Origin: Selenomonas sp. F0473
GTDB taxonomy: Bacteria > Bacillota > Negativicutes > Selenomonadales > Selenomonadaceae
DNA: 64,000 nt
Direction of reading: 5' to 3'
Assembly: GCF_000315545.1 (NCBI RefSeq)
Contig: NZ_JH992902.1
Coordinates: forward strand, 1,796,638-1,860,637
The translations under genes were made by a program, and so were the position numbers. The notes beneath the pieces are model-generated. The model saw only the letters and a list, made by a program, of their open reading frames with translations, ran no database searches and was not told where the DNA came from. Below, in pieces: positions 1-64,000 of this stretch (positions within the stretch are counted from its first letter, which is position 1; each line of letters opens with the position of its first letter).

Positions 1-1500
1 GAGGTAGAGCATAATCGTCAGCGTGACGAGGAGGGTCACCGTGTACGGCAGCATGAGCGAGCTGAGCGTGCCGACGCCCGTCGCCTTATAGTATTTCTGA
101 CAGTAGACGATGATGAGCGGGTAGAACGCGAACATCGGCGTGCAGACGTTGACGGCGGAGTCGCTGACACGGAACGCCGCCTGCGTCAGTTCGGGCGCGA
201 TGCCGACGGCCATGAGCATCGGAACGAAGATGGGCGCGAGAATCGCCCACTTCGCCGACGCCGAGGTGATGATGAGATTCAGCATACCGACGAAGAGGAT
301 GATGCCGAAGATTGTGACCTGCGGCGGCAGCGCGAGCGACTTCAGGAACTCCGCGCCCGCGATGGCAATCAGCGCGCCGATGCCGGACGCACCGAACACA
401 TACATGAACTGTGCGGCGAAGAAGTAGAACACGATGAGCTGAATGAGCGTCTTCGTAATCTCCTCCATCGAATGCGTGAAATCCTTGGAACTGCGGAAAT
501 TGCCGCTGATGATGCCGTAGACGACGCCGACCGCCGCCGCGAGCAGGAAGATGATGGCGACGATGGACTGCATGACGGGCGCCTTAAAACTCGCGATATT
601 GCCCGCCGGGTCGCGCAGGATGGAATCCTCGGGCAGGAGGGCGAGGACGAGCCCGACGAGGAGCAGCACGAGGAACGCGCTCGCGATATAGAACGCGCGG
701 TTCTCGCGCGGCGTGACGGAGAGGTCCTGCGCGGGGACGTCGATGTCCGCGTCCACGGGGCAGGCCTTGCGGCACCACGGTTCGACGACTTTTTCCGTCA
801 CCCACCAGCAGCCCGCGATGACGATGAACGTTGAGCCGAGCGCGTAGAAGTAGTTGCAGAGGACGTTGACCTCATAGGTCGGGTCGATGATCTGCGCCGC
901 CATCTGCGTGAACCCCTGAATGACGGGGTCGATTGCCGACGGCGTGTAGTTGGCGGCGAACGCGCCCGCGATGCCCGCGAAGGACGCGCCGATGCCCGCG
1001 AGCGGATGCTTGCCCGATGCGTAGAACATGTACGCGGCGATGGGAATGATAATCATATATCCCGAGTCCGGCGCGAGATGGCTCGCCATGCCGACGAGGA
1101 TGACGATGGGCGTGATGAGGCGTTTCGGCGTGACGGCGAGGATTTTCTTGAGCCCCGTATTGATATAGCCGGAGCCGTCCGCGATGCCGATGCCGAGCGT
1201 CGCCACGATGACCATGCCGAGCGGCGGGAATCCCGTGTAGTTCGTCACCATCTTCGTGAGCAGCGTGACGAGCGCGGCGGGGTCCAGCATATTATTGACC
1301 GCAATCGGTTCGTGCGTCGAGGGATGGATGTAGTCGAAGTGCATCTGCGATAGGATTGCGGATAAAACGCAGGTAATGATGAAGGCGCAGATGAATAGCA
1401 TTGTGATGTCGGGGATGCGGTTGCCCATCCGCTCGATCCATCCGAGGATGCCGCCGACCTCCTGTTTCGGCGGCGCAGCGTTCGGCAGTTCGTTTGTCAT
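1..1500 (-). CDS. AbgT-family transporter, 3' end outside the window
   Basis: Membrane carrier of the AbgT family, whose characterised members take up p-aminobenzoyl-glutamate or export sulfonamide-like compounds. The ATG at 1498-1500 follows a GGGAGGA site and opens MTNELPNA. The 500 visible codons contain family signatures: PDITMLF near residue 30, HLAPDSGYM near residue 140, and NYTPSAIDP near residue 180, with many hydrophobic helices. Family proteins are about 510 residues, so only the last few are missing. It points away from the MFS gene upstream, with 156 bases between them, and probably has its own promoter. Substrate is not decidable from sequence. Confidence 0.9.
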   Translation of the reverse strand, partial: MTNELPNAAPPKQEVGGILGWIERMGNRIPDITMLFICAFIITCVLSAILSQMHFDYIHPSTHEPIAVNNMLDPAALVTLLTKMVTNYTGFPPLGMVIVATLGIGIADGSGYINTGLKKILAVTPKRLITPIVILVGMASHLAPDSGYMIIIPIAAYMFYASGKHPLAGIGASFAGIAGAFAANYTPSAIDPVIQGFTQMAAQIIDPTYEVNVLCNYFYALGSTFIVIAGCWWVTEKVVEPWCRKACPVDADIDVPAQDLSVTPRENRAFYIASAFLVLLLVGLVLALLPEDSILRDPAGNIASFKAPVMQSIVAIIFLLAAAVGVVYGIISGNFRSSKDFTHSMEEITKTLIQLIVFYFFAAQFMYVFGASGIGALIAIAGAEFLKSLALPPQVTIFGIILFVGMLNLIITSASAKWAILAPIFVPMLMAVGIAPELTQAAFRVSDSAVNVCTPMFAFYPLIIVYCQKYYKATGVGTLSSLMLPYTVTLLVTLTIMLYL

Positions 1501-1656
1501 ACAGATTCCTCCCGGAGTGGCCTCCATCCGATGAGCGGATATGATGTAGAAGCCCGTTGATTACAGCGAAAAACATAATAATTTTGCTATTTCGACAAAT
1601 AAAGGAAAAATCCTTTTATAAAGATTGGATCCGCGCGTATTTTCGCGCCGCTTCCA

Positions 1657-2475
1657 TTATTTTCGCATACGCCGCCACACTGCGTAGCAGAGCGCGGCAC
1701 AGAGAACGACGACGGCGTCGACGACACCGTAGGTAAAAGCGTATCCGTAGGCGACGGCGACAAGCCCGAGACCGGCCGCGGCAAGGCCGACGCTGATGTC
1801 GAGCGACCAGAAGTAAGTGGCGGTGGCGACGCCGGCGCGCGCCGGCGGGGCGCTGCGGACGGCGAGCGTTTGGAACGCGGGCGTCGCCGCGCCGAAGCCC
1901 GCGCCGAGGAGAACGGCCGCCTCGAGGAGGGATATCATATCCGCGGATTTGCCGAGAAAGATCATGCCGGCCCCAAACAGGAGCAGCCCCGGGTAGACGA
2001 CATAATCCGGTCCTTTACGATCAAAGATGCGCCCGACAAAGGGATGCGTCACGACGATCGCACCCGCATAGCACGCGTAGAAGAGGCTCGTCTCCGCGGC
2101 GAGCGCGGCGGCCGTCGTCGTCGAGAGCGCGAAGACGGCGCCGTGGACGAGGCGCAGTCCGTAGATGGCCGAGAGCGAAGCGGCAAAAACGAACGCCGCC
2201 ATGACGAGGAAGAATGCGCCGGTCACGGCAAGCATCAGCCGGCGCTTGTTTACCGCGTCGATGACAAGTCCCGCAAAGGGGCGCGCGGAGACGGTGCCGA
2301 TCTGAAAGAAGGTCATGGCAACGCCCGCCTCGACCTCTCCGCCGCCGTATTCCGCCATCATGACGATGGGGAGCGCGGCGATCATGGCATACTGAGAGAT
2401 GTAGAGCAGAAAATTGCACAGGCTCATGCCGAGAAATTCTTTTGTCCAAAGCGCCTCGCGCTTGTTTGCATACAT
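1657..2475 (-). CDS. MFS transporter with the central third missing
   Basis: Major facilitator of the drug/sugar efflux type, start ATG at 2475 behind GGAGG. The 272 residues are about 110-120 short of the usual 390-400. The N-terminal part runs normally through helix 4 (AALAAETSL, near residue 140) and then continues directly with what in relatives is helices 7-8 (GRIFDRKGPD, near 165) and the conserved GFGAATPAFQTLAV stretch near 205. The reading frame stays open across the junction, so this looks like an in-frame internal deletion of helices 5-6, the central loop and part of 7. It would leave about eight helices, probably non-functional. Divergent from the intact MFS gene at 2633. Confidence 0.75.
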   Translation of the reverse strand: MYANKREALWTKEFLGMSLCNFLLYISQYAMIAALPIVMMAEYGGGEVEAGVAMTFFQIGTVSARPFAGLVIDAVNKRRLMLAVTGAFFLVMAAFVFAASLSAIYGLRLVHGAVFALSTTTAAALAAETSLFYACYAGAIVVTHPFVGRIFDRKGPDYVVYPGLLLFGAGMIFLGKSADMISLLEAAVLLGAGFGAATPAFQTLAVRSAPPARAGVATATYFWSLDISVGLAAAGLGLVAVAYGYAFTYGVVDAVVVLCAALCYAVWRRMRK

Positions 2476-2510
2476 TGCGCTTCCTCCGTTCGGATCCCCT
2501 TATGCGCTCC

Positions 2511-2539
2511 AATATACTACGCGTGCGGTCCTCTGTAAA
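2511..2539 (-). promoter_or_regulatory. Sigma-70-type promoter of the truncated MFS gene
   Basis: On the minus strand TTTACA (2534-2539) and TATATT (2511-2516) are 17 bases apart, 36 bases upstream of the ATG. Match to consensus seen in sequence; activity is inferred. Confidence 0.5.
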
Positions 2540-2574
2540 GAGACCGGCACGGGCTGCGCCTCAAACGGTGGACA

Positions 2575-2602
2575 TTGCTTTTTTCGCTCGATATGGTAGA
2601 AT
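2575..2602 (+). promoter_or_regulatory. Extended -10 promoter of the plus-strand MFS gene
   Basis: TTGCTT (2575-2580), a 16-base spacer and TAGAAT (2597-2602) preceded by TGG, an extended -10. It lies 30 bases upstream of the ATG at 2633. Confidence 0.5.
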
Positions 2603-2632
2603 AGCAGCAGTTTTTCGGAAGGGGATACGCCA

Positions 2633-3778
2633 ATGGGGACAAAAAAGCAGATCGGCAGCCGCGAGGCGCACGCCGTGCGCGCCTTTTTCTTCATCGGGGG
2701 ATTCGGCTCGGCCTCGTGGGCGCCGCTCGTGCCGCTCCTGCGGCAGCGCCTCGCGATCGGCGACGATGTCCTGGGGATGCTGCTGCTGTGCGTCGGGATC
2801 GGCTCGCTCTTGACGATGCCTCTTGCGGGGGCGCTCTCCACACGACTCGGCTGCCGCCGTGTGCTGACCGCGACGGCCGTCGTTTATGCGGCGACGCTCC
2901 TTGCCGTATGCCTAGTGGATTCCCTGTGGATCGCCGTGCCGGTGATTTTGTTCTTCGGTGCGCTCATGGGCTGCGTGGATGTTGTGATCAACGTTGCGGC
3001 GGTCATTGTCGAAAAGGGGATCGGGCGGCGTATTATGAGCGGAACGCACGCGTTTTGGAGTCTCGGCGGATTCGTCGGGGCGGGGCTTTACGGCGTATGG
3101 GTCGGCGCCTTGGGGCTGACGGCCTTCCAGTCGACGGCGATTGCCGCCGGGATCATTCTTCTGTTTACGGCGGCTTTCAGCCGCAGTCTTATTCCATATG
3201 GTGGCGGAGGCGGCGCGCTCGTCGCGCGGCCGCGCGGTATTATCGTATGCATCGGCGCCGCCGCATTCATCGCGTTCCTCAGTGAGGGCGCGGTGATGGA
3301 TTGGAGCGGCGTTTATCTGACGACCGTGCGCGGGCTGGATTTATCGCTCGCGGGCGTCGGCTTCTCCGTGTTCTCCGCGGCAATGCTCCTGATGCGCTTC
3401 CTCGGGGACGCCGTTGTGCAGCGGATCGGTCAGCGCCGCGTCGCCGTAGGCGGCGCCCTGCTTGCGTGTGCCGGCATCCTGCTCGTCATGTTTGCCCCCG
3501 CGGATGCGCTCGTCTACGCGGGCTTCTTTGCCGTCGGCATCGGCAGCGCGAATATCGTGCCCGTCTTCTTCTCGCTCATGGGGAAACAGGACGTCATGCC
3601 GATCGGTACGGCGGTCTCCGCCGTCAGCGCGATGGGGTACCTCGGTATCCTCGCGGGACCCGCGGCGATCGGTTTCGTTTCACATCTTGCGAACCTGCAT
3701 GCGGCGTTCGGGATTCTTGCGGCGCTGTGCCTGGCGCAGGCATGTGTCGGTATGTATGTGTTTCGCCGCATCTCCTAA
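2633..3778 (+). CDS. MFS transporter (YbjJ/fucose-permease-like)
   Basis: Intact 381-residue major facilitator; ATG at 2633 after GGAAGGGG. Twelve hydrophobic segments can be followed. The N-terminal half carries the loop GALSTRLGCRRVL near residue 65, equivalent to the GxLaDrxGrr motif between helices 2 and 3. The form FGALMGCVDVVINVAA near residue 105 and the GAVMDWSGVYL segment near 220 resemble the YbjJ-type branch rather than classic drug pumps. Substrate unknown. It is divergent from the truncated MFS gene and convergent with rpsT. Confidence 0.85.
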   Translation: MGTKKQIGSREAHAVRAFFFIGGFGSASWAPLVPLLRQRLAIGDDVLGMLLLCVGIGSLLTMPLAGALSTRLGCRRVLTATAVVYAATLLAVCLVDSLWIAVPVILFFGALMGCVDVVINVAAVIVEKGIGRRIMSGTHAFWSLGGFVGAGLYGVWVGALGLTAFQSTAIAAGIILLFTAAFSRSLIPYGGGGGALVARPRGIIVCIGAAAFIAFLSEGAVMDWSGVYLTTVRGLDLSLAGVGFSVFSAAMLLMRFLGDAVVQRIGQRRVAVGGALLACAGILLVMFAPADALVYAGFFAVGIGSANIVPVFFSLMGKQDVMPIGTAVSAVSAMGYLGILAGPAAIGFVSHLANLHAAFGILAALCLAQACVGMYVFRRIS

Positions 3779-3783
3779 TGCGG

Positions 3784-3866
3784 CGCGGGATTTTGGCTTC
3801 CGGCATCGTCGCTGCGGAAAATTCCGCGATTGACGATATGACGCCGTTATGCGCCAAAATCCCGCG
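3784..3866. repeat. Foldback intergenic repeat (REP/MITE-like)
   Basis: A perfect 14-bp inverted repeat (CGCGGGATTTTGGC at 3784-3797 and its complement at 3853-3866) encloses a 6-bp stem (CATCGT 3804-3809 with ACGATA-side partner at 3832-3837) and an inner palindrome GCGGAAAATTCCGC (3814-3827). The right arm, read on the minus strand, continues into GGCGCATAACGGCGTCAT, the same core as the two direct repeats at 20706 and 20841. It sits between convergent genes. It is not a simple terminator: the run of T is missing and a proper terminator follows at 3885. Confidence 0.65.
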
Positions 3867-3884
3867 TCACTTGATATGGGCAGC

Positions 3885-3917
3885 AAAAAACGCCGTTCCG
3901 TCCGGAACGGCGTTTTT
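3885..3917. terminator. Bidirectional intrinsic terminator of rpsT and the MFS gene
   Basis: Ten-bp stem CGCCGTTCCG/CGGAACGGCG (3891-3900, 3903-3912) flanked by six A on the left and five T on the right, so it can stop transcripts from both convergent genes. Confidence 0.85.
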
Positions 3918-3923
3918 ATATTC

Positions 3924-4190
3924 TCACTGTGCCAGCGCGTTGACCTTCTTGGCAAGACGCGATTTCTTGCGGGCTGCGGCGTTCTTATGATAGACGTTGT
4001 TGGCCGCCGCCTGATCGATCGACTTGTAAGCGGCGACGAGGAGGTTCTTCGCCTCGTCCGCATTGCCCGCTGCGACGGCGTCGTTGACGCTGCGGATCGC
4101 ACGGCGGACGCGCGTCTTCTCCGCGACGTTGCGTGCGCGGCGCTTGGCGTCAGACTTTACGCTCAGAATAGAAGCCTTGATATTCGGCAA
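3924..4190 (-). CDS. rpsT: 30S ribosomal protein S20
   Basis: Small basic 16S-rRNA-binding protein of the 30S body. The sequence PNIKASILSVKSDAKRR at the N-terminus is the classic S20 opening, and the C-terminal half has KNAAARKKSRLAKKVNAL. I place the start at the TTG of 4188-4190, giving 88 residues, the normal length. The in-frame GTG at 4197-4199 is part of the ribosome-binding site GAGGGGGTG and would add NDL before PNIK. A TTG start is also used by E. coli rpsT, where it matters for autoregulation; the same here is only inferred. Single-gene unit with its own promoter and terminator. Confidence 0.95.
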   Translation of the reverse strand: MPNIKASILSVKSDAKRRARNVAEKTRVRRAIRSVNDAVAAGNADEAKNLLVAAYKSIDQAAANNVYHKNAAARKKSRLAKKVNALAQ

Positions 4191-4225
4191 ATCGTTCACC
4201 CCCTCGACGAAAAATGTACTGCGCT

Positions 4226-4254
4226 ATTCTATCACACGGATATAGAAATTGCAA
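4226..4254 (-). promoter_or_regulatory. Promoter of rpsT
   Basis: TTGCAA (4249-4254) and TAGAAT (4226-4231), both on the minus strand, are separated by 17 bases. The -10 lies 35 bases upstream of the TTG start. Confidence 0.7.
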
Positions 4255-4596
4255 TATGTTTTTCTTTCCCCCGGGGAATGGATCGAACGATAAAAATAAA
4301 TAATGAAACGATAGACGGAGAATGTCGATTTTGTATGAATATCCTCCCGTAAGCAATTATATTTTTTAAAAAACGGCGGAAGTACGACGAAGCATTGCAG
4401 GAAATCAAACTTATTTATCGAATAAAATAATTAATAAATAAATGATCGGCAGAAAGGAGGGAAACGGCGGAAAAGATGAAGGAAACAGCTGTAAGACAGG
4501 CAGAAATACGGCGCATCGGGCGGATGTACGGCGTGTCCGCACGGCGCGCATATATCATGAGGATACCGTCGGTATCCGTAAGGGGGGAAGAACCTT
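4255..4596. other. AT-rich spacer and leader upstream of glgC
   Basis: About 340 bases without a convincing gene. The part 4290-4450 is strikingly AT-rich for this chromosome, with runs such as ATTTTTTAAAAAA near 4361 and AATAAAATAATTAATAAATAAA near 4420. It presumably carries the promoter of the glycogen operon, although I could not settle on one -35/-10 pair. The stretch 4450-4580 is of normal composition, contains no recognisable riboswitch, and ends in the strong site AAGGGGGGAAG just before the glgC ATG. Confidence 0.4.
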
Positions 4597-5748
4597 ATGA
4601 AAAAGACAGAGTGCTTGGCAATGATTTTGGCGGGCGGACAGGGCAGCCGCCTTGGGGCTCTTACAAAGCGCGTCGCAAAGCCGGCCGTTCCCTTCGGCGG
4701 GAAGTACCGCATCATTGATTTCCCGCTCAGCAACTGCGTCAACTCGGGGATCGAAAAGGTCGGCGTGCTCACACAGTACCGGCCGCTCGAGCTGAACCAA
4801 TACCTTGGATCGGGCAGCGCGTGGGATCTCGACAAACGCGACGGAGGCCTGTTCGTCCTGCCCCCGTACGCGCGTGAGAAGGGCGCGGAATGGTATCGCG
4901 GGACGGCCGACGCGATCTATCAGAACCTCAACTTCATCGATATGTCGGATCCCGACTATGTGCTCGTGCTCTCGGGGGATCACATCTACACGATGGATTA
5001 TGCGTGGATGATCGAACACCACAAGAAGAAAAAGGCGCAGGCGACGATCGGCGTATTCGAGGTGCCGTGGGACGAGGCGCCGCGGTTCGGCATCATGAAT
5101 ACGGACGAAGACGGGAAGATCGTCGCGTTTGAGGAGAAACCGGCAAAACCGAAGAGCAATCTCGCTTCGATGGGGATCTATATTTTCAACCGCGACTATC
5201 TCGCCAAGTATCTGACGGAGGATGCAAAGAGCGAGACCTCGAGCCACGACTTCGGCAAGGACATCATCCCGAAGATGCTTGCGGACGAGGGACGTCTTTA
5301 CTCCTATGCCTTCGACGGCTACTGGAAGGATGTCGGCACGATCGAGAGCCTCTGGCAGGCGAATATGGACCTCCTGCAGGATGAACCGCCGTTTGAACTC
5401 TCGGGCAAGTGGCGTATCTGCTCGTTTAACCCGTCGATGCCGCCGCAGTTCGTCGGCAAAGACGCGAAGATCACGCGCGCGATGATCAGCGAGGGGACGA
5501 TGATTCTCGGCACGGTCGAGCGCTCCGTGATTTTCCCCGGCGTGCGCGTCGGCAAGGGCGCCGTTGTGCGCAATGCCGTCCTCCTGCCCGGCGCCGTCGT
5601 GGGGGAGGACGCCGTCGTTGACTATGCCATCCTCGCGCAGAACTGTACCGTCGAGGCCGGGGCGCAGGCGGTCGGCGAAGAGAACCGGATTGCCGTCATT
5701 CCCGAAGGAGAGGTCGTGACCGCCGCGGCAGCACAGCGCGTCGGCTGA
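4597..5748 (+). CDS. glgC: Glucose-1-phosphate adenylyltransferase, catalytic subunit
   Basis: Makes ADP-glucose from ATP and glucose-1-phosphate, the committed step of glycogen synthesis. 383 residues, ATG after AAGGGGGG. The nucleotidyltransferase loop [14 protein letters not shown] is near residue 11, followed by [11 protein letters not shown] near 27. The sugar-phosphate region [12 protein letters not shown] is near 243, and the C-terminal third is a left-handed beta-helix with hexapeptide-like repeats ([15 protein letters not shown]). First gene of the glycogen block; glgD follows after 28 bases. In Firmicutes GlgC and GlgD form a heterotetramer, and the pair here implies the same. Confidence 0.97.
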
Positions 5749-5776
5749 TCTGCCCGAAGAGACTGGGGTGAGAACA

Positions 5777-6883
5777 ATGAACAGCGTTATGGGGCTCATC
5801 AACCTGCAGGAGGACGGCGGCATGATCCGTGAGCTCGCCGAGCGCCGTGCCGTCGGCTCCATTCCCTTCGCCGGGCGCTACCGCCTGATCGATTTTGCCC
5901 TCTCGAGCATGGTCAATTCCGGCATCAACAAGGTCGGCGTCATGCTGCCGGACGAGCCGCGTTCCGTGCTCGATCATCTGCGCTCCGGCAAGGATTGGGA
6001 TCTCGCGCGCCGCCATGACGGCCTCTTTTATCTGCCGGCCCCGCATGAGGATACGATGCGGCGCGGAGGCGATCTGAAGAATTTTTACCACAACCTCGAC
6101 TTCATCGAACACGCTTCCTCCCGCTATATCCTGTTGACGAACGGCAGCTTCGTCTATAACGTCGACTTTGAGAAGGCGCTGCGGTTCCATCAGAACACGG
6201 GCGCGGACATTACGCTCGTCTCCCATACGACGGCCGAAGAGAACGCGGGGAACAACATTGTCCTCGAAACGGCGGAGACCGGTCTGGTGCGCGATATCTC
6301 CGAGAAGCCGGTTGCCGCCCCGGGGATGAAAGTATCGATGGGCGTCTGTCTTATGGATCGGCACGTATTTGCCGATGCCGTGCGCTATGCGTATGAGCGC
6401 GGCGGGCGGGACTTCATGCTGGACGGCATCATTCGCCGTGCCGCGGATTATACGATGTTCGCATATGAGCACGACGGTTATATGGCGCATGTGGACTCCA
6501 TGTCCACCTATTACCGCGCGAATATGGAGATCCTCGACCCCGCGGTGTGGGAAAGTCTCTTTATGAGCGAGCGTCCGGTCTACACGAAGATCAAGGACGG
6601 CGTTCCCGTGCAGTACAAGGATACGGCGAAGGTATCGAACTCCCTCATCGCGAACGGCTGCGTCGTGCGCGGCGAGGTGGAGCACAGCATCCTGTTCCGC
6701 GGCGTCAAGGTGGGCAGGGATGTGAAGATAAAAAATTCAATTATCATGCAGAAATGCGATATCGGCGACGGCGCGCTCGTCGAGAATGTGATCTGCGACA
6801 AGAACGTCGTGATTACGCCCGAAAAGTGGCTCAAGGGGGCGCGGGAATATCCTCTCGTCATCAAGAAGAATATCACGATCTAA
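5777..6883 (+). CDS. glgD: GlgD, ADP-glucose pyrophosphorylase regulatory subunit
   Basis: Paralogue of GlgC that stimulates it in Firmicutes but has a degenerate catalytic loop. The ATG at 5777 gives MNSVMGLINLQED, the usual GlgD opening; a GTG nine bases upstream is in frame but lies in the ribosome-binding region. 368 residues. The GGQGSRL loop of GlgC is replaced by INLQEDGGMIRELAERRAV, while IPFAGRYRLIDFALSSM near residue 33 is retained. The beta-helix domain is present (VGRDVKIKNSIIMQ near 315). Directly after glgC, probably cotranscribed. Confidence 0.95.
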   Translation: MNSVMGLINLQEDGGMIRELAERRAVGSIPFAGRYRLIDFALSSMVNSGINKVGVMLPDEPRSVLDHLRSGKDWDLARRHDGLFYLPAPHEDTMRRGGDLKNFYHNLDFIEHASSRYILLTNGSFVYNVDFEKALRFHQNTGADITLVSHTTAEENAGNNIVLETAETGLVRDISEKPVAAPGMKVSMGVCLMDRHVFADAVRYAYERGGRDFMLDGIIRRAADYTMFAYEHDGYMAHVDSMSTYYRANMEILDPAVWESLFMSERPVYTKIKDGVPVQYKDTAKVSNSLIANGCVVRGEVEHSILFRGVKVGRDVKIKNSIIMQKCDIGDGALVENVICDKNVVITPEKWLKGAREYPLVIKKNITI

Positions 6884-7041
6884 GCGTAAAATGTTTTGCC
6901 TGCCGTTAGAGTAATGCCTTGCTCGTCCGCATAGGGAGAGGGGCGAGCGCTTTAGCGGCTTATTGTTTCCCGGGATTCTTATGGGGATGCCGCGGCCGCG
7001 GTGAGGGATGGGACGACGATACCGGAAAAGGAGTGGACGAT

Positions 7042-9504
7042 TTGGCACAGAAGGATCATGTCGCGAGACCAAAGGGGAAAGCGCTTGAAACGATGAAGAA
7101 AATCCTAAAGAGCAGGTTCATCACGACCGCACACGTCATGTTCGGCCGCGAGGTGGACCAGCTCACGGAGGTCGAGATCTACAAGACGGTCGCCGCGACC
7201 GCCAAACAGTCCATCTCGGACAACTGGATTAAGACGAATAGGACGTATACGGAGCGCGGAGAGAAGCAGATCTACTATTTCTCCATCGAGTTCCTGCTGG
7301 GCCGGCTCTTAAAATCCAACCTCATCAATCTCGGCATCGAGGAAGCGCTCAAAGAGGTCCTCGAAGACTTTAAGCTCGATCTCTCCGACGCCTACGAAGC
7401 GGAGCCGGACGCGGGCCTCGGCAACGGCGGCCTCGGCCGTCTCGCCGCGTGCTTCATCGACTCCCTCGCGGCGCACCGCCTGCCCGGACACGGGTGCAGC
7501 ATCCGCTATCAGTACGGACTCTTCGAGCAGAAGATCGTCGGGGGCAACCAGGTCGAGATTCCCGACAACTGGCTGCGCGACGGCTTTGCATGGGAGTACC
7601 GCAAGCCCGATAAGTCGGTCGATGTGAAATTCGGCGGCAACGCGTATATGCGCGACGTCGGCGGCAGGCTCGAGCTCGTACATGAGAACCCTATGGTCGT
7701 TATGGCGGTGCCCTACGATATGCCGATCGTCGGCTACCACAACGCGACGGTCAACACGCTGCGCCTGTGGAACGCGGAGGTCAACCGCGATTTCTCCGAC
7801 TACGGCATGCTCACGCAGGAGGAGATTCAGCAGCGCAACGACTACCGCAGCTTTGTCGAGGCGATTACGCGCTATTTGTACCCCGACGACAGCACGTTCG
7901 AGGGACGCCGGATGCGTCTCATTCAGGAATACTTCTTCGTATCGGCCGGCGTGCAGAGTATCGTGCGGTATTATAAGAAGACCGGGATGAGCATCTACGA
8001 GTTCGGCAGGAAGATCGGCATTCATATCAACGACACCCACCCCGCGCTCTGCGTGGCGGAACTGATGCGCATCCTCGTCGATGAGGAGCGTCTGACATGG
8101 GAGGACGCGTGGGCGATCACACGCGATACGATTGCCTATACGAACCACACGATCATGCCGGAGGCGCTCGAGACGTGGAGCATCGATATGTTCCGGCCGC
8201 TTCTGCCGCGCATCTACATGATCATCGACGAGATCAACCGCCGCCACCTGGAGGAGGTGCGCCGCCGGTACCCCGGCAACGAGGACAAAGTGCGCGCCCT
8301 CTCCATCATCCAGGACGGCGCACTCCATATGGCGCGCCTCTCTGTCGTCGGCGGCCACAGCATCAACGGCGTCGCGAAGATCCATACGGGCATTCTCAAA
8401 TCGACGACGCTCAAGGATTTCTACGACTACACGCCGCGCAAGTTCAACAACAAGACGAACGGCATCACGCACCGCCGATGGCTTATGGGGGCGAATCCGG
8501 AACTTTCGGCGCTCATCGACGATGTGCTCGGCAGCCACGCGTGGCACCGGCACCCGGAACAGATGCGCGGTCTGCACAACCATGTGGACGACAGGGCGTT
8601 CCGCGACCGGCTCATGGAGATCAAGCATCTGCGCCGCATGGGGCTCGCACGCTACATCGAGCGGCACAACGGCGTCAAGCTGAACCCCGACTCGATGTTC
8701 GACATCCAGGTGAAGCGCATCCACTCGTACAAGCGCCAGCTCATGAATATCCTGCACATCATGTACCGTTACCGGCGCGCGCAGGACGATCCCGCGTTCC
8801 TCGCGCAGCCCGTGACCTACTTCTTCGGCGGCAAGGCGGCGCCGGGCTACTACATCGCGAAGGAGACGATCCGCCTCATCAATGCCGTCGCGGATAAAAT
8901 CAACAACGACCCGCGCGTCTCGGAGTTCATGAAGGTGATCTTCATCGAGAATTTCGGCGTTTCCATCGGCGAGTTGGTCTACCCCGCGGCGGACGTCAGC
9001 GAGCAGATCTCCACGGCTTCCAAGGAAGCGTCCGGCACGGGCAATATGAAGTTCATGATGAACGGCGCGATCACGCTCGGCACGCTCGACGGCGCGAACG
9101 TCGAGATCCGCGAGGCGGTCGGCAGCGATCACTGCGTCATCTTCGGCCTGCGCGCCGAGGAAGTCATGAACTACTATGCGGGCGGCACGTACTCCGCATG
9201 GGACGAGTACCACGCGAACGAGAAGGTGCGCACGGTGATGAACCAACTCGTGGACGGCGCCTACGGAGACTTCCGCTCCCTCTACGACTACCTGCTGCAT
9301 GCGAACGACGAGTTCTTCATCTTGAAGGACTTCAACGCCTACGACGATGCGCGCCTTGAGGTGATGCGGCGGTTCGGGGACAAGGACGGATGGGCGCGGA
9401 CGGCGGCGGTGAACGTCGCGCATTCCGGCGGATTTTCGTCCGACCGCACGATTGACGAGTATGCCCGGGATATCTGGGACATCCGACCCGTCGTCATTTC
9501 ATAA
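7042..9504 (+). CDS. glgP: Glycogen/alpha-glucan phosphorylase
   Basis: Releases glucose-1-phosphate from glycogen ends, a PLP enzyme of GT35. I choose the TTG at 7042-7044, eight bases after AAAGGAG. This gives 820 residues beginning LAQKDHV, a normal length. The frame is open back to 6919, but the extra 41 residues have no conserved look. Core signatures: GLGNGGLGRLAACF near residue 130, the EFGVSIGELVYPAADVSEQ region near 635-655, and the PLP-lysine motif EASGTGNMKFMMNGA near 665. It sits between glgD and glgB, so synthesis and breakdown share one transcript or a nested one; a 158-base gap upstream could hold a second promoter. Confidence 0.96.
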   Translation: MAQKDHVARPKGKALETMKKILKSRFITTAHVMFGREVDQLTEVEIYKTVAATAKQSISDNWIKTNRTYTERGEKQIYYFSIEFLLGRLLKSNLINLGIEEALKEVLEDFKLDLSDAYEAEPDAGLGNGGLGRLAACFIDSLAAHRLPGHGCSIRYQYGLFEQKIVGGNQVEIPDNWLRDGFAWEYRKPDKSVDVKFGGNAYMRDVGGRLELVHENPMVVMAVPYDMPIVGYHNATVNTLRLWNAEVNRDFSDYGMLTQEEIQQRNDYRSFVEAITRYLYPDDSTFEGRRMRLIQEYFFVSAGVQSIVRYYKKTGMSIYEFGRKIGIHINDTHPALCVAELMRILVDEERLTWEDAWAITRDTIAYTNHTIMPEALETWSIDMFRPLLPRIYMIIDEINRRHLEEVRRRYPGNEDKVRALSIIQDGALHMARLSVVGGHSINGVAKIHTGILKSTTLKDFYDYTPRKFNNKTNGITHRRWLMGANPELSALIDDVLGSHAWHRHPEQMRGLHNHVDDRAFRDRLMEIKHLRRMGLARYIERHNGVKLNPDSMFDIQVKRIHSYKRQLMNILHIMYRYRRAQDDPAFLAQPVTYFFGGKAAPGYYIAKETIRLINAVADKINNDPRVSEFMKVIFIENFGVSIGELVYPAADVSEQISTASKEASGTGNMKFMMNGAITLGTLDGANVEIREAVGSDHCVIFGLRAEEVMNYYAGGTYSAWDEYHANEKVRTVMNQLVDGAYGDFRSLYDYLLHANDEFFILKDFNAYDDARLEVMRRFGDKDGWARTAAVNVAHSGGFSSDRTIDEYARDIWDIRPVVIS

Positions 9505-9539
9505 TCCGCAGCCGTTAGGAACACATAGGAGGGGATCTT

Positions 9540-11879
9540 GTGAAGACATCAGCGTTAAGCGAGTTTGATCTTTACCTCTTTCATCAGGGGACGAATTATC
9601 ATGCACAGGAAATGCTGGGCGCGCATTTCCTCGAGCGGAACGGCAAACGCGGCGTGCGCTTCACGGTCTGGGCGCCGAACGCGAAGTCCGTCAGCGTCGT
9701 CGGTGTGTTCAACGACTGGGACGCCGCGCGCCATCCGATGAACCGCATCGCCGACGGCGAGATCTGGGAGACCTTCGTCGAGGGCCTCGGCGAGGGCGAG
9801 ATCTACAAATACGCGATTGAGCCGCAGTGGGGCGGGCCGCGCATCATGAAGGCCGATCCTTACGGGTTCTATGCGGAGCGGAAACCGCAGACGGCATCCC
9901 GCACCTTCGATATGAACAAATATGAGTGGGGGGACGCCGCGTGGCGGGAGCAAAAGGCGCGCGGATCTTCCTACGTGCGGCCGATGCTCACGTACGAAGT
10001 GCATGCGGGCTCGTGGCGGCGGACGCTCGAGGGGGCGTACCTCTCCTACCGCGAACTGGCGGATCGGCTGATCGGCTATGTCAAAGAGATGAACTATACG
10101 CACATCGAGTTCATGCCCCTCTGCGAGCATCCCTACGACGGATCGTGGGGCTATCAGGCGACGGGCTACTTCGCCGTGACAAGCCGCTACGGCACGCCCG
10201 ACGACTTCCGCTGGCTCGTCGACACCGCGCATCAAAACGGCATCGGCATCATCATGGACTGGGTGCCCGGGCATTTCTGCAACGACGAGCAGGGGCTGCG
10301 GCATTTTGACGGCCGGAACCTCTACGAGTCCGACAATGAGACGCGCGCGGAAAACAGGCAGTGGGGTACGACCAACTTTGACTACGGCCGCACCGAGGTG
10401 CAGAGTTTCCTCATCTCGAACGCGCTGTTTTGGATGGAGGAGTTCCACATCGACGGGCTGCGCATCGACGCCGTCGCGAACATGCTCTACCTCAACTATG
10501 GGCGCGAGGACGGGGAGTGGCAGCCGAACAAATACGGCGATACGGGCAACCTTGAGGCGATGGACTTCCTCAAGAAACTCAACGAAACCATCTTCAAGTA
10601 CCATCCGCACGCGCTCATGATCGCCGAGGAGTCGACCTCGTGGCCGCTCATCTCCAAGCCCGTCTATATGGGCGGCATGGGCTTCAACTATAAATGGAAC
10701 ATGGGCTGGATGAACGACATGCTCGACTATGTGAGCCTCGATCCGATCTACCGCAAGTGGAACCAGGACAAGATCACGTTCTCCCTCATGTACGCGTTCT
10801 CCGAGAACTTCGTCCTGCCGCTCTCCCACGACGAAGTCGTGCACGGCAAGCGTTCGCTCATCGAAAAGATGCCGGGGGATTACTGGCAAAAATTTGCTGG
10901 GCTTCGCGGATTCTTCGGCTACTGGATCGCGCACCCGGGCAAGAAACTGCTCTTTATGGGCGGCGAGTTCGGGCATTTCATCGAGTGGAACTTCGACGAC
11001 AGTCTCGATTGGCATTTGGTCGAGCAGTATCCGATGCACACGAAGATGCTGGCCTACTCGAAGGCGCTCAACAAGTTTTATGTGGAGAACAAGCCCCTTT
11101 GGCAGGTGGATTTCGACTGGGAAGGGTTCCAGTGGATCGACTGCAACGACAGTGAGAACAGCGTCATTGCCCTCATCCGCCGCGCCGACGATCAGAGCGA
11201 CTTCCTCGTCTGCGTGCACAACTTCACGCCCGAGGTGCATCGGGGCTACCGTATCGGCGTGCCGACGAAGGGGACGTACGTCGAGGTGTTCAACTCGGAC
11301 GAGGAGGCTTACGGCGGCAGCGGCGTGGTCAACGCGGGCGATCTCGTGAGCGAGAACTATGCCTATCACGGACGCGAGCAGTCCCTCGTCATCACCGTGC
11401 CGCCGCTCGCGTCGGCATTTTACCGGCTGAGGCGTCAGAGCGGCGCTGGCACACCCGTCAGCGAGCTGCCCGAGCTCGCGGATGCTGTCGCTCAAAAGAA
11501 GACGGCCGCCGCGCGGCCGAAGGCGGCCGCGGCACGAAAAACGAAGGCGGATCGGGTGCCTCCGGCGGAAAAACCAGCGCCGAAGAAGCGGACGGGCGCA
11601 AAGAAGGTAGAGCCCGCGAAAACTGACGGGGCGAAGCCGGCAAAGCGGACGGCGGCCGCGAAAAAGCTCGCCGCAAAGACCGCCGCGGACGCGTCCGCGG
11701 CCAAGGCGCCAAAGCCCGGGACGAAGCGTCCCGCATCCGCGGCACAGCGGACCGCTTCCGGGGCGGCAAAACCGACCGAAAAGACGGGCATGACCGCGGT
11801 GAAGAAGAAGTCCGTCCGCAAGCAGGCGCCGAAGGAGGCGGAAGAACCGCCCAAGAAGGCGAGCGGCACAAAGAGATAA
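9540..11879 (+). CDS. glgB: 1,4-alpha-glucan branching enzyme with a long basic C-terminal tail
   Basis: Introduces alpha-1,6 branches into glycogen. GTG start behind AGGAGGGG. A CBM48-type N-terminal domain (FTVWAPNAKSVSVVG near residue 40) is followed by the GH13 barrel: GLRIDAVANMLY with the nucleophile Asp near 310, MIAEEST with the acid/base Glu near 363, and LSHDEVVHGK near 431. Typical enzymes end at about 630-640 residues; this one reaches 779. The last roughly 140 residues are almost only Lys, Ala, Pro, Thr and Arg (for example AKRTAAAKKLAAKTAADAS), disordered and very basic like a histone H1 tail. Stop TAA; glgA follows after 113 bases. Confidence 0.96.
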   Translation: MKTSALSEFDLYLFHQGTNYHAQEMLGAHFLERNGKRGVRFTVWAPNAKSVSVVGVFNDWDAARHPMNRIADGEIWETFVEGLGEGEIYKYAIEPQWGGPRIMKADPYGFYAERKPQTASRTFDMNKYEWGDAAWREQKARGSSYVRPMLTYEVHAGSWRRTLEGAYLSYRELADRLIGYVKEMNYTHIEFMPLCEHPYDGSWGYQATGYFAVTSRYGTPDDFRWLVDTAHQNGIGIIMDWVPGHFCNDEQGLRHFDGRNLYESDNETRAENRQWGTTNFDYGRTEVQSFLISNALFWMEEFHIDGLRIDAVANMLYLNYGREDGEWQPNKYGDTGNLEAMDFLKKLNETIFKYHPHALMIAEESTSWPLISKPVYMGGMGFNYKWNMGWMNDMLDYVSLDPIYRKWNQDKITFSLMYAFSENFVLPLSHDEVVHGKRSLIEKMPGDYWQKFAGLRGFFGYWIAHPGKKLLFMGGEFGHFIEWNFDDSLDWHLVEQYPMHTKMLAYSKALNKFYVENKPLWQVDFDWEGFQWIDCNDSENSVIALIRRADDQSDFLVCVHNFTPEVHRGYRIGVPTKGTYVEVFNSDEEAYGGSGVVNAGDLVSENYAYHGREQSLVITVPPLASAFYRLRRQSGAGTPVSELPELADAVAQKKTAAARPKAAAARKTKADRVPPAEKPAPKKRTGAKKVEPAKTDGAKPAKRTAAAKKLAAKTAADASAAKAPKPGTKRPASAAQRTASGAAKPTEKTGMTAVKKKSVRKQAPKEAEEPPKKASGTKR

Positions 11880-11992
11880 AACCGCCGCGCCGCAAAGGAA
11901 CGGGAAAGAAGCACAACCGCGAACAGAATATGAACGGCCCATGGAACGGATGACGACTGCGCCGTCCATGAGGATCAAAGGAGGATATAGGG

Positions 11993-13438
11993 ATGAAGGT
12001 TCTATACGTCGCATCGGAAGCCGTTCCGTTTGTCAAGACCGGCGGGCTCGCAGACGTGGCGGGGGCGCTCCCTCACGCGCTCGCTGCGGACGGGATTGAC
12101 TGCCGCGTTATTCTGCCGAAATACGGCGCGATTCCCGAAGAGCTCCGCAGTTCGATGGAGCATGTCTATGACGGCATCCTGAACGTTGCGTGGCGGGATA
12201 AGTTCGTCGGCATCGATAAGTATGTCTCGGACGGCGTTACCTATTATTTTGTGGACAACGAGGAGTACTACAACCGCGAGGGGTGCTACGGCTATCCGGA
12301 CGATGCCGAACGGTTTTCGTTCTTCTGCCGCGCCGTGCTGAACCTCCTCCCCGCGCTCGATTTTTGGCCGGACGTCATCCACGCCAACGATTGGCACGCG
12401 GCGCTTGTGCCCGTGCTGCTGCGTCTCGAGCATATGGATGACGAGCGCTACAGGAGGATCCGCACGCTGTTCACGATCCATAACCTGAAGTATCAGGGCG
12501 TTTTCCCAAAGGACGTCATGGAGGATGTGCTCGGACTTGACTGGCGGTACTACAACAACGGGGATTTTGAGTTCTTCGGCGCGGTCAACTTCATGAAGGC
12601 GGGCATCATCTATGCCGACTGCGTGTCGACCGTCAGCAGTACCTATGCGGAGGAGATCCGGTACGAATATTACGGCGAGCATCTCGACGGCCTGCTGCGC
12701 AGCCGCAGCGCGGATCTCTGCGGCATCGTCAACGGCATCGACTACGGCGTCTACGATCCGGAGACGGACGCGAACCTCTACGTCAACTACGGCCCAAAGA
12801 ATGCCGTCGAGGGCAAGACCGACAATAAGGTCCGGCTCCAGAAGGACCTCGGCCTTCCCAAAAACCGCCGCACGCCGATGATCGCGATGGTCACGCGCCT
12901 TGTCGAGAACAAGGGGATCGACCTCGTGGTGCGCGTGCTCGACGAGATACTGATGCACGAGAACGTGCAGTTCGTCTTGCTCGGCACGGGCGACCGCAGC
13001 TATGAAGACTGGTTCAGGGAGCTGGCGTGGCGCTTCCCGAACAAGGCGTCGATCAACATCCGCTTCTCGAACGAACTGGCGCAGCGGATCTATGCCGCCT
13101 CGGATATTTTCCTCATGCCGTCCATGTTCGAACCGTGCGGCCTCAGTCAGATCATCGCCATGCGCTACGGATCCATTCCCGTGGTCCGTGAGACGGGCGG
13201 GCTCAAGGACACCGTCGTGCAGTTCGACCGCGCGGACCCGGACAAGGGGAACGGCTTCCTTTTCTACGAGTACAACGCGCATGAGATGATGTACGCCCTG
13301 AAGCGTGCGCTGGCCGCCTACGCGAACCTGCGCGAGTGGCGGCAGCTCATCTTTACCGCGATGCACAGCGACTTTAGCTGGACGCGTTCGGCGAAAGCGT
13401 ACGAGAAACTCTATGAGCGCATCATGGCGGGGGCGTGA
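11993..13438 (+). CDS. glgA: Glycogen synthase (ADP-glucose type)
   Basis: GT5 glucosyltransferase extending glycogen from ADP-glucose. 481 residues, ATG after AAAGGAGGATATAGGG. The ADP-glucose-binding motif KTGGLADVAGALPHAL is near residue 15, HANDWHAALVP near 130, and the C-terminal Rossmann domain carries MFEPCGLSQIIAMRYG with the E-x7-E pattern near 378. Family length is about 480, so complete. It takes its substrate from GlgCD encoded upstream and passes linear chains to GlgB. Confidence 0.97.
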   Translation: MKVLYVASEAVPFVKTGGLADVAGALPHALAADGIDCRVILPKYGAIPEELRSSMEHVYDGILNVAWRDKFVGIDKYVSDGVTYYFVDNEEYYNREGCYGYPDDAERFSFFCRAVLNLLPALDFWPDVIHANDWHAALVPVLLRLEHMDDERYRRIRTLFTIHNLKYQGVFPKDVMEDVLGLDWRYYNNGDFEFFGAVNFMKAGIIYADCVSTVSSTYAEEIRYEYYGEHLDGLLRSRSADLCGIVNGIDYGVYDPETDANLYVNYGPKNAVEGKTDNKVRLQKDLGLPKNRRTPMIAMVTRLVENKGIDLVVRVLDEILMHENVQFVLLGTGDRSYEDWFRELAWRFPNKASINIRFSNELAQRIYAASDIFLMPSMFEPCGLSQIIAMRYGSIPVVRETGGLKDTVVQFDRADPDKGNGFLFYEYNAHEMMYALKRALAAYANLREWRQLIFTAMHSDFSWTRSAKAYEKLYERIMAGA

Positions 13439-13506
13439 GTGCTCCCGATGGAAATACGTCTGCGTGCGGCATGTGGGAAATGCTCATTGCGGCGCGGACT
13501 TTGGGA

Positions 13507-13553
13507 ACCGCCGGCGAATGCATGCGAATGATCGCATTCGATTCGCCGGTGGT
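13507..13553 (+). promoter_or_regulatory. Nested hairpin between glgA and the debranching gene
   Basis: Outer arms ACCGCCGGCGAAT (13507-13519) and ATTCGCCGGTGGT (13541-13553) pair over 13 positions with one G-T. The loop itself can form CGAATG/CATTCG. No good T-run follows, so it may be an attenuator or an RNA-stability element rather than a full terminator. The flank GCGGCGCGGACTTTGGG at 13491 resembles the left arm of the foldback repeat at 3782. Confidence 0.45.
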
Positions 13554-13588
13554 TTCTGTGCGTTTGTTTCAGGGAAAGGAGCGGCGCT

Positions 13589-16500
13589 ATGCTGGAAAAT
13601 GATCAAGTGGAGCACAACTCGCAGGATATTTATTTCCGCTCCATTGTCGGCGCGGCGGAGGCGGGCGCGCGCCTGCGGCTCGGCATCCGTATCCGTACGA
13701 GCGAGCCGATCCGGCAGGTGCTCGTGCGCCTGTGGCAGGACCGCACGGGCGAACTGCTCGTTCCCCTTGAGACCAAGGACGCCGATGGGGAGCGGCGCTT
13801 CTATACCTGCCGGGTGAACCTGCCGGACTACGGCTGCCTCGTGTGGTACTACTTTATCATCACAGCGGAGAGCGGCACCTACTTCTACGGCAACAACGAG
13901 GAGATGCTCGGGGGCATCGGCGCCCTCGGCCGCACGGCGCCCGCCTCGTATCAGGTGACGGTCTACAACAGGGGGGCGCGCACGCCCGACTGGTTCAAGA
14001 ACGCCGTCATGTATCAGATTTTTCCCGATCGGTTTGCGCGGTCGGGGGATGCGATTGTGCGCAAGAAGGGCGCCGTCATTCGGACGGACTGGACGGACGA
14101 TCCCATGTATCTCAAGGATCCCGATACCAAGGAGATCGTCGCCTACGACTTCTTCGGCGGCAACCTGCGGGGAATCGTCGAAAAGCTCGACTACCTTGCG
14201 GATCTCGGGATTTCCTGCATCTACTTCAACCCCGTCTTTGAGTCCGAGAGCAACCATCACTACGATACGGGGGACTATCATAAGATCGACCCCATGCTCG
14301 GCGACATTGAGGATTTCCGCATGCTCGTCAAAGAGGCGCGCGCGCGGGGCATCCGCATCATCCTCGACGGCGTGTTCAGCCACACGGGCAGCAACAGCAT
14401 CTACTTCAACCGGCGGGGCCGGTACGAATCGATCGGCGCCTATCAGTCGAAAGAGTCGCCGTATTACTCGTGGTACCGGTTCCGCAGCTATCCGAACGAG
14501 TACGACTGCTGGTGGAACTTCGACACGCTGCCGAACGTCAACGAGACGGACCCCTCTTATATGGACTTCGTCATCACGGGCGAGAACAGCGTCCTGCACT
14601 ACTGGATGAACGAAGGGATTGCCGGCTGGCGCCTCGACGTCATCGACGAATTGCCGCCGACATTCTCCAAGACCTTCTTTGCGGAGCTCAAGAAGCATGA
14701 CCCCGACGCCGTCATGATCGGCGAGGTGTGGGAGGACGCCTCGAACAAAGTGGCCTACGGCACGCCGCGCGAATACCTCTCGGGCTGCGAGATGGACGCG
14801 GCGATGAACTATCCGCTGCGCGCGATCCTCTTCGACTTCTTAATGGGGAATGCGGACGGCAGATTAACGGCGCGGCGTCTCGCAAGCCAAATCGAGAACT
14901 ACCCGAAAGAAAATCTCTATGCGATGATGAACCTCATCGGCAGCCACGATGTGCAGCGCGCCGTCACCGTGCTCGGGGGCGTGCCTTACTACGAGGGGAT
15001 GCCCGCCGTCGAGCAGGCGCGCGTCCGCATGACGCCTGAGCAGTTCGAACTGGGGTCCAAACGCCTCCTTATGGCGACGCTGTGGCAGATGACCTATCCC
15101 GGCGTGCCGAGCGTCTACTACGGCGACGAGATCGGCATGCAGGGGTTCAAGGACCCGTTCAACCGCCGCCCCTACGACTGGGCGAACGGCAGCAAGGAGA
15201 TCCGCGGCTGGGTGGAGCGTTTCATCGAGATCCGCAACAAGAACGACGCGCTGCGCACGGGGGACATCCTGCCGCTCTACGGCGCGGGAGACGTCGTCGC
15301 CTACGCGCGGACGATCCGTTCGGGCTACGACGTGTTCAACCGCGAGAAGGAGGACGGCGTCTTTATCGCAGCGTTCAACCGGAACCCGAGCGAGACGATG
15401 ACGATAGAGGCGGATGTCAGCGACTTTGCCTGCGGCGTGTTCGAGGACTGCTTCAAACCGTCGCGCCTCTACGAGGCAGAGCGCGGCCGCCTGCGGATCA
15501 AGATTCCGCCGCTCTACGGTCTCCTCCTGCGCGAACGCAAAGAACCGCGCTGCTATGAGCGCAAGGCCGGCGTGCTCCTCCATCCGACCTCGCTGCCGTC
15601 GAAATACGGCGTGGGAGATTTCGGCAGAGAGGCGTACCGCTTCGTCGATTTCCTCGCCGCGGCCGGGCAAAAGGTCTGGCAGATTCTCCCGCTCAGTCCC
15701 GTCGGATACGGCTACTCGCCCTATCAGTCGATCTCCGCATTTGCGGGCAATATCATGCTGATCGATCCGGAGCAGCTCATGGAGGCAGGCTGGCTGACGG
15801 AAAAGGACCTCTTCCTGCCCTACCAGGCGAATACGGCGTTCGTCGACTGCGACCGCGTCAAGCAGTTTAAGAAAAAACTGCTCGCAAAGGCGTACGCCGC
15901 ATTTCGGGAGGAGAGCGAAGGCAATGAGGAGTATCGGCGCTTCTGCTCGATGGAAGCCTACTGGTTGAACGACTACGCGCTCTTCCATGCGGCGAAGGAG
16001 GAGTACGGCCGCGTGCCGTGGACAGAGTGGCCGGAGGAGATCCGCGGGCGCGACCCCGCGGCGCTCAAGGAACTCGCCGCGCGCCGGAGCGATGAGATCG
16101 CGCTGGATCGGTTCAAGCAGTATATCTTCCACACGCAGTGGAACCGTCTGCACGACTATGCGAAGAAAAAGGGCGTCGAGATCCTCGGCGACATGCCGAT
16201 CTTCATCGCGCAGGACAGCGCGGACGTGTGGGCGAACCGGCGCCTCTTTGACCTGAACGAGGACGGGACGCCGCGCACCGTCGCGGGCGTGCCGCCCGAC
16301 TATTTTTCCGCGCGCGGCCAGCTGTGGGGGAACCCGCAGTACGACTGGGAGGCGATGGCGGAAGACAACTACGCGTGGTGGAAGATGCGCTTCCAAAAAC
16401 TGAGCGAACAGGTGGATATCATCCGCATCGATCATTTCCGCGGGTTCGAGTCCTATTGGTCGATTGACGGCAAAGCCGAGACCGCCGTCAACGGCCGATG

Positions 16501-17038
16501 GCTGAAAGGGCCGGGCAAGGCGTTCTTCGACGAGATCGAGCGGAGCCTCGGCACGCTCCGTATCGTCGCCGAGGACCTCGGCATCATCACGCCCGAGGTC
16601 GACCGCCTGCGCGAGGCGTGCGGATTCCCGGGCATGAAGGTCGTTCAATTCATGCTTGTGCCGAACGAATCGGGCCGCGTCGGTTTTGCCGTGCCGGAGA
16701 ACACGATCGTTTACACAGGGACGCACGACAACAACACGACGGTCGGCTGGTACCTCCGCGACATCGACGAGGTGCTGCGCGAGACGCTCGCGAACATGGT
16801 CGGAACGACGGCCGACCGGCCGCAGACGATCTGCAAGCGTCTCGTCAAGGCGGCGTATGCGTCGAACGCGCGCATGGCGATCATCCCCATGCAGGATCTC
16901 CTCGCCCTCGACGAGCGCGCGCGCATGAACACGCCGGGCACCGTCGGCATCAACTGGCGCTGGAGCCTCAAGAAGGACTACCTGCTCCAACTGGATCCCG
17001 GAAAACTCAAGGATCTCTGCATTCGCTATCATCGATAA
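13589..17038 (+). CDS. Bifunctional fusion: GH13 debranching/amylase-like domain plus 4-alpha-glucanotransferase (MalQ)
   Basis: 1149 residues, ATG after AAAGGAG. Residues 1-650 form a neopullulanase/GlgX-like GH13 enzyme: an N-terminal beta domain, DGVFSHTG near 251, GWRLDVIDELP with the nucleophile near 347, MIGEVWED near 373 and NLIGSHDVQR near 448. From about 655 (AGVLLHPTSLPSKYGVGDFG) a complete GH77 enzyme follows: GDMPIFIAQDSADVW near 868, IIRIDHFRGFESYW near 945, IVAEDLGII near 992 and GTHDNNT near 1044. Together they would debranch the limit dextrins left by GlgP and rearrange the oligosaccharides. Last gene of the glycogen block, closed by a terminator. Such fusions are known in Negativicutes. 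Confidence 0.93.
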   Translation: MLENDQVEHNSQDIYFRSIVGAAEAGARLRLGIRIRTSEPIRQVLVRLWQDRTGELLVPLETKDADGERRFYTCRVNLPDYGCLVWYYFIITAESGTYFYGNNEEMLGGIGALGRTAPASYQVTVYNRGARTPDWFKNAVMYQIFPDRFARSGDAIVRKKGAVIRTDWTDDPMYLKDPDTKEIVAYDFFGGNLRGIVEKLDYLADLGISCIYFNPVFESESNHHYDTGDYHKIDPMLGDIEDFRMLVKEARARGIRIILDGVFSHTGSNSIYFNRRGRYESIGAYQSKESPYYSWYRFRSYPNEYDCWWNFDTLPNVNETDPSYMDFVITGENSVLHYWMNEGIAGWRLDVIDELPPTFSKTFFAELKKHDPDAVMIGEVWEDASNKVAYGTPREYLSGCEMDAAMNYPLRAILFDFLMGNADGRLTARRLASQIENYPKENLYAMMNLIGSHDVQRAVTVLGGVPYYEGMPAVEQARVRMTPEQFELGSKRLLMATLWQMTYPGVPSVYYGDEIGMQGFKDPFNRRPYDWANGSKEIRGWVERFIEIRNKNDALRTGDILPLYGAGDVVAYARTIRSGYDVFNREKEDGVFIAAFNRNPSETMTIEADVSDFACGVFEDCFKPSRLYEAERGRLRIKIPPLYGLLLRERKEPRCYERKAGVLLHPTSLPSKYGVGDFGREAYRFVDFLAAAGQKVWQILPLSPVGYGYSPYQSISAFAGNIMLIDPEQLMEAGWLTEKDLFLPYQANTAFVDCDRVKQFKKKLLAKAYAAFREESEGNEEYRRFCSMEAYWLNDYALFHAAKEEYGRVPWTEWPEEIRGRDPAALKELAARRSDEIALDRFKQYIFHTQWNRLHDYAKKKGVEILGDMPIFIAQDSADVWANRRLFDLNEDGTPRTVAGVPPDYFSARGQLWGNPQYDWEAMAEDNYAWWKMRFQKLSEQVDIIRIDHFRGFESYWSIDGKAETAVNGRWLKGPGKAFFDEIERSLGTLRIVAEDLGIITPEVDRLREACGFPGMKVVQFMLVPNESGRVGFAVPENTIVYTGTHDNNTTVGWYLRDIDEVLRETLANMVGTTADRPQTICKRLVKAAYASNARMAIIPMQDLLALDERARMNTPGTVGINWRWSLKKDYLLQLDPGKLKDLCIRYHR

Positions 17039-17053
17039 GAGGAGGGCAGCGGG

Positions 17054-17087
17054 ACCGCCGCATGGGATTCGTGCGGCGGGCTTTTTC
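17054..17087 (+). terminator. Terminator of the glycogen operon
   Basis: Stem CCGCCGCA/TGCGGCGG (17054-17061, 17071-17078) followed by GC and TTTTTCTTTCC. Confidence 0.8.
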
Positions 17088-17151
17088 TTTCCTTTTTAAT
17101 TGTTTTATGGTATGCTACGAATAGTCTTTTTGTCAGGGAGGAATGGTAACC

Positions 17152-17850
17152 ATGGCGGAGTATACGTTTACGGTTGAAAAGACTTGTCCCGTCTGCGGGC
17201 AGCAGACGCACGCGACGAAGATGAAGGCGCGTCTCATTACGCTCGGGACGGACGAGGACTTCTGCGCCCATTACAAGGGGGTCAACCCCTACCGTTACCG
17301 CGTTTGGGTGTGCGAGCACTGCGGCTTTGCCGCCGATGAAAAGCAGTTCGTCGACGAGCCGCTCCATCCGCGCGACAAGGAAAAGATCAAGGAACTCCTC
17401 GAGGGGCACAAGATCAACCTGCACTATACGGAAGAGCGGTCGGTCGAGGACGCGATCCGCGCCTACAAACTCGGCATCTACTTTGCCGAGCGCCTCGGCT
17501 GGCCGCTGCAAAAGCAGGCGGGCTACTGCATGGGGATGGCGTGGGTCTACCGCGATACGGACGAGCGTGAGAAGGAGAACGAGATGCTCCGCCGCGCCGC
17601 CGAGCTGTATGAGAAATCCGTCATGACGGAGCATTACCCCATCAACGGGATGACCGATATGATGGCGGTCTATATGACGGGGGCGGCTTACTACCGCCTC
17701 GGGGACTATGAGAAGGCGACGCAGATACTCTCGCAGATCATGAGCGATCAAGAAGTGCGCAAAAACGATGCGAAACTCTTTGAACGCACGCGGCATCTTT
17801 GGATGGAACTGCGCGAGAAGAAGGCCGCCGCAGAAAAGGCGGACGGCTGA
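17152..17850 (+). CDS. DUF2225 protein with zinc-ribbon-like N-terminus and TPR-like repeats
   Basis: Family of unknown function, common in Firmicutes. The second of two in-frame ATGs (17152) is preferred because the first (17143) abuts the GGGAGGA site; this gives 232 residues starting MAEYTFTV. Two Cys pairs, CPVCGQ near residue 11 and CEHCGF near 53, suggest a zinc ribbon. The C-terminal two thirds is helical with TPR-like spacing (AYYRLGDYEKATQIL near 182). The stop codon overlaps the next gene's ATG by one base, so the two are translationally coupled. A cytoplasmic adaptor role is only a guess. Confidence 0.8.
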   Translation: MAEYTFTVEKTCPVCGQQTHATKMKARLITLGTDEDFCAHYKGVNPYRYRVWVCEHCGFAADEKQFVDEPLHPRDKEKIKELLEGHKINLHYTEERSVEDAIRAYKLGIYFAERLGWPLQKQAGYCMGMAWVYRDTDEREKENEMLRRAAELYEKSVMTEHYPINGMTDMMAVYMTGAAYYRLGDYEKATQILSQIMSDQEVRKNDAKLFERTRHLWMELREKKAAAEKADG

Positions 17851-18569
17851 TGGTCATCGATATTCCGGCGCATATCGTCGAGGACGTGCGCGGCATCGAT
17901 TGGGGCGCGGTCAAAGACGCCGTGGCGGACTATGGTCCCGTGCTGAGCGTCGTGCGCGACACATGGGACCGCGAGACCCTGACCGAGATCGCGGACGGCC
18001 GGCTCTTCGTGCGCGACGAGATGCTGAACGACGCGATCGCGAAGAATCTCGGTACGGACGCCGCCGTCACGGGCATCCGACTCACGTCGCATGCGGACGG
18101 CAGACTCGATATCGACTGCACGACGAAGAAAAAATATAAACATATCGAACTCTCCGGAACCATTGAGGAGATCGTGCACGACGGCGAGAAATCCTACGCC
18201 GTCTATCGGGTGCGCAGGAAAAACGTCCCGCATCACGGGCTCGTTTCGTGGATATTCTCGCGCGTCTCCCTTTCGATGGTGGAGCGCATGGTCGGACCGC
18301 TCGACGTCTCGGAGCGTGTGCCCGTCGACGTGCGCGGCAACCGTGTCCGCGTCGATTTCCGGGCGGCGCTTGAGGCGTCGCGCCTCGGGCAAACGGAATT
18401 CCGCGGGCACCGCCTCGTCGATATGATCGAGATCGAGGGCGCCGAGGTGCGCGAGGGCGGCATCATGTTCGATACGAAGCTCAACGTGCCGGATGATGTG
18501 AAGGATGCGCTGAAGAATATTTTGAAAGACGCGGCGCGTTCCAGCGCGGCGGAAGGAGGTACAGCTTGA
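17850..18569 (+). CDS. Conserved hypothetical protein
   Basis: 239 residues starting at the ATG that overlaps the preceding TGA. I do not recognise a named family. No signal peptide or membrane segment; alternating beta-type segments such as RVPVDVRGNRVRVDF near residue 150 and MIEIEGAEVREGGIMF near 192 suggest a beta-rich lipid-binding-like fold (loosely like DUF2993), which is weak. The 3' end overlaps the next start by four bases. The coupling DUF2225 - this gene - DUF4127 suggests a shared role, possibly at the envelope. Confidence 0.6.
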   Translation: MVIDIPAHIVEDVRGIDWGAVKDAVADYGPVLSVVRDTWDRETLTEIADGRLFVRDEMLNDAIAKNLGTDAAVTGIRLTSHADGRLDIDCTTKKKYKHIELSGTIEEIVHDGEKSYAVYRVRRKNVPHHGLVSWIFSRVSLSMVERMVGPLDVSERVPVDVRGNRVRVDFRAALEASRLGQTEFRGHRLVDMIEIEGAEVREGGIMFDTKLNVPDDVKDALKNILKDAARSSAAEGGTA

Positions 18570-20206
18570 AAAGCAACCCGTTCATTCGTATACTCTGTTT
18601 AGGTTTGCTCCTCGGACTGCTCCCGCAGACGGCCGACGCGGCCAAGGCGGAGCCGCCCGCGGAGAAAATCCTCTTTATCCCGCATGACAGCCGTCCGATC
18701 TCGAGCAAACAGACGGCGGACGTCGTGGCGCAGCTCGGCTATGACATCGTGGTGCCGCCGAACGATCTGCTCGGCAACCGCGAGGACCTCGGACATCCCG
18801 ACGAACTTTGGACGTGGGTGCGGACCAACATCGCGCAGCCCGGGGTCAAGGCCGCCGTGATCTCCTCCGACGCCATGATCTACGGCAGCCTCGTCGGCTC
18901 GCGCAAGCACAGCTATACGCGGGAAGAGGTGATGGCGCGCGCCGAACGCTTCGGCGAACTCCAGCACGAGCATCCGAAGGTTCCGCTCTACGTGTTCGGC
19001 TCCATCATGCGCACGCCGCGCACGGCCGAGGCCTCGGGACACGAAGAACCGGAGTATTACCGCCGCTACGGAGCGGATATCTTCCGCTACACGGTGCTCC
19101 GCGACAAGAATGAGGTCGAGGGGCTGACCCGCCGCGAGAAAAAAGAGTATGCGTTCCTCGAGCGGCTGATCCCGAAAGAGGTGCTCGCCGACTGGATGGG
19201 GCGCCGCGAGAAGAACTACGCTGTGAACGAGTATATGATTGGCCTCCTGCGGAAAAAGGGGACGTTCCGCTATCTCGCGCTTGGGCGCGACGACAACGCG
19301 CCGTTCTCGCAGACGCATCTCGAGAGCCGCCATCTCACGCAGGAGGGGGCGGACCTCGGCAGGACGCGGTTCCAGACGATGGCGGGCATCGACGAGATCG
19401 CGCTCCTCATGCTGACGCGCGCGGTCAACGAGCGGCGCAGCGAGATCCCGTTCGTCTATGCGCGTTACAACTGGGGGCGCGGGGAAGAGACCGTTCCCCT
19501 GTACTCGGATGAAAAGATCGGCGCCTCCATCGGAGACGCCGTTGTCGCGGCGGGCGGCATGATCGTGCGCGGCCCGGAGAAGGCGGACGTCGTGCTCACC
19601 GTGAATACGAACCCGGACGGCCGCACCTACGAAGCGAATGCGGCCCTGAACGACGGCACGCCGCGCGAGGGAACCTCATATTTTGCAGATATCGTCACGG
19701 ACTATGTGGGCAAGGGCTACCCCGTCGCGATCGCCGACGTTGCCTTTGCCAACGGCGCGGACAACGCGCTCATGGCGGAACTCCAGAAGCGCGGACTGCT
19801 TTATAAGATCCGCGCCTATGCGGGGTGGAACACGCCGACGAACAGCTCCGGCTTTGCGATCGGCGAGGGCATGCTCGTCCGTCATATGCAGCCGGATGCC
19901 GTGGATCGCCTGCTCACAACGCGCTATCTCGACGACTGGGCGTATCAGGCGAACGTGCGCAACACGATCGCGCGCCAGCTCACATGGCTGCGCGGCGACG
20001 GCTTCTACGGCAGCCTCGGGTCCAAGAAAGACGCCGTCAGCGCCCGCTCCACGCGCATGATGAACCGTTTCGTCGAGGAAAACCTTCCGCCGCTTGCCGA
20101 CATCGACGAGCTGGAGGTTACGTTCCCTTGGAACCGTATGTTTGAGTCGGATATCCTGCGCGGAGAACGCGGGGCCGCTTATGATTTCCTGGCAAGGAGG
20201 AACTGA
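18566..20206 (+). CDS. DUF4127 family secreted protein
   Basis: 546 residues; TTG start seven bases after an ideal GGAAGGAGGT. A signal peptide is visible: KSNPF, then a hydrophobic core ILCLGLLLGLL, then TADAAKA as the probable cleavage region near residue 26. The mature protein opens with KILFIPHDSRPIS, the hallmark of DUF4127, and contains LGRDDNAPFSQTHLE near 243 and PFVYARYNWG near 294. Relatives are secreted or periplasmic and uncharacterised; the conserved D/H/R cluster hints at a hydrolase. The stop lies three bases from the next gene's start. Confidence 0.85.
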   Translation: MKSNPFIRILCLGLLLGLLPQTADAAKAEPPAEKILFIPHDSRPISSKQTADVVAQLGYDIVVPPNDLLGNREDLGHPDELWTWVRTNIAQPGVKAAVISSDAMIYGSLVGSRKHSYTREEVMARAERFGELQHEHPKVPLYVFGSIMRTPRTAEASGHEEPEYYRRYGADIFRYTVLRDKNEVEGLTRREKKEYAFLERLIPKEVLADWMGRREKNYAVNEYMIGLLRKKGTFRYLALGRDDNAPFSQTHLESRHLTQEGADLGRTRFQTMAGIDEIALLMLTRAVNERRSEIPFVYARYNWGRGEETVPLYSDEKIGASIGDAVVAAGGMIVRGPEKADVVLTVNTNPDGRTYEANAALNDGTPREGTSYFADIVTDYVGKGYPVAIADVAFANGADNALMAELQKRGLLYKIRAYAGWNTPTNSSGFAIGEGMLVRHMQPDAVDRLLTTRYLDDWAYQANVRNTIARQLTWLRGDGFYGSLGSKKDAVSARSTRMMNRFVEENLPPLADIDELEVTFPWNRMFESDILRGERGAAYDFLARRN

Positions 20207-20209
20207 GCC

Positions 20210-20698
20210 ATGCGTAGAAAGTACCTGATTGCCTACTTTTCCGCGTCTCCCTCGCGGCGCACGGAGAAGATTTCCGAAAAGATCGCGGATGTGATCGACG
20301 CCGATCTCTATGAGATTGTGCCCGCCGTTCCTTATACGGAGGAGGATCTCAACTGGAACAATGAAAAGAGCCGATCGAGCATCGAGATGAAGGATCCGGC
20401 GAGCCGTCCCGAGATCGCGGGCGAACTGCCGGATATCTCGTATTATGAGACGATTTTCGTCGGGTTCCCGATCTGGTGGTACGTCGCGCCGCATATTATC
20501 AACACCTTCCTCGAACATTACGACCTAAAGGATAAAACCGTCGTGCCGTTTTCCACATCGGGCGGCAGCCCCATGGGAGAGACGACGGCGCGCCTGCGCG
20601 CCTCGGCAAAGGGCGCCCTTGTCAAGGAGGGACGGCGGTTTGAGATGGGGGAGACGCCGATGGCGATTAATTCGTGGATCGCCGCTCTTGGTATTTAG
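20210..20698 (+). CDS. Flavodoxin-family protein
   Basis: 162-residue flavodoxin-like protein; ATG after AAGGAGGAACTGAGCC. The FMN phosphate loop is in YLIAYFSASPSRRTEKI near residue 5, and the isoalloxazine-side segments are FVGFPIWWYVAP near 83 and PFSTSGGSPMG near 112. Relatives are putative NAD(P)H-dependent FMN oxidoreductases annotated only as flavodoxins. Last gene of the run that begins at 17152; a second member of the family is at 29529. Confidence 0.88.
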   Translation: MRRKYLIAYFSASPSRRTEKISEKIADVIDADLYEIVPAVPYTEEDLNWNNEKSRSSIEMKDPASRPEIAGELPDISYYETIFVGFPIWWYVAPHIINTFLEHYDLKDKTVVPFSTSGGSPMGETTARLRASAKGALVKEGRRFEMGETPMAINSWIAALGI

Positions 20699-20705
20699 GC
20701 GACGC

Positions 20706-20758
20706 GCGATTTTGGCGCATAGCTGTGTCATTGCGAAAAATCCTGCGGTCGACGTAGG
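20706..20758 (+). repeat. 53-bp intergenic repeat, copy 1
   Basis: Begins GCGATTTTGGCGCATAGC and ends CGGTCGACGTAGG. The first 30 bases and last 13 match copy 2 at 20841 with four mismatches in the left core; the middle differs. The left core also occurs inverted at 3838-3866. Intergenic. Confidence 0.7.
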
Positions 20759-20840
20759 CTTTTGACTATGACTCCCTTGGATTTTTCTGATTCCTTGCTC
20801 TGCATCCAAACTTGCGCGTCGCAGCGATGCGTTGTGAAGA

Positions 20841-20893
20841 GCGATTTTGGCGCACAGCGGTGTCATTTCGTCGAACGCTTCGGTCGACGTAGG
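20841..20893 (+). repeat. 53-bp intergenic repeat, copy 2
   Basis: GCGATTTTGGCGCACAGC to CGGTCGACGTAGG, same length and orientation as copy 1, 135 bp downstream. The 82 bases between copies hold no gene. The right edge is close to the hydrolase promoter region and a GCGCGCCC/GGGCGCGC hairpin near 20899-20918. Confidence 0.7.
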
Positions 20894-20940
20894 TATTATG
20901 CGCGCCCTTGGGGGCGCGCATCGTACTATATGGGGGAACT

Positions 20941-22071
20941 ATGAAACGCAGAAACTTCCTGCTCGGCGCGCTCGCGGGACTCGGAGCGCTCTTGGGCGGG
21001 GCGGGACTTTTCGTCCGGCAGGAGAAATTCGGCCGCGCGCCGCAGGGTGCGCGGCTCGAACGCATCAAGCGGTCGCCGCATTATGTGAACGGCCGGTTCG
21101 TCTGCCTCGAACCCGTCGAATACATGGACGACAATTTGCCGGATGAGGAGCGCCCCGGGCGTATCGAGACCCTTTGGCGCGTCCTCTTCGGGGGCGATGA
21201 CGGGCGCGTTCCGAAGGAGCTCATTCCGAGCAATAAGACCGACCTCGCGTCGATTCCTCGCGAAAAGGACATCGCCGTATGGATGGGGCACTCCACGTTT
21301 TATCTTCAAATCGCGGGGCGCCGCATCCTCGTCGATCCCGTTTTTTCGGCGTACGGCTCGCCGATCTTCTTCATCAACCGCGCGTTCCGCGGGAGCAACG
21401 TCTATACCGCGGCGGACATTCCGGAGCTCGATCTTCTCCTCATGACGCACGACCACTGGGATCATCTCGACTATGCGACCGTCATGGCGCTGCAACCAAA
21501 AATCAAGGAGATCGTCTGCCCGCTCGGCGTCGGCGAGTTTTTCGAGGCGTGGGGCTTTGACCTTGCGCATCTGCACGAGGAGGACTGGGACGCGGATATC
21601 GCGCTCGCCGACGATTTCCACATCCATATCCTGCCCTCGCAGCACTTTTCCGGGCGCTTCCTCACGCGCAACAATACCGAGTGGTGCGGCTTTGCCGCCG
21701 TGACGCCCCAGCGGCGCGTCTACATCAGCGGCGACGGCGGCTATGGGAAACATTTTCGTACAATCGGCGAACGCTTCGGCGGGTTCGACCTCGCGCTGAT
21801 GGAGAACGGTCAGTACAACATGCAGTGGCACGCGATCCACATGCTGCCCGTCGAGACGGCGCAGGCGGCGGAGGATGTCCGCGCGCGCGCCGTGCTTCCC
21901 GCGCATGCCGGGAAATTCGCCCTCGCCCTGCACGCGTGGCAGGAACCCTATCGGGAACTTCTGCGCGAGAGCGTCGGACGTCCCTATCGCCTCGTCACGC
22001 CGCGCATCGGCGAGGCCGTCGACATCGCCGCGCCCGCCGATTACGCGCATTGGTGGGAAGGTATGGCATAG
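20941..22071 (+). CDS. MBL-fold metallo-hydrolase with Tat-like signal
   Basis: Metallo-beta-lactamase-fold hydrolase of the UlaG/NAPE-PLD type, 376 residues from the ATG at 20941 (after GGGGGAACT). The N-terminus MKRRNFLLGALAGLGALLGG has a twin-arginine pattern and a hydrophobic stretch, suggesting Tat export or membrane anchoring. The metal site is visible: MTHDHWDHLDY near residue 171, preceded by GHSTFYLQIAGRRILVDPVF near 117, with later ligands in ISGDGGYGKH near 261 and PAHAGKF near 320. NAPE-PLD relatives cleave phospholipids; the substrate here is unknown. Monocistronic. Confidence 0.85.
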   Translation: MKRRNFLLGALAGLGALLGGAGLFVRQEKFGRAPQGARLERIKRSPHYVNGRFVCLEPVEYMDDNLPDEERPGRIETLWRVLFGGDDGRVPKELIPSNKTDLASIPREKDIAVWMGHSTFYLQIAGRRILVDPVFSAYGSPIFFINRAFRGSNVYTAADIPELDLLLMTHDHWDHLDYATVMALQPKIKEIVCPLGVGEFFEAWGFDLAHLHEEDWDADIALADDFHIHILPSQHFSGRFLTRNNTEWCGFAAVTPQRRVYISGDGGYGKHFRTIGERFGGFDLALMENGQYNMQWHAIHMLPVETAQAAEDVRARAVLPAHAGKFALALHAWQEPYRELLRESVGRPYRLVTPRIGEAVDIAAPADYAHWWEGMA

Positions 22072-22086
22072 CGTAAGAAAGATTCG

Positions 22087-22128
22087 AGAGCTGCCCCGTA
22101 TAAAAAAGCGGGAACGGCTCTTTTTTTG
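22087..22128 (+). terminator. Terminator of the metallo-hydrolase gene
   Basis: GAGAGCTGCCCCG and CGGGAACGGCTC form an imperfect stem with a bulge and a ten-base loop, followed by seven T. Confidence 0.6.
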
Positions 22129-22202
22129 TGCAAAGAAAAAAGTGAACATAATTCATAAAAGTGAGTAATAACGAATCTAATTATAAAAGTTTCATAAAGA
22201 TA

Positions 22203-22278
22203 TAGACAATCATTCTCATAAGTCGTATAATTTGAAATAGATTTTCATTTATCTTCAACAGAATGAGAATCATCCATT
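22203..22278 (+). promoter_or_regulatory. Fur-box promoter of the TonB receptor gene
   Basis: TAGACA (22203-22208) and TATAAT (22226-22231) are spaced by 17 bases. Between them lies TAGACAATCATTCTCATAA (22203-22221); its complement TGAGAATGATTGTCT matches the 7-1-7 Fur pattern at 11 of 14 informative positions. A weaker half-box, AATGAGAATCATCCATT, follows near 22263-22278. Iron repression through Fur is inferred from this and from the gene type. Confidence 0.7.
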
Positions 22279-22309
22279 ATGAATTACAGTTGAAGGAGTG
22301 TTATATATA

Positions 22310-25300
22310 ATGAATAAAAGGACACAGAAGCGGATGCGCCGCCTGCTCTCCTGCGCCGTAGGCGCGTGGCTTGCCGCGCCCGTCTGTACCGCATGGGCGG
22401 ACGACGCCGACATCCGGGTAGAGGCCGACTCCGCGAAGGAGAATGCGAAGTACGAATCCCAGTCGACGACCATCATCACGGCCGAGGACATCGCGAAGAA
22501 ACAGGCCAAATCCGTCGAAGGCATCATCTTCGACGAGACGGGCATGACGCGCACCGTCGACGCGATGGGACGCGTCGGCCTCTCCATCCGCGGCGCAGAG
22601 CCGCGCCATACGCTCATCCTCGTCGACGGCCGGCCCGTCATGGGGGATTTTGCCAAATACACGGGGCAGGGCGACGAGCTCCAGCGCCTCGGCACGGAGA
22701 ACGTCGCGCGCATCGAAATCATCCGCGGCGCGGCGAGCGCGAAGTACGGCGCGGACGCCATCGGCGGCGTCGTCAACGTCATCACGAAGGAGGCATCGAA
22801 GACCGCGGGCCTGTAGGTAAACCTTGAGGGGTGGCGCGCACGGGGCGACGGCGACCTCTTCCCGTTCGCCAACGGCTTTTTGCGCGCGGACAGCGGGCAG
22901 ATAGGCAAGTTCCGGTTCGATATCTACGGCGGCAAGCGCGACATCATGCCCGCCTACAGCAAGAACACTTTCGGCGGCGTCCTGCACGGCGGAACGAGCG
23001 ACGGCACGCGCGTGCGCAACTCCCTGCGCTACTACGGCGACATCAAGGACATCGGCTTTACCGCCGCCTACGACATCAACGCGAACCATGGGCTGACGCT
23101 CGGGCTCGACCATATCGCCGAGGATATGCAGCGATTTGTTAAGCATTCCAACTCGGATATGGAAGACCGCCAACAGTTCAAGCGCACCGTCACCCGCGAC
23201 ACCTACCGCATGACGTATACGGGGCGCGGCGGCGCGAGCGACTGGCAGGTCGACCTCGACTATGCGAAGATGCGCGGAGACGACATCACGTTGGTCTCGA
23301 ACCGTGCTCACTCGAAGTATGAGGGCAAGAACCGGCTCGACTATATCGACGATATCCTACATTCCCAGTGGAGCATTAAGGCGTCCGCGAATACACAGAT
23401 AAATAACGACCATCTCCTCACCTACGGATTCGGATATAGCAAGGAGACGGGCGAGGGCAGCCGACTCAAGAATGCCCCGCAGACCTATATGCGTGCCATC
23501 AATCCGTGGGACTATGACAAGAACCTCTTCACACAGGATGGTTCGAGTGATAAACCACCGCTCTCCCGCGTGCACGACTATACGCTCAACTACGACGAGA
23601 ACGGCATTCCTCAATATGACTACGACTACGAAATGTATGGGCTGCGCGACGCGAACGGCAGAACGCTCAAACCGATATACGACTATAAAGACTACCTCGA
23701 AAACGTCCGGAACGATTACCTCAGACCCGACGCTCCGCCCGACGTGAGGGCGCGCCACCACGCCTTTGCCGAGGAACTGAGAAACGACCCGAACAACGCT
23801 TGGATAAGACCGGGCAACCTATCGGACGATATGTATTTGTGGCTTTATTATAACAGAGTCATAGACGAAGACGACCCTACGCATCGGATTACCTACAAGG
23901 GGCGGATGTTTGGAGAAGAATATTATCTCCGGCAGAATAAGCAAACCGTCGGCAAAGCGGAGATCAAGAAAGAATATCTCTTCGTGCAGGATACATGGTA
24001 GCTCGGCCGCGATACCATCCTCGCGCCCATCCTGCGGCTCGACCACAGCAGCCTCTTCGGTACGAACATGACCTTTAACATCGGCATGACGCACAACATC
24101 GGCGGCAAATCGAACCGCCGGTTCAAGGCGAATCTCGGCACGGGCTACACGGAGCCGGGCATGGGCGAGCTTTACTACAACTGGGAGATGTACGCGGGAC
24201 ATCCCGTAGACAGCGGCGTCGCGCGCATGGGCTATTACTTCATCGGCAATAAGTATCTAAAACCTGAGAAGTCCGTGAACATCGACATCGGCTACGAGAT
24301 GGAAGAGGGGCGGACGGCCATCCGCGTCAGCGCGTTCCACAACCGCATTCGTAACTATATGACGACCTTCTTCACAGGGCGCCTGCTGGACTTCTTCCCC
24401 GCCAACACAGATGAGGAGAAGTCGCTCAAATGGCTGCTCCCGCCCGATATGATATACAGTTTCAAGAATATCGGGCGCGCGGAGATTACGGGGCTAGAGG
24501 CGGAGGTGGACCGCAGGTTCGACAGCCACTGGTCGGGGAAACTCGGCTATACCCTCCTCCATGCGATCAACAAGAGCGACACGCTGATGCCGCGCCGCCT
24601 GCTCGACCGCCCGCAGCATAAGCTTGACATCGGTATTTCCTATGAGAACAGGGGCTGGCGCGCCTCGCTTTGGGGGAGCTACTACATCAAGATGCTCGAC
24701 AGCAACACTGTTGCGAATAACGGCAACTACCTCACCTACGACGAACACGACAACATCAAATATAACTTTGCCGAGGGCGGCAAGCAGACCTATGAGACAA
24801 AGACGTTCGGCATTTGGAACCTCATGGTGCAAAAAGACCTCGGCAAGGGGTCAAGCGCATATGTCGGCATCGACAACATCCTGAATCACCGCGACGACGA
24901 CCGCGCTCTCCAGCAGCGCGTTTACCGCATCGGCGTGAACCTTACCTTCGGCCCCGACGCGGATACCGAGATACGCGCGAAGACCGCCGAAGAAAAACCG
25001 TGGACGCTGCCGAAGGACCGGTGGTTCATCGTAAAGCCTTTTGAAACAGAGAAGGAACGCGGCGTGCGCGTCATCGGAGACTACCGCGCACGGTGGAACG
25101 TGTTCACGGGCAAAATCAAGCCGTCCGAGGCGCGCGTCACGAGGCAGGCGCAGGTCGGCACGGCGTATAAGAACTACCTCGAGAAGGCGGAGCACGGATT
25201 CGAGCAGCGCCTGCGCGCGGGGGTAGACGCGCGCATTGGCAACAATACGAATGTCCGTGTGCTTGGCGGCGCCGCAGGGAATGCGGGCGTCGATACCGAG

Positions 25301-27065
25301 GTGGACGCATCGAAGAACCACGGCCTCTCCCGCGCGCGGATCGACGAAGCGGACGTCACCCAGCACGTAGGAAAATGGGACCTCTCCCTCGGACGCCTCA
25401 CCGAGCCGATGGGCGTCACAGGCTACTACTTCGGCAAGGAGTACGACGGCGCGCGCGCCGTCTGGACGGGCCGGGCGACGCAGGTGCGGCTCGGCTATAC
25501 GGCACGTTCCGCCACAGTACGGGCATCCATGACTCGGCATATACGCACGCGACGCGGCAGGCCTTCCTGCGCGCCCCGACGAAGTATGAATGGCTGGGCG
25601 TTGCCGATGGGGGCGAGCTTTATCCTGTCCCGGGGTACGACGGCCTCTACCAGCGCATGCTGAAGGCAGCGACGCCCGAGGAAAAGGATGCCGTTCTAAA
25701 GAGCTATCTCGACCTCATCAAGGAGCTGCCGCAGAAGGACGGCTCGGATAAAAAGGTCAAAGAAATGCGTGCGGACCAAGATCTCCAATCGTATCTCTGG
25801 AGAAAGACGACCTATACGGACATTCACGGCAACGTTCTGGGAACATATATCGAGCAGATTACGTTCAGACCGAAGACGGACATCGAGTCATTCCTCAATC
25901 CCGAGAAACGGCGGCAAAAATTTGAAGATGCGTGGAGAACGCGTGTAGAGCGGTATACGCCCGGGGACATTCGTACATCGCAGGAAGAATTGGAGCTGCC
26001 GGGGCACCCGAAGCAGATGGTGAATGCGACGACGGAGTTCATCTCGGGCAGATACATCGGCGACCAAGGATTCGGCCCCCAAGGGGAGCTCTGGTATGCC
26101 CGTCCCTATGACCCGAGCGAGTTCGCCCCCATCGCGCGGGACGAGGCAAAGGAGCTGTCCTACCGCAGCCTGACCGACCCCGCGCTGTCTTGGACTGATG
26201 GATTTATGTACGGGGACATCGATTTCCACTATTATAATGACGGACAGAGCGCGGCCTTGGCATGCTGCAGGAACAGATCGCACGTTTTACGCTTCCTCAA
26301 TCATGGGAGCCGGAGAGCGACAGAAAGCTGCCGCTGCATCTATTGGAGAAACTCGGGGTCCTCATGCCGTACACCGGCACTGCGCTTCTACAGGACCGCA
26401 TTCCCGCGCTTGATAAGGCGCTGTTCGTACAGGCGCGGCACGAGGTCGCGCCGCAGCTCGGCATCACCGCGTTCTACCTGCGCTCCGTCGGCGACCGGAC
26501 ACATACGATGGAGGCCGCGCACGACGAGGGCGATGTGAAGAGCAACGACGTGCATCGCTTTAACCGGCTTGCAAACGTCGTCGGCATCGGCGCCGCATGG
26601 CATCCGGGGCGTAACCTGCGTGTCTCCGCGGACTGGGGACGCAACATCACCGCATTCGGGCGATTCATGAACGGCGAGACCGTCTACGAGCATACGCCGG
26701 ACAGCTCCGAATTCGTCTTTAAGGGACGGCGCATAGGCAGCAATCCCATGTTCTGGACGCTGCGGTTCGACGTCGGCGAGAGCGATACCAACCGCCCCGG
26801 CAGCTGGAACGCCTTCCTCGACTATAAGTACTTCGAGCACGGCTCCTTCTTCGGCGGCAACGGCACCGAGAGCGTCCCCGACCGCTACATGGACGGCATA
26901 CGGAGCTTCACCCTCGGCGCGGGCTACGTCCCGATGGAAAACCTCCTCGTCGAAGCGTTCTACACCTTCGACGCCCGCGGCATCGGCAAACGCGACACAC
27001 TCTACGGCGCAGAGAAGTTTAAGCTGGGAGACTATTTCCGGATGCAGGTGACGTACAAGTTCTGA
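22310..27065 (+). pseudogene. TonB-dependent receptor fused to a second porin-like barrel, degraded
   Basis: About 1,585 codons of outer-membrane receptor. A signal peptide precedes WADDADIRVEA; the plug follows (GLSIRGAEPRHTLILVDGRP near residue 93, SAKYGADAIGGVVNVIT near 142). The receptor barrel appears to end near 24950 (RIGVNLTFG), and a second, porin-like barrel (GDYRARWNVFTG onward) ends FRMQVTYKF, a typical outer-membrane terminal Phe. The frame is broken four times: TAG at 22814, TAG at 23999 (both in frame, sequence resumes as VNLEGW and LGRDTILAP), a 2-base gain near 25496-25499 (TATA for TA), and a shift near 26244-26250. Transcribed under Fur control but probably not made full-length. 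Confidence 0.85.
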
Positions 27066-27082
27066 GGCGTATCGCGATGTGT

Positions 27083-27110
27083 AAAAAGCAGGCGGTTTCG
27101 CCTGCTTTTT
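27083..27110. terminator. Terminator of the receptor gene
   Basis: AAAAAGCAGGCG and CGCCTGCTTTTT (27083-27094, 27099-27110) form a perfect 12-bp stem with GTTT loop. A relative of this hairpin follows the receptor remnant at 38959. Confidence 0.85.
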
Positions 27111-27195
27111 CGTATGGTTTTTATCAATGGGGAAATAGGATTTTAACCCGCTCTCATTTTATTCCGATAGAATACGTAAAAGAGGTGATACAACA

Positions 27196-27831
27196 TTGAA
27201 AAAATCCAAGATTCAATTTCCCGTGATTTTCATCGGCATCTTTACGGCGGCAATCCTTGCGGCGCTCTATGTCTCGACCATCGGGCGCATGGAGAAGGCG
27301 GACGCGGCGGAGAGCGTCAAACTCTACTGCGACGCATTCGTGCGGCAGGATGAGGCGGCGCAGAACCGGCTGGCAGCCTACGGCGCGCCGACGGAGTCGT
27401 TCAATATGAAGGCGGCGTTCTCGAACGCGCTGCAGACGACGGGGGCGGCGCTCTCCCCCGAGGAGGCGGGACAGCTCGGCGACGCGTACATGGAGTCCCT
27501 GCGCGGCGCGACGGTCGAGACGGCGGTCTCGGAGCGGAACAAGGAGCGGGCGACGGTCGAGGTAACGGTGACGCGGTTCGATATGCAGGAGGCGAAAGAA
27601 AGGGCCTCCTCTCTCCTGCGCCGCCGCATGAAACTCGACGACTCTCCCGAGGAGATCCGGCGCATTGCCGTCGAGGCGACGGCAGAGGCGTATCGCGACC
27701 TCAAGCCCGCAGGTACGGCGACGTTCTATGTCCCCGTGCGTTACAATGAAAAGACGCGCATTTGGGATCCCGCGGATCCCGTGCAGTTCGGATTTGATCT
27801 TTCGAAACAGACGATGGGGGCGGCGGAGTAA
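27196..27831 (+). CDS. Membrane-anchored or secreted protein of unknown function
   Basis: 211 residues; TTG start after AGAGGTGAT. One N-terminal hydrophobic helix (FPVIFIGIFTAAILAALYV, residues 8-26) without lipobox Cys anchors or exports it. The rest is charged and helical, then a C-terminal beta segment (TATFYVPVRYNEKTRIWDP near 175). The layout resembles the DUF5105/DUF4878-type small secreted proteins, but I cannot name the family. Its TAA overlaps the methyltransferase ATG by one base. Confidence 0.7.
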   Translation: MKKSKIQFPVIFIGIFTAAILAALYVSTIGRMEKADAAESVKLYCDAFVRQDEAAQNRLAAYGAPTESFNMKAAFSNALQTTGAALSPEEAGQLGDAYMESLRGATVETAVSERNKERATVEVTVTRFDMQEAKERASSLLRRRMKLDDSPEEIRRIAVEATAEAYRDLKPAGTATFYVPVRYNEKTRIWDPADPVQFGFDLSKQTMGAAE

Positions 27832-28481
27832 TGGCGGAAAAAGACTGGCGGGAACTCGATCGGGAGACGGCCGAGGGGAACCCGCGGCACCCCGAAGGCA
27901 CGGCGGGGCGCGCGATGCTCGCGCGGATGAACGAGAGCCATGCGCGGCTGACGGCATGGGGGATCGGACTGCTCTCCTTTGCGCCGAACGATACCGTGCT
28001 CGACATCGGCTGCGGCGGCGGCAACACACTCGCACGCATGGCGGAGCGCGTGACGGCGGGGCATCTCGTCGGCATCGATTATTCCGAGACGTCGGTCGAG
28101 GCGTCGCGGGCATTCAACAGCGCGCTCGTGGCGTCGGGACGCATGGAAATTCTCTCCGGATCGGTAGAGTCTCTGCCGTTCCCGGACGCGCACTTTGATA
28201 AAGTTGTGACCGTTGAGAGTTTCTACTTTTGGCCGAATCCTGCGGAGAGCTTGAAGGAGGTCGCGCGCGTTGTAAAGCCGGGCGGGATGTTCCTCCTGCT
28301 TGCGGAGATCTACGAGCGCCCCGATCTCCCGGCAGGCATTCGGGAAAAGGTTGAGGCATACGAGCTGACGAATCCGACGCCCGCGGAATTTGAACGGCTC
28401 TTCCGTGCGGCGGGATTCCCCGAGGTCGAGACACATTTTATGGACGGCGAATATTGGATCGCCGTTCTTGGGAAAAGATAA
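27831..28481 (+). CDS. Class I SAM-dependent methyltransferase
   Basis: 216 residues with the UbiE/Methyltransf_11 fold: SAM-binding motif I VLDIGCGGGNTL near residue 51, acidic motif II LVGIDYSE near 78, and the post-motif VTVESFYFWPNP near 125 with VARVVKPGGMFLL near 146. The substrate is unknown; this group includes arsenite and small-molecule methyltransferases, but the Cys residues expected for ArsM are not seen. Coupled to the gene before it and ended by a strong hairpin shared with the LysR gene. Confidence 0.9.
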   Translation: MAEKDWRELDRETAEGNPRHPEGTAGRAMLARMNESHARLTAWGIGLLSFAPNDTVLDIGCGGGNTLARMAERVTAGHLVGIDYSETSVEASRAFNSALVASGRMEILSGSVESLPFPDAHFDKVVTVESFYFWPNPAESLKEVARVVKPGGMFLLLAEIYERPDLPAGIREKVEAYELTNPTPAEFERLFRAAGFPEVETHFMDGEYWIAVLGKR

Positions 28482-28485
28482 ATAG

Positions 28486-28530
28486 AGAGTCGGTATGCCG
28501 GTGCATCGTACGCATCGGCATACCGGCTCT
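28486..28530. terminator. Bidirectional terminator between methyltransferase and LysR genes
   Basis: GAGTCGGTATGCCG and CGGCATACCGGCTC pair around a 15-base loop; TTTT follows on the plus side and TTTAT on the minus side. Confidence 0.75.
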
Positions 28531-28531
28531 T

Positions 28532-29416
28532 TTATCTATGCTGCGCGAGTGTGCGGACGAATCTCTCGATGTGCGCGGGCGGATGCTGCGCATAGAGGAG
28601 TCCATAGGGGACGGCGTACGCCCAATCGACGGGAATCGTCACGAGCGCGGGATGCACATCCTTCCAACAAGAGAGCGTCAGCAGTACGCTGCCCGTTTCG
28701 GCACAGCGGTTGAACACCGAGATATCGTAAAAATGCGCGGTATCCTCGATCCGGATATGCAGATCCTCTTCTAATGTGCGGCGCGCGGCATCGTTGCTCG
28801 CGGAGTCGCCCGCGGCGACCATGAGCACCGTATCGCCGCGGAGGTCGGACGGCGTGAGCAGCTCCTTTTGCGCAAGGCGATGCCCGCGGGGAACGGCGCA
28901 CATGATCTCATAGCGTCCCAGCATGAGCATATTGCATTTTTCCAGCCATGCATCGGAATCGCACGCCGCGACGAGGAAATCGTATTTCTCGCCAATGCGC
29001 ACAATCTCCGCAAGAATGCCGTTGTGATCGTCCTCGAAGGGAACGAGATTCAGCGCGTAGTTCGGGAACGCCTCGCTCATTTGGTACCAGAGATCCATGA
29101 ACGGCTTTGCCGGGTTGAGCATCGAGGTTCCCACGCGAAACACCTTCGGTTCTTCGGTCATGGCGCGGCGCGCGTTTTCAACCGATTGAGCGGCATAGTC
29201 CGTCAGAAACTGTGCGTCCTTGCAGATGATTTCGCCCGCCGGGGTCAGACGGACGCCGTGCGAGCTGCGCGTGAGGAGAGGAAGTGCAAGGCGGCTCTCG
29301 AGCGTATTGATCTGTTTCATCACCGCCGTGGGAGAGATGAAGAGCCGCTCGGCTGCCTTGCTGAAACTGCCGCAGTTCGCGACCGTTAAAAATACCGATA
29401 ACTGTGTGCTGATCAT
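28532..29416 (-). CDS. LysR-family transcriptional regulator
   Basis: 294 residues from the ATG at 29416 (after GGAGG, six-base spacing). N-terminal winged helix-turn-helix: FLTVANCGSFSKAAERLF near residue 9 and TAVMKQINTLESRL near 30. An effector-binding domain of periplasmic-protein type follows (FRVGTSMLNPAKPFMDLW near 93). Effector not predictable. Divergently oriented from the flavodoxin gene at 29529 with a 112-base shared control region, the usual arrangement for a LysR regulator and its target operon. Confidence 0.92.
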   Translation of the reverse strand: MISTQLSVFLTVANCGSFSKAAERLFISPTAVMKQINTLESRLALPLLTRSSHGVRLTPAGEIICKDAQFLTDYAAQSVENARRAMTEEPKVFRVGTSMLNPAKPFMDLWYQMSEAFPNYALNLVPFEDDHNGILAEIVRIGEKYDFLVAACDSDAWLEKCNMLMLGRYEIMCAVPRGHRLAQKELLTPSDLRGDTVLMVAAGDSASNDAARRTLEEDLHIRIEDTAHFYDISVFNRCAETGSVLLTLSCWKDVHPALVTIPVDWAYAVPYGLLYAQHPPAHIERFVRTLAQHR

Positions 29417-29441
29417 ATGATGCCTCCGCTTTGAACTTTTG

Positions 29442-29479
29442 GTTAAAGTGACTGTAACATATCGGAGATTCCGTGTCAA
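29442..29479 (-). promoter_or_regulatory. LysR promoter with overlapping operator-like palindrome
   Basis: On the minus strand TTGACA (29474-29479) and TACAGT (29451-29456) are 17 bases apart. The -10 lies inside GTTAAAGTGACTGTAAC (29442-29458), an interrupted palindrome with the T-N11-A form of LysR sites. Autorepression and control of the divergent operon are inferred. A TATGAT at 29492 could be the -10 for the plus-strand genes. Confidence 0.55.
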
Positions 29480-29528
29480 CGAATCTTGCTGTATGATAGG
29501 TACAGAAACGAGAACGGAGGCACACAGA

Positions 29529-30044
29529 ATGAAAGCGTTGATTGCGTACTTTTCCCGCGCACACGAGAACTATGTGAGCGGCACACTCAAGGAACTGCCG
29601 GTAGGGAATACGGAAGTCGCCGCGGGCATCATCCGGAAGTTGACGGGGGCGGACATATTCCGCATCGATCCGGTTCGGGAATATGCCGCGGATTACAACA
29701 CCTGCATCGAGGAGGCGCGCGCCGATCGGCGGAACAATGCCCGCCCCGCACTGAAGGAATATCCGGAGAGCCTCGACGGCTATGACGTCGTGTATCTTGG
29801 ATTCCCCAATTATTGGGGGACGATGCCGATGGCGGTGTTCACCTTTCTCGAGCATTTTGACTTCAAAGGAAAGACGATCCGACCGTTCTGCACGCACGAG
29901 GGCAGCGGCATGGGCGCGAGCGAAAAGGACATCGCGCGCCTTTGCCCGGGTGCGCACGTTGCAAAGGGGCTGCCGATTCACGGCGCCGGTGTCACTGCGT
30001 CGGAGCCGATCATCCGCAGTTGGATCGAAAGCTTTTCAGAATAA
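29529..30044 (+). CDS. Flavodoxin-family protein
   Basis: 171 residues from ATG 29529, preceded by GGAGGCACACAGA. The fold follows that at 20210: KALIAYFSRAHENY at the start (phosphate loop), VVYLGFPNYWGTMP near 87 and PFCTHEGSGMGASEKD near 120 for flavin binding. Probably an FMN-dependent redox protein. First gene of the run divergent from the LysR regulator; SnoaL-like, SDR and aldo/keto reductase genes follow in the same direction with gaps of 33-63 bases. Confidence 0.88.
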   Translation: MKALIAYFSRAHENYVSGTLKELPVGNTEVAAGIIRKLTGADIFRIDPVREYAADYNTCIEEARADRRNNARPALKEYPESLDGYDVVYLGFPNYWGTMPMAVFTFLEHFDFKGKTIRPFCTHEGSGMGASEKDIARLCPGAHVAKGLPIHGAGVTASEPIIRSWIESFSE

Positions 30045-30077
30045 AAATTTATTGACCATGAAAACGGGGGGATTACA

Positions 30078-30521
30078 ATGACGATGATCGAAGAAATCGC
30101 AGCGAGCCAAGAGCTGAAACAGCTTGTCGATACCTACGCAAACGAGTCCGACAAGAACAATCAGGACTACTATGTAAACATTTTTACCGAGGACTGCCGG
30201 GTGCGTGTTTACTTTAACGGCGAGCTCGGTATGGATCTGAAGAATGTGCATGATCTGATTGCGGCGTACAAGGGATTCGGCGCGGCAAAGGCGGCGTTCC
30301 ATATGAACGGACAGCAGACGGTCGCCTTCGAGGACGAGACGCATGCCACGGGAACCTGCTATGCGCTGGCACATCTCGTCAACGAGAAGGACGGTGCCGA
30401 TATGCTGACGACGCACGCCGTGCGCTATGAGGATCGCTATGTGAGGACTGCGGCGGGGTGGCGCATTGCGGCACGGGAGCAGTATTTTATGTTTTCCGAT
30501 ACGCACGCACTTGGAAAATAA
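30078..30521 (+). CDS. SnoaL/NTF2-like protein
   Basis: 147 residues; ATG after GGGGGG. An N-terminal helix pair (ELKQLVDTYANESDKNNQDYY) leads to a cone-shaped beta-sheet typical of NTF2-like proteins (HATGTCYALAHLVNEKDG near 94; RYVRTAAGWRIAAREQYF near 121). Members can be isomerases, hydratases or ligand binders; no catalytic assignment is possible here. Its place among reductase genes suggests a small hydrophobic substrate. Confidence 0.82.
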   Translation: MTMIEEIAASQELKQLVDTYANESDKNNQDYYVNIFTEDCRVRVYFNGELGMDLKNVHDLIAAYKGFGAAKAAFHMNGQQTVAFEDETHATGTCYALAHLVNEKDGADMLTTHAVRYEDRYVRTAAGWRIAAREQYFMFSDTHALGK

Positions 30522-30564
30522 ACCGGTGACGTTTTGAATCTATCATAGGAAACGGGAAGAACAT

Positions 30565-31404
30565 ATGAAAGACGTTATGATTGTGACGGGAGCCGGTCAG
30601 CTGAGCATGGCGATTGCGCGCCGCATGGGCTATGAGATGAAGATCGTCGTGGGCGATAAGAGCCGGAAGAACGCGGGCAATATTGCGGAGACCATGACGA
30701 ACGCGGGCTTTGATGCGGAGGCGATGGAGATGGATCTCTCCGACCGCGCCTCCATCCGCGCCCTCATCGAAAAGGCGCAGGAATACGGCGACGTCAAGAT
30801 GCTCGTCAACGGCGCGGGGCTTTCGCCCAGTCAGGCAAGCATCGAAGCCATCCTGAAGGTCGATCTCTACGGCACGGCCGTGCTCCTCGAGGAGGTCGGC
30901 AAGGTCATCGCACGCGGCGGCACGGGCGTGACGATCTCCAGTCAGTCCGGGCACCGCATGGCACAGCTAACGGCAGAGCAGGACAGAGCGCTCGCCGTGA
31001 CGCCGACCGAGGAACTGCTCGCGCTCGATTTCCTGCAGCCGGATCGGATCGAAAACAGCCTCCATGCCTATCAGCTCTCCAAACGTGCGAATGCGAAACG
31101 CGTCATGGGTGAAGCGGCAGGGCGCTGGAGCGATCGCGGTGCGCGCATCAACTCGATTTCGCCGGGCATCGTCGTGACGCCGCTTGCCATCGACGAGTTC
31201 AACGGCATTCGCGGCGACTTCTACAAGAATATGTTTGCCAAATGCCCGGCGGGGCGTCCCGGCACGGCGGACGAGATCGCGAACGTCGCCGAGCTGCTGC
31301 TGAGTCCGCAGGGCGCGTTCATCACGGGCGCGGACTTCCTTATAGACGGAGGCGCGACGGCTTCCTATTTCTACGGGAAACTCAGCGAAGATCCGCGGAG
31401 CTGA
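30565..31404 (+). CDS. Short-chain dehydrogenase/reductase
   Basis: 279 residues with an NAD(P) fold: TGAGQLSMAIARRMG near residue 8 (glycine motif variant TGAGxxxxA), NGAGLSPSQAS near 86 (normally NNAG), a probable catalytic Ser in VTISSQSGHRM near 125, and the YQLSKRANAKRVMGEAA segment with Tyr-x3-Lys near 171-175. INSISPGIVVTPLA near 191 and the C-terminal FLIDGGATASY near 260 are family-typical. Extended insert between Ser and Tyr. Substrate unknown. Confidence 0.9.
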   Translation: MKDVMIVTGAGQLSMAIARRMGYEMKIVVGDKSRKNAGNIAETMTNAGFDAEAMEMDLSDRASIRALIEKAQEYGDVKMLVNGAGLSPSQASIEAILKVDLYGTAVLLEEVGKVIARGGTGVTISSQSGHRMAQLTAEQDRALAVTPTEELLALDFLQPDRIENSLHAYQLSKRANAKRVMGEAAGRWSDRGARINSISPGIVVTPLAIDEFNGIRGDFYKNMFAKCPAGRPGTADEIANVAELLLSPQGAFITGADFLIDGGATASYFYGKLSEDPRS

Positions 31405-31467
31405 GCAGGGGGCTTGACAAGGCGGGAGACGGCACCGCACTCTGTTGGGAAACAGGAGGATTATACC

Positions 31468-32319
31468 ATGGAATATGTAACATTGAAGAATGGCATTCGG
31501 ATGCCGATGGAAGGATTCGGCGTCTTTCAAGTTGAGGATGCGGCGCAGTGCGAGCAGGCAGTGTTGGATGCGATTGCGGCGGGCTATCGGCTGATTGACA
31601 CAGCGGCAGCATATTTTAACGAGGCGGCTGTCGGCGCGGCGATCCGCACATCCGGCGTCCCGCGCGACGAACTCTTTATTACGACGAAACTATGGGTGCA
31701 GGATACGAGCTATGAGGGCGCGCAGAAGGCGTTCGCCGTCTCCATGGATAAGCTGGGGCTGGATTATCTGGATCTCTATCTGATCCATCAGCCCTTTAAC
31801 GACTATTACGGCGCATGGCGCGCGATGGAGGAACTCTATAAGGCGGGCAAGATTCGTGCAATTGGCGTCTCCAATTTCTATCCGGATCGGCTTACCGATC
31901 TTTGCCTCAATGCAAAGATTCCGCCGATGGTCAATCAAGTGGAGCTGCATCCCTTCTTCGCGCAGGAGAAGGCACTCAAAACAATGAAGGCGTTTGGCGT
32001 CGTACCGCAGGCGTGGGGACCACTTGCCGAGGGCAAGCACGGCATCTTTACGAATGAAAAGATCGTCGCCATCGCGAAAAAATACGGGAAATCCACGGCG
32101 CAGGTCGTCCTGCGCTGGAATGTGCAGCGCGGCGTCGTGATTATTCCAAAATCCGTGCGGCGGGAGCGTATGGAAGAGAACATCGATATTTGGGACTTTT
32201 CGTTGACGGATGCCGAGATGGCTGAGGTTTCGCGCCTTGACCTCGGGCGCAGCGAGATCGTTGATCATCGCACCGCAGAGACCGTCAAGTGGCTGAGCGG
32301 TTGGCATATCCATGACTGA
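31468..32319 (+). CDS. Aldo/keto reductase
   Basis: 283 residues from ATG 31468 (after CAGGAGGATTATACC). NADPH-dependent carbonyl reductase of the AKR5-like (2,5-diketo-gluconate reductase-like) group: RLIDTAAAYFNEAAVG near residue 43 holds the catalytic Asp and Tyr, LFITTKLWVQD near 68 the Lys, and IHQPFNDYYGAW near 107 has HQP where HWP is usual. IPKSVRRERMEENI near 226 binds the coenzyme phosphate. Part of the LysR-divergent redox run. Confidence 0.93.
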   Translation: MEYVTLKNGIRMPMEGFGVFQVEDAAQCEQAVLDAIAAGYRLIDTAAAYFNEAAVGAAIRTSGVPRDELFITTKLWVQDTSYEGAQKAFAVSMDKLGLDYLDLYLIHQPFNDYYGAWRAMEELYKAGKIRAIGVSNFYPDRLTDLCLNAKIPPMVNQVELHPFFAQEKALKTMKAFGVVPQAWGPLAEGKHGIFTNEKIVAIAKKYGKSTAQVVLRWNVQRGVVIIPKSVRRERMEENIDIWDFSLTDAEMAEVSRLDLGRSEIVDHRTAETVKWLSGWHIHD

Positions 32320-32335
32320 AAGGCGATAGATTGAC

Positions 32336-33253
32336 ATGGCCGTCTTTCAGCAAATGCTTATTTTTACGCTGCTCGTGATGGCGGGACTTTATGCGCGGCA
32401 TAAGCGTCTGGTCACGGACGAAAGCCAAGCGCAGATCTCGGGGATTGTCGTACGGATCGCATATCCCGCAATCATTCTCTCGGGGGCGATTACGGATGAG
32501 CCGCATGTGACCGGAACGGAGCTTTTATTTACGTTCGGCGTGACGCTGGCGCTGCTCATCTTCCTCCTTGCGGGGGCATGGATTCTGCCGCGTATACTGC
32601 GGTATGAGAAGAAGTATTACACCGTCGTGAACCTCATGAAGATGTTCAGCAGCATCGGGTTTATGGGCGTTCCCATGATTGACGCGCTCTATGGGAAAGG
32701 CGCGCTCATCTATATCACGGTATTTTTGATCCCCTTTAACCTGCTGTTTTACTCGTATGCGATGACGGCGATCAAAGGCGGAGCCGGCGGTGGATTTCGT
32801 CTGCGCGATGTGCTCAACGAGGGGATGCTCGCATGTTTCCTCGCAGTGCCGCTCTATCTCGCTAACGTGCAGGTACCCTATGCCCTGCAGGCGACGCTGC
32901 ATATGCTCGGCGCAATGACCGCACCGCTTGCGATGCTTCTCATGGGCGCGCTCCTCGCCGATATGGATTGGCGCGGGATGTTCTCGGATGTCCGCATATG
33001 GGCGTTTTCACTCGTGAAGATGATCATCCTGCCGGCAGCGGTTGTTCTGGCACTCGGCCGGTTCGTTGACAGCCCGGTGCTTCTCGGCGTCTGCATGGCG
33101 GCGATTGCGACGCCGGTCGGCAACGGATTGGCGCTGCTCGCAGCAATGTACAATAAGGAGGCCTACCCCGTATCCATGAAGGGGATCACGCTGACGACGC
33201 TGGTCGCGCCCATAACGATGCCCATCGCCTATTGGCTCGCAGGGCTTGCATGA
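32336..33253 (+). CDS. AEC-family transporter
   Basis: Auxin-efflux-carrier-type permease of 305 residues with about ten hydrophobic helices; ATG 17 bases after the reductase stop, weak ribosome site. Conserved features: LVTDESQAQISGIVVRIAYPAIIL near residue 21, SSIGFMGVPMIDALYG near 105, and the C-terminal LLGVCMAAIATPVGNGLALLAA near 249. Bacterial AEC members move malate, malonate or other organic acids. In this operon it may move the substrate or product of the reductases. Confidence 0.88.
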   Translation: MAVFQQMLIFTLLVMAGLYARHKRLVTDESQAQISGIVVRIAYPAIILSGAITDEPHVTGTELLFTFGVTLALLIFLLAGAWILPRILRYEKKYYTVVNLMKMFSSIGFMGVPMIDALYGKGALIYITVFLIPFNLLFYSYAMTAIKGGAGGGFRLRDVLNEGMLACFLAVPLYLANVQVPYALQATLHMLGAMTAPLAMLLMGALLADMDWRGMFSDVRIWAFSLVKMIILPAAVVLALGRFVDSPVLLGVCMAAIATPVGNGLALLAAMYNKEAYPVSMKGITLTTLVAPITMPIAYWLAGLA

Positions 33254-33273
33254 AAGGAAATAGAGGGAACAAC

Positions 33274-34391
33274 ATGAAGAAATCAAAACTTATCGTCGCA
33301 TGTGTGCCGGGCTCGATCTTTGCTTTGTCGCCAAGCCGCAGAACGCGGCGGCAAAGGAAAAGCCTATTGTCCTTGAGACACAGGGCAGTTTTGCCGTTGG
33401 CGGAACGACGGTCACACATCCGGGGACTTTCTCGGAGGAAAAATTCCTCTCCGAGGACGGACAGAAAGCATACGGCGACCATGCCTATGTATTCTATCAG
33501 ATTCCGGCACATACGCGAAAATATCCGCTCGTATTTCAGCACGGCGGAGCACAGACGAAACGCACATGGGAATCGACGCCCGACGGACGCGACGGCTTCC
33601 AAAACATTTTCCTGCGGAAGCACTACAGCGTCTACCTGATTGATCAGCCGCGCACGGGCGATGCGGGGCTCTCTACGAAAGCGAAGAATCCCGGGGAAAT
33701 GTGGGGCGCGAATCCCATGTACGGCGATCATACGCTTTATATGCTGTCGCGTGTCGGACGTTTTCCAAATGGAGCGCCGGAACTGCTTGCGGATTCAAAA
33801 TTTCCGCCCGGCGCCGAGAGCTACGATCAGTTCCAACGTTCGTGGACGATTGAGTCGGGGCCGCGTGACGACGATATGAATGCGGACGCTATGGCGGCGC
33901 TGCTCAATAAGATTGGACCGTCGATTCTCGTGACGCATTCGATGGGCGGTACGATCGGCTGGCGTACGCCGATCCGTACCGACAACGTGAAGGCGATCGT
34001 TTCGTTCGAGCCGGGCGGGACACCGTTTATCTTCCCTGAGAATGAGATGCCCGAACCCATCGAATCCGTTTACCCGCCGCTGAGCGCGCGTGCCAAAGGG
34101 ATACCCGCAGCGGATTTTGAAAAGCTCACGCGCATTCCCATGCTCCTCATCTATGGCGGCAATATCGCGGAGCAGCCGTCGAAGGAAGTCGGTCCGGATA
34201 AATGGCGCACGGAGTATCAAATGGCACAAAGGTTTGTTGCGACGATCAACCGTCACGGCGGAGATGCGACAATCATTTATTTGCCGGAGCGTGGCATCAA
34301 GGGAAACACCCATTTCCTTATGGCAGATCTGAACAATAAGGAAATCGCCGATATTGCAGAACAGTGGCTGCATGAAAAAGGACTGGACTAA
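33274..34391 (+). pseudogene. Secreted alpha/beta hydrolase with a frameshift at the signal peptide
   Basis: The best start, ATG 33274 after GAGGGA, encodes a signal-like MKKSKLIVACVPGSIFALS, but that frame soon becomes nonsense (SRRTRRQRK). The hydrolase frame is offset by one lost base, is open from 33300, and continues QNAAAKEKPIVLETQG after the expected cleavage region. The shift therefore lies near 33320-33345. The body is intact: VFQHGGAQTKRTW near residue 79 of the long frame, nucleophile elbow THSMGGTIG near 213, LLIYGG near 280 and a late His in GNTHFLM near 344. Either a fresh frameshift, or translation from ATG 33300 of an unexported enzyme. Confidence 0.65.
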
Positions 34392-34421
34392 ACTCTTTGC
34401 ACTGTTTTGTATCATACCGTC

Positions 34422-34451
34422 AAAAAACTCCCGCTGCGGCGGGAGTTTTTT
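34422..34451. terminator. Bidirectional terminator
   Basis: CTCCCGC (34428-34434) and GCGGGAG (34439-34445) with a TGCG loop, six A on the left and six T on the right; shared by the convergent hydrolase and ATP-grasp genes. Confidence 0.85.
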
Positions 34452-34489
34452 GATGTGTCTCACATCCGGCATGCGGTTTTGTGCAATTT

Positions 34490-35686
34490 TTACTGTTCCG
34501 TCTGCGCATGGACGAACCGAATGAATTCGTCCGTTGCGGCCTGATCTTTGAGTTTGGCGGTGTACATGTGATTGCCCATCTGTGGCCACATCATCTCGGG
34601 CATCCGCTCGCACATGACGAGTTTGCCCGCGTACCGGTCGATGATCTCCTCGTGGCTGTGCACGTAGCGGTGGAAGTCGCGGCGGCTCGCGTAGGCGCAG
34701 AAGCAGTGCGCGCCGAGGTCCGGGAGGAGGCGGCGGTCCGCGGTGATCATATCCGCCCAAATCTCGTAGACGTCGGTGGCGTGGGCATAGTTCATCATGT
34801 CGGTCGTATAGCCGCCCGCGGGACGCATGTTGACTTCGAGCCCAACGAAGTCGCCGACGCCGCCGAGCCCGCGTTTTTCCTTCGTCAGTCGGAAGAACTC
34901 GAGATGGACAAAGCGGCTGCGTACGCCGAACGCCTTGAGCGTGGCGCGTCCCATTTCTTTCAGCGCCTCGGGTACGCGGTCGGCCGTATAGTAGGAGAGG
35001 TCGAGCTGATAGAGAACGATGTCCATGACGGACGGCGGCCAGACGGTCATGGATTCGAAGACGGGGACGGAGTTCGAATCGACGACGGCGTCGTACGAAC
35101 AGATGTCGCCTGTGACGAACTCCTCCATGACGTAAGGAACTTCGGGTTTCGACGAATAGAAGTGGCAGAGTTCGTCGTGGTTGTCGATGCGGTAGGTATC
35201 GGTTGCGCCGACGCCTGTGTCGGGTTTGACGATGACGGGATAGCCGACCTCGGCGAGGAATGCCTCTGCGTCCTCGAGCGTCGTGACGGGGCGCAGGCGC
35301 GCAGTCGGGATGCCCGCTTTCTTATAGTAGGGCTTCATGCCGGATTTGTTCTTGATGCGCGCCATGTCGCCGAACTGCCAGCCCGTGCGGATGTTGAAGT
35401 CCGTGCGCAGGCGCGCGTCGCTCTCGAGCCAGAACTCGTTGTTGGACTCGAGCCAGTCGATGCGGCCGTATTTGAAGGTGAAGAACGCGACGGCGCGCAG
35501 CATCTGATCGTAGTCGCCGAGGGACGGGACGAAGTAGTATTCGGTGAGCGCATCGCGCGCTTCGTGGGGCAGTTCGTCATAGGGCGCGTCCCCGATGCCG
35601 AGGACGTTGACGCCCTTCCTTTTCAGGCGGTCGCAGAAATTCCAATAGACGCGCGGGAACTGCGGTGAAACGAAGATAAAGTTCAT
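34490..35686 (-). CDS. ATP-grasp ligase-like protein
   Basis: 398 residues. An N-terminal Rossmann-like domain (FIFVSPQFPRVYWNFCDRL) precedes an ATP-grasp domain: GYPVIVKPDTGVGATDTYRI near residue 157 is the ATP-binding lysine/glycine loop, YVMEEFVTGDICSYDAVV near 190 the specificity strand, and GLEVNMRPAGGYTTDMMN near 285 the Mg-binding Glu/Asn. Such enzymes join a carboxylate to an amine or thiol via acyl phosphate. It lies 13 bases downstream of the COG4947-type hydrolase, in the same operon. The substrate is unknown. Confidence 0.85.
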   Translation of the reverse strand: MNFIFVSPQFPRVYWNFCDRLKRKGVNVLGIGDAPYDELPHEARDALTEYYFVPSLGDYDQMLRAVAFFTFKYGRIDWLESNNEFWLESDARLRTDFNIRTGWQFGDMARIKNKSGMKPYYKKAGIPTARLRPVTTLEDAEAFLAEVGYPVIVKPDTGVGATDTYRIDNHDELCHFYSSKPEVPYVMEEFVTGDICSYDAVVDSNSVPVFESMTVWPPSVMDIVLYQLDLSYYTADRVPEALKEMGRATLKAFGVRSRFVHLEFFRLTKEKRGLGGVGDFVGLEVNMRPAGGYTTDMMNYAHATDVYEIWADMITADRRLLPDLGAHCFCAYASRRDFHRYVHSHEEIIDRYAGKLVMCERMPEMMWPQMGNHMYTAKLKDQAATDEFIRFVHAQTEQ

Positions 35687-35699
35687 GCGGTCACCTCAT

Positions 35700-36455
35700 T
35701 TAGACTTGTTCGCGCAGAACGAACGGGAGAAAATAGGGGAACTGTTTCTTCCACCAGTCCCAGTCATGGTCGACGTCATAGCCCCAAAAGTCCACCCATG
35801 CGCGGATATCCTTGCTGTGGAGCACATCGCCCATGAGCGCCGCGGTGCGCCGCCCCTCCTCTTCCCAGCGGCCCTGTCCCACGCAGAGCACAATGCGCCG
35901 ATCGTTGTAGGTGTCGACGTAGGGGTGGTCGAGCGGCATATTCGAGAGAAAATCGAGCGGCGAGTTGTCGTAGAGAACGCCGTCCATCCAGCCGCCCGTG
36001 AAGAATTTTGCGTCGTAGACGCCGGAGAGCGCGAGCAGTCCGTCGAAGAGATCCGGGCGGCGAAAGAATACAATGGCGGCATGCAGCGCGCCGAGACTGC
36101 ACCCCGCCGCAACGGGGCGGCGCCCCGCGTCGTTCTCACCGCGCATGAACGGCACGACCTCGTCGATGATGTAGCCGTAATACTGCTCCTGCCGCCGCGC
36201 GCGCCGGGGATTATCGCCCCCCGCGTCGGACCACGTCTCGGCGTCCACGGTGTCGACGCAGAAGAACTGTATCCGTCCGCGTTCGAGATCGTCCGCCATC
36301 GCGTCGATCATGCCGAAGTTCTCGAAGTTGTCGCTCATCGCGTCCTGCGTCGGAAAGACGAGGATCGGGGCGCCGCCCGGCCGGCCGTAGACGCGTATGT
36401 TCATGACGCGGTCAAGGCGCTTGCTGCGCCAATTGATTTCTTTGCGTTCTATCAT
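35700..36455 (-). CDS. Esterase-like alpha/beta hydrolase (COG4947 type)
   Basis: 251 residues; start ATG 36455 behind GGAGGATATTT. Begins with IERKEINWRSKRLDRVMNI, typical of this esterase/lipase-like group. Nucleophile elbow AAGCSLGALHA near residue 114, an acid candidate in ALSGVYDAKFF near 139 and the likely catalytic His in DVDHDWDWW near 235. No signal peptide. Paired with the ATP-grasp gene in one transcript, implying the hydrolase acts on a product or carrier of the ligase. Confidence 0.82.
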   Translation of the reverse strand: MIERKEINWRSKRLDRVMNIRVYGRPGGAPILVFPTQDAMSDNFENFGMIDAMADDLERGRIQFFCVDTVDAETWSDAGGDNPRRARRQEQYYGYIIDEVVPFMRGENDAGRRPVAAGCSLGALHAAIVFFRRPDLFDGLLALSGVYDAKFFTGGWMDGVLYDNSPLDFLSNMPLDHPYVDTYNDRRIVLCVGQGRWEEEGRRTAALMGDVLHSKDIRAWVDFWGYDVDHDWDWWKKQFPYFLPFVLREQV

Positions 36456-36494
36456 AAATATCCTCCGCGGATCCGAATATACAGATACAATAAT

Positions 36495-36523
36495 ACTCTA
36501 TCGAATCCCCGGGTTTTTGTCAA
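36495..36523 (-). promoter_or_regulatory. Promoter of the hydrolase/ATP-grasp pair
   Basis: Minus strand TTGACA (36518-36523), 17-base spacer, TAGAGT (36495-36500). Confidence 0.65.
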
Positions 36524-36539
36524 ATGGAATAGATGCGGC

Positions 36540-36568
36540 TTGCTTTTTTTCAGAATTTCTAGGATAAT
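36540..36568 (+). promoter_or_regulatory. Promoter of manA
   Basis: TTGCTT (36540-36545), 17-base spacer, GATAAT (36563-36568); 28 bases to the TTG start. Confidence 0.6.
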
Positions 36569-36596
36569 GGGATGAGCGAAAAGGAGTGGATGACGC

Positions 36597-37562
36597 TTGT
36601 CCTATATCATAAAACTCACGCCCGCCTTTAAGGACTATCTGTGGGGAGGCCATCGGCTCCGCCAGGAGCTCCGGAAGGACTGCGGCATGGGGATCACGGC
36701 AGAGAGCTGGGAACTCTCGACGCATCCGGACGGACTCTGTCGTATCGAGAACGGGGCCGGCGCGGGAGAGACGCTCGCCGCGTGGCTGGCCGATCATCCC
36801 ACAGCGCTCGGCACACGCGCGGGCAGACGTACGGACGCCCCCGTGCTGATCAAGTTCATCGACGCCGCGCAGAATCTCTCCGTGCAGGTACATCCCGACG
36901 ACGCCTATGCGCGCCGCGTCGAGGGCGATGCGGGGAAGACGGAGCTGTGGTATGTTCTCGACGCGGCCGAGGGCGCGGAGGTGATCTGCGGCGTGTCGGC
37001 GCCGCTCACGCGGGAGGAACTCGCGGAGAAGGCGGCGGACGGATCGATCGTCTCCGTGCTGAACCATGTGCCGGTCAAGCGCGGAGACGCGCTGCTTGTG
37101 CGCGCGGGAACGCTGCACGGCATCGGCGCGGGCGTGCTTATCTGCGAAATCCAGCAGGCGTCGAACGTGACGTACCGCGTCTATGATTACGGGCGCGTCG
37201 ACGCGTCCGGGAAGCCGCGCGATCTCCACATTGCCAAAGCGCAGGATGTCGCATGCCTGACGCCGGCGGAAGATGCCGCTCGGGGGACGACGGTGCGTCT
37301 CGGGTTCCTCCGCGGCGGAACGGGATATCTGCTCGCGGCGACGGAGTATTTCACGGCGTATCGATTCACCGTCTCGAGCGTCCTGCATTTCGCGGCGGAT
37401 CCCGCCTCGTTCCATGCGATCGTCGTCACGGGCGGCACGTGTACGCTTATGTACGGGATGCAATACCTCGACTTGGCGCGCGGAGAGACCGCCTTCGTTC
37501 CGGCGGGGCTCGGCGATTATACGGTAAGGGGACGATGCGAATTTTTACTGACGCATATATGA
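36597..37562 (+). CDS. manA: Mannose-6-phosphate isomerase, class I
   Basis: Zinc isomerase linking fructose-6-phosphate and mannose-6-phosphate. 321 residues; TTG start ten bases after AAAGGAG (an ATG at 36590 is out of frame). Cupin metal ligands: LSVQVHPDDAYA near residue 94 (Gln and His), the Glu in GKTELWYVLDA near 115, and a His in LLVRAGTLHGIGAG near 169. CEIQQASNVTYRVYDYGR near 182 is the family signature. Length matches the short Firmicutes form. Single gene, terminator follows. Confidence 0.94.
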   Translation: MSYIIKLTPAFKDYLWGGHRLRQELRKDCGMGITAESWELSTHPDGLCRIENGAGAGETLAAWLADHPTALGTRAGRRTDAPVLIKFIDAAQNLSVQVHPDDAYARRVEGDAGKTELWYVLDAAEGAEVICGVSAPLTREELAEKAADGSIVSVLNHVPVKRGDALLVRAGTLHGIGAGVLICEIQQASNVTYRVYDYGRVDASGKPRDLHIAKAQDVACLTPAEDAARGTTVRLGFLRGGTGYLLAATEYFTAYRFTVSSVLHFAADPASFHAIVVTGGTCTLMYGMQYLDLARGETAFVPAGLGDYTVRGRCEFLLTHI

Positions 37563-37572
37563 TTGAGAAAAA

Positions 37573-37602
37573 AATAAGCTGCCGCCGCAGCTTATTTTTT
37601 TG
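37573..37602. terminator. Terminator of manA
   Basis: AATAAGCTGC (37573-37582) and GCAGCTTATT (37587-37596), CGCC loop, T-run to 37601 and A-run to the left. Confidence 0.85.
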
Positions 37603-37605
37603 TAT

Positions 37606-38312
37606 AAAGAAAACCACGCGATAGTCGCGTGGTTCCAAAGAGCTTAAGCGGTGAAAAAAATAGACCCTAGTATGGTAAGCTAGAGCCGAGCCTGCCAGCT
37701 TAGCAAGAGCAACCGTACTAGGGAGGTCACATAATGTCAAAACGACAAAATGCAGACACAAATAGTTTAGCACATACGAAGTGGAATTGTAAGTACCACA
37801 TAGTATTTGCACCGAAATATCGGAGGAAAGTGTTTTATGCAGAGAAGCGGATGGCAATACGAGAGATATTGCGGACGTTATGCCAGTGGAAAGGTGTAGA
37901 AATAATCGAAGGAGAGGTGTGTCCAGATCATATCCACATACTGATAAGTATCCCACCGAAAATGAGTGTATCGGGGTTTATGGGGTATCTAAAAGGCAAG
38001 AGCAGCTTAATGATATTCCAGAAGTTTGGGAATATGAAATTTGCATATAGGAACCGGGAGTTTTGGTGTAAAGGTTACTATGTGGATACGGTAGGGAAAA
38101 ACACGAAGGCGATAACAGAATACATCGAAGGTCAACTGAAACGAGACAGGGAATCTGATCAGTTGAGTTTATTTGACCCGAGAGACCCATTTATGGGTAG
38201 CAAGTAACAAACGCATGGCTGGCAGGCCAATAAAAAGCGTACTTGTACGCCGCTAGTAATATTAGGGCTATGCCCGAAAATGAAAAACCACCCGCTACGC
38301 GGGTGGATATTT
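37606..38312 (+). mobile_element. IS200-type insertion sequence (approximate ends)
   Basis: A single-gene IS200/IS605-family element without tnpB. The left end has hairpin AACCACGCG/CGCGTGGTT (37612-37634) and the right end CCACCCGC/GCGGGTGG (38288-38306); the family has subterminal hairpins instead of inverted repeats and makes no target duplication, so exact ends cannot be fixed. A long 5'-leader stem, CCCTAGTATGGT (37665-37676) with ACCGTACTAGGG (37712-37723), covers part of the tnpA ribosome-binding site GGGAGGT, like the translational control hairpin of IS200. Clearly more AT-rich than the host. It lies between manA and a DUF454 gene whose 3' end it occupies. Confidence 0.85.
37734..38207 (+). 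CDS. tnpA: IS200-type HUH transposase TnpA
   Basis: 157 residues, Y1 single-strand transposase. The HUH motif is DHIHILISIP near residue 63, and the catalytic Tyr is within FWCKGYYVDTVGKN near 113-116. The opening KWNCKYHIVFAPKYRRKVF near 17 is the family signature. Complete, so the copy is likely active. The ribosome-binding site is partly sequestered by the leader hairpin. Confidence 0.95.
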   Translation: MSKRQNADTNSLAHTKWNCKYHIVFAPKYRRKVFYAEKRMAIREILRTLCQWKGVEIIEGEVCPDHIHILISIPPKMSVSGFMGYLKGKSSLMIFQKFGNMKFAYRNREFWCKGYYVDTVGKNTKAITEYIEGQLKRDRESDQLSLFDPRDPFMGSK

Positions 38313-38680
38313 ATTCGCGTGGGAATGCGGAAGATAAAGACGATCAGATGCGCGGTCCATACGACGGCGAGGATGATTCGCGCGTGAGGGCTGTCTGTCA
38401 ATAGGAAGGAAATTCCCATCAGGAGCGTGATGGGAAGTATGATGCGGAGTTTCCGCCCGATCGTCATGCCGCGCCTGCCGTCGCGCATGATGCGCATCGT
38501 CTCTTTGTAAATACGCGTCGTACGCAGCCGGCGGTCGAGGCGCCGCGAGCTGCGCGCGAAGCAGTACGCCGCGAGCAGAATGAACGGAACGGTCGGCAGT
38601 ACGGGGAGAAATGCGCCGATGACGCCGAGCGCAAAGCTGAGGATGCCGAGCGCGCCGAAGAAGATTTTTTTGAGGGGCAT
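38159..38680 (-). CDS. DUF454 (YbaN-like) membrane protein, C-terminus replaced by IS sequence
   Basis: Small inner-membrane protein of unknown function; ATG 38680 after AAAAGGAG. Residues 1-125 are normal DUF454: FALGVIGAFLPVLPTVPFILLAAYCF near 17, ARSSRRLDRRLR near 42, and a second hydrophobic pair near 85-115. Family members end near FRIPTR at about 120-125 residues. Here the frame runs on through the right end of the IS200 element for about 48 residues (HPRSGWFFIFGHS onward) and stops inside tnpA, antisense to it. Insertion removed the original stop; the core may still function. Confidence 0.8.
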   Translation of the reverse strand: MPLKKIFFGALGILSFALGVIGAFLPVLPTVPFILLAAYCFARSSRRLDRRLRTTRIYKETMRIMRDGRRGMTIGRKLRIILPITLLMGISFLLTDSPHARIILAVVWTAHLIVFIFRIPTRINIHPRSGWFFIFGHSPNITSGVQVRFLLACQPCVCYLLPINGSLGSNKLN

Positions 38681-38765
38681 GAGCGCTCCTTTTCCGTCGG
38701 TATGTCAAGATTTTGAGAATATTTGTCAGGGAAGAGAATAACATGGGGAAGGAAAAAATTCAACA

Positions 38766-38951
38766 CGCGCCGCCCGGACGGGCGACGGGGCGCAGGTGCG
38801 CGTCGGTTACGGCACGTTCCGCCACAGCACGGGCGTCAGCGGCTCTGCCTACACGCGCGCTTTTCCCGTGGCGCGATATTTTGAAAAAATCCTCTATGCG
38901 CTGCGCATGGAGACGGAGGACGGTAGCCGCCTGCCGCGCAAGGGGCTGTGA
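38766..38951 (+). pseudogene. Remnant of a receptor-porin gene
   Basis: 61 codons and a TGA. AQVRVGYGTFRHSTGVSGS and following AYTRAFP parallel the second barrel of the receptor at 22310 (around 25470-25560, RLGY..GTFRHSTGIHDSAYTHA), with DNA identity high enough to align base by base from CGCGCCG. The first Trp codon equivalent is Arg here. After about 32 homologous residues the sequence diverges to a short end, EDGSRLPRKGL. No start codon or ribosome site in frame. It shows the correct GGTTACGGCACG where the large copy has a 2-base insertion. Confidence 0.75.
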
Positions 38952-38958
38952 CGCATAC

Positions 38959-38989
38959 AAAAAAGCAGGCGATTTCACCTGCTTTTTGT
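38959..38989 (+). terminator. Terminator after the receptor remnant
   Basis: ACAAAAAAGCAGG and CCTGCTTTTTGT pair; the loop region GCGATTTCA resembles the hairpin at 27083 (AGCAGGCGGTTTCGCCTGCT). Shared ancestry with the intact gene's 3' flank is inferred. Confidence 0.7.
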
Positions 38990-39028
38990 ATTCTTTTTGC
39001 GAAACAGCCTCGTTTTCGTATGCCGCGG

Positions 39029-39427
39029 CTATGCTTTGCCGACCCCTAAGGCATCCATGAGCGCGTTCTGCATAATATTTGAGAAATTTACATTGTGCTC
39101 CGCGGCAAGCGTGTCGAGCCAACGAGGGATCGAGACATTTTTCCTCACGGACTTTGTGTCATGCTGTTTCCGATAGGCGAGCGTATCGGCTCCGATCAAT
39201 GTTGCAAAGCTATCGGGCGGGCATTTCAGTTCCCGCAGCGAGGAGGGGGCGGGGATGTTCAATCCTTTCTCTTCCATATGCCACAGCATGAGGTTTAGCG
39301 CATCGGCCGCCATATCCATCCCGTCCTGGATAGAGGGACTTTGCGTGAAACACCCCTCAATATCGGGAAACGAGATGAAAAAGCCCGTTTCCTCCGGCTG
39401 AAAAACAGCGGGATAAACATATTTCAT
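39029..39427 (-). CDS. hicB: HicB-family antitoxin
   Basis: 132 residues from ATG 39427, eight bases after AAAGGAG. The N-terminal partial RNase-H-like fold opens KYVYPAVFQPEETGFFISFPDIEGCFTQ, the HicB signature, and the C-terminal half (VRKNVSIPRWLDTLAAEHN near 97) is a ribbon-helix-helix DNA-binding domain. It neutralises HicA and represses the operon. Toxin gene upstream with 24 bases between. Confidence 0.92.
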   Translation of the reverse strand: MKYVYPAVFQPEETGFFISFPDIEGCFTQSPSIQDGMDMAADALNLMLWHMEEKGLNIPAPSSLRELKCPPDSFATLIGADTLAYRKQHDTKSVRKNVSIPRWLDTLAAEHNVNFSNIMQNALMDALGVGKA

Positions 39428-39451
39428 AGGGGAAACTCCTTTCCGTAACAT

Positions 39452-39637
39452 CTATTTTAGTCCTGCCTGCTTCAAAATACTGTTGGCGAGCCCTATGCCG
39501 GCTTCTTGGCCGGCATGGCGCGGGATTTGAAACAATTTCTTCGTAAGAGGGCTGTACCAGATATCATGATTTCCGCCGCTTCGCTCCTTGCGGCAACCGT
39601 GCTTTTTGAGTATCTTGATGAGTTCGGATATCTTCAT
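39452..39637 (-). CDS. hicA: HicA-family mRNA interferase toxin
   Basis: 61 residues; ATG 39637 follows AAGGAGG with seven-base spacing (a TTG directly upstream is ignored). A double-stranded-RNA-binding-like fold: KISELIKILKKHGCRKERSGG then NHDIWYSP carrying the conserved His, and IPRHAGQEAGIGLANSILKQAG. HicA cleaves mRNA and tmRNA. Toxin-first order is the common hicAB arrangement. Confidence 0.93.
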   Translation of the reverse strand: MKISELIKILKKHGCRKERSGGNHDIWYSPLTKKLFQIPRHAGQEAGIGLANSILKQAGLK

Positions 39638-39663
39638 CAACGTTCCTCCTTACTATATAGGTT

Positions 39664-39692
39664 ATGATACGTAATATTGCGTAATATGTCAA
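39664..39692 (-). promoter_or_regulatory. hicAB promoter and operator
   Basis: Minus strand TTGACA (39687-39692), 17-base spacer and TATCAT (39664-39669). The spacer contains GTAATAT twice at a 10-base period (on the plus strand CGTAATATTGCGTAATAT, 39670-39687), fitting an operator for a ribbon-helix-helix repressor such as HicB. Binding is inferred. Confidence 0.65.
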
Positions 39693-39896
39693 GGGAGACC
39701 TTTTCCGTTTCCCGGTGTATTAAAACCGTCGGGATATGGTCCGGCCTCCTCTTTTGTCATACTTCTATCGTAATCCTATCAATAACAGATCGGCGGCAAA
39801 CGATATATCTTGATTGTCCGGCCGCTTTGTTATAAAATAAACAGCAATTGAAAATTGCGGGGAGCGGGACGTCTCCCCCGGAAAGTGGGTTAAATA

Positions 39897-41423
39897 ATGG
39901 CGGAATCCGCATGGTCCGTACTTCCTCCGGTCATTACGATCGCGCTTGCGCTCTGGACGAAGGAAGTTTATATGTCGCTCATCATCGGGATTTTTTCCGG
40001 GGCAATGCTTTTCACGGGGTTTAACATCCTGGAAGCCGTGCTTATGATGTTCGCGGTGATGGAGGAAAAGATCGGCGCAAACGTGAACATCTTGGTGTTC
40101 CTTGCGATCCTCGGCATCCTCGTCGCGGCGATTACGCGCTCGGGCGCGACGCGCGCCTACGGCGAATGGGCGGCGCGCACGATCAGGGGCGAGCGCAGCG
40201 CGCTGCTCCTCACGGCGCTGCTCGGCGTTGTGATCTTCATCGACGATTACTTCAACTGCCTGACGGTCGGCACGGTCATGCGGCCCGTTACGGATAAGCT
40301 CAAAATCGCGCGGACGAAGCTCGCGTACATCATCGACGCGACGGCGGCGCCGATCTGCATCATCGCGCCCGTATCGAGCTGGGCGGCGGCCGTCGGCTCG
40401 TCGCTCCCGGAGAACAGCTCGATCGACGGGTTCTCGCTCTTTTTGCAGACGATCCCGTTTAATCTTTACGCGCTGCTGACGCTCGCGTTCATGATCTTCA
40501 TCATTTGGACGGGGCGCGACTACGGCGCGATGAGGCGCTCGGTGCGTGAGAATCAAAAGGAATTCTTCGTTCCGGCGGAATACCGTGACAATATGGGAGA
40601 AGGCGATGAGGAAGAGGGCAAGGGGACGATGATCGATTTGCTCCTGCCGCTCGCCGTGCTGATCGGCGCCTGCATCTACGGGATGCTCTATACGGGCGGC
40701 ATCCACGAGGGCAAGAGCGTGGCGCAGGCGTTCGCGGACTGCAGTTCGTCGAAGTCGCTGGTATTCGGCTCTTTCCTCGCGTTCGTCTTTACGGGACTGC
40801 TCTATTTGCCGCGCCGCATTCTTTCCTTTACGGAATTTTGCAAGAGTTTCAGCAAGGGGTTCAAGGCCATGGTGCCCGCGATCTTCATCCTGTGCCTCGC
40901 GTGGACGCTCTCGGGCGTGTGCAGCGATAAATATCTGAACCTCGGCGGCTTTGTCGGCGGACTCGTCAGCGCGCACGCGTCCATCGTCATGTTCCTGCCG
41001 CCGATCTTCTTCCTTGTGGCGCTCGGCCTGTCGTTCGCGACGGGGACGTCGTGGGGGACGTTCGGGATCCTGATTCCGATCGCAATCGCGGTGCTCGGCG
41101 ACGTGGACAGCTCCGCAATGCTCGTCGTCTGCGTGGCGGCGGTACTCTCGGGGGCGGTCGGCGGGGATCACGCGTCGCCCATCTCGGACACGACGATTCT
41201 CGCGTCCGCGGGCGCGCAGTGCCACCATCTCGACCATGTGAACACGCAGATCCCATATGTGTTCACGGTCTCGCTCTGTTCGTTCATCGGCTACGTTGTG
41301 GACGGTATGACCCGGAACGGCTGGCTCGGCGTTGCCGCGGGATTTGCGGCGCTCGGCATTGCGATTGCCGTCATCCTCCGGCGCGTGCCGCCGATCGAAC
41401 GGAAAAATCCAGCGTCGGCATAA
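39897..41423 (+). CDS. NhaC-family Na+/H+ antiporter
   Basis: 508-residue ion exchanger with about twelve helices. Characteristic stretches: FIDDYFNCLTVGTVMRPVTD near residue 116, IDATAAPICIIAPVSSWAA near 144, FATGTSWGTFGILIPIAIA near 379 and GGDHASPISDTTILASAGA near 421. The DD and the two SP/SD clusters are family-conserved. May exchange Na+ or a carboxylate such as malate/lactate. The ribosome site (GTGGGTT) is weak. Between the HicAB module and ftsE. Confidence 0.9.
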   Translation: MAESAWSVLPPVITIALALWTKEVYMSLIIGIFSGAMLFTGFNILEAVLMMFAVMEEKIGANVNILVFLAILGILVAAITRSGATRAYGEWAARTIRGERSALLLTALLGVVIFIDDYFNCLTVGTVMRPVTDKLKIARTKLAYIIDATAAPICIIAPVSSWAAAVGSSLPENSSIDGFSLFLQTIPFNLYALLTLAFMIFIIWTGRDYGAMRRSVRENQKEFFVPAEYRDNMGEGDEEEGKGTMIDLLLPLAVLIGACIYGMLYTGGIHEGKSVAQAFADCSSSKSLVFGSFLAFVFTGLLYLPRRILSFTEFCKSFSKGFKAMVPAIFILCLAWTLSGVCSDKYLNLGGFVGGLVSAHASIVMFLPPIFFLVALGLSFATGTSWGTFGILIPIAIAVLGDVDSSAMLVVCVAAVLSGAVGGDHASPISDTTILASAGAQCHHLDHVNTQIPYVFTVSLCSFIGYVVDGMTRNGWLGVAAGFAALGIAIAVILRRVPPIERKNPASA

Positions 41424-41496
41424 CCGGCATATGTGCAAGGACTGCGCCCGCGGTCCTTTTTACGTTCCGCAGGTTCACGAATATGGCATTTGTGGT

Positions 41497-41524
41497 TTTA
41501 CAGGGCTTTCATTTGTGTTATAAT
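41497..41524 (+). promoter_or_regulatory. Promoter of the ftsEX operon
   Basis: TTTACA (41497-41502), 16-base spacer, TATAAT (41519-41524) preceded by TGT, an extended -10. Confidence 0.65.
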
Positions 41525-41595
41525 GAAAGGCGGTTTTTAAGGGACCGCCCTCTCATCGGAACGTTCCTTATTCGGATAGAAATAGGAGTTACGCA

Positions 41596-42271
<676 letters not shown>

Positions 42272-42282
<11 letters not shown>

Positions 42283-43159
42283 AACCGCCGAATACTATGT
42301 GCAGGAGGTCTTTCGATCCCTGCGCCGCAACAACTGGATGACCTTTGCGGCGGTCGGTACGGTCGCCGTGTCGCTCTTCATTCTCGGCGTGTTCCTCATC
42401 CTTGCGCTCAACATGAACCGCGCGGCCTCTCTTCTCGAGTCGCAGGTACAGATCAGCGTCTATATGGCGGACGATCTGACGGAGGACGAAGAGGAGGAGC
42501 TCGGCGATAAGATCAAGGCCCTCCGGGGGATTGAAAGCGTCAAATACGTCGGCCGTGCGGAGGCGCGGGAGCGTCTCTCCGAGCGCCTCGGCGAGCAGAA
42601 ATATCTGCTCGATGCGCTCGGCGACAAGAACCCGCTGCCCAACGCCTACGAGGTGACGGTACGCCAGCCGGACATGGTGGAGACGGCGGCAAAGCAGATC
42701 GAGCGCATGGACGGCGTCGAGTCGGCGAAGTACGGGCAGGATGTCGTGGAGCATCTTTTTGACATCACCCGGCTCGTGCGCCTCTTCGGCGTGCTGCTCA
42801 TTCTCCTGCTCGGCGGAGCGACGGTGTTCATCATCGCCAATACGATCCGCCTGACGGTCTTCGCGCGGCGCCGCGAGATCGCGATCATGAAGTACGTCGG
42901 CGCGACGGACGCGTTCATCCGTTGGCCGTTCGTGCTCGAGGGCGTCGTCCTCGGCTGTATCGGCGGCGTGATTTCCGCATTCGTCCTGCGCAGTTTCTAC
43001 GCGGGGGTGGCGAATAAGGTATACGATACGCTCGCGTTCTTCCCCCTCATCCCGCAGTCGCCGTTCATGACGTATGTGAGTATCGTCATCGTTCTGCTCG
43101 GCATGGCGATCGGCGCGGCGGGCGCATGGGTATCGCTGAAGCGTTTCTTGAGGGTATGA
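42272..43159 (+). CDS. ftsX: Cell-division protein FtsX
   Basis: 295 residues, ATG 42272 inside the end of ftsE after GGAGG. Four membrane segments: one near residue 25-45, then a large extracytoplasmic domain (SQVQISVYMADDLTEDEEEELG region), and three near 175-290. The MKIRTAEYYVQEVFRSLRRN start is typical. It pairs with FtsE, and its loop is expected to bind the coiled-coil hydrolase encoded next. Confidence 0.94.
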
Positions 43160-43163
43160 CCGC

Positions 43164-44279
43164 ATGAGCATTGGGAGTAAAAGATATGTGAGCGCGGTAC
43201 TCGCCGTACTCGTCCTTGCGTCGAGTCCGGTCACGGCCGCGACCCTCGAGGAGGAGCGGGACAGCTACGACGCGCAGGCGGAGGATCTCGGCCGGCAGAG
43301 CGACGCGCTTGCGGACAAGATCGATTCGCTCTCGGAGCAAAAGAGGATGCTCGACGAAGCGGCGAGCGAGGCGATCGCCGAGCACAAGGCGCGGCGGGCG
43401 GAACTGAACGAGACGCTCGCCCGTCTCGAAGAGAACGAGGAAAAGCTCGCGGCCGCAGAGATCGAATACGAGCGCAAGAGCGACGCCCTCGGCAAGCGCG
43501 TGCGCGACATCTATATCAACGGGCAGATATCCTATGTGGACGTGCTCTTTGGGGCGAAGGATTTCTCGGACCTCCTGACGCGCATGGATCTCCTCAAGCG
43601 CGTCATCAAGCAGGACTATGAGCTCGTTCACGCCGTGCTCGAACAGCGCGACGCGATGGTTACGCTCAAGGCCGAACTCGAGGAGGACAAGGCCGCGCAG
43701 GAACCTCTCGAGAAGAAGGCGCGCGAAGCGCGCCTCGCGATGGAGGACAAGGTTGAGGCGCAGCGGGCTCTCATCGAGCAGATGAAGTACGACAAGGCGA
43801 CGATCGACCGCAAGCAGGACGAAGCGCGCGCGGCCTCGGAGCGCATCACGCGCATGCTGCAGCGCAGCGGCCTGCGCAACCTGCCCGTGCAGGGTTCGGG
43901 CGCGATGATCTGGCCGCTCGCGGGCCCTATCACCTCGCCGTTCGGTTGGCGCACACATCCGATCACGGGGGCGCAGCGTTTCCACAGCGGTATCGATATC
44001 GGCGGCGACTACGGCGATCCGATCTATGCCGCGCAGGCGGGCACCGTCGAATACGCGGGCTGGATCTCGGGGTACGGCTACGCCGTGATCATCAACCACG
44101 GCGGCGGCATCTCAACGCTCTACGGGCACTGTCAGTCCCTCGACGTGAGTTCCGGCCAAAGCGTGGCGCAGGGCGACCTCATCGCCGAGTGCGGATCGAC
44201 GGGCAACTCGACGGGGCCGCACTGCCATTTCGAGGTGCGCGTAGACGGGGAGCCGGTGAATCCGCTCGGTTATCTGTGA
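43164..44279 (+). CDS. EnvC-like murein hydrolase/activator, M23 domain
   Basis: 371 residues: signal peptide to about 20, a long heptad-rich coiled coil (25-235), and a C-terminal LytM/M23 domain. The zinc set looks complete: HSGIDIGGDYGDP near residue 273 (His and Asp), HGGGISTLYGHCQSL with a His near 312, and GPHCHFEVRV with His-x-His near 352. A complete set suggests catalytic activity, unlike E. coli EnvC, which is only an activator. Immediately after ftsX, so the natural FtsEX partner. Confidence 0.92.
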   Translation: MSIGSKRYVSAVLAVLVLASSPVTAATLEEERDSYDAQAEDLGRQSDALADKIDSLSEQKRMLDEAASEAIAEHKARRAELNETLARLEENEEKLAAAEIEYERKSDALGKRVRDIYINGQISYVDVLFGAKDFSDLLTRMDLLKRVIKQDYELVHAVLEQRDAMVTLKAELEEDKAAQEPLEKKAREARLAMEDKVEAQRALIEQMKYDKATIDRKQDEARAASERITRMLQRSGLRNLPVQGSGAMIWPLAGPITSPFGWRTHPITGAQRFHSGIDIGGDYGDPIYAAQAGTVEYAGWISGYGYAVIINHGGGISTLYGHCQSLDVSSGQSVAQGDLIAECGSTGNSTGPHCHFEVRVDGEPVNPLGYL

Positions 44280-44295
44280 TGAAACGAAAGAGTAT

Positions 44296-45441
44296 ATGAG
44301 CAGAAAAAAAATAGCTGCCGGCATCGTCCTTTCCGCGCTGGTTGGAAGCCTGCTGACCGTTTTGGCAGCCGGCGCCTTCCTCCGCGCGGCGGGATTTTAC
44401 GGCGACGACGTACTGCGCCTGTTCGGCGTCATGAAGTTCATCCAGGCGCGTTACGTGAACGCGCCCGATACCACGCATCTCATCGACGGCGCGATCGAGG
44501 GCATGGTGGCCTCCTTGGGCGATCCGCATTCCGTCTATATGCCGCCCGGGATGTTCGGGGCGCTGCGGCAGCAGACGGAGGGGGCTTTCGGCGGCATCGG
44601 CGTGACGATGGGGTTCAAGGATAAGCGCGTGAAGATCATCTCCGTGCTTGAGGGGACGCCCGGAGAGGCGGCGGGGCTGCGTGCGGGAGACGAGATCCTC
44701 GCGGTCGACGGTGCGCCGACGAGCGAGATGCAGAGCGAAGAAGTCGCGATGAACATCCGCGGCAAGGTCGGGACGAATGTTACGCTTCGCATCCTGCGCG
44801 ACGGAGCGGAGAATGACGTTACGATCACGCGCGCGACGATACAGGTGCCTTCCGTACGCGGGACGATTGTCGACGGGACGACGATCGGCTACATCCGTAT
44901 CGCGTCCTTCGCGGAGCATACGGGCGACGAGTTCGCCGCCGAGATGAACCGCCTTGCGGGGCTCGGCATGACGTCCCTCATCATCGATCTGAGAGAAAAT
45001 CCGGGCGGGCTGATCACGAGCTGCGTCGCCGTTGCCGAGCAAATTGTGCCGGCGGGACCGATCGTCTCGGTGGTTGACCGCGACGGGAACGAGGAGACCT
45101 ACCGCTCCCGTCTTGCGGAGCGGAAATATCCGATCGTTGTGCTCATCGATGAGAACAGCGCGAGCGCCTCCGAGATTCTTGCCGGCGCCCTTCAGGATAC
45201 GGGCGCCGCGACCGTCATCGGGACAACATCCTACGGCAAAGGCTCCGTGCAGACGGTACTGCCGCTCATGCATGAGGACGGGCTCAAACTCACGGTCGCA
45301 AAGTATGCGACGCCGAGCGGCCGCTTCATCGACGGGATCGGCATCGTGCCCGACGTCGTCGTCGAGCGCAGTCCGCAGGATGCGTCCGATGTGCAGTTTG
45401 AGGCCGCGAAGCGATGGCTGATCGATCATCCAACTCTCTAA
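44296..45441 (+). CDS. S41-family C-terminal processing peptidase
   Basis: 381-residue CtpA-like serine protease in the periplasm. An N-terminal hydrophobic anchor (IVLSALVGSLLTVLAAGAFL, residues 8-27) is followed by a PDZ domain (GGIGVTMGFKDKRV near 96; GLRAGDEILAVDG near 126) and the catalytic core. The Ser is in DENSASASEILAGA near 287 and the Lys in SYGKGSVQTV near 314. Often found behind ftsEX-envC in Firmicutes, where it may degrade wall hydrolases. Confidence 0.94.
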   Translation: MSRKKIAAGIVLSALVGSLLTVLAAGAFLRAAGFYGDDVLRLFGVMKFIQARYVNAPDTTHLIDGAIEGMVASLGDPHSVYMPPGMFGALRQQTEGAFGGIGVTMGFKDKRVKIISVLEGTPGEAAGLRAGDEILAVDGAPTSEMQSEEVAMNIRGKVGTNVTLRILRDGAENDVTITRATIQVPSVRGTIVDGTTIGYIRIASFAEHTGDEFAAEMNRLAGLGMTSLIIDLRENPGGLITSCVAVAEQIVPAGPIVSVVDRDGNEETYRSRLAERKYPIVVLIDENSASASEILAGALQDTGAATVIGTTSYGKGSVQTVLPLMHEDGLKLTVAKYATPSGRFIDGIGIVPDVVVERSPQDASDVQFEAAKRWLIDHPTL

Positions 45442-45473
45442 TGAAAACATAATTCTGCTCAAAGAAAAGGTTA

Positions 45474-45506
45474 GCGCCCTTGCGGTAGCATGGGCGCAAT
45501 TATTTT
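45474..45506 (+). terminator. Probable terminator of the ftsE-ctpA operon
   Basis: GCGCCC (45474-45479) and GGGCGC (45492-45497) with a 12-base loop, then AATTATTTTA. Confidence 0.5.
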
Positions 45507-45534
45507 AGATGCTTGCGATCGAGGAGGTTTTTTT

Positions 45535-46941
45535 ATGTACGGTCAAAAGCGCCGCATGCTTTGTCTGCCCTTGTTTGCCGCATATTTATTTGCGGTGCAG
45601 TCCGGGGCGGAGGCGCGCGATCTCTCTCTGCAGGAGGCCGTCGGTACGGCGCTCTCCGCAAACACGGGACTGCGCATCACGCGTCAATCGGAGCATACGG
45701 CGGATGCCGCCCTGAAACAGGCGCGCGGCAAGAACGGCGTCTCCGTATCGGCGAGCGACAGTCTGCGTGCGGGCAAGACGAACGGGGAAAGCGAACAGGC
45801 ATCGAACGGGCTGAATCTTTCGGCGAGCATGCCGCTTTACAGCGGCGGGGCGAACCGGGCGAGCATCAAGTCGGGCGAGATCGGCGCGGCGGCTGCGCGG
45901 CTCACGACGGAACGCGCACGGGAAGATCTGAAATACGAGGTGATCGCCGCGTATTACAATGCGGTCGAGGCGCTGAAGAAGACGGAAGTGCAGCGCGAAG
46001 CGGTCGGCAACTACGACGCGCATCTCGGGAATGTCACGGCGCTCTACGAGGCGGGGGCGCAGGCGCGCATCGATGTGCTGCGCTCCTCCGTCGAGCTCTC
46101 GAACGCGCGGCAGGAGCTCATCAGCGCGGAGAATGCCTACGAAGTAAATCTTGCGACGCTGCGCAATCTCCTCAATATGGACCGCGGCGAGGAACTGCAT
46201 CTCACGACGGACGTCGCCTACGTTCCTTTTGACAAGGCGGTGCAGGACTGTATTGCCTACGCCTACGGCAACCGGCGGGACCTGCAGGTGCAGAAGGACA
46301 CGCTTGCCCAGCGGGAACTCGCCGTAGACATCGCGAAGGCCGGGAAGAAGCCGACCGTCAATCTCACGGTCGGCACCGGCATCACCAGTCAATTCCGCCC
46401 GCGCAGCGATACGAATCGCGACGTCTCCGCGTCCGTCGGGGTGAACTGGAACATCTTTGACAGCGGCGTGACGCGCGCGCAGATCGACGCGGCGGAGGCC
46501 GAGCGCGACACGGCGCTGCTGAATGTCCGCAGGACCGAGGAGACGATCGATCTGGACCTGCGGAAGGCCTATCTGAACCTGCGTGAGGCGGAGAAGCGCT
46601 TTACGGCGACGGGGGACGCGGTGAAGCAGGCGGAGGAAGATTATTTCATCGCAAGTCAGCGTTACCGTGCGGGGGAGGGGATCCTCCTCGACGTGCTGGA
46701 CGCGCAGCTTGCGCTGTCGAAGGCCAAGCAGAACGATATCAACGCACGCTATGACTATGCGCGCTATCGGGCGCAGGTGGAGAATCTGATGGGCGAACCG
46801 CTCACCGCGGCGGAACGCGCCGCGGCCGACGGGCTGCCCGAGGTCACACAGGCCGAGCGCGACAGTGCGGACGCCGCAAACCTCGCGACGAGCGCGGCGG
46901 TACAGATGACGGTTGCGAAGAATGAGGTGCCCGGCAAATGA
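45535..46941 (+). CDS. TolC-family outer-membrane efflux protein
   Basis: 468 residues from ATG 45535, seven bases after GAGGAGG. Signal peptide ending near EARDLSLQEAVG. Two homologous halves of long coiled-coil helices separated by short beta strands: LTTERAREDLKYEVIAAYYN near 121 and the repeat VNWNIFDSGVTRAQIDAAEAE near 302. Forms a trimeric outer-membrane channel. The stop overlaps the adaptor start by four bases, giving one tripartite exporter operon. Confidence 0.93.
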   Translation: MYGQKRRMLCLPLFAAYLFAVQSGAEARDLSLQEAVGTALSANTGLRITRQSEHTADAALKQARGKNGVSVSASDSLRAGKTNGESEQASNGLNLSASMPLYSGGANRASIKSGEIGAAAARLTTERAREDLKYEVIAAYYNAVEALKKTEVQREAVGNYDAHLGNVTALYEAGAQARIDVLRSSVELSNARQELISAENAYEVNLATLRNLLNMDRGEELHLTTDVAYVPFDKAVQDCIAYAYGNRRDLQVQKDTLAQRELAVDIAKAGKKPTVNLTVGTGITSQFRPRSDTNRDVSASVGVNWNIFDSGVTRAQIDAAEAERDTALLNVRRTEETIDLDLRKAYLNLREAEKRFTATGDAVKQAEEDYFIASQRYRAGEGILLDVLDAQLALSKAKQNDINARYDYARYRAQVENLMGEPLTAAERAAADGLPEVTQAERDSADAANLATSAAVQMTVAKNEVPGK

Positions 46942-48059
46942 AACGGAAGAAAATCATCGGTATCGGTGTGCTGATCGCGGCGGTCGTCGCTTTCGGCGGC
47001 TATTACTACTATTCGGCGGGCGAGGCGGAAAAATCCGCGCAGGTCGTTGAGACCGTTGCCGTACAGCGTATGGATATCAAGTCGACCGTCGAGGCGACGG
47101 GGACGATACAGCCCGTCGATTCCGTTGAGGTCAGCTCCAAGATCACCGCGCGCATCAGCTCGGTGCTCGTGAAGGAGAACGATACGGTGACGGCAGGACA
47201 GACCGTCGCGACGCTCGACGGCAAGGACTACGAGGCGAAGCGGGACCAGGCGCAGTACCGTGTGACGAATACGCGTGCAAAGTACAACCGTATGAACTAT
47301 CTCGCGGGCATCGGGGCAAAATCCCAGCAGGATCTTGAAGATGCGGCATATAACTACGATACGGCGCAGTCGACGCTCGAAGAGGCGGTCTCCGACGCGA
47401 ACGAGACCATCATCACCGCGCCGATCTCGGGCGTCGTCGTCGGCGAACCGAAGACGGCGGGGACGATGGCCGTGCAGGGGTCGGACAACCCGACCGTCAT
47501 CATGCGCATCGCGGATCTCTCGCGCAAGCAGATCAAGGCGAAGGTTGATGAGACCGATATCGGCAATATCCGCGTGGGGCAGGATGCGACGTTCACGGTC
47601 GACGCCTTTACGGATCAAAAATTTACGGCGCGCGTCTCGAAGATCTCTCAGACCGACGTTTCAAACAGCTGGGATACGAGTTCATCGAGTTCGTCGAGTT
47701 CCTCGTCCTCGAGCGCGAGCGTTATCTATTACTACGTCACGCTCGACGTGGACGATCCGGACAGTATGCTTCTGCCCGCGATGACCGCGCGCGTCGTGAT
47801 CAATACGGCGGACAAAGCGGATGCGCTCGTCGTTCCCCTTTCCGCGCTCAAGACGGATGCGCAGGGGTCCTACGTGTTTGTCCTCAAGGAGGACGGCACG
47901 CAGGAGCAGCGCTATGTCGAGACGGGCATCTACAGCGACGAATACGTCGAGATTCTTTCGGGGCTGGACGAGGGGGAACGCGTCGTCAATACCTACACGT
48001 CAAAGGCGGCAAAGGCGGCAAGCAGCGTGAAACAGGACGGCGGACCGCCGCCGTTCTGA
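46938..48059 (+). CDS. MacA-like periplasmic adaptor
   Basis: 373 residues. An N-terminal anchor (IIGIGVLIAAVVAFGGYYYY) is followed by the lipoyl half-motifs STVEATGTIQPVDSVEV near 53 and ITAPISGVVVGEPKTAGT near 157 around a helical hairpin. In the beta-barrel domain near residue 240 there is a run of about twelve Ser encoded by imperfect TCGAGT/TCGTCG repeats (47684-47718). Bridges the TolC-like channel and the MacB-like pump. Confidence 0.92.
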   Translation: MKRKKIIGIGVLIAAVVAFGGYYYYSAGEAEKSAQVVETVAVQRMDIKSTVEATGTIQPVDSVEVSSKITARISSVLVKENDTVTAGQTVATLDGKDYEAKRDQAQYRVTNTRAKYNRMNYLAGIGAKSQQDLEDAAYNYDTAQSTLEEAVSDANETIITAPISGVVVGEPKTAGTMAVQGSDNPTVIMRIADLSRKQIKAKVDETDIGNIRVGQDATFTVDAFTDQKFTARVSKISQTDVSNSWDTSSSSSSSSSSSSASVIYYYVTLDVDDPDSMLLPAMTARVVINTADKADALVVPLSALKTDAQGSYVFVLKEDGTQEQRYVETGIYSDEYVEILSGLDEGERVVNTYTSKAAKAASSVKQDGGPPPF

Positions 48060-48073
48060 TGCGGGGGGACATC

Positions 48074-48796
48074 ATGCAGACCAAAGAAACACATCCCGCG
48101 GCCATTCGTCTCCACGGCATCCGCAAGGTCTACCGCATCGGCGGGGAGGAGCTCGCGGCGCTCGACGGCATCGACCTCGACATTCATCGCGGCGAGTTTG
48201 CCGCGCTGATGGGACCCTCGGGTTCCGGCAAGTCTACGCTGATGAATATTCTCGGCTGTCTTGACCGTCCGACCGAGGGCTCCTACCGGCTCGACGGCGA
48301 CGAGGTTGCGGGGCTCGACGACGACGCGCTCGCCGTCACGCGCAACAAAAAGATCGGCTTCGTCTTTCAGAATTTCAACCTGCTCCCGCGTATCTCCGCG
48401 CTTGAAAACGTCGCTCTCCCGCTTGTCTATGCGGGCGTACGCAAAAAAGAGCGCCTGGCGCGCGCACAGGAAGTGCTCGCATCCGTCGGTCTGGCCGACC
48501 GCGGCGGACATCTGCCGAACGAACTCTCGGGCGGCCAGCGCCAGCGCGTCGCGATCGCCCGCGCGCTCGTCAACGAGCCGCATATCATCATGGCGGACGA
48601 GCCGACGGGCAACCTCGACACCAAGTCCACGAAAGAGATCATGGATATCTTTGAAAAGATGCATGAGAAGGGGCATACGATCATCCTTGTCACGCACGAG
48701 CCGGAAATCGCCGTGCGCGCGAGCCGCCAGCTCCTCGTCCGCGACGGCAGGATCACGCGCGACGAAGGAAAGGGGGTCGTGATGGATGTTGTTTAA
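48074..48796 (+). CDS. MacB-type ABC exporter, ATP-binding subunit
   Basis: 240 residues from ATG 48074 (after GGGGGGACATC; an ATG at 48059 would add five). Walker [13 protein letters not shown] near residue 46, the Q-loop QNFNLLPRISAL near 99, signature [14 protein letters not shown] near 149, Walker [14 protein letters not shown] near 170. LolD/MacB subclass. Overlaps the permease by 11 bases. Export substrate unknown: antibiotic, lipopeptide or siderophore are all possible. Confidence 0.94.
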   Translation: MQTKETHPAAIRLHGIRKVYRIGGEELAALDGIDLDIHRGEFAALMGPSGSGKSTLMNILGCLDRPTEGSYRLDGDEVAGLDDDALAVTRNKKIGFVFQNFNLLPRISALENVALPLVYAGVRKKERLARAQEVLASVGLADRGGHLPNELSGGQRQRVAIARALVNEPHIIMADEPTGNLDTKSTKEIMDIFEKMHEKGHTIILVTHEPEIAVRASRQLLVRDGRITRDEGKGVVMDVV

Positions 48797-50003
48797 GGAA
48801 TGCTTCGCCATGGCGCTGAATGCGCTCCTTGCGAACAAGCTCCGCTCCCTCCTCACGATGCTCGGTATCATCATCGGTGTCGGCGCGGTCATTGCGATGG
48901 TCTCCATCGGCATGGGCGTCCGAACGAGCGTGACGAACTCCTTTGCCAGTCTCGGTACGAATATGCTCATCGTTATGCCGGGCTCCACCAATAAGGGCGG
49001 CATCCGCGGTGCAGCAGGCTCGCGCAAATCCCTCAAATACGACGACGCTAAGGCGATTGCAGCCAAAATCAAGGGCATTGACTATGTTTCGCCGACGGTA
49101 AACACCTCCTATCAAGTCGTCAACGGCAACCTCAACTGGAATACGGAGGTGATGGGAGTCACGCCGGAGCTGATGCAGATCCGCTCGCTCAAGGTGGAAA
49201 ACGGCTCTTTCATCACGGCGAGCGATCTCAGCAAACGCAGCCGCGTCGCCGTGATCGGCGCGACCGTCGCCGCGAATCTGTTCGGCGCGGAGAATCCGGT
49301 CGGTCAAAATATCCGCATCAATAATCAGCCGTTTAAGGTCATTGGCCTCATCGCTTCGAAGGGACAGTCGTCCATGGGGCAGGATCAGGACGATGTGATC
49401 TATATTCCGCTGACCACAGCGCAGGAGCGCATGCTTGCGATCACCCATGTGCAGTCGATCAATATTCAGGTGTCCGACCCGGCGCGCATGGATCAGGTAC
49501 AGAGCGAGATCGAGACCTTGCTGCGGTCGCGGCATCATATACGTACCGGTACGGAGGACGACTTCACTGTGCGCAATATGACGAGCCTTATGGAGTCCTT
49601 TACAGAGAGCACAAATATGATCACGCTGCTGCTCGGCTCGATTGCGGGGATCTCTCTGCTCGTCGGCGGCATCGGCATCATGAACATCATGATGGTTTCT
49701 GTTACCGAGCGCACACGCGAGATCGGCATCCGCAAGGCGCTAGGGGCGACCTCGTCGAATGTCCTTATGCAGTTCATGATCGAGTCCATGGTGATCGGCA
49801 TTGTCGGCGGGGTGATCGGGATTGTGATGGGCGTCTCGCTCTCGGAGACCATTGCAAAATTCGGCGCGCTCGAGACGACGATTTCACTGTTGCCGATCGT
49901 CGTCTCGTTCACCTTCGCGGTCGGCATCGGTCTCTTTTTCGGCATCTATCCCGCACGCAAGGCGGCGCGGCTCGATCCCATCGATGCTCTGCGCTACGAG
50001 TAA
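48786..50003 (+). CDS. MacB-type ABC exporter, permease subunit
   Basis: 405 residues with the MacB topology: one N-terminal helix (LLTMLGIIIGVGAVIAMVSIG near 20), a large periplasmic MacB_PCD domain (55-275), and three C-terminal helices. The signature RTREIGIRKALGAT is near 314. FtsX domain near 280-400. Separate from its ATPase, unlike E. coli MacB where both are fused. Last gene of the tolC-adaptor-ATPase-permease operon. Confidence 0.95.
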   Translation: MLFKECFAMALNALLANKLRSLLTMLGIIIGVGAVIAMVSIGMGVRTSVTNSFASLGTNMLIVMPGSTNKGGIRGAAGSRKSLKYDDAKAIAAKIKGIDYVSPTVNTSYQVVNGNLNWNTEVMGVTPELMQIRSLKVENGSFITASDLSKRSRVAVIGATVAANLFGAENPVGQNIRINNQPFKVIGLIASKGQSSMGQDQDDVIYIPLTTAQERMLAITHVQSINIQVSDPARMDQVQSEIETLLRSRHHIRTGTEDDFTVRNMTSLMESFTESTNMITLLLGSIAGISLLVGGIGIMNIMMVSVTERTREIGIRKALGATSSNVLMQFMIESMVIGIVGGVIGIVMGVSLSETIAKFGALETTISLLPIVVSFTFAVGIGLFFGIYPARKAARLDPIDALRYE

Positions 50004-50069
50004 GCGGGAGGATATAGTTTTCGTTTTGTGATGTGTCCCGTGCGGACATGCAAGAGAGGAGAATATCTT

Positions 50070-50681
50070 ATGCGAAAAAAACGTTCTTTCAAGATTCTTT
50101 CCGGGATGCTCGTGGCAGCGGCAGTGCTCGTCGCCGTTCCCCTGAACGTCCCTGCAGCACAGGCGCGCTCCTATACGTCTGCGCAGGAGATGGACGGTAT
50201 GCCCAATCCGATGGTTGAATATCAGTCCGTTGCAGAGGCGGCGCAGGCGGCGGGCTATTATCCCCTGTCACTGTCGGAACTCACGGGCTATCAGGCGGAG
50301 CATATCTACGTCATTGCGGGCGACCTCATCGATATCCGTTATGCACGCATCCGGAACGACAACGCAAAGCTGCTCGTGCGCACGGCGCCCGCCAATCTGA
50401 TGCAGAATGACGATATCAGCGGCATCTATGGCGCAACGTGGAAGAAGGTGACCATGCGCGGTGTCCCCGTGTCGATTGCGGAGGTCAAAGATGAGAACGG
50501 GATGACGACCAACTACGCCGCACATTGGGCAGTTGGCGACTATCTCTTTGCGGTACAATCTGAAGGGATTTCCTACACGGCGTTCATGCGCGCCTTGTTG
50601 GACGGGCCGGTCGATTTGTCGGTGAACTATTTTACGAAGATAGAGCATCACTCCATGGATGACGATACGATTCCGTATTGA
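50070..50681 (+). CDS. Secreted protein, DUF4367-like
   Basis: 203 residues from ATG 50070 after AGAGAGGAG. Signal peptide RKKRSFKILSGMLVAAAV then AQARSYTSAQ. The mature part has NPMVEYQSVAEAAQAAGYYPLSL near 46 and a beta-sandwich-like region (ISGIYGATWKKVTMRGVPV, then AAHWAVGDYLFAV near 150). Secreted proteins of this pattern are frequent in Selenomonas-like genomes and uncharacterised; DUF4367 is my best guess. Monocistronic. Confidence 0.65.
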   Translation: MRKKRSFKILSGMLVAAAVLVAVPLNVPAAQARSYTSAQEMDGMPNPMVEYQSVAEAAQAAGYYPLSLSELTGYQAEHIYVIAGDLIDIRYARIRNDNAKLLVRTAPANLMQNDDISGIYGATWKKVTMRGVPVSIAEVKDENGMTTNYAAHWAVGDYLFAVQSEGISYTAFMRALLDGPVDLSVNYFTKIEHHSMDDDTIPY

Positions 50682-50771
50682 AAAACAGAGATGCAGTACA
50701 TCGCCGTTCGTTGTTATAGGGAACAGCAGCACGGCGCCGCTGCGAGGGCAGCGTCATTACGTTCAATTACA

Positions 50772-50805
50772 AATAAAAGAGCCGCATCTTTATCGGGTGC
50801 GGCTT
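50772..50805 (-). terminator. Terminator of the cupin gene
   Basis: On the minus strand GCCGCA and TGCGGC (50798-50803, 50781-50786) enclose an 11-base loop, followed by TCTTTTATTTG. Confidence 0.6.
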
Positions 50806-50825
50806 CTTCGTTTGTGTACAAATAT

Positions 50826-51170
50826 TTACTTATTGATGACGAGCGCCATAAAGACGAGATCCTCGTTGTCCGAGATGTTCTCGATGGCGTGCGCTTCGCC
50901 GTCGCCGCAGAACGTCGTCGTCCCGGGGCCGATCTCGACCTCCGTGCCGTTGTCGTTATAGCGGGCGCGGCCGGAGAGAATATGGTAGGTCTCCGTGTTG
51001 CCCTCGTGCCGATGCAGCCCCATCGAGGCGTGCGGCGGGATGGTGACGCGCGCATACATCGCGCATTTGCCGTCGAGCTCTGCCGGACCGAGGAGCTTTT
51101 CAATATGGATGGTGCCGCTGCCGCCGAAGCGGTTCTCGGCAGAGATGCGTTCGTGCCGTGTGATCGCCAT
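50826..51170 (-). CDS. Small cupin-domain protein
   Basis: 114 residues, ATG 51170 after AAAAGGAG. Single cupin barrel with both metal motifs: GLHRHEGNTETYHILSG near residue 56 (His-x-His and Glu) and, more diverged, FCGDGEAHAIENISD near 86. Such stand-alone cupins bind a divalent metal and may act as isomerases, dioxygenases or sensors. Convergent with the gene at 50070; no operon partner. Confidence 0.88.
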   Translation of the reverse strand: MAITRHERISAENRFGGSGTIHIEKLLGPAELDGKCAMYARVTIPPHASMGLHRHEGNTETYHILSGRARYNDNGTEVEIGPGTTTFCGDGEAHAIENISDNEDLVFMALVINK

Positions 51171-51295
51171 GCGTGGATCTCTCCTTTTCTTTTTCCATAG
51201 AGTTTGATAGAATACAAAAGAGGGCGTTTAGAGAAATATACGCTCCCTATATCTTCTAAAAAAAATATTCGCGGTGGAGGCGCATTTTCCTTTTT

Positions 51296-52051
51296 ATGAT
51301 CTACGTTTTGAAATTTGGCGCGGCATGGATTCTGCCGCCGGGCATCTTCATCCTCGCGCTTTTTTGTATCGCCGTATATCTTTGGCGGCAGCGTATGAAG
51401 GCGGCTGCGGGGCTCCTCGCGGGAATTGCGCTCGTTTTCTATCTCCTCACGACGGGCGCGGTCGCCGACCTCCTGATGGGCGGCCTTGAGCGTACCTATG
51501 CAGTGCCGGCGCAGCCGCGGGGAGATATCATCGTCATGCTCGGCGGCGGCGCGATCGGCGGCGTGCAGGATGTGGACGGCGAGGGGATGCTGGCGCCCAG
51601 TCCCTCCTCCCGCCTCTTGACCGCCGTGCGCCTTCATGACAAACTCGGGCTGCCGATCCTGCTCTCGGGCGGCAGGGTGTTTAAGGACACGGGCTCGGAG
51701 TCCGAGATCGGGCGGCGCGTCCTCATTTCGCTCGGGGTGCCCGCGGATCAAATCTACGTGGAAGCGGACAGCCTCACCACGGGGCAAAATGCGCGCAACA
51801 CGGCGGAGATCCTGCGCCGCGAAGGTTTTACGCATCCGATCCTCGTGACGTCGGCATTCCACCTGCCGCGCGCCGTGCTGAACTTTGAGAAGCAGGGCGT
51901 CGAGGTGACGCCTTATCCGTCGGATTTTTGGGTGCCCGCGCATCCGAACCTCAACCCGCTGAAATTCGCGCCGAGCGTCCCGCCCTTTCAGACCAATGTC
52001 ACGTTCCTGCGTGAAGAACTGCGGACGTTCATCACGAGGTATTTGGAATGA
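51296..52051 (+). CDS. YdcF/ElyC-family (DUF218) envelope protein
   Basis: 251 residues: two N-terminal membrane helices (residues 7-30, 37-58), then a DUF218 domain: DIIVMLGGGAIGG near 78, SSRLLTAVRLHDKLGLP near 104, ILLSGGRVF near 121, and VTSAFHLPRAVLNFEKQG near 184. E. coli ElyC/SanA relatives act in envelope precursor homeostasis. Ends in a four-base overlap with the MATE gene, so cotranscribed. Confidence 0.9.
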   Translation: MIYVLKFGAAWILPPGIFILALFCIAVYLWRQRMKAAAGLLAGIALVFYLLTTGAVADLLMGGLERTYAVPAQPRGDIIVMLGGGAIGGVQDVDGEGMLAPSPSSRLLTAVRLHDKLGLPILLSGGRVFKDTGSESEIGRRVLISLGVPADQIYVEADSLTTGQNARNTAEILRREGFTHPILVTSAFHLPRAVLNFEKQGVEVTPYPSDFWVPAHPNLNPLKFAPSVPPFQTNVTFLREELRTFITRYLE

Positions 52052-53400
52052 CGAAGAATTTGACCGTAGGCGATCCGCTGCGGCTGCTCTTCTTCTTTAC
52101 GCTGCCGCTCGTTGCGGGGAATATGATGCAGCAGCTCTATGCGTTCGTCGATACGCTGATCGTCGGGCGGTTCCTCGGGGTCTCGGCGCTGGCGGCGGTC
52201 GGCTGTACGGGCAGTTTGATGTTCCTTGCGCTCGGTTTCATCATGGGTTTTTGCGTCGGCATGACCATCTGCACGGGCCAGCGCTTTGGCGCGGGGGATA
52301 TGGAGGGCGTGCGGCGGAGCGCGGCCGCGTGCCTTGTGCTCGGGACGGCGGTGACACTCCTTCTTACGGCGCTTGTCCTGCCGCTCACACGCCCGCTGCT
52401 CATGCTTATGGAGACGCCCGCGGAGATCATTGACGGCGCGCAGGATTTTATCAGCGTTGTTTTCGCAGGGCTCGTCATCTTCCTCTTTCTCTATCTGCAA
52501 AACTGCCTCGTGCGCGCGCTTGGAGACAGTAAAATCCCGACCCTGATGCTTGGTATCGCGCTCTTTCTCAACATCGTCCTCGAGCCGATCGCGATTCTCG
52601 TGCTGGAATGGGGGATTCCCGGCGCAGCGCTCGCGACCGTCATTTCGCAGGGGCTTGGCGCGCTGATATTCTTCGCCTACATTCGGCGGCGCATCCCCGC
52701 GCTCCATGTGCGGCGGTCGGATTTTTTCCTTAACCGAGCGCTGCTTTGGGAGCATCTGCGCGTGGGTCTGCCGATGGGATTTCAGGGCACGGTCATTGCC
52801 GTCGGCGCGGTGATTCTCCAAATCGCGCTGAACAATCTCGGCGCGGTTGCCGTTGCCGCGTATGCGGCGTCGCAGAAAATTGACGCCGTCGCCGTCATGC
52901 CGATGCTGTCTTTTGGCTACGCGATGGCGGCGTACACCGCACAAAACTATGGCGCGCAGCAGTATGACCGCATTCGTGCGGGGGTGCGCGCCTGCCTGAA
53001 ACTTTCGATGGGCTTTGCCGTGTTGATCGGAGCGCTGCTCATCGCGTTCGGTACGAATATTCTCGCGCTCTTCGTCGGTGACGATGCGGCGGCAGCCGAT
53101 GTCATTTCCTACGGTCGTATGTTTCTTATCGTCAACGGTTCCTGCTATCTGATTCTCGCGCTCCTGCTCGTCTACCGGAACGTCCTGCAGGGACTCGGGC
53201 AGAGCGTGATGCCGACCGTTGCGGGGGCGATGGAACTCCTTATGCGCGCAGGTGCGGCGATCTTCCTCTGCGCGCAGTTCGGCTTCCTGGGAGCCTGCTT
53301 TGCAAACCCTCTCGCATGGATCGGCGCGGGGGTGCCTGTTGCGATTGCGTATTATTGGACGGAGAAAACGCTCGGCGCGGATCGGGATGTTTGCGCCTGA
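52048..53400 (+). CDS. MATE-family efflux transporter
   Basis: 450 residues, twelve membrane helices in two homologous halves. Signature region LFFFTLPLVAGNMMQQLYAFVDTLIVGRFLG near 12-42 and the second-half equivalent LRVGLPMGFQGTVIAVGAVILQ near 240. Cation-coupled export of drugs or metabolites. Its start overlaps the YdcF gene's stop (ATGA). Confidence 0.93.
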   Translation: MTKNLTVGDPLRLLFFFTLPLVAGNMMQQLYAFVDTLIVGRFLGVSALAAVGCTGSLMFLALGFIMGFCVGMTICTGQRFGAGDMEGVRRSAAACLVLGTAVTLLLTALVLPLTRPLLMLMETPAEIIDGAQDFISVVFAGLVIFLFLYLQNCLVRALGDSKIPTLMLGIALFLNIVLEPIAILVLEWGIPGAALATVISQGLGALIFFAYIRRRIPALHVRRSDFFLNRALLWEHLRVGLPMGFQGTVIAVGAVILQIALNNLGAVAVAAYAASQKIDAVAVMPMLSFGYAMAAYTAQNYGAQQYDRIRAGVRACLKLSMGFAVLIGALLIAFGTNILALFVGDDAAAADVISYGRMFLIVNGSCYLILALLLVYRNVLQGLGQSVMPTVAGAMELLMRAGAAIFLCAQFGFLGACFANPLAWIGAGVPVAIAYYWTEKTLGADRDVCA

Positions 53401-53409
53401 CTTTTCACT

Positions 53410-53457
53410 AAAAAAGCTGCTGCACGAAGGGCGATACGTTCGTGCGGCAGCCTTTTT
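53410..53457. terminator. Bidirectional terminator
   Basis: A 13-bp stem with one G-T (53416-53428 with 53439-53451), flanked by six A and five T; shared by the convergent MATE gene and ABC importer operon. Confidence 0.85.
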
Positions 53458-53459
53458 AT

Positions 53460-54245
53460 CTACAGCATATTTCTCAAAAATTCCTTTGTCCGTTCCTCGC
53501 GCGGTGCGGAGAAGAGCGCGTCCGGCGCGCCCTCTTCGACGATGCGGCCGTGCTCCATGAAGATGACGTTCGTCGCGGCCTCGCGCGCGAACGCCATCTC
53601 GTGCGTGACGACGATCATCGTCATGCGCTCGGCGGCAAGCGCGCGCATCGTGCGCAGCACTTCGCCCGTCAGTTCGGGGTCGAGCGCGGAGGTGGGCTCG
53701 TCAAAGAGCATGATGTCCGGACACATCGCGAGCGCCCGCGCGATGGCGACGCGCTGCTGCTGGCCGCCCGAGAGCTGTGCGGGATAGGCGTTCTCGCGAT
53801 CCGCAAGCCCGACCTTTTGGAGAAGTTCCCGGGCGTAGGGGAGAATCGCGCTCTTTGCCATCCCCTTGACATGACACGGCGCCTCGATGAGGTTCTCGAT
53901 GACCGTCATATGGGGGAAGAGATTGAACTGCTGGAAGACCATCCCCGTGGAGGCGAGGATATCGCGCGCCGCACGCGGCTCCGCGTAGGCTGCCTGCATC
54001 TCGCCCGGCTTTGTTTGGCAGAGCGCCCTGCCGCGGATGACGATATCGCCGCTGTCGACGGTTTCGAGCTTGTTGATGCAGCGGAGCAGCGTGGATTTCC
54101 CGGAACCCGAGGGGCCGATGATCGCGAGGACTTCGCCGCGCGCGAGCGAGAGATCGATGCCGCGCAGCACCTCCGTTCCGCCGAATGTCTTGCGGATGCC
54201 GCGCATCGTGAGCATCGTTTCCGTATCAACGGTCATATCTGCCAT
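53460..54245 (-). CDS. Polar amino-acid ABC importer, ATP-binding protein
   Basis: 261 residues; ATG 54245 after GGAGGCGCACT. GlnQ-type ATPase: Walker [17 protein letters not shown] near 42, Q-loop [15 protein letters not shown] near 98, signature [15 protein letters not shown] near 153, Walker [16 protein letters not shown] near 173, H-loop [13 protein letters not shown] near 206. Overlaps the permease by 20 bases. Confidence 0.94.
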
Positions 54246-54873
54246 AGTGCGCCTCCAATTTTTTGAATCCCCAAGTGAGCACGGCGGTCATCGCAAGGTA
54301 GAACGCCCCCGCAATGACGAGCGGCGTCATGTCGAACTCGCGCTGAACGATCGTGCGCGCAACGCGCAGGAGGTCGTTCATGGCGAGGATGTAGACCAGC
54401 GACGTGTCCTTGACGAGATTGATCGTCTCGTTGCTGACCGGCGGCAGCGTAATGCGCAGCACCTGCGGCAGAATGATCCGGCGCAGGGCGAGCGGATAAC
54501 TCATACCGAGGACGCGCGCCGCCTCGTACTGTCCGCGCGGCACCGCCTGGATGCCCGCGCGGAAGATCTCCGCGAAGTACGCCGCGTAGTTCAGCACAAA
54601 GGCCAGGAACGCGGCGGAGAGATCCGACAGCTTGATGCCGATCATCGGCAGGGCAAAGTATACGAAGAGCAGCTGGAGCATCAGCGGCGTGCCGCGCATG
54701 ACCCAGATGTAGAAGTCGATCAGTCGGCCGAGGATCCGGCTGCGCGAAAGGCGTCCCAGCGCAACGAAGAAGCCGAGCGGCAGCGAAAGCGCGAGCGTAA
54801 CGCAGAAAATCTCGAGCGTGACCGTCGATCCCTCGAGCATGAGGAGGGCGGTATCCAGTATTTTATCCATCAT
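54226..54873 (-). CDS. Polar amino-acid ABC importer, permease
   Basis: 215 residues with the HisMQ topology of five helices. [20 protein letters not shown] near residue 53 and the EAA loop [22 protein letters not shown] near 115 contact the ATPase. Two adjacent ATGs: the second (54870) has better spacing from GGGAG. A single permease gene implies a homodimer. Confidence 0.93.
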
Positions 54874-54886
54874 ATCTCCCGGCGTG

Positions 54887-54916
54887 AAAAAGGCTGCCGC
54901 AGGGAGCGCGGCAGCC
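54887..54916 (-). terminator. Intra-operon terminator after the binding-protein gene
   Basis: Minus strand GGCTGCCGC/GCGGCAGCC with a seven-base loop and five T. Such partial terminators let the binding protein exceed the membrane parts; that effect is inferred. Confidence 0.75.
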
Positions 54917-54929
54917 TCGTTCCGTGCAG

Positions 54930-55736
54930 TTACTTAACCAAATTCGTTTGGAACCACTCTTCCGAGATCTTTGCGGCCGTGCCGTCCGCCTTCATCTCGT
55001 TCATGACCTTCTGCACTTCGTCGCGCAGCGCCGTATTGTCTTTTGCAAAGGCGATGCCGAGCTCGCCCTTGGGGCCGATCGGGATGTTGCGCTCTTCGAT
55101 TTTATCGGGGTGTTTGCTCATGTAGTAGCGCCCGACAATCCGGTCGCCGACCACCGCGTCGAGACGCCCGTTCTCAAGATCCATAAAGGTCGCGACGAAA
55201 TCGGGATATTTCTTGACCTCTTTGACGTCCTTTTTATAGAAGTCAGTCGCGTCGATGTATTCCTCCGCCGTACTTGCGCTCTGCGTGCCGATCACCTTGC
55301 CGGCGAGGCTTTGCTCGTCGGTAATCGCAGTGTCGCCTTTGCGGACGAAGATGACCTGTTGGCTGTCCATGTAGGGATCGGAGAAGAGCATGTTCTCTTT
55401 GCGTTTTTCCGTGATATCGAGTCCGTTCCACAGGATTTGGACGCGGCCGCTCTTGAGCTCGGCTTCCTTGCTCGACCAGTCGATCGCCTTGAACTCAACC
55501 TCGCGCCCGAGCCGCTTTGCCGCTTCCTTCGCGAGGTCGATGTCGAAGCCGACGATCTCGTTCTTTTCGTCCTTAAAGCCCATCGGCGGGAAATTGTCGT
55601 CGAGTCCTACGACAATTTTCCCCTTGTCTCCGTCCTTCGCAGGCGCGCCGGTCTTATCCCCTCCGCCGCAGCCCGCGAGCAGAGCGGCGGACATCATGGT
55701 CACGGCGGCTCCGGTCAAGATTGTTTTCCAATTCAT
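54930..55736 (-). CDS. Amino-acid ABC importer, substrate-binding lipoprotein
   Basis: 268 residues from ATG 55736 (MNWKT, ten bases after AAAGGAG). Lipobox ALLAGCGGG, Cys near residue 21, then a Gly/Lys-rich linker. SBP_bac_3 fold: DNFPPMGFKDEKNEIVGFDIDLAKEAA split across 46-72, LSDPYMDS-like FSDPYMDSQQV near 117, and EEIDATDFY-like EYIDATDFYKK near 154. Family length 250-280. First gene of the operon, own strong promoter. A cystine or polar amino-acid ligand is possible. Confidence 0.93.
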   Translation of the reverse strand: MNWKTILTGAAVTMMSAALLAGCGGGDKTGAPAKDGDKGKIVVGLDDNFPPMGFKDEKNEIVGFDIDLAKEAAKRLGREVEFKAIDWSSKEAELKSGRVQILWNGLDITEKRKENMLFSDPYMDSQQVIFVRKGDTAITDEQSLAGKVIGTQSASTAEEYIDATDFYKKDVKEVKKYPDFVATFMDLENGRLDAVVGDRIVGRYYMSKHPDKIEERNIPIGPKGELGIAFAKDNTALRDEVQKVMNEMKADGTAAKISEEWFQTNLVK

Positions 55737-55791
55737 CTTTTCCACTCTCCTTTTGCTGTTCTTTAACAAGATAAAGTGATGACGTGTTGAT

Positions 55792-55821
55792 ATTATAAGC
55801 GAAAGGATAAAATTATGTCAA
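55792..55821 (-). promoter_or_regulatory. Promoter of the amino-acid importer
   Basis: Minus strand TTGACA (55816-55821), 18-base spacer, TATAAT (55792-55797): both hexamers perfect. Confidence 0.75.
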
Positions 55822-55924
55822 GTATTTATTTTGTACAGGCAGGTTTTTTCTAAGAAAGGTAGAAATACATTATAGATATCATATTCGTATAACATTGACC
55901 GCGTAAACCGGGGGAGGGCTTACA

Positions 55925-56980
55925 TTGCGTGCAATATCCGTGGACGATCTTGACAATGGAATGATACTTGCGCGAACGATCGTCAATGCCAAGCGCGTCG
56001 TCGTCGTGTCCGAGAACACCGAACTGACGCAGGCGCACATCACACGGCTTAAATTCCTGAAGATTCCCGTCGTTTACATCAAGGATGAGAACGAGCTGAA
56101 AGAGGCGATATCGCCGATTTTCTCGCGCAGCAATCTCTTCATCAAACAGTATGAAAACGTTGTCGGCACGGCAAAGTCCATCTTTGAACAGACGAAGAAG
56201 ACGGGGAAGGTGCCCGTTGAAGAGACGAACGATATGGTGCAGGGGGATCTCCTGCCGCTCTCGCGCCGCAGCGGAGCAATCGATTACCTCAACGAGCTGA
56301 ACCACCTCGCGAGCGACATCTACAACCACTCGCTGCGCGTGTCGATCCTTGCGGGCGTCTTTGCGAAGTGGATGCGGCTCGACCGTGAGACGGCAAAGGA
56401 TATCGTGATGGCCGGTTTCCTGCACGATGTGGGAAAGGCAAGGTTCGATCAGCGGCTGCTCGAGAAGAACATCGATACGCTTACGGGGGAGGACTACGAG
56501 CGCTACATCCAGCATACGGTCGACGGGGCGCAGATCCTCAACGGGATTGCGGGGCTCACGGAGGGCGTGCGTCTGACGGCGCTGCAGCATCATGAGCGCA
56601 TGGACGGGAGCGGGTTCCCGTTCAACGTCAAGGGAGACGATATCCATCTCTACGCGCGCATCGTTGCCGTTGCGGATCTCTACGACAATATTACGATTGA
56701 GCGCGAGGGCTATCCTCGCCGGACGCCGTTCGACGCGGTGGCGGTGATCGCCGGACAGATGTATACGAAGCTCGATCCCACGGTCTGTATGGCCGTTCTG
56801 ACGAATATTAAAAATGCGTTCCTCGGGTCGCGCGTGCTCCTCAGCAACCATCGCGAGGGGACGCTCGTCTCCTACCCGCACGGCGTCGTTCCGATGCCGA
56901 TCGTTTCAATAGGCGACGACGAGATGATCGATCTCAACGAGCAGAGGGAAATTTCGATTCTCGAATACAACCCGAAGTAA
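55925..56980 (+). CDS. HD-GYP domain protein, probable cyclic-di-GMP phosphodiesterase
   Basis: 351 residues; TTG start after GGGAGGGCTTACA. N-terminal region of about 110 residues without a named domain (RAISVDDLDNGMILARTIV), then HD-GYP: NHSLRVSILAGVF near 138, the metal motif LHDVGK near 168 and QHHERMDGSGFP near 220, where the usual GYP is GFP. Predicted to cleave cyclic-di-GMP. Convergent with the EAL-HDOD gene. Confidence 0.9.
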   Translation: MRAISVDDLDNGMILARTIVNAKRVVVVSENTELTQAHITRLKFLKIPVVYIKDENELKEAISPIFSRSNLFIKQYENVVGTAKSIFEQTKKTGKVPVEETNDMVQGDLLPLSRRSGAIDYLNELNHLASDIYNHSLRVSILAGVFAKWMRLDRETAKDIVMAGFLHDVGKARFDQRLLEKNIDTLTGEDYERYIQHTVDGAQILNGIAGLTEGVRLTALQHHERMDGSGFPFNVKGDDIHLYARIVAVADLYDNITIEREGYPRRTPFDAVAVIAGQMYTKLDPTVCMAVLTNIKNAFLGSRVLLSNHREGTLVSYPHGVVPMPIVSIGDDEMIDLNEQREISILEYNPK

Positions 56981-57000
56981 ATCAAACGGCATATGAAAAC

Positions 57001-57024
57001 GCCCGTCGGATGATTCCGACGGGC
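57001..57024. terminator. Shared terminator of the HD-GYP and EAL-HDOD genes
   Basis: GCCCGTCGGA/TCCGACGGGC, TGAT loop; T-rich after it (TTTGCGTTTCG) and AAAAC before it. Confidence 0.7.
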
Positions 57025-57040
57025 ATTTGCGTTTCGTTTT

Positions 57041-58264
57041 TTACTCTACCGACTGGATCACGTTGTACCATTGGAGCACGGCGTCGTAATTCTGTTTGAG
57101 CCGGCGCGGCGGGATGTTCTCTTCGCCGCACAATGTGATCACGCGGTCCCAGTCGCCCTGTTCGTAAGCGACGGCAAGATCGAGAACTCTGCGCAGGTCG
57201 TTTTCCTCGCCGAGCAGCGCGGCGTTGAGTTCGGGCGAGAGCGCGATCTCTTTGAGGATTTCCTCCATCGGCTGGTTCAGCAGCGCGTCGATGAGGGAGA
57301 ACATGCCGAGCAGGAAGCCGGTGTCCGGCGTAACGTTCGGACGGTTGAGATCCTCTGAGATCAGCTCGCAGAACTTCGCGCGCAGGAGCGAGATGGTGAA
57401 GAGTTCGGACGGCTTGTCCTTCGAGAATGTCTGCAGGCTGACGAGCGTCACCCAGCGGCGGATCCCTTCGAAGCCGAGCAATACGGTCGCTTGATGCAGA
57501 TTCGACACGTTGTGCGTGAGACCTATGCCGACGGAATTGATGTAGGTGAGCAGCTTATGCACGAGATTGGTATCCGACGAGATGGCGTCGGTGATGGAGG
57601 AAAAGTCGAATTCGGGGCGGTTGATCTCCTTGAGCAGACGCATCTGCGAGAGCATACTGCTGCTGAGTTTTCTTTTGCTCAGCACGGTCGGCTTGCAGAA
57701 GAAGTACCCTTGGAAAAGCACATAACCAAACGCCAGCGCCTGTCGGAACTCGTCCTCCGTCTCGATCTTTTCGGCGAGCAGACGCACGTGGGCGGGGAGA
57801 ATCTCCCGCAGTTTCCGGCGCTCTTCGGGATCCGTCGTGATGCGGAAATCCACCTTGATGATGTCCGCCATTTGGATCAGCGGCTCGTAGCCGGGCATGA
57901 GGACGAAATCGTCCAACGCGATCTTGTAGCCCGCTTCTTTCAGTTCCTTCACGGCGTTGAGGATCTCGGAGCGAGCCTGCACGGTCTCGAGAATCTCCAC
58001 CACGATGGTGTCGGCGGGCAGGAGTTTTGGCGCGCGGTCGAGCAGGTTTTTCTCCGTGAAGTTGATGAACGCTTTCTTATTCGAGACGAGCTTCTTCATA
58101 CCGAAATCCAGCATCGCGTTCACCATGACGCTCTGTGTGGCGACGTTGCCGTCCAAGCGCGGGTCGAAAGCGTTCTTTAGTCCGCTGCGAAAAAGTATTT
58201 CGTAAGCGAATACGCCTTTTTTCTTGTCCAAAATGGCCTGGCGTCCGATGAATAATTCGTCCAT
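57041..58264 (-). CDS. EAL and HDOD domain signalling protein (YuxH-like)
   Basis: 407 residues. N-terminal EAL-type domain: FIGRQAILDKKKGVFAYEILFR, with EIL in place of EAL, then INFTEKNLL near 67, VEILET near 89, IALDDFV near 114, IIKVDF near 133, AEKIETEDEF near 163 and FQGYFFCKP near 180, so the metal and base residues largely persist. The C-terminal half (from about 205) is HDOD: LHQATVLLGFEGIRRWV near 257. Phosphodiesterase activity uncertain; the YuxH family is largely uncharacterised. Confidence 0.88.
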   Translation of the reverse strand: MDELFIGRQAILDKKKGVFAYEILFRSGLKNAFDPRLDGNVATQSVMVNAMLDFGMKKLVSNKKAFINFTEKNLLDRAPKLLPADTIVVEILETVQARSEILNAVKELKEAGYKIALDDFVLMPGYEPLIQMADIIKVDFRITTDPEERRKLREILPAHVRLLAEKIETEDEFRQALAFGYVLFQGYFFCKPTVLSKRKLSSSMLSQMRLLKEINRPEFDFSSITDAISSDTNLVHKLLTYINSVGIGLTHNVSNLHQATVLLGFEGIRRWVTLVSLQTFSKDKPSELFTISLLRAKFCELISEDLNRPNVTPDTGFLLGMFSLIDALLNQPMEEILKEIALSPELNAALLGEENDLRRVLDLAVAYEQGDWDRVITLCGEENIPPRRLKQNYDAVLQWYNVIQSVE

Positions 58265-58340
58265 AAGATCGGCCTCTTTCTGTCGGTGAAAAATCCCAAA
58301 GGTTCCGTTGTGTCGTCATACGTAATTTTATGTGACGCAT

Positions 58341-58396
58341 ATTATAACATAGTTCCTGCGAAAAAGAAATGAAAAAGCGCCGCTTTATGATATAAT
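58341..58396. promoter_or_regulatory. Divergent extended -10 promoters
   Basis: Minus strand TGTTATAAT (58341-58349) faces the EAL-HDOD gene; plus strand TGATATAAT (58388-58396) faces ecfT. Neither has a good -35, as is usual with TGn-extended sites. Confidence 0.55.
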
Positions 58397-58425
58397 GAGA
58401 AAAAACAACCGGGATGTGGTAACTT

Positions 58426-59241
58426 TTGCTTCAGGATATCCAAATCGGCCGATATTTGCCGGGGGATTCCTTCCTGCACCGTATGGACGCGCGCGTGAAG
58501 ATCCTCCTGCTCGTCGGCTTTTTGCTGCTCGTTTTCTTTGTGGAAAATCCGGCGGGCGTCGCTGTGCTTTGCGCAGCGACGGCGCTCCTCATGGTGACCT
58601 CGCGGGTTCCTCTCATGCTGCAGCTGCGCTCCGTCCGTCCGATTCTGTGGATCGTCGTCTTTACGTTTCTTGTGCATCTCTTTATGACGCCGGGCACGGC
58701 GGCGTTCCGCCTCGGCGTGTTCACGGCAACGTGGGAGGGACTCGCGCGCGGCGGCTATATCGGCCTGCGTCTCATCCTGCTCATCCTGCTCAGCACGCTG
58801 CTGACGCTGACGACGAGCCCGCTGCGGCTGACGGATGGGCTTGAGGCGCTCATGTCTCCGCTGCGCCGTGTGGGCATCCCGGTACACGAGCTCTCGATGA
58901 TGATGACGATCGCGCTGCGTTTCGTACCGACGCTGCTCGAGGAGATGGACCGCATTATGAAGGCGCAGAAAGCGCGCGGGATGGATTTTGAGCAGGGAAA
59001 TATCCTGCGCCGCCTGCGCGCGGTTGTCCCCATCCTTGTGCCGCTCTTTCTCTCGGCATTCCGGCGCGCGGACGAACTTGCGCTCGCAATGGAAGCGCGC
59101 TGCTATCACGGGGGCGAGGGGCGCACGCGGATGAAGGAGATGCGCGTGGGGCGGCTCGACTATGCGGCAATCGGGATCTTTTTGGCGGGCGCGGCGTGCG
59201 TCTACCTTGCGAGCCTTGGAGGACTGCGTCTTGCGCCCTGA
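58426..59241 (+). CDS. ecfT: ECF transporter membrane component EcfT
   Basis: 271 residues, apparent TTG start (weak ribosome site GGGATGTGG). Opens LQDIQIGRYLPGDSFLHRMDARVK, the EcfT signature. Six hydrophobic helices, and the coupling Ala-Arg-Gly motif KAQKARGMDF near 184 that contacts the ATPases (a second one, ALAMEARCYHGG, near 222). It powers vitamin or metal uptake with S-components. No ecfA genes lie upstream, unlike the usual order; truA follows as usual. Confidence 0.9.
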   Translation: MLQDIQIGRYLPGDSFLHRMDARVKILLLVGFLLLVFFVENPAGVAVLCAATALLMVTSRVPLMLQLRSVRPILWIVVFTFLVHLFMTPGTAAFRLGVFTATWEGLARGGYIGLRLILLILLSTLLTLTTSPLRLTDGLEALMSPLRRVGIPVHELSMMMTIALRFVPTLLEEMDRIMKAQKARGMDFEQGNILRRLRAVVPILVPLFLSAFRRADELALAMEARCYHGGEGRTRMKEMRVGRLDYAAIGIFLAGAACVYLASLGGLRLAP

Positions 59242-60031
59242 GCATGTGGAGATGATGAAGGCGCGCGCACGGAACCTTGCTCTGCGCGTTGCCTATGACG
59301 GGACGAACTACCGCGGGTTCCAGCGGCAGTCGCCGCCCGTCGTCGCCGTACAGAACGTGCTCGAGGTGGCGCTCGCGCAGGTCTGCGGAGAGCCGGTGGA
59401 AATTGCCGCGGCGGGGCGGACGGACGCGGGCGTGCATGCCTACGGGCAGGTGGTGAATTTCTTCACCGACGGGCGGATTCCTGCCGCGCGTCTGCCGCGT
59501 GCGGTGAACGGGCTCCTGCCGCCCGACATTGCCGTCACGGAGGCATGGGAAGCGGCGCGGGATTTCAGCGCGCGCCATGCGGCGACAGGCAAGGCGTATC
59601 TCTATCGTATCGAGCGGTGCGCGGTTCCAAATCCGTTTACGCGCAGCTATGCGTGGCAGATCTTCCGGCCGCTCGATGTCGAGGCGATGCGTACGGCGCT
59701 TGCGCTCCTCGTCGGAACGCACGACTACAGCTCGTTCCGTGCGGCGGGAGGGAAACCGATGTCGCCCGTGCGGACGCTGGACGAGATCCGGTTGGAGGCG
59801 GAGGTGGACGGGCGCCTTACCTGCTATATCCACGGCAACGGATTCCTCTATCATATGGTGCGGAATATTATGAGTACGGTCGTGCATGTGGGACTTGGGG
59901 ATATTTCGACGCGGCGGTTTGCCGAGATCTTTGCCGCGCGGAACCGGAAACTGGCGAGTCCGACGGCACCGGCCTGCGGGCTGTATCTCCTTCGCGTGGA
60001 CTACGAAGGGAATCCCCGTACGGCGGAATGA
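59231..60031 (+). CDS. truA: tRNA pseudouridine synthase A
   Basis: Makes pseudouridine 38-40 in the tRNA anticodon arm. I prefer the TTG at 59231, eight bases after GGAGG and overlapping ecfT by 11 bases, giving 266 residues; the ATGs at 59252/59255 lack a well-spaced site. LRVAYDGTNYRGFQRQ near residue 18, the catalytic Asp in AAGRTDAGVHAYGQV near 60, and KAYLYRI near 121. Complete. Confidence 0.94.
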   Translation: MRPEHVEMMKARARNLALRVAYDGTNYRGFQRQSPPVVAVQNVLEVALAQVCGEPVEIAAAGRTDAGVHAYGQVVNFFTDGRIPAARLPRAVNGLLPPDIAVTEAWEAARDFSARHAATGKAYLYRIERCAVPNPFTRSYAWQIFRPLDVEAMRTALALLVGTHDYSSFRAAGGKPMSPVRTLDEIRLEAEVDGRLTCYIHGNGFLYHMVRNIMSTVVHVGLGDISTRRFAEIFAARNRKLASPTAPACGLYLLRVDYEGNPRTAE

Positions 60032-60045
60032 AAGGAGCGGAGGAC

Positions 60046-61290
60046 ATGGAGCGGCAGGCGGCAGAGCGGCTGGTGGCCGAGGCGGCGCGCGAGGTGCGCC
60101 GCGGATCGCTCGATGCGGGGGCACACGGCAGTCATGTCGTGGCGCTCGTCAACGAGATTCTCGATGCGGCGATCGCCGCGGGCGCGACGGATATTCACCT
60201 CGAACCGCAGCGCGACGGACTCCGCATCCGCCTGCGTGTCGACGGTCTGCTGCAGGAGCGCCCCGTTCCTCTGCCTGCGGAGCTCGCCCCGGTCGTCATT
60301 GCGCGGCTGAAGGTGATGGCGGGCATTGATATCGCCAAGCGCAACCGGCCGCAGGACGGACAGCTGAGGCGTGCCAGCGGCGGGCGTGCGGTCGATATGC
60401 GTGTCGCGGTGCTTCCCGTCGTCGACGGGGAGCGCATGGTCGTGCGCATTCTGGATGCCGACGCACGCTTCCTCGGCTGTGCGGAACTCGGCTTTTCATC
60501 CAAAAATCTCGCGCTGTTCGAGGGCCTGATCCGTCGCCCTACCGGATTGCTGCTCCTCTGCGGACCGATGAACTCGGGCAAGACGACGACCCTCTATGCG
60601 GCGCTTTCGGCGCTCAATGATCCGAGCTGCAATATCATGACGCTCGAGGATCCCGTGGAGCGGCGCATTGAGGGCGTCAGCCAGATTCAAGTGAATCCGG
60701 AAGCGGGGCTGACTTTTGTGGCGGGACTGCGCGCCGCGCTGCGGCAGGATGCGCAGAAGATTCTGCTCGGCGAGATCCGCGATCGCGAGACGGCGGAGAT
60801 GGCCGTGCGCATCGCGCTCACGGGGCACGCGCTTTTCTCGACGCTCCATACGGAGGACGCGGTGTCGGCCGTGTTCCGCATGGTGGAGATGGGCGTGCCG
60901 CGCTATCTCCTCGCCGCGACGCTCTCGGGCGTCATTGCACAGAGGCTGGTGCGGCGGATCTGTCCGCACTGCCGCGAAACCTATGAAGTGGCGCCCGCGT
61001 CGCATGAGGCACTTCGGTTGGGGCCGCTGTACCGAGAAGGCCTGACCCTCACGCGCGGCGGCGGGTGCGTTCATTGCCGCGGCACCGGGTACCGCGGACG
61101 CATGGCGATTCACGAAGTGCTCCCCATCTCGGGGCGCATTCGTGCGGCAATCCTTCGGGAGGAAGATAAAGAAACGCTGCGTGCGGCGGCGGAAGCAGAC
61201 GGCGTGGAGACGCTGTGGCAGGACGGCCTTGCAAAGGCGATTGCAGGCGAGACGACCTTGGATGAAGTCGGGAGGGCACTCTATGGATGA
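60046..61290 (+). CDS. GspE/PilB-type secretion or pilus ATPase
   Basis: 414 residues from ATG 60046 (AAAGGAG, eight-base spacing; ATG 60028 would add six). Walker A CGPMNSGKTTTLYA near 180 (usual GPTGSGKTTT), Asp box TLEDPVERRIEGVSQIQV near 210, Walker B KILLGEIRDRETAEMAV near 246, His box HALFSTLHTEDA near 268, and zinc site CPHC near 310 with CVHC near 345. The N-terminal MshEN/T2SSE_N domain is absent; the protein is shorter than the usual 550. Powers pilin assembly. Confidence 0.93.
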   Translation: MERQAAERLVAEAAREVRRGSLDAGAHGSHVVALVNEILDAAIAAGATDIHLEPQRDGLRIRLRVDGLLQERPVPLPAELAPVVIARLKVMAGIDIAKRNRPQDGQLRRASGGRAVDMRVAVLPVVDGERMVVRILDADARFLGCAELGFSSKNLALFEGLIRRPTGLLLLCGPMNSGKTTTLYAALSALNDPSCNIMTLEDPVERRIEGVSQIQVNPEAGLTFVAGLRAALRQDAQKILLGEIRDRETAEMAVRIALTGHALFSTLHTEDAVSAVFRMVEMGVPRYLLAATLSGVIAQRLVRRICPHCRETYEVAPASHEALRLGPLYREGLTLTRGGGCVHCRGTGYRGRMAIHEVLPISGRIRAAILREEDKETLRAAAEADGVETLWQDGLAKAIAGETTLDEVGRALYG

Positions 61291-62281
61291 GCAGGCGCTG
61301 TGGGAGGATATTCTTCGGCGCGCGATGACGGCGGAGGCATCCGATCTGCATGCCGCGGCGGATCAGCGCGTGCAGATGCGCCGCGACGGCGTGCTTTATG
61401 CCGAAGAAATGGTGCCGAGCGCGGCGTTTATGCGCGCGCTCGCGGTGCAGATGCTCTCGGAAGCGCAGAGGGCGGAGCTGGCCGCGCACCGCGACGTCGA
61501 CTTTTCATGGCGGTATGAGGGCCGGCGGTTTCGCGGCAATATATACGGCGTCCGGGATGTGCCGGCGCTTGCGCTTCGCCTTCTGCCCGCACGGATCCGA
61601 AGTGTGGAGGAGATCGGGATGCCCGCGGCGCTCCGCACCTTGTGTACCGCACGCGAAGGTCTGGCGCTTGTCTGCGGGGCGACCGGCTCGGGCAAGACGA
61701 CCACGATTGCCGCTTTGCTGCAGGCGGTCAATCAAACGCGTGCGGCGCATATTGTGACGCTTGAGGATCCGATCGAGTATATTTTTGAGCCGGCCCGCGC
61801 GTTTGTAAGCCAGCGCGCCTTGGGGCGCGATTTTATTTCGTTCCCGGCGGCCGTGCGGAGCGCCCTGCGGGAAGACCCGGATATCGTGCTCATCGGTGAG
61901 ATCCGCGACCGCGAGACGATGGAGGCTGCCCTTTCGGCCGCGTCGACGGGGGTTCTTGTCCTTGGCACGCTCCATACGCGGAGCGCGGAGCAGACGGCAA
62001 TGCGTGTGGAGAGCATGTTTCCCGCGGATGTGCGCGACGCCGTGCGGGCACAGTTTGCAGACGTCGTGACGGGGATCTTTGCCCAGCGGCTCGTACCGGG
62101 AAAGGACGGCGGCCGCGTTGCCGTGATCGAGGCGCTCTGCGCGACGCCCGCGGTGCGCAACATGATCCGCCAAGGGCATTACGGGCAGCTCGGCTCCGTG
62201 ATGATGAGCGGCGCCGCACAGGGGATGCAGACGTCCGCGATGGCCGAGGCGGCGCTGCGTGCCGCGGGGCTTATCCTATGA
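61283..62281 (+). CDS. pilT: PilT-like retraction ATPase
   Basis: 332 residues, ATG 61283 overlapping the preceding gene by eight bases after GGAGGGCACTCT. Motifs: Walker A CGATGSGKTTTIAALL near 132, Asp box TLEDPIEYIF near 160, Walker B DIVLIGEIRDRETMEAAL near 198, His box VLGTLHTRSAEQT near 226. Size and sequence fit PilT, though the C-terminal AIRNLIRE hallmark is here AVRNMIRQG near 291. Retracts type IV pili. Confidence 0.92.
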   Translation: MDEQALWEDILRRAMTAEASDLHAAADQRVQMRRDGVLYAEEMVPSAAFMRALAVQMLSEAQRAELAAHRDVDFSWRYEGRRFRGNIYGVRDVPALALRLLPARIRSVEEIGMPAALRTLCTAREGLALVCGATGSGKTTTIAALLQAVNQTRAAHIVTLEDPIEYIFEPARAFVSQRALGRDFISFPAAVRSALREDPDIVLIGEIRDRETMEAALSAASTGVLVLGTLHTRSAEQTAMRVESMFPADVRDAVRAQFADVVTGIFAQRLVPGKDGGRVAVIEALCATPAVRNMIRQGHYGQLGSVMMSGAAQGMQTSAMAEAALRAAGLIL

Positions 62282-63495
62282 AGCCCTTTTCCTATCGTGC
62301 CTGTACGTCGGACGGCCGGCGCGTTAAAGGGCGGATCGAGGCGGAGACCGCGGTTGCTGCGGCGCGCGCTCTTGCCGCCGACGGGTTGGTCGTCGTGCAA
62401 ATCGAGGAGCGGCGGCATATTTTTCCGATGAGGCGCATGCCTTTGCAGCTGCGCGGCCGCGTGGCGGAGGAGGAACGGATCGCTCTTTTTCAAGAGCTTG
62501 CCGCGCTTCTTGCCGCGGGGCTGCCTCTCCATGAGGCGTTGGGCAGGCTTGCGGACGGAACGAACGAAACGTCTGCGTTCGGCAGACTTGTCCGCGCGCT
62601 GCATGCAGAGGTGCTGCGCGGCACCGCATTGTCGCGGGCGATGGAACGGCACCCCGAGGATTTTCCGCCCAGTATTGTCGGTATGGTGCGCGCGGGCGAG
62701 GAGAGCGGAACGCTGGACGTAATCTTTGCCGAGGCGGCGGCGTTTTTGACCGAGGCGCATACGCTGCGGGAGTCTCTCAAGAGCGCGTTGGCTTATCCGA
62801 TTTTTCTCCTTGCGGCAACGGCATGTTCTATTGTGTTGATGACGATATTTGTGCTGCCTGTGTTTGCCTCGCTCCTGCGGGATCTTGGCACGGAGCCGCC
62901 GCTGCCGACGCGGATCCTGCTGACGGCCGCGGATACGGCCGCCGCGCATCCCTATCTCTTGATTTTTGCACTCTCGGCACTGCTCATGGGAGGCGTTGTC
63001 TTAGTGCGTATCCCCGCGCTGCGGTTCCGGATCGACGCCGCGCTCCTGCGTATTCCTATCCTCGGACGTTTCATTCGCTTTGCGGCCTGGGGGATGATCC
63101 TGCGGACGCTTGCCATCCTCATGCACAGCGGCATCCGCCTCGATCGCGCCGTGCATCTAGCGCGGTCCGTGGCGGGGAACCGTGTGCTCGCCCGCTCGTT
63201 GGAACGGGTGGAGCGAGGGCTCCTTCAGGGGCAGACCCTGGCGCGGGCGCTGTCTCGGGAAAATCAGCTGCCGCAGATCCTGCAGGGAATGCTTGCGGCC
63301 GGGGAGTCCGCCGGGGATCTTGAACGCCTCCTGCGTCAGGCGGCGGAGTATTGTAAACGCATGTCGCAGCAGCTCTCCGCGCGTATGGAATCATTGGCCG
63401 AGCCTGTGATGATCGTCATGATTGCGTGCGTCATCTTCTTTGGCGTTCTTTCCTTTTTGCTGCCGGTTTTTGAGGCGATGGATCAATTGATGTAG
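62278..63495 (+). CDS. Type II secretion/type IV pilus inner-membrane protein (GspF/PilC)
   Basis: 405 residues; ATG overlaps the pilT stop (ATGA). Two T2SSF domains: ALFQELAALLAAGLPLHEALGRL near 70, and ILMHSGIRLDRAVHLA near 279 with MLAAGESAGDLERLL near 338. Three membrane helices (near 170, 220 and 380). It is the platform that links the ATPases to pilin assembly. The pilin and pre-pilin peptidase genes are not in this window, perhaps further right. Confidence 0.93.
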   Translation: MKPFSYRACTSDGRRVKGRIEAETAVAAARALAADGLVVVQIEERRHIFPMRRMPLQLRGRVAEEERIALFQELAALLAAGLPLHEALGRLADGTNETSAFGRLVRALHAEVLRGTALSRAMERHPEDFPPSIVGMVRAGEESGTLDVIFAEAAAFLTEAHTLRESLKSALAYPIFLLAATACSIVLMTIFVLPVFASLLRDLGTEPPLPTRILLTAADTAAAHPYLLIFALSALLMGGVVLVRIPALRFRIDAALLRIPILGRFIRFAAWGMILRTLAILMHSGIRLDRAVHLARSVAGNRVLARSLERVERGLLQGQTLARALSRENQLPQILQGMLAAGESAGDLERLLRQAAEYCKRMSQQLSARMESLAEPVMIVMIACVIFFGVLSFLLPVFEAMDQLM

Positions 63496-63596
63496 AGGGG
63501 AACGCGCTCCGCGCCCCGCCTTATACGTCGGCGACGATTTTCAGATCAGCCGTATGGAAAATGCGGCATTGAACAGCGGGAAATAAACGCACTAAA

Positions 63597-63635
63597 AAAC
63601 CGGCAACCGCTCTCTTTCGAACAGGCTGCCGGTTT
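63597..63635 (-). terminator. Minus-strand intrinsic terminator
   Basis: AAACCGGCA (63597-63605) and TGCCGGTTT (63627-63635) form a 9-bp stem. A run of six T follows on the minus strand (plus-strand A-run 63594-63599), so it best serves a transcript coming from the right, not pilC. Confidence 0.65.
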
Positions 63636-63639
63636 ATAC

Positions 63640-64000
63640 CGATATCATCATAAAACTTAGATCCGTCCTTATTCAGTTGTGGCGGCTCGTCTCCGTCGTG
63701 CGAATCGCCGCGTGCGTTCGCGCCGGCGGAACCGGTCTATTTTGTACGTTCAGCTGAAACCGTTTTGGAGATCTCGTAGATTCATCCAATTTGCGCGCTT
63801 GGTTTTCGAAATCGAATCGTACAGATGGACATGTCATCTGCCCCGACAGTCGGGGAGTGACGACGCTGCGACCAGCCTTGCTGACACTATGCCATGGGAG
63901 CGCCGATGTGTCGTGCGCTCGTTGATTCTTCAAAGATGCATTCCCGTCAAGGGGCCCGGTCGCCGCGCTGAAGAATTTGTGTCAATAGACATTCTCCTTT
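63640..64000 (-). other. Unassigned transcribed-looking region at window end
   Basis: About 360 bases without a recognisable gene. Codon use in every frame is unlike the neighbours. A minus-strand reading frame (63673-63933, 86 codons from a TTG) encodes SVRFDFENQARKLDESTRSP near its middle but has no recognised domain. Locally foldable: CCCCGAC/GTCGGGG at 63841-63857. A minus-strand terminator stands at its left edge, hinting at an RNA gene or the 3' part of a unit starting beyond 64000, where AAAGGAGAATG (minus strand) is the last thing visible. Confidence 0.35.

Follow-up and report, generated by a model that had tools for sequence, protein, structure and literature searches.

Several described outer-membrane systems come close to the locus analyzed here. 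TonB-dependent receptors of the Cir/FepA/PirA type consist of a plug and a β-barrel. OmpM1 is described as a 16-stranded porin that forms trimers and has an SLH stalk in the periplasm (PMC10628300), and in Neisseria, HmbR and HpuAB are described as phase-variable haemoglobin receptors that are switched by poly-G tracts (PMC3786947). The family to which our locus belongs shares plug and β-barrel with the first group, to which it adds a second domain (609–775 residues in 24 relatives) and a helical insert in the receptor barrel. With OmpM, the SLH-porin of the Negativicutes (VpOmpM1; 8bys/8bym/8byt), it has the barrel fold and the C-terminal sequence in common; however, it carries a TonB receptor in place of the SLH domain and contains a variable insert of 209–322 residues. 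Compared to HmbR/HpuAB, relatives of the locus show a similar pattern of tracts and frames, and it is from frames alone that we infer switching here. The two Neisseria systems belong to another phylum and have no porin fusion, and a tract at the end of the signal peptide is a feature of the relatives described below.

The window, i.e., the whole stretch of 64,000 nucleotides of Selenomonas sp. F0473 DNA that was analyzed, contains one broken member of this family. Taken as a whole, the data are probably explained by a recently inactivated copy of a family of TonB-receptor/OmpM-type fusions, in which many other members would be switched by poly-G tracts.

A broken gene with conserved pieces

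The genome is assembled in a single contig of 2.07 Mb with a completeness of 99.94%. The gene is divided into five pieces by two in-frame TAG codons and two frameshifts (Table 1). When translated and compared with 24 relatives that have long open frames, pieces 1, 2, 3 and 5 each matched all 24 and piece 4 matched 19, with the order kept. These matches lie far above chance and confirm the initial observation of one interrupted gene. Past both TAG codons, the alignment to the relatives resumes with frame and length unchanged, in agreement with the sequence-only reading. BLAST against one long-frame relative placed 22313–22813, 22817–23998 and 24002–25498 in one frame, 25498–26172 in a second, and 26256–27062 in a third. 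Thus, the first frameshift, which had been proposed near 25496–25499, lies at ~25498, and the second lies somewhere in 26172–26256, a range that includes the interval of 26244–26250 read previously. The ends of the two parts were also read correctly: the TonB part terminates in RIGVNLTFG at 24952, and the second part ends in a terminal Phe (27060–27062) followed by TGA at 27063.

Table 1 Features of the locus in the window
Feature	Positions	Strand	Support
Fur-box-like site, 15/19 matches	22199–22217	+	scan against Fur consensus
Second Fur-box-like site, 12/19 matches	22259–22277	+	scan against Fur consensus
Piece 1: start ATG, signal peptide and TonB plug domain, ends at TAG 22814–22816; no poly-G at junction	22310–22816	+	Plug, E 7.8e-22
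Piece 2: first part of TonB-receptor barrel, ends at TAG 23999–24001	22817–24001	+	alignment, BLAST; no Pfam match on its own
Piece 3a: remainder of TonB-receptor barrel, to RIGVNLTFG	24002–24952	+	TonB_dep_Rec_b-barrel, E 9.1e-31
Piece 3b: short linker, then the initial part of the OmpM-like porin barrel as far as frameshift 1	24953–25498	+	alignment, BLAST
Piece 4, other frame: end of first half-barrel and hypervariable insert	25498–26172	+	31–39% identity in six best BLAST rows
Piece 5, third frame: OmpM-like barrel, second half, with terminal Phe and TGA	26256–27065	+	Porin_5, 20 bits against a cut-off of 22; BLAST

Both TAG codons had been taken for natural glutamine positions. According to the alignment columns of the 24 long-frame relatives, which were read by eye, this is a fair description that fits the second site better: the second column holds Gln in 20 relatives and Met in four, while Gln in the first column (12 relatives) is accompanied by Ser (6), Glu (2), Arg (2), Ala (1) and Lys (1). 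Scans of the window with Rfam and for tRNA genes gave no match.

State of the window copy

By its sequence, the gene is best interpreted as a recent pseudogene, ordinary in kind. All four frame-destroying lesions are absent from its homologues, 24 of which have frames of at least 1500 codons. In a conservation test for which near-identical rows had been removed (20 of the 24 relatives retained), the window copy broke only 4 of 261 invariant columns, compared to 0–8 in 18 of the 20 intact members; the remaining two, which are diverged, broke 25 and 30. Moreover, its branch length on the tree (0.352) falls inside the range of the sister clade and is not long. Four separate lesions in a protein with well-kept invariant columns and an unremarkable branch support recent decay, one of the two explanations offered by the sequence-only reading. 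A comparison with the relative L017 hints at some relaxation of constraint: identity of the window copy to L017 was lower than that of L011 and L012 in five of six regions (e.g., 55% compared to 60–61% in piece 2 and 30% compared to 39–41% in piece 4) and higher in piece 1. Piece 4 was 18–32% identical to eight relatives, compared to 41% between L011 and L017.

Good preservation of the protein sequence would also be expected if the gene were functional and the stops and shifts were sequencing or assembly errors, and the lesions were indeed read from the assembly alone. We consider this unlikely. The contiguity and completeness of the assembly argue against it, two of the four lesions are substitutions, and neither shift shows a long homopolymer. 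Additionally, no other gene of the window was found split into consecutive frames, according to a GC3-based gene list that is rough and incomplete and missed piece 4 itself. Finally, the bodies of nine further family members are interrupted as well, at places other than those in the window copy; draft errors may account for some of these breaks. The nine broken members give the family the look of birth and death.

The second explanation offered initially was tolerated readthrough, in which an amino acid would be inserted at TAG and the shifts would be programmed. In its favour, frame and length are preserved over both TAG codons, and L015 and L118 also contain in-frame TAG codons. However, two frameshifts occur in addition to the TAG codons, and the lesions of the nine other broken members all lie elsewhere than at the TAG sites of the window copy. 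A conserved stop at these sites was likewise not found in the nine members; the long-frame relatives are free of stops by selection. Furthermore, TAG serves as an ordinary stop codon in the window, where it ends 4 of the 42 coding-like frames that were picked. Readthrough is thus extremely improbable, and we rejected it together with other forms of recoding. We also rejected a poly-G switch for this gene, since it has no tract at the junction. A copy with no tract and four ordinary lesions is not expected to give a full-length receptor. A transcript may still form, but its translation would stop past the plug domain, so that no receptor would be made from this recent pseudogene.

The first half is a TonB-dependent receptor

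Pfam identified the plug domain (PF07715) in piece 1 and the receptor barrel (PF00593) in piece 3 (E values in Table 1), and both the plug and the TonB-receptor barrel domain were also found in the relative L014. The predicted structure of the first half of a relative (mean pLDDT 53) consists of a plug and 22 strands, counted by eye from DSSP with the exclusion of four strands of 4–5 residues; its barrel contains the helical insert mentioned above. The model was closest to PirA, Cir and Fiu (Z 18.8–19.8), among many similar rows, and the nearest solved chains by sequence were Cir and ferric enterobactin receptors. Matches to the NCBIfam haemoglobin and siderophore subfamilies stayed far under their cut-offs. 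Judging from this kinship, the most likely cargo of intact members would be an iron chelate or heme.

The second half resembles an OmpM-type porin barrel

Standard Pfam is nearly blank over the second half, where Porin_5 came near its cut-off, and when a profile of this domain was searched against PDB sequences, the matches stayed at chance level. It was fold comparison and whole-genome matches that connected the domain with OmpM. As the sequence-only reading had recommended, the second half was modelled separately, using the sequence of a relative (678 residues, 8-row alignment). The model shows an OmpM-type barrel fold at a mean pLDDT of 57; means over ten residues reached up to 88 in strands and were ~29–57 in the insert. 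The first four rows of a Foldseek search with this model were OmpM1 of Veillonella parvula. Using VIA-align 2, the model was superposed on 8bys_A with a Z of 27.0 and an rmsd of 2.7 over 288 of 323 residues, compared to a Z of 21.2 for the next protein. On the sequence level, hhalign aligned the second domain with three OmpM-type genes over 124 C-terminal columns at 97% probability.

One of these three genes, the free-standing relative L075, is a clear OmpM, with SLH detected by Pfam and a match to 8bys at E 1.7e-66. In contrast, no SLH match at E up to 1 was obtained in any of the four fused second domains or in the one first half that were scanned. The second half should thus be called OmpM-like rather than an OmpM.

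The insert in this domain is hypervariable, with a mean identity of about 22–26% compared to 51% and 57% in the half-barrels. DSSP assigned 18 strands to the second-half model, with eight preceding the insert and ten main strands following. If the two strands flanking the insert are its stem, the model describes a 16-strand barrel with the insert facing outward; taken literally, 18 strands would place the insert in the periplasm. Treating the two strands as a stem yields the outward-facing arrangement, which also fits the variability of the insert. The domain probably presents a large variable insert in an outward-facing loop.

The mean confidence of both half models is low (pLDDT 57 and 53), which leaves some room for the view that the second half provides extra strands or loops of one very large TonB-receptor barrel and forms no barrel of its own. 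However, the first half modelled alone already yields a plug and 22 strands, the second half alone covers almost the whole OmpM1 barrel in the superposition described above, and its sequence is related to that of free OmpM porins. We therefore regard a single large barrel as very unlikely. With two separate barrels, one chain would place both side by side in the membrane. The porin half would then act as an oligomerising platform, and the insert would capture a ligand or serve as an antigenically variable surface.

Distribution of the joined genes

The genome that contains the window has two further long frames of the family, of 1633 and 1595 codons. Fused relatives occur in 12 of the 14 genomes of the genus, this one counted. 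In a search of the class, for which the two or three top candidates of each genome were scored, 42 of 380 genomes had strong matches to the second domain (E <1e-50), mostly in joined frames. The other 37 of the 79 matching genomes had weak matches, mostly in frames of ~400–530 codons. Of four free relatives that were read, three have the same SLH-type N-terminus and the fourth is masked there. When one second domain was used to search 299 genomes of the phylum, three matched, all within the class, one of them by weak OmpM-type hits alone.

Among the strong matches listed, we found no free-standing gene, with the 103-codon match G648 left aside; with the same exception, short frames among them come from copies that are broken, gapped or located at a contig end. 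With two or three top candidates scored in each genome, a free-standing strong relative of the second domain is unlikely. The fusion is conserved and is not explained by neighbouring genes that have run together at this locus. The possibility of two separate genes was accordingly rejected, within the candidates scored: the listed strong matches are either joined or broken, gapped or at contig ends. Homologues split into two genes at 24950, a case raised by the sequence-only reading, were absent from the matches listed. The joined architecture was rightly spotted in that reading; it is not unique to the locus but defines a family across the Negativicutes.

Poly-G tracts and apparent switching in relatives

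Duplicates (L144, L066 and L067) and identical anchors were removed before tracts were counted, which left 72 distinct family genes. In 14 of these, a run of G7–G13 is located at the end of the signal peptide, and these genes are spread over several separate clades of the family tree. In L123, both G7 tracts lie within the signal peptide. Reading by eye, from one assembly per species, we found eight of the 14 genes in frame at the tract and six out of frame. Four of the latter (L009, L018, L055 and L109) have stop-to-stop frames of 1556–1659 codons, unlike decayed genes. The other two, L015 (its frame judged from eight residues ahead of the tract) and L019, have one body lesion each, as does L016, which is in frame. 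Genes with exactly G6 were kept outside this count (L020 and L061 in frame, L118 and L119 out of frame), and L116, which starts at a contig edge, was left out of the frame judgement. The 1633-codon sister gene in the genome of the window copy, one of the four out-of-frame genes that are otherwise open, illustrates the pattern: its signal peptide is in another frame, and the frame changes at a run of 11 G that separates signal peptide and receptor. Two paralogues within one genome, L109 (G10, out of frame) and L110 (G8, in frame), share 91% DNA identity.

Homopolymer lengths are error-prone, and each species is represented by one assembly. In addition, four of the eight out-of-frame copies with G6 or longer (L015, L019, L118 and L119) have broken bodies, which fits decay. 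The tracts might thus be assembly length errors, and the out-of-frame copies functional or decayed rather than switchable. We regard this as rather unlikely. Over the 72 genes, runs of G8 or longer occur 11 times in 2,848 junction bases and not once in 329,570 body bases, and runs of G7 or longer occur 14 times at junctions compared to three times in bodies. The G8 counts imply that the presence of the tracts is itself no error. The four out-of-frame genes that keep long open frames point in the same direction. Furthermore, the association with receptors extends beyond the fused genes: in the 14 genomes of the genus, 15 of 76 runs of G9 or longer precede a plug domain on their own strand by no more than 200 nt, compared to 0.05 expected, a figure to be read with the caveats that the 15 cases are not independent (six share a spacing of 128 nt) and that genome sizes were rounded. 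Since 160 of 211 plug domains were entered, 15 is a lower bound. Four of the 15 belong to fused genes, and in the genome that contains the window, three of six G9+ tracts are located upstream of plug domains.

Based on the positions of the tracts and the frames in relatives, the family looks phase-variable. In many members, slippage at the poly-G tract where the signal peptide ends would switch the gene on and off. In the titles and abstract openings of the literature that we searched, neither a fusion of TonB receptor and OmpM nor poly-G switching in Negativicutes was found, and the fusion family with its apparent switch looks little described and not ordinary in kind. The evidence is evenly poised for a fuller picture, in which the Negativicutes possess a two-barrel class of a 22-strand TonB receptor and a 16-strand OmpM-type porin that would form trimers with three receptors and three hypervariable surface domains, switched by poly-G as in the host-iron receptors of Neisseria, and in which the window copy would be a dead end of a birth-and-death repertoire.

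A polypeptide predicted to form two different complete outer-membrane barrels would put the assembly machinery to the test, and would also test how active and passive import can be coupled. If true, poly-G switching of receptors in diderm Firmicutes, mouth bacteria included, would extend the Neisseria-type strategy to another phylum and explain why some such genes look broken in single genomes. It also serves as a warning that annotation from one assembly may label switched-off receptors as pseudogenes.

Fur-like sites and genomic neighbourhood

Only receptor kinship and Fur-like sites connect the family with iron and Fur. A brief look at the neighbours of the window gene revealed no recognisable iron-uptake operon. 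The sites at 22199 and 22259 were scored against a Fur consensus of 19 positions. Fur control of the gene, as assumed in the sequence-only reading, receives modest support from the one site with 15 of 19 matches, whereas the best matches upstream of the relatives are uneven (10 to 15 of 19). In the plus-strand scan of the window, the site at 22199 was the only one with at least 15 of 19 matches.

Poly-G tracts and broken copies among the receptor genes

In the 1633-codon sister gene of the window's own genome, which belongs to the same fused receptor-porin family, the signal peptide and the receptor are separated by a tract of 11 G, across which they are out of frame in the assembly examined. 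Tracts of nine G also lie within the signal peptide, or directly behind it, in two non-fused TonB receptors of this genome, both of which are in frame at the tract (frames read by eye). The 128-nt spacing between tract and plug seen at 1204389-1204397 recurs in six genomes of the genus, including this one. Three further poly-G tracts of the genome are not close to a plug domain.

Coordinates on the single contig (G000:C1) of the window's genome
Feature	Position	Strand	Context
G11	1050977-1050987 (= L144:1478-1488 = L009:4978-4988)		1633-codon sister gene
G9	1204389-1204397	-	non-fused TonB receptor
G9	1258275-1258283	-	non-fused TonB receptor
G13	1375471		away from any plug domain
G10	1523309		away from any plug domain
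G9	1770917		away from any plug domain
Receptor cluster	1196844-1212110		several TonB receptors

The receptor cluster contains two shortened frames of 393 and 521 codons, which are possibly further broken or switched copies. Within the family, stops or frameshifts interrupt the body of nine other members (L015, L016, L019, L021, L053, L111, L112, L118 and L119) at varying positions; errors in draft sequences may underlie these lesions.

Probable exchange or conversion of the 1595-codon paralogue

The 1595-codon paralogue of the window's genome (L010:5857-10551) shares 95.8% DNA identity with L055, a family gene of another species. Since this identity spans nearly the gene alone, the aligned flanks reaching 72-83%, the paralogue has probably undergone recent horizontal exchange or conversion, as judged from sequence comparison.
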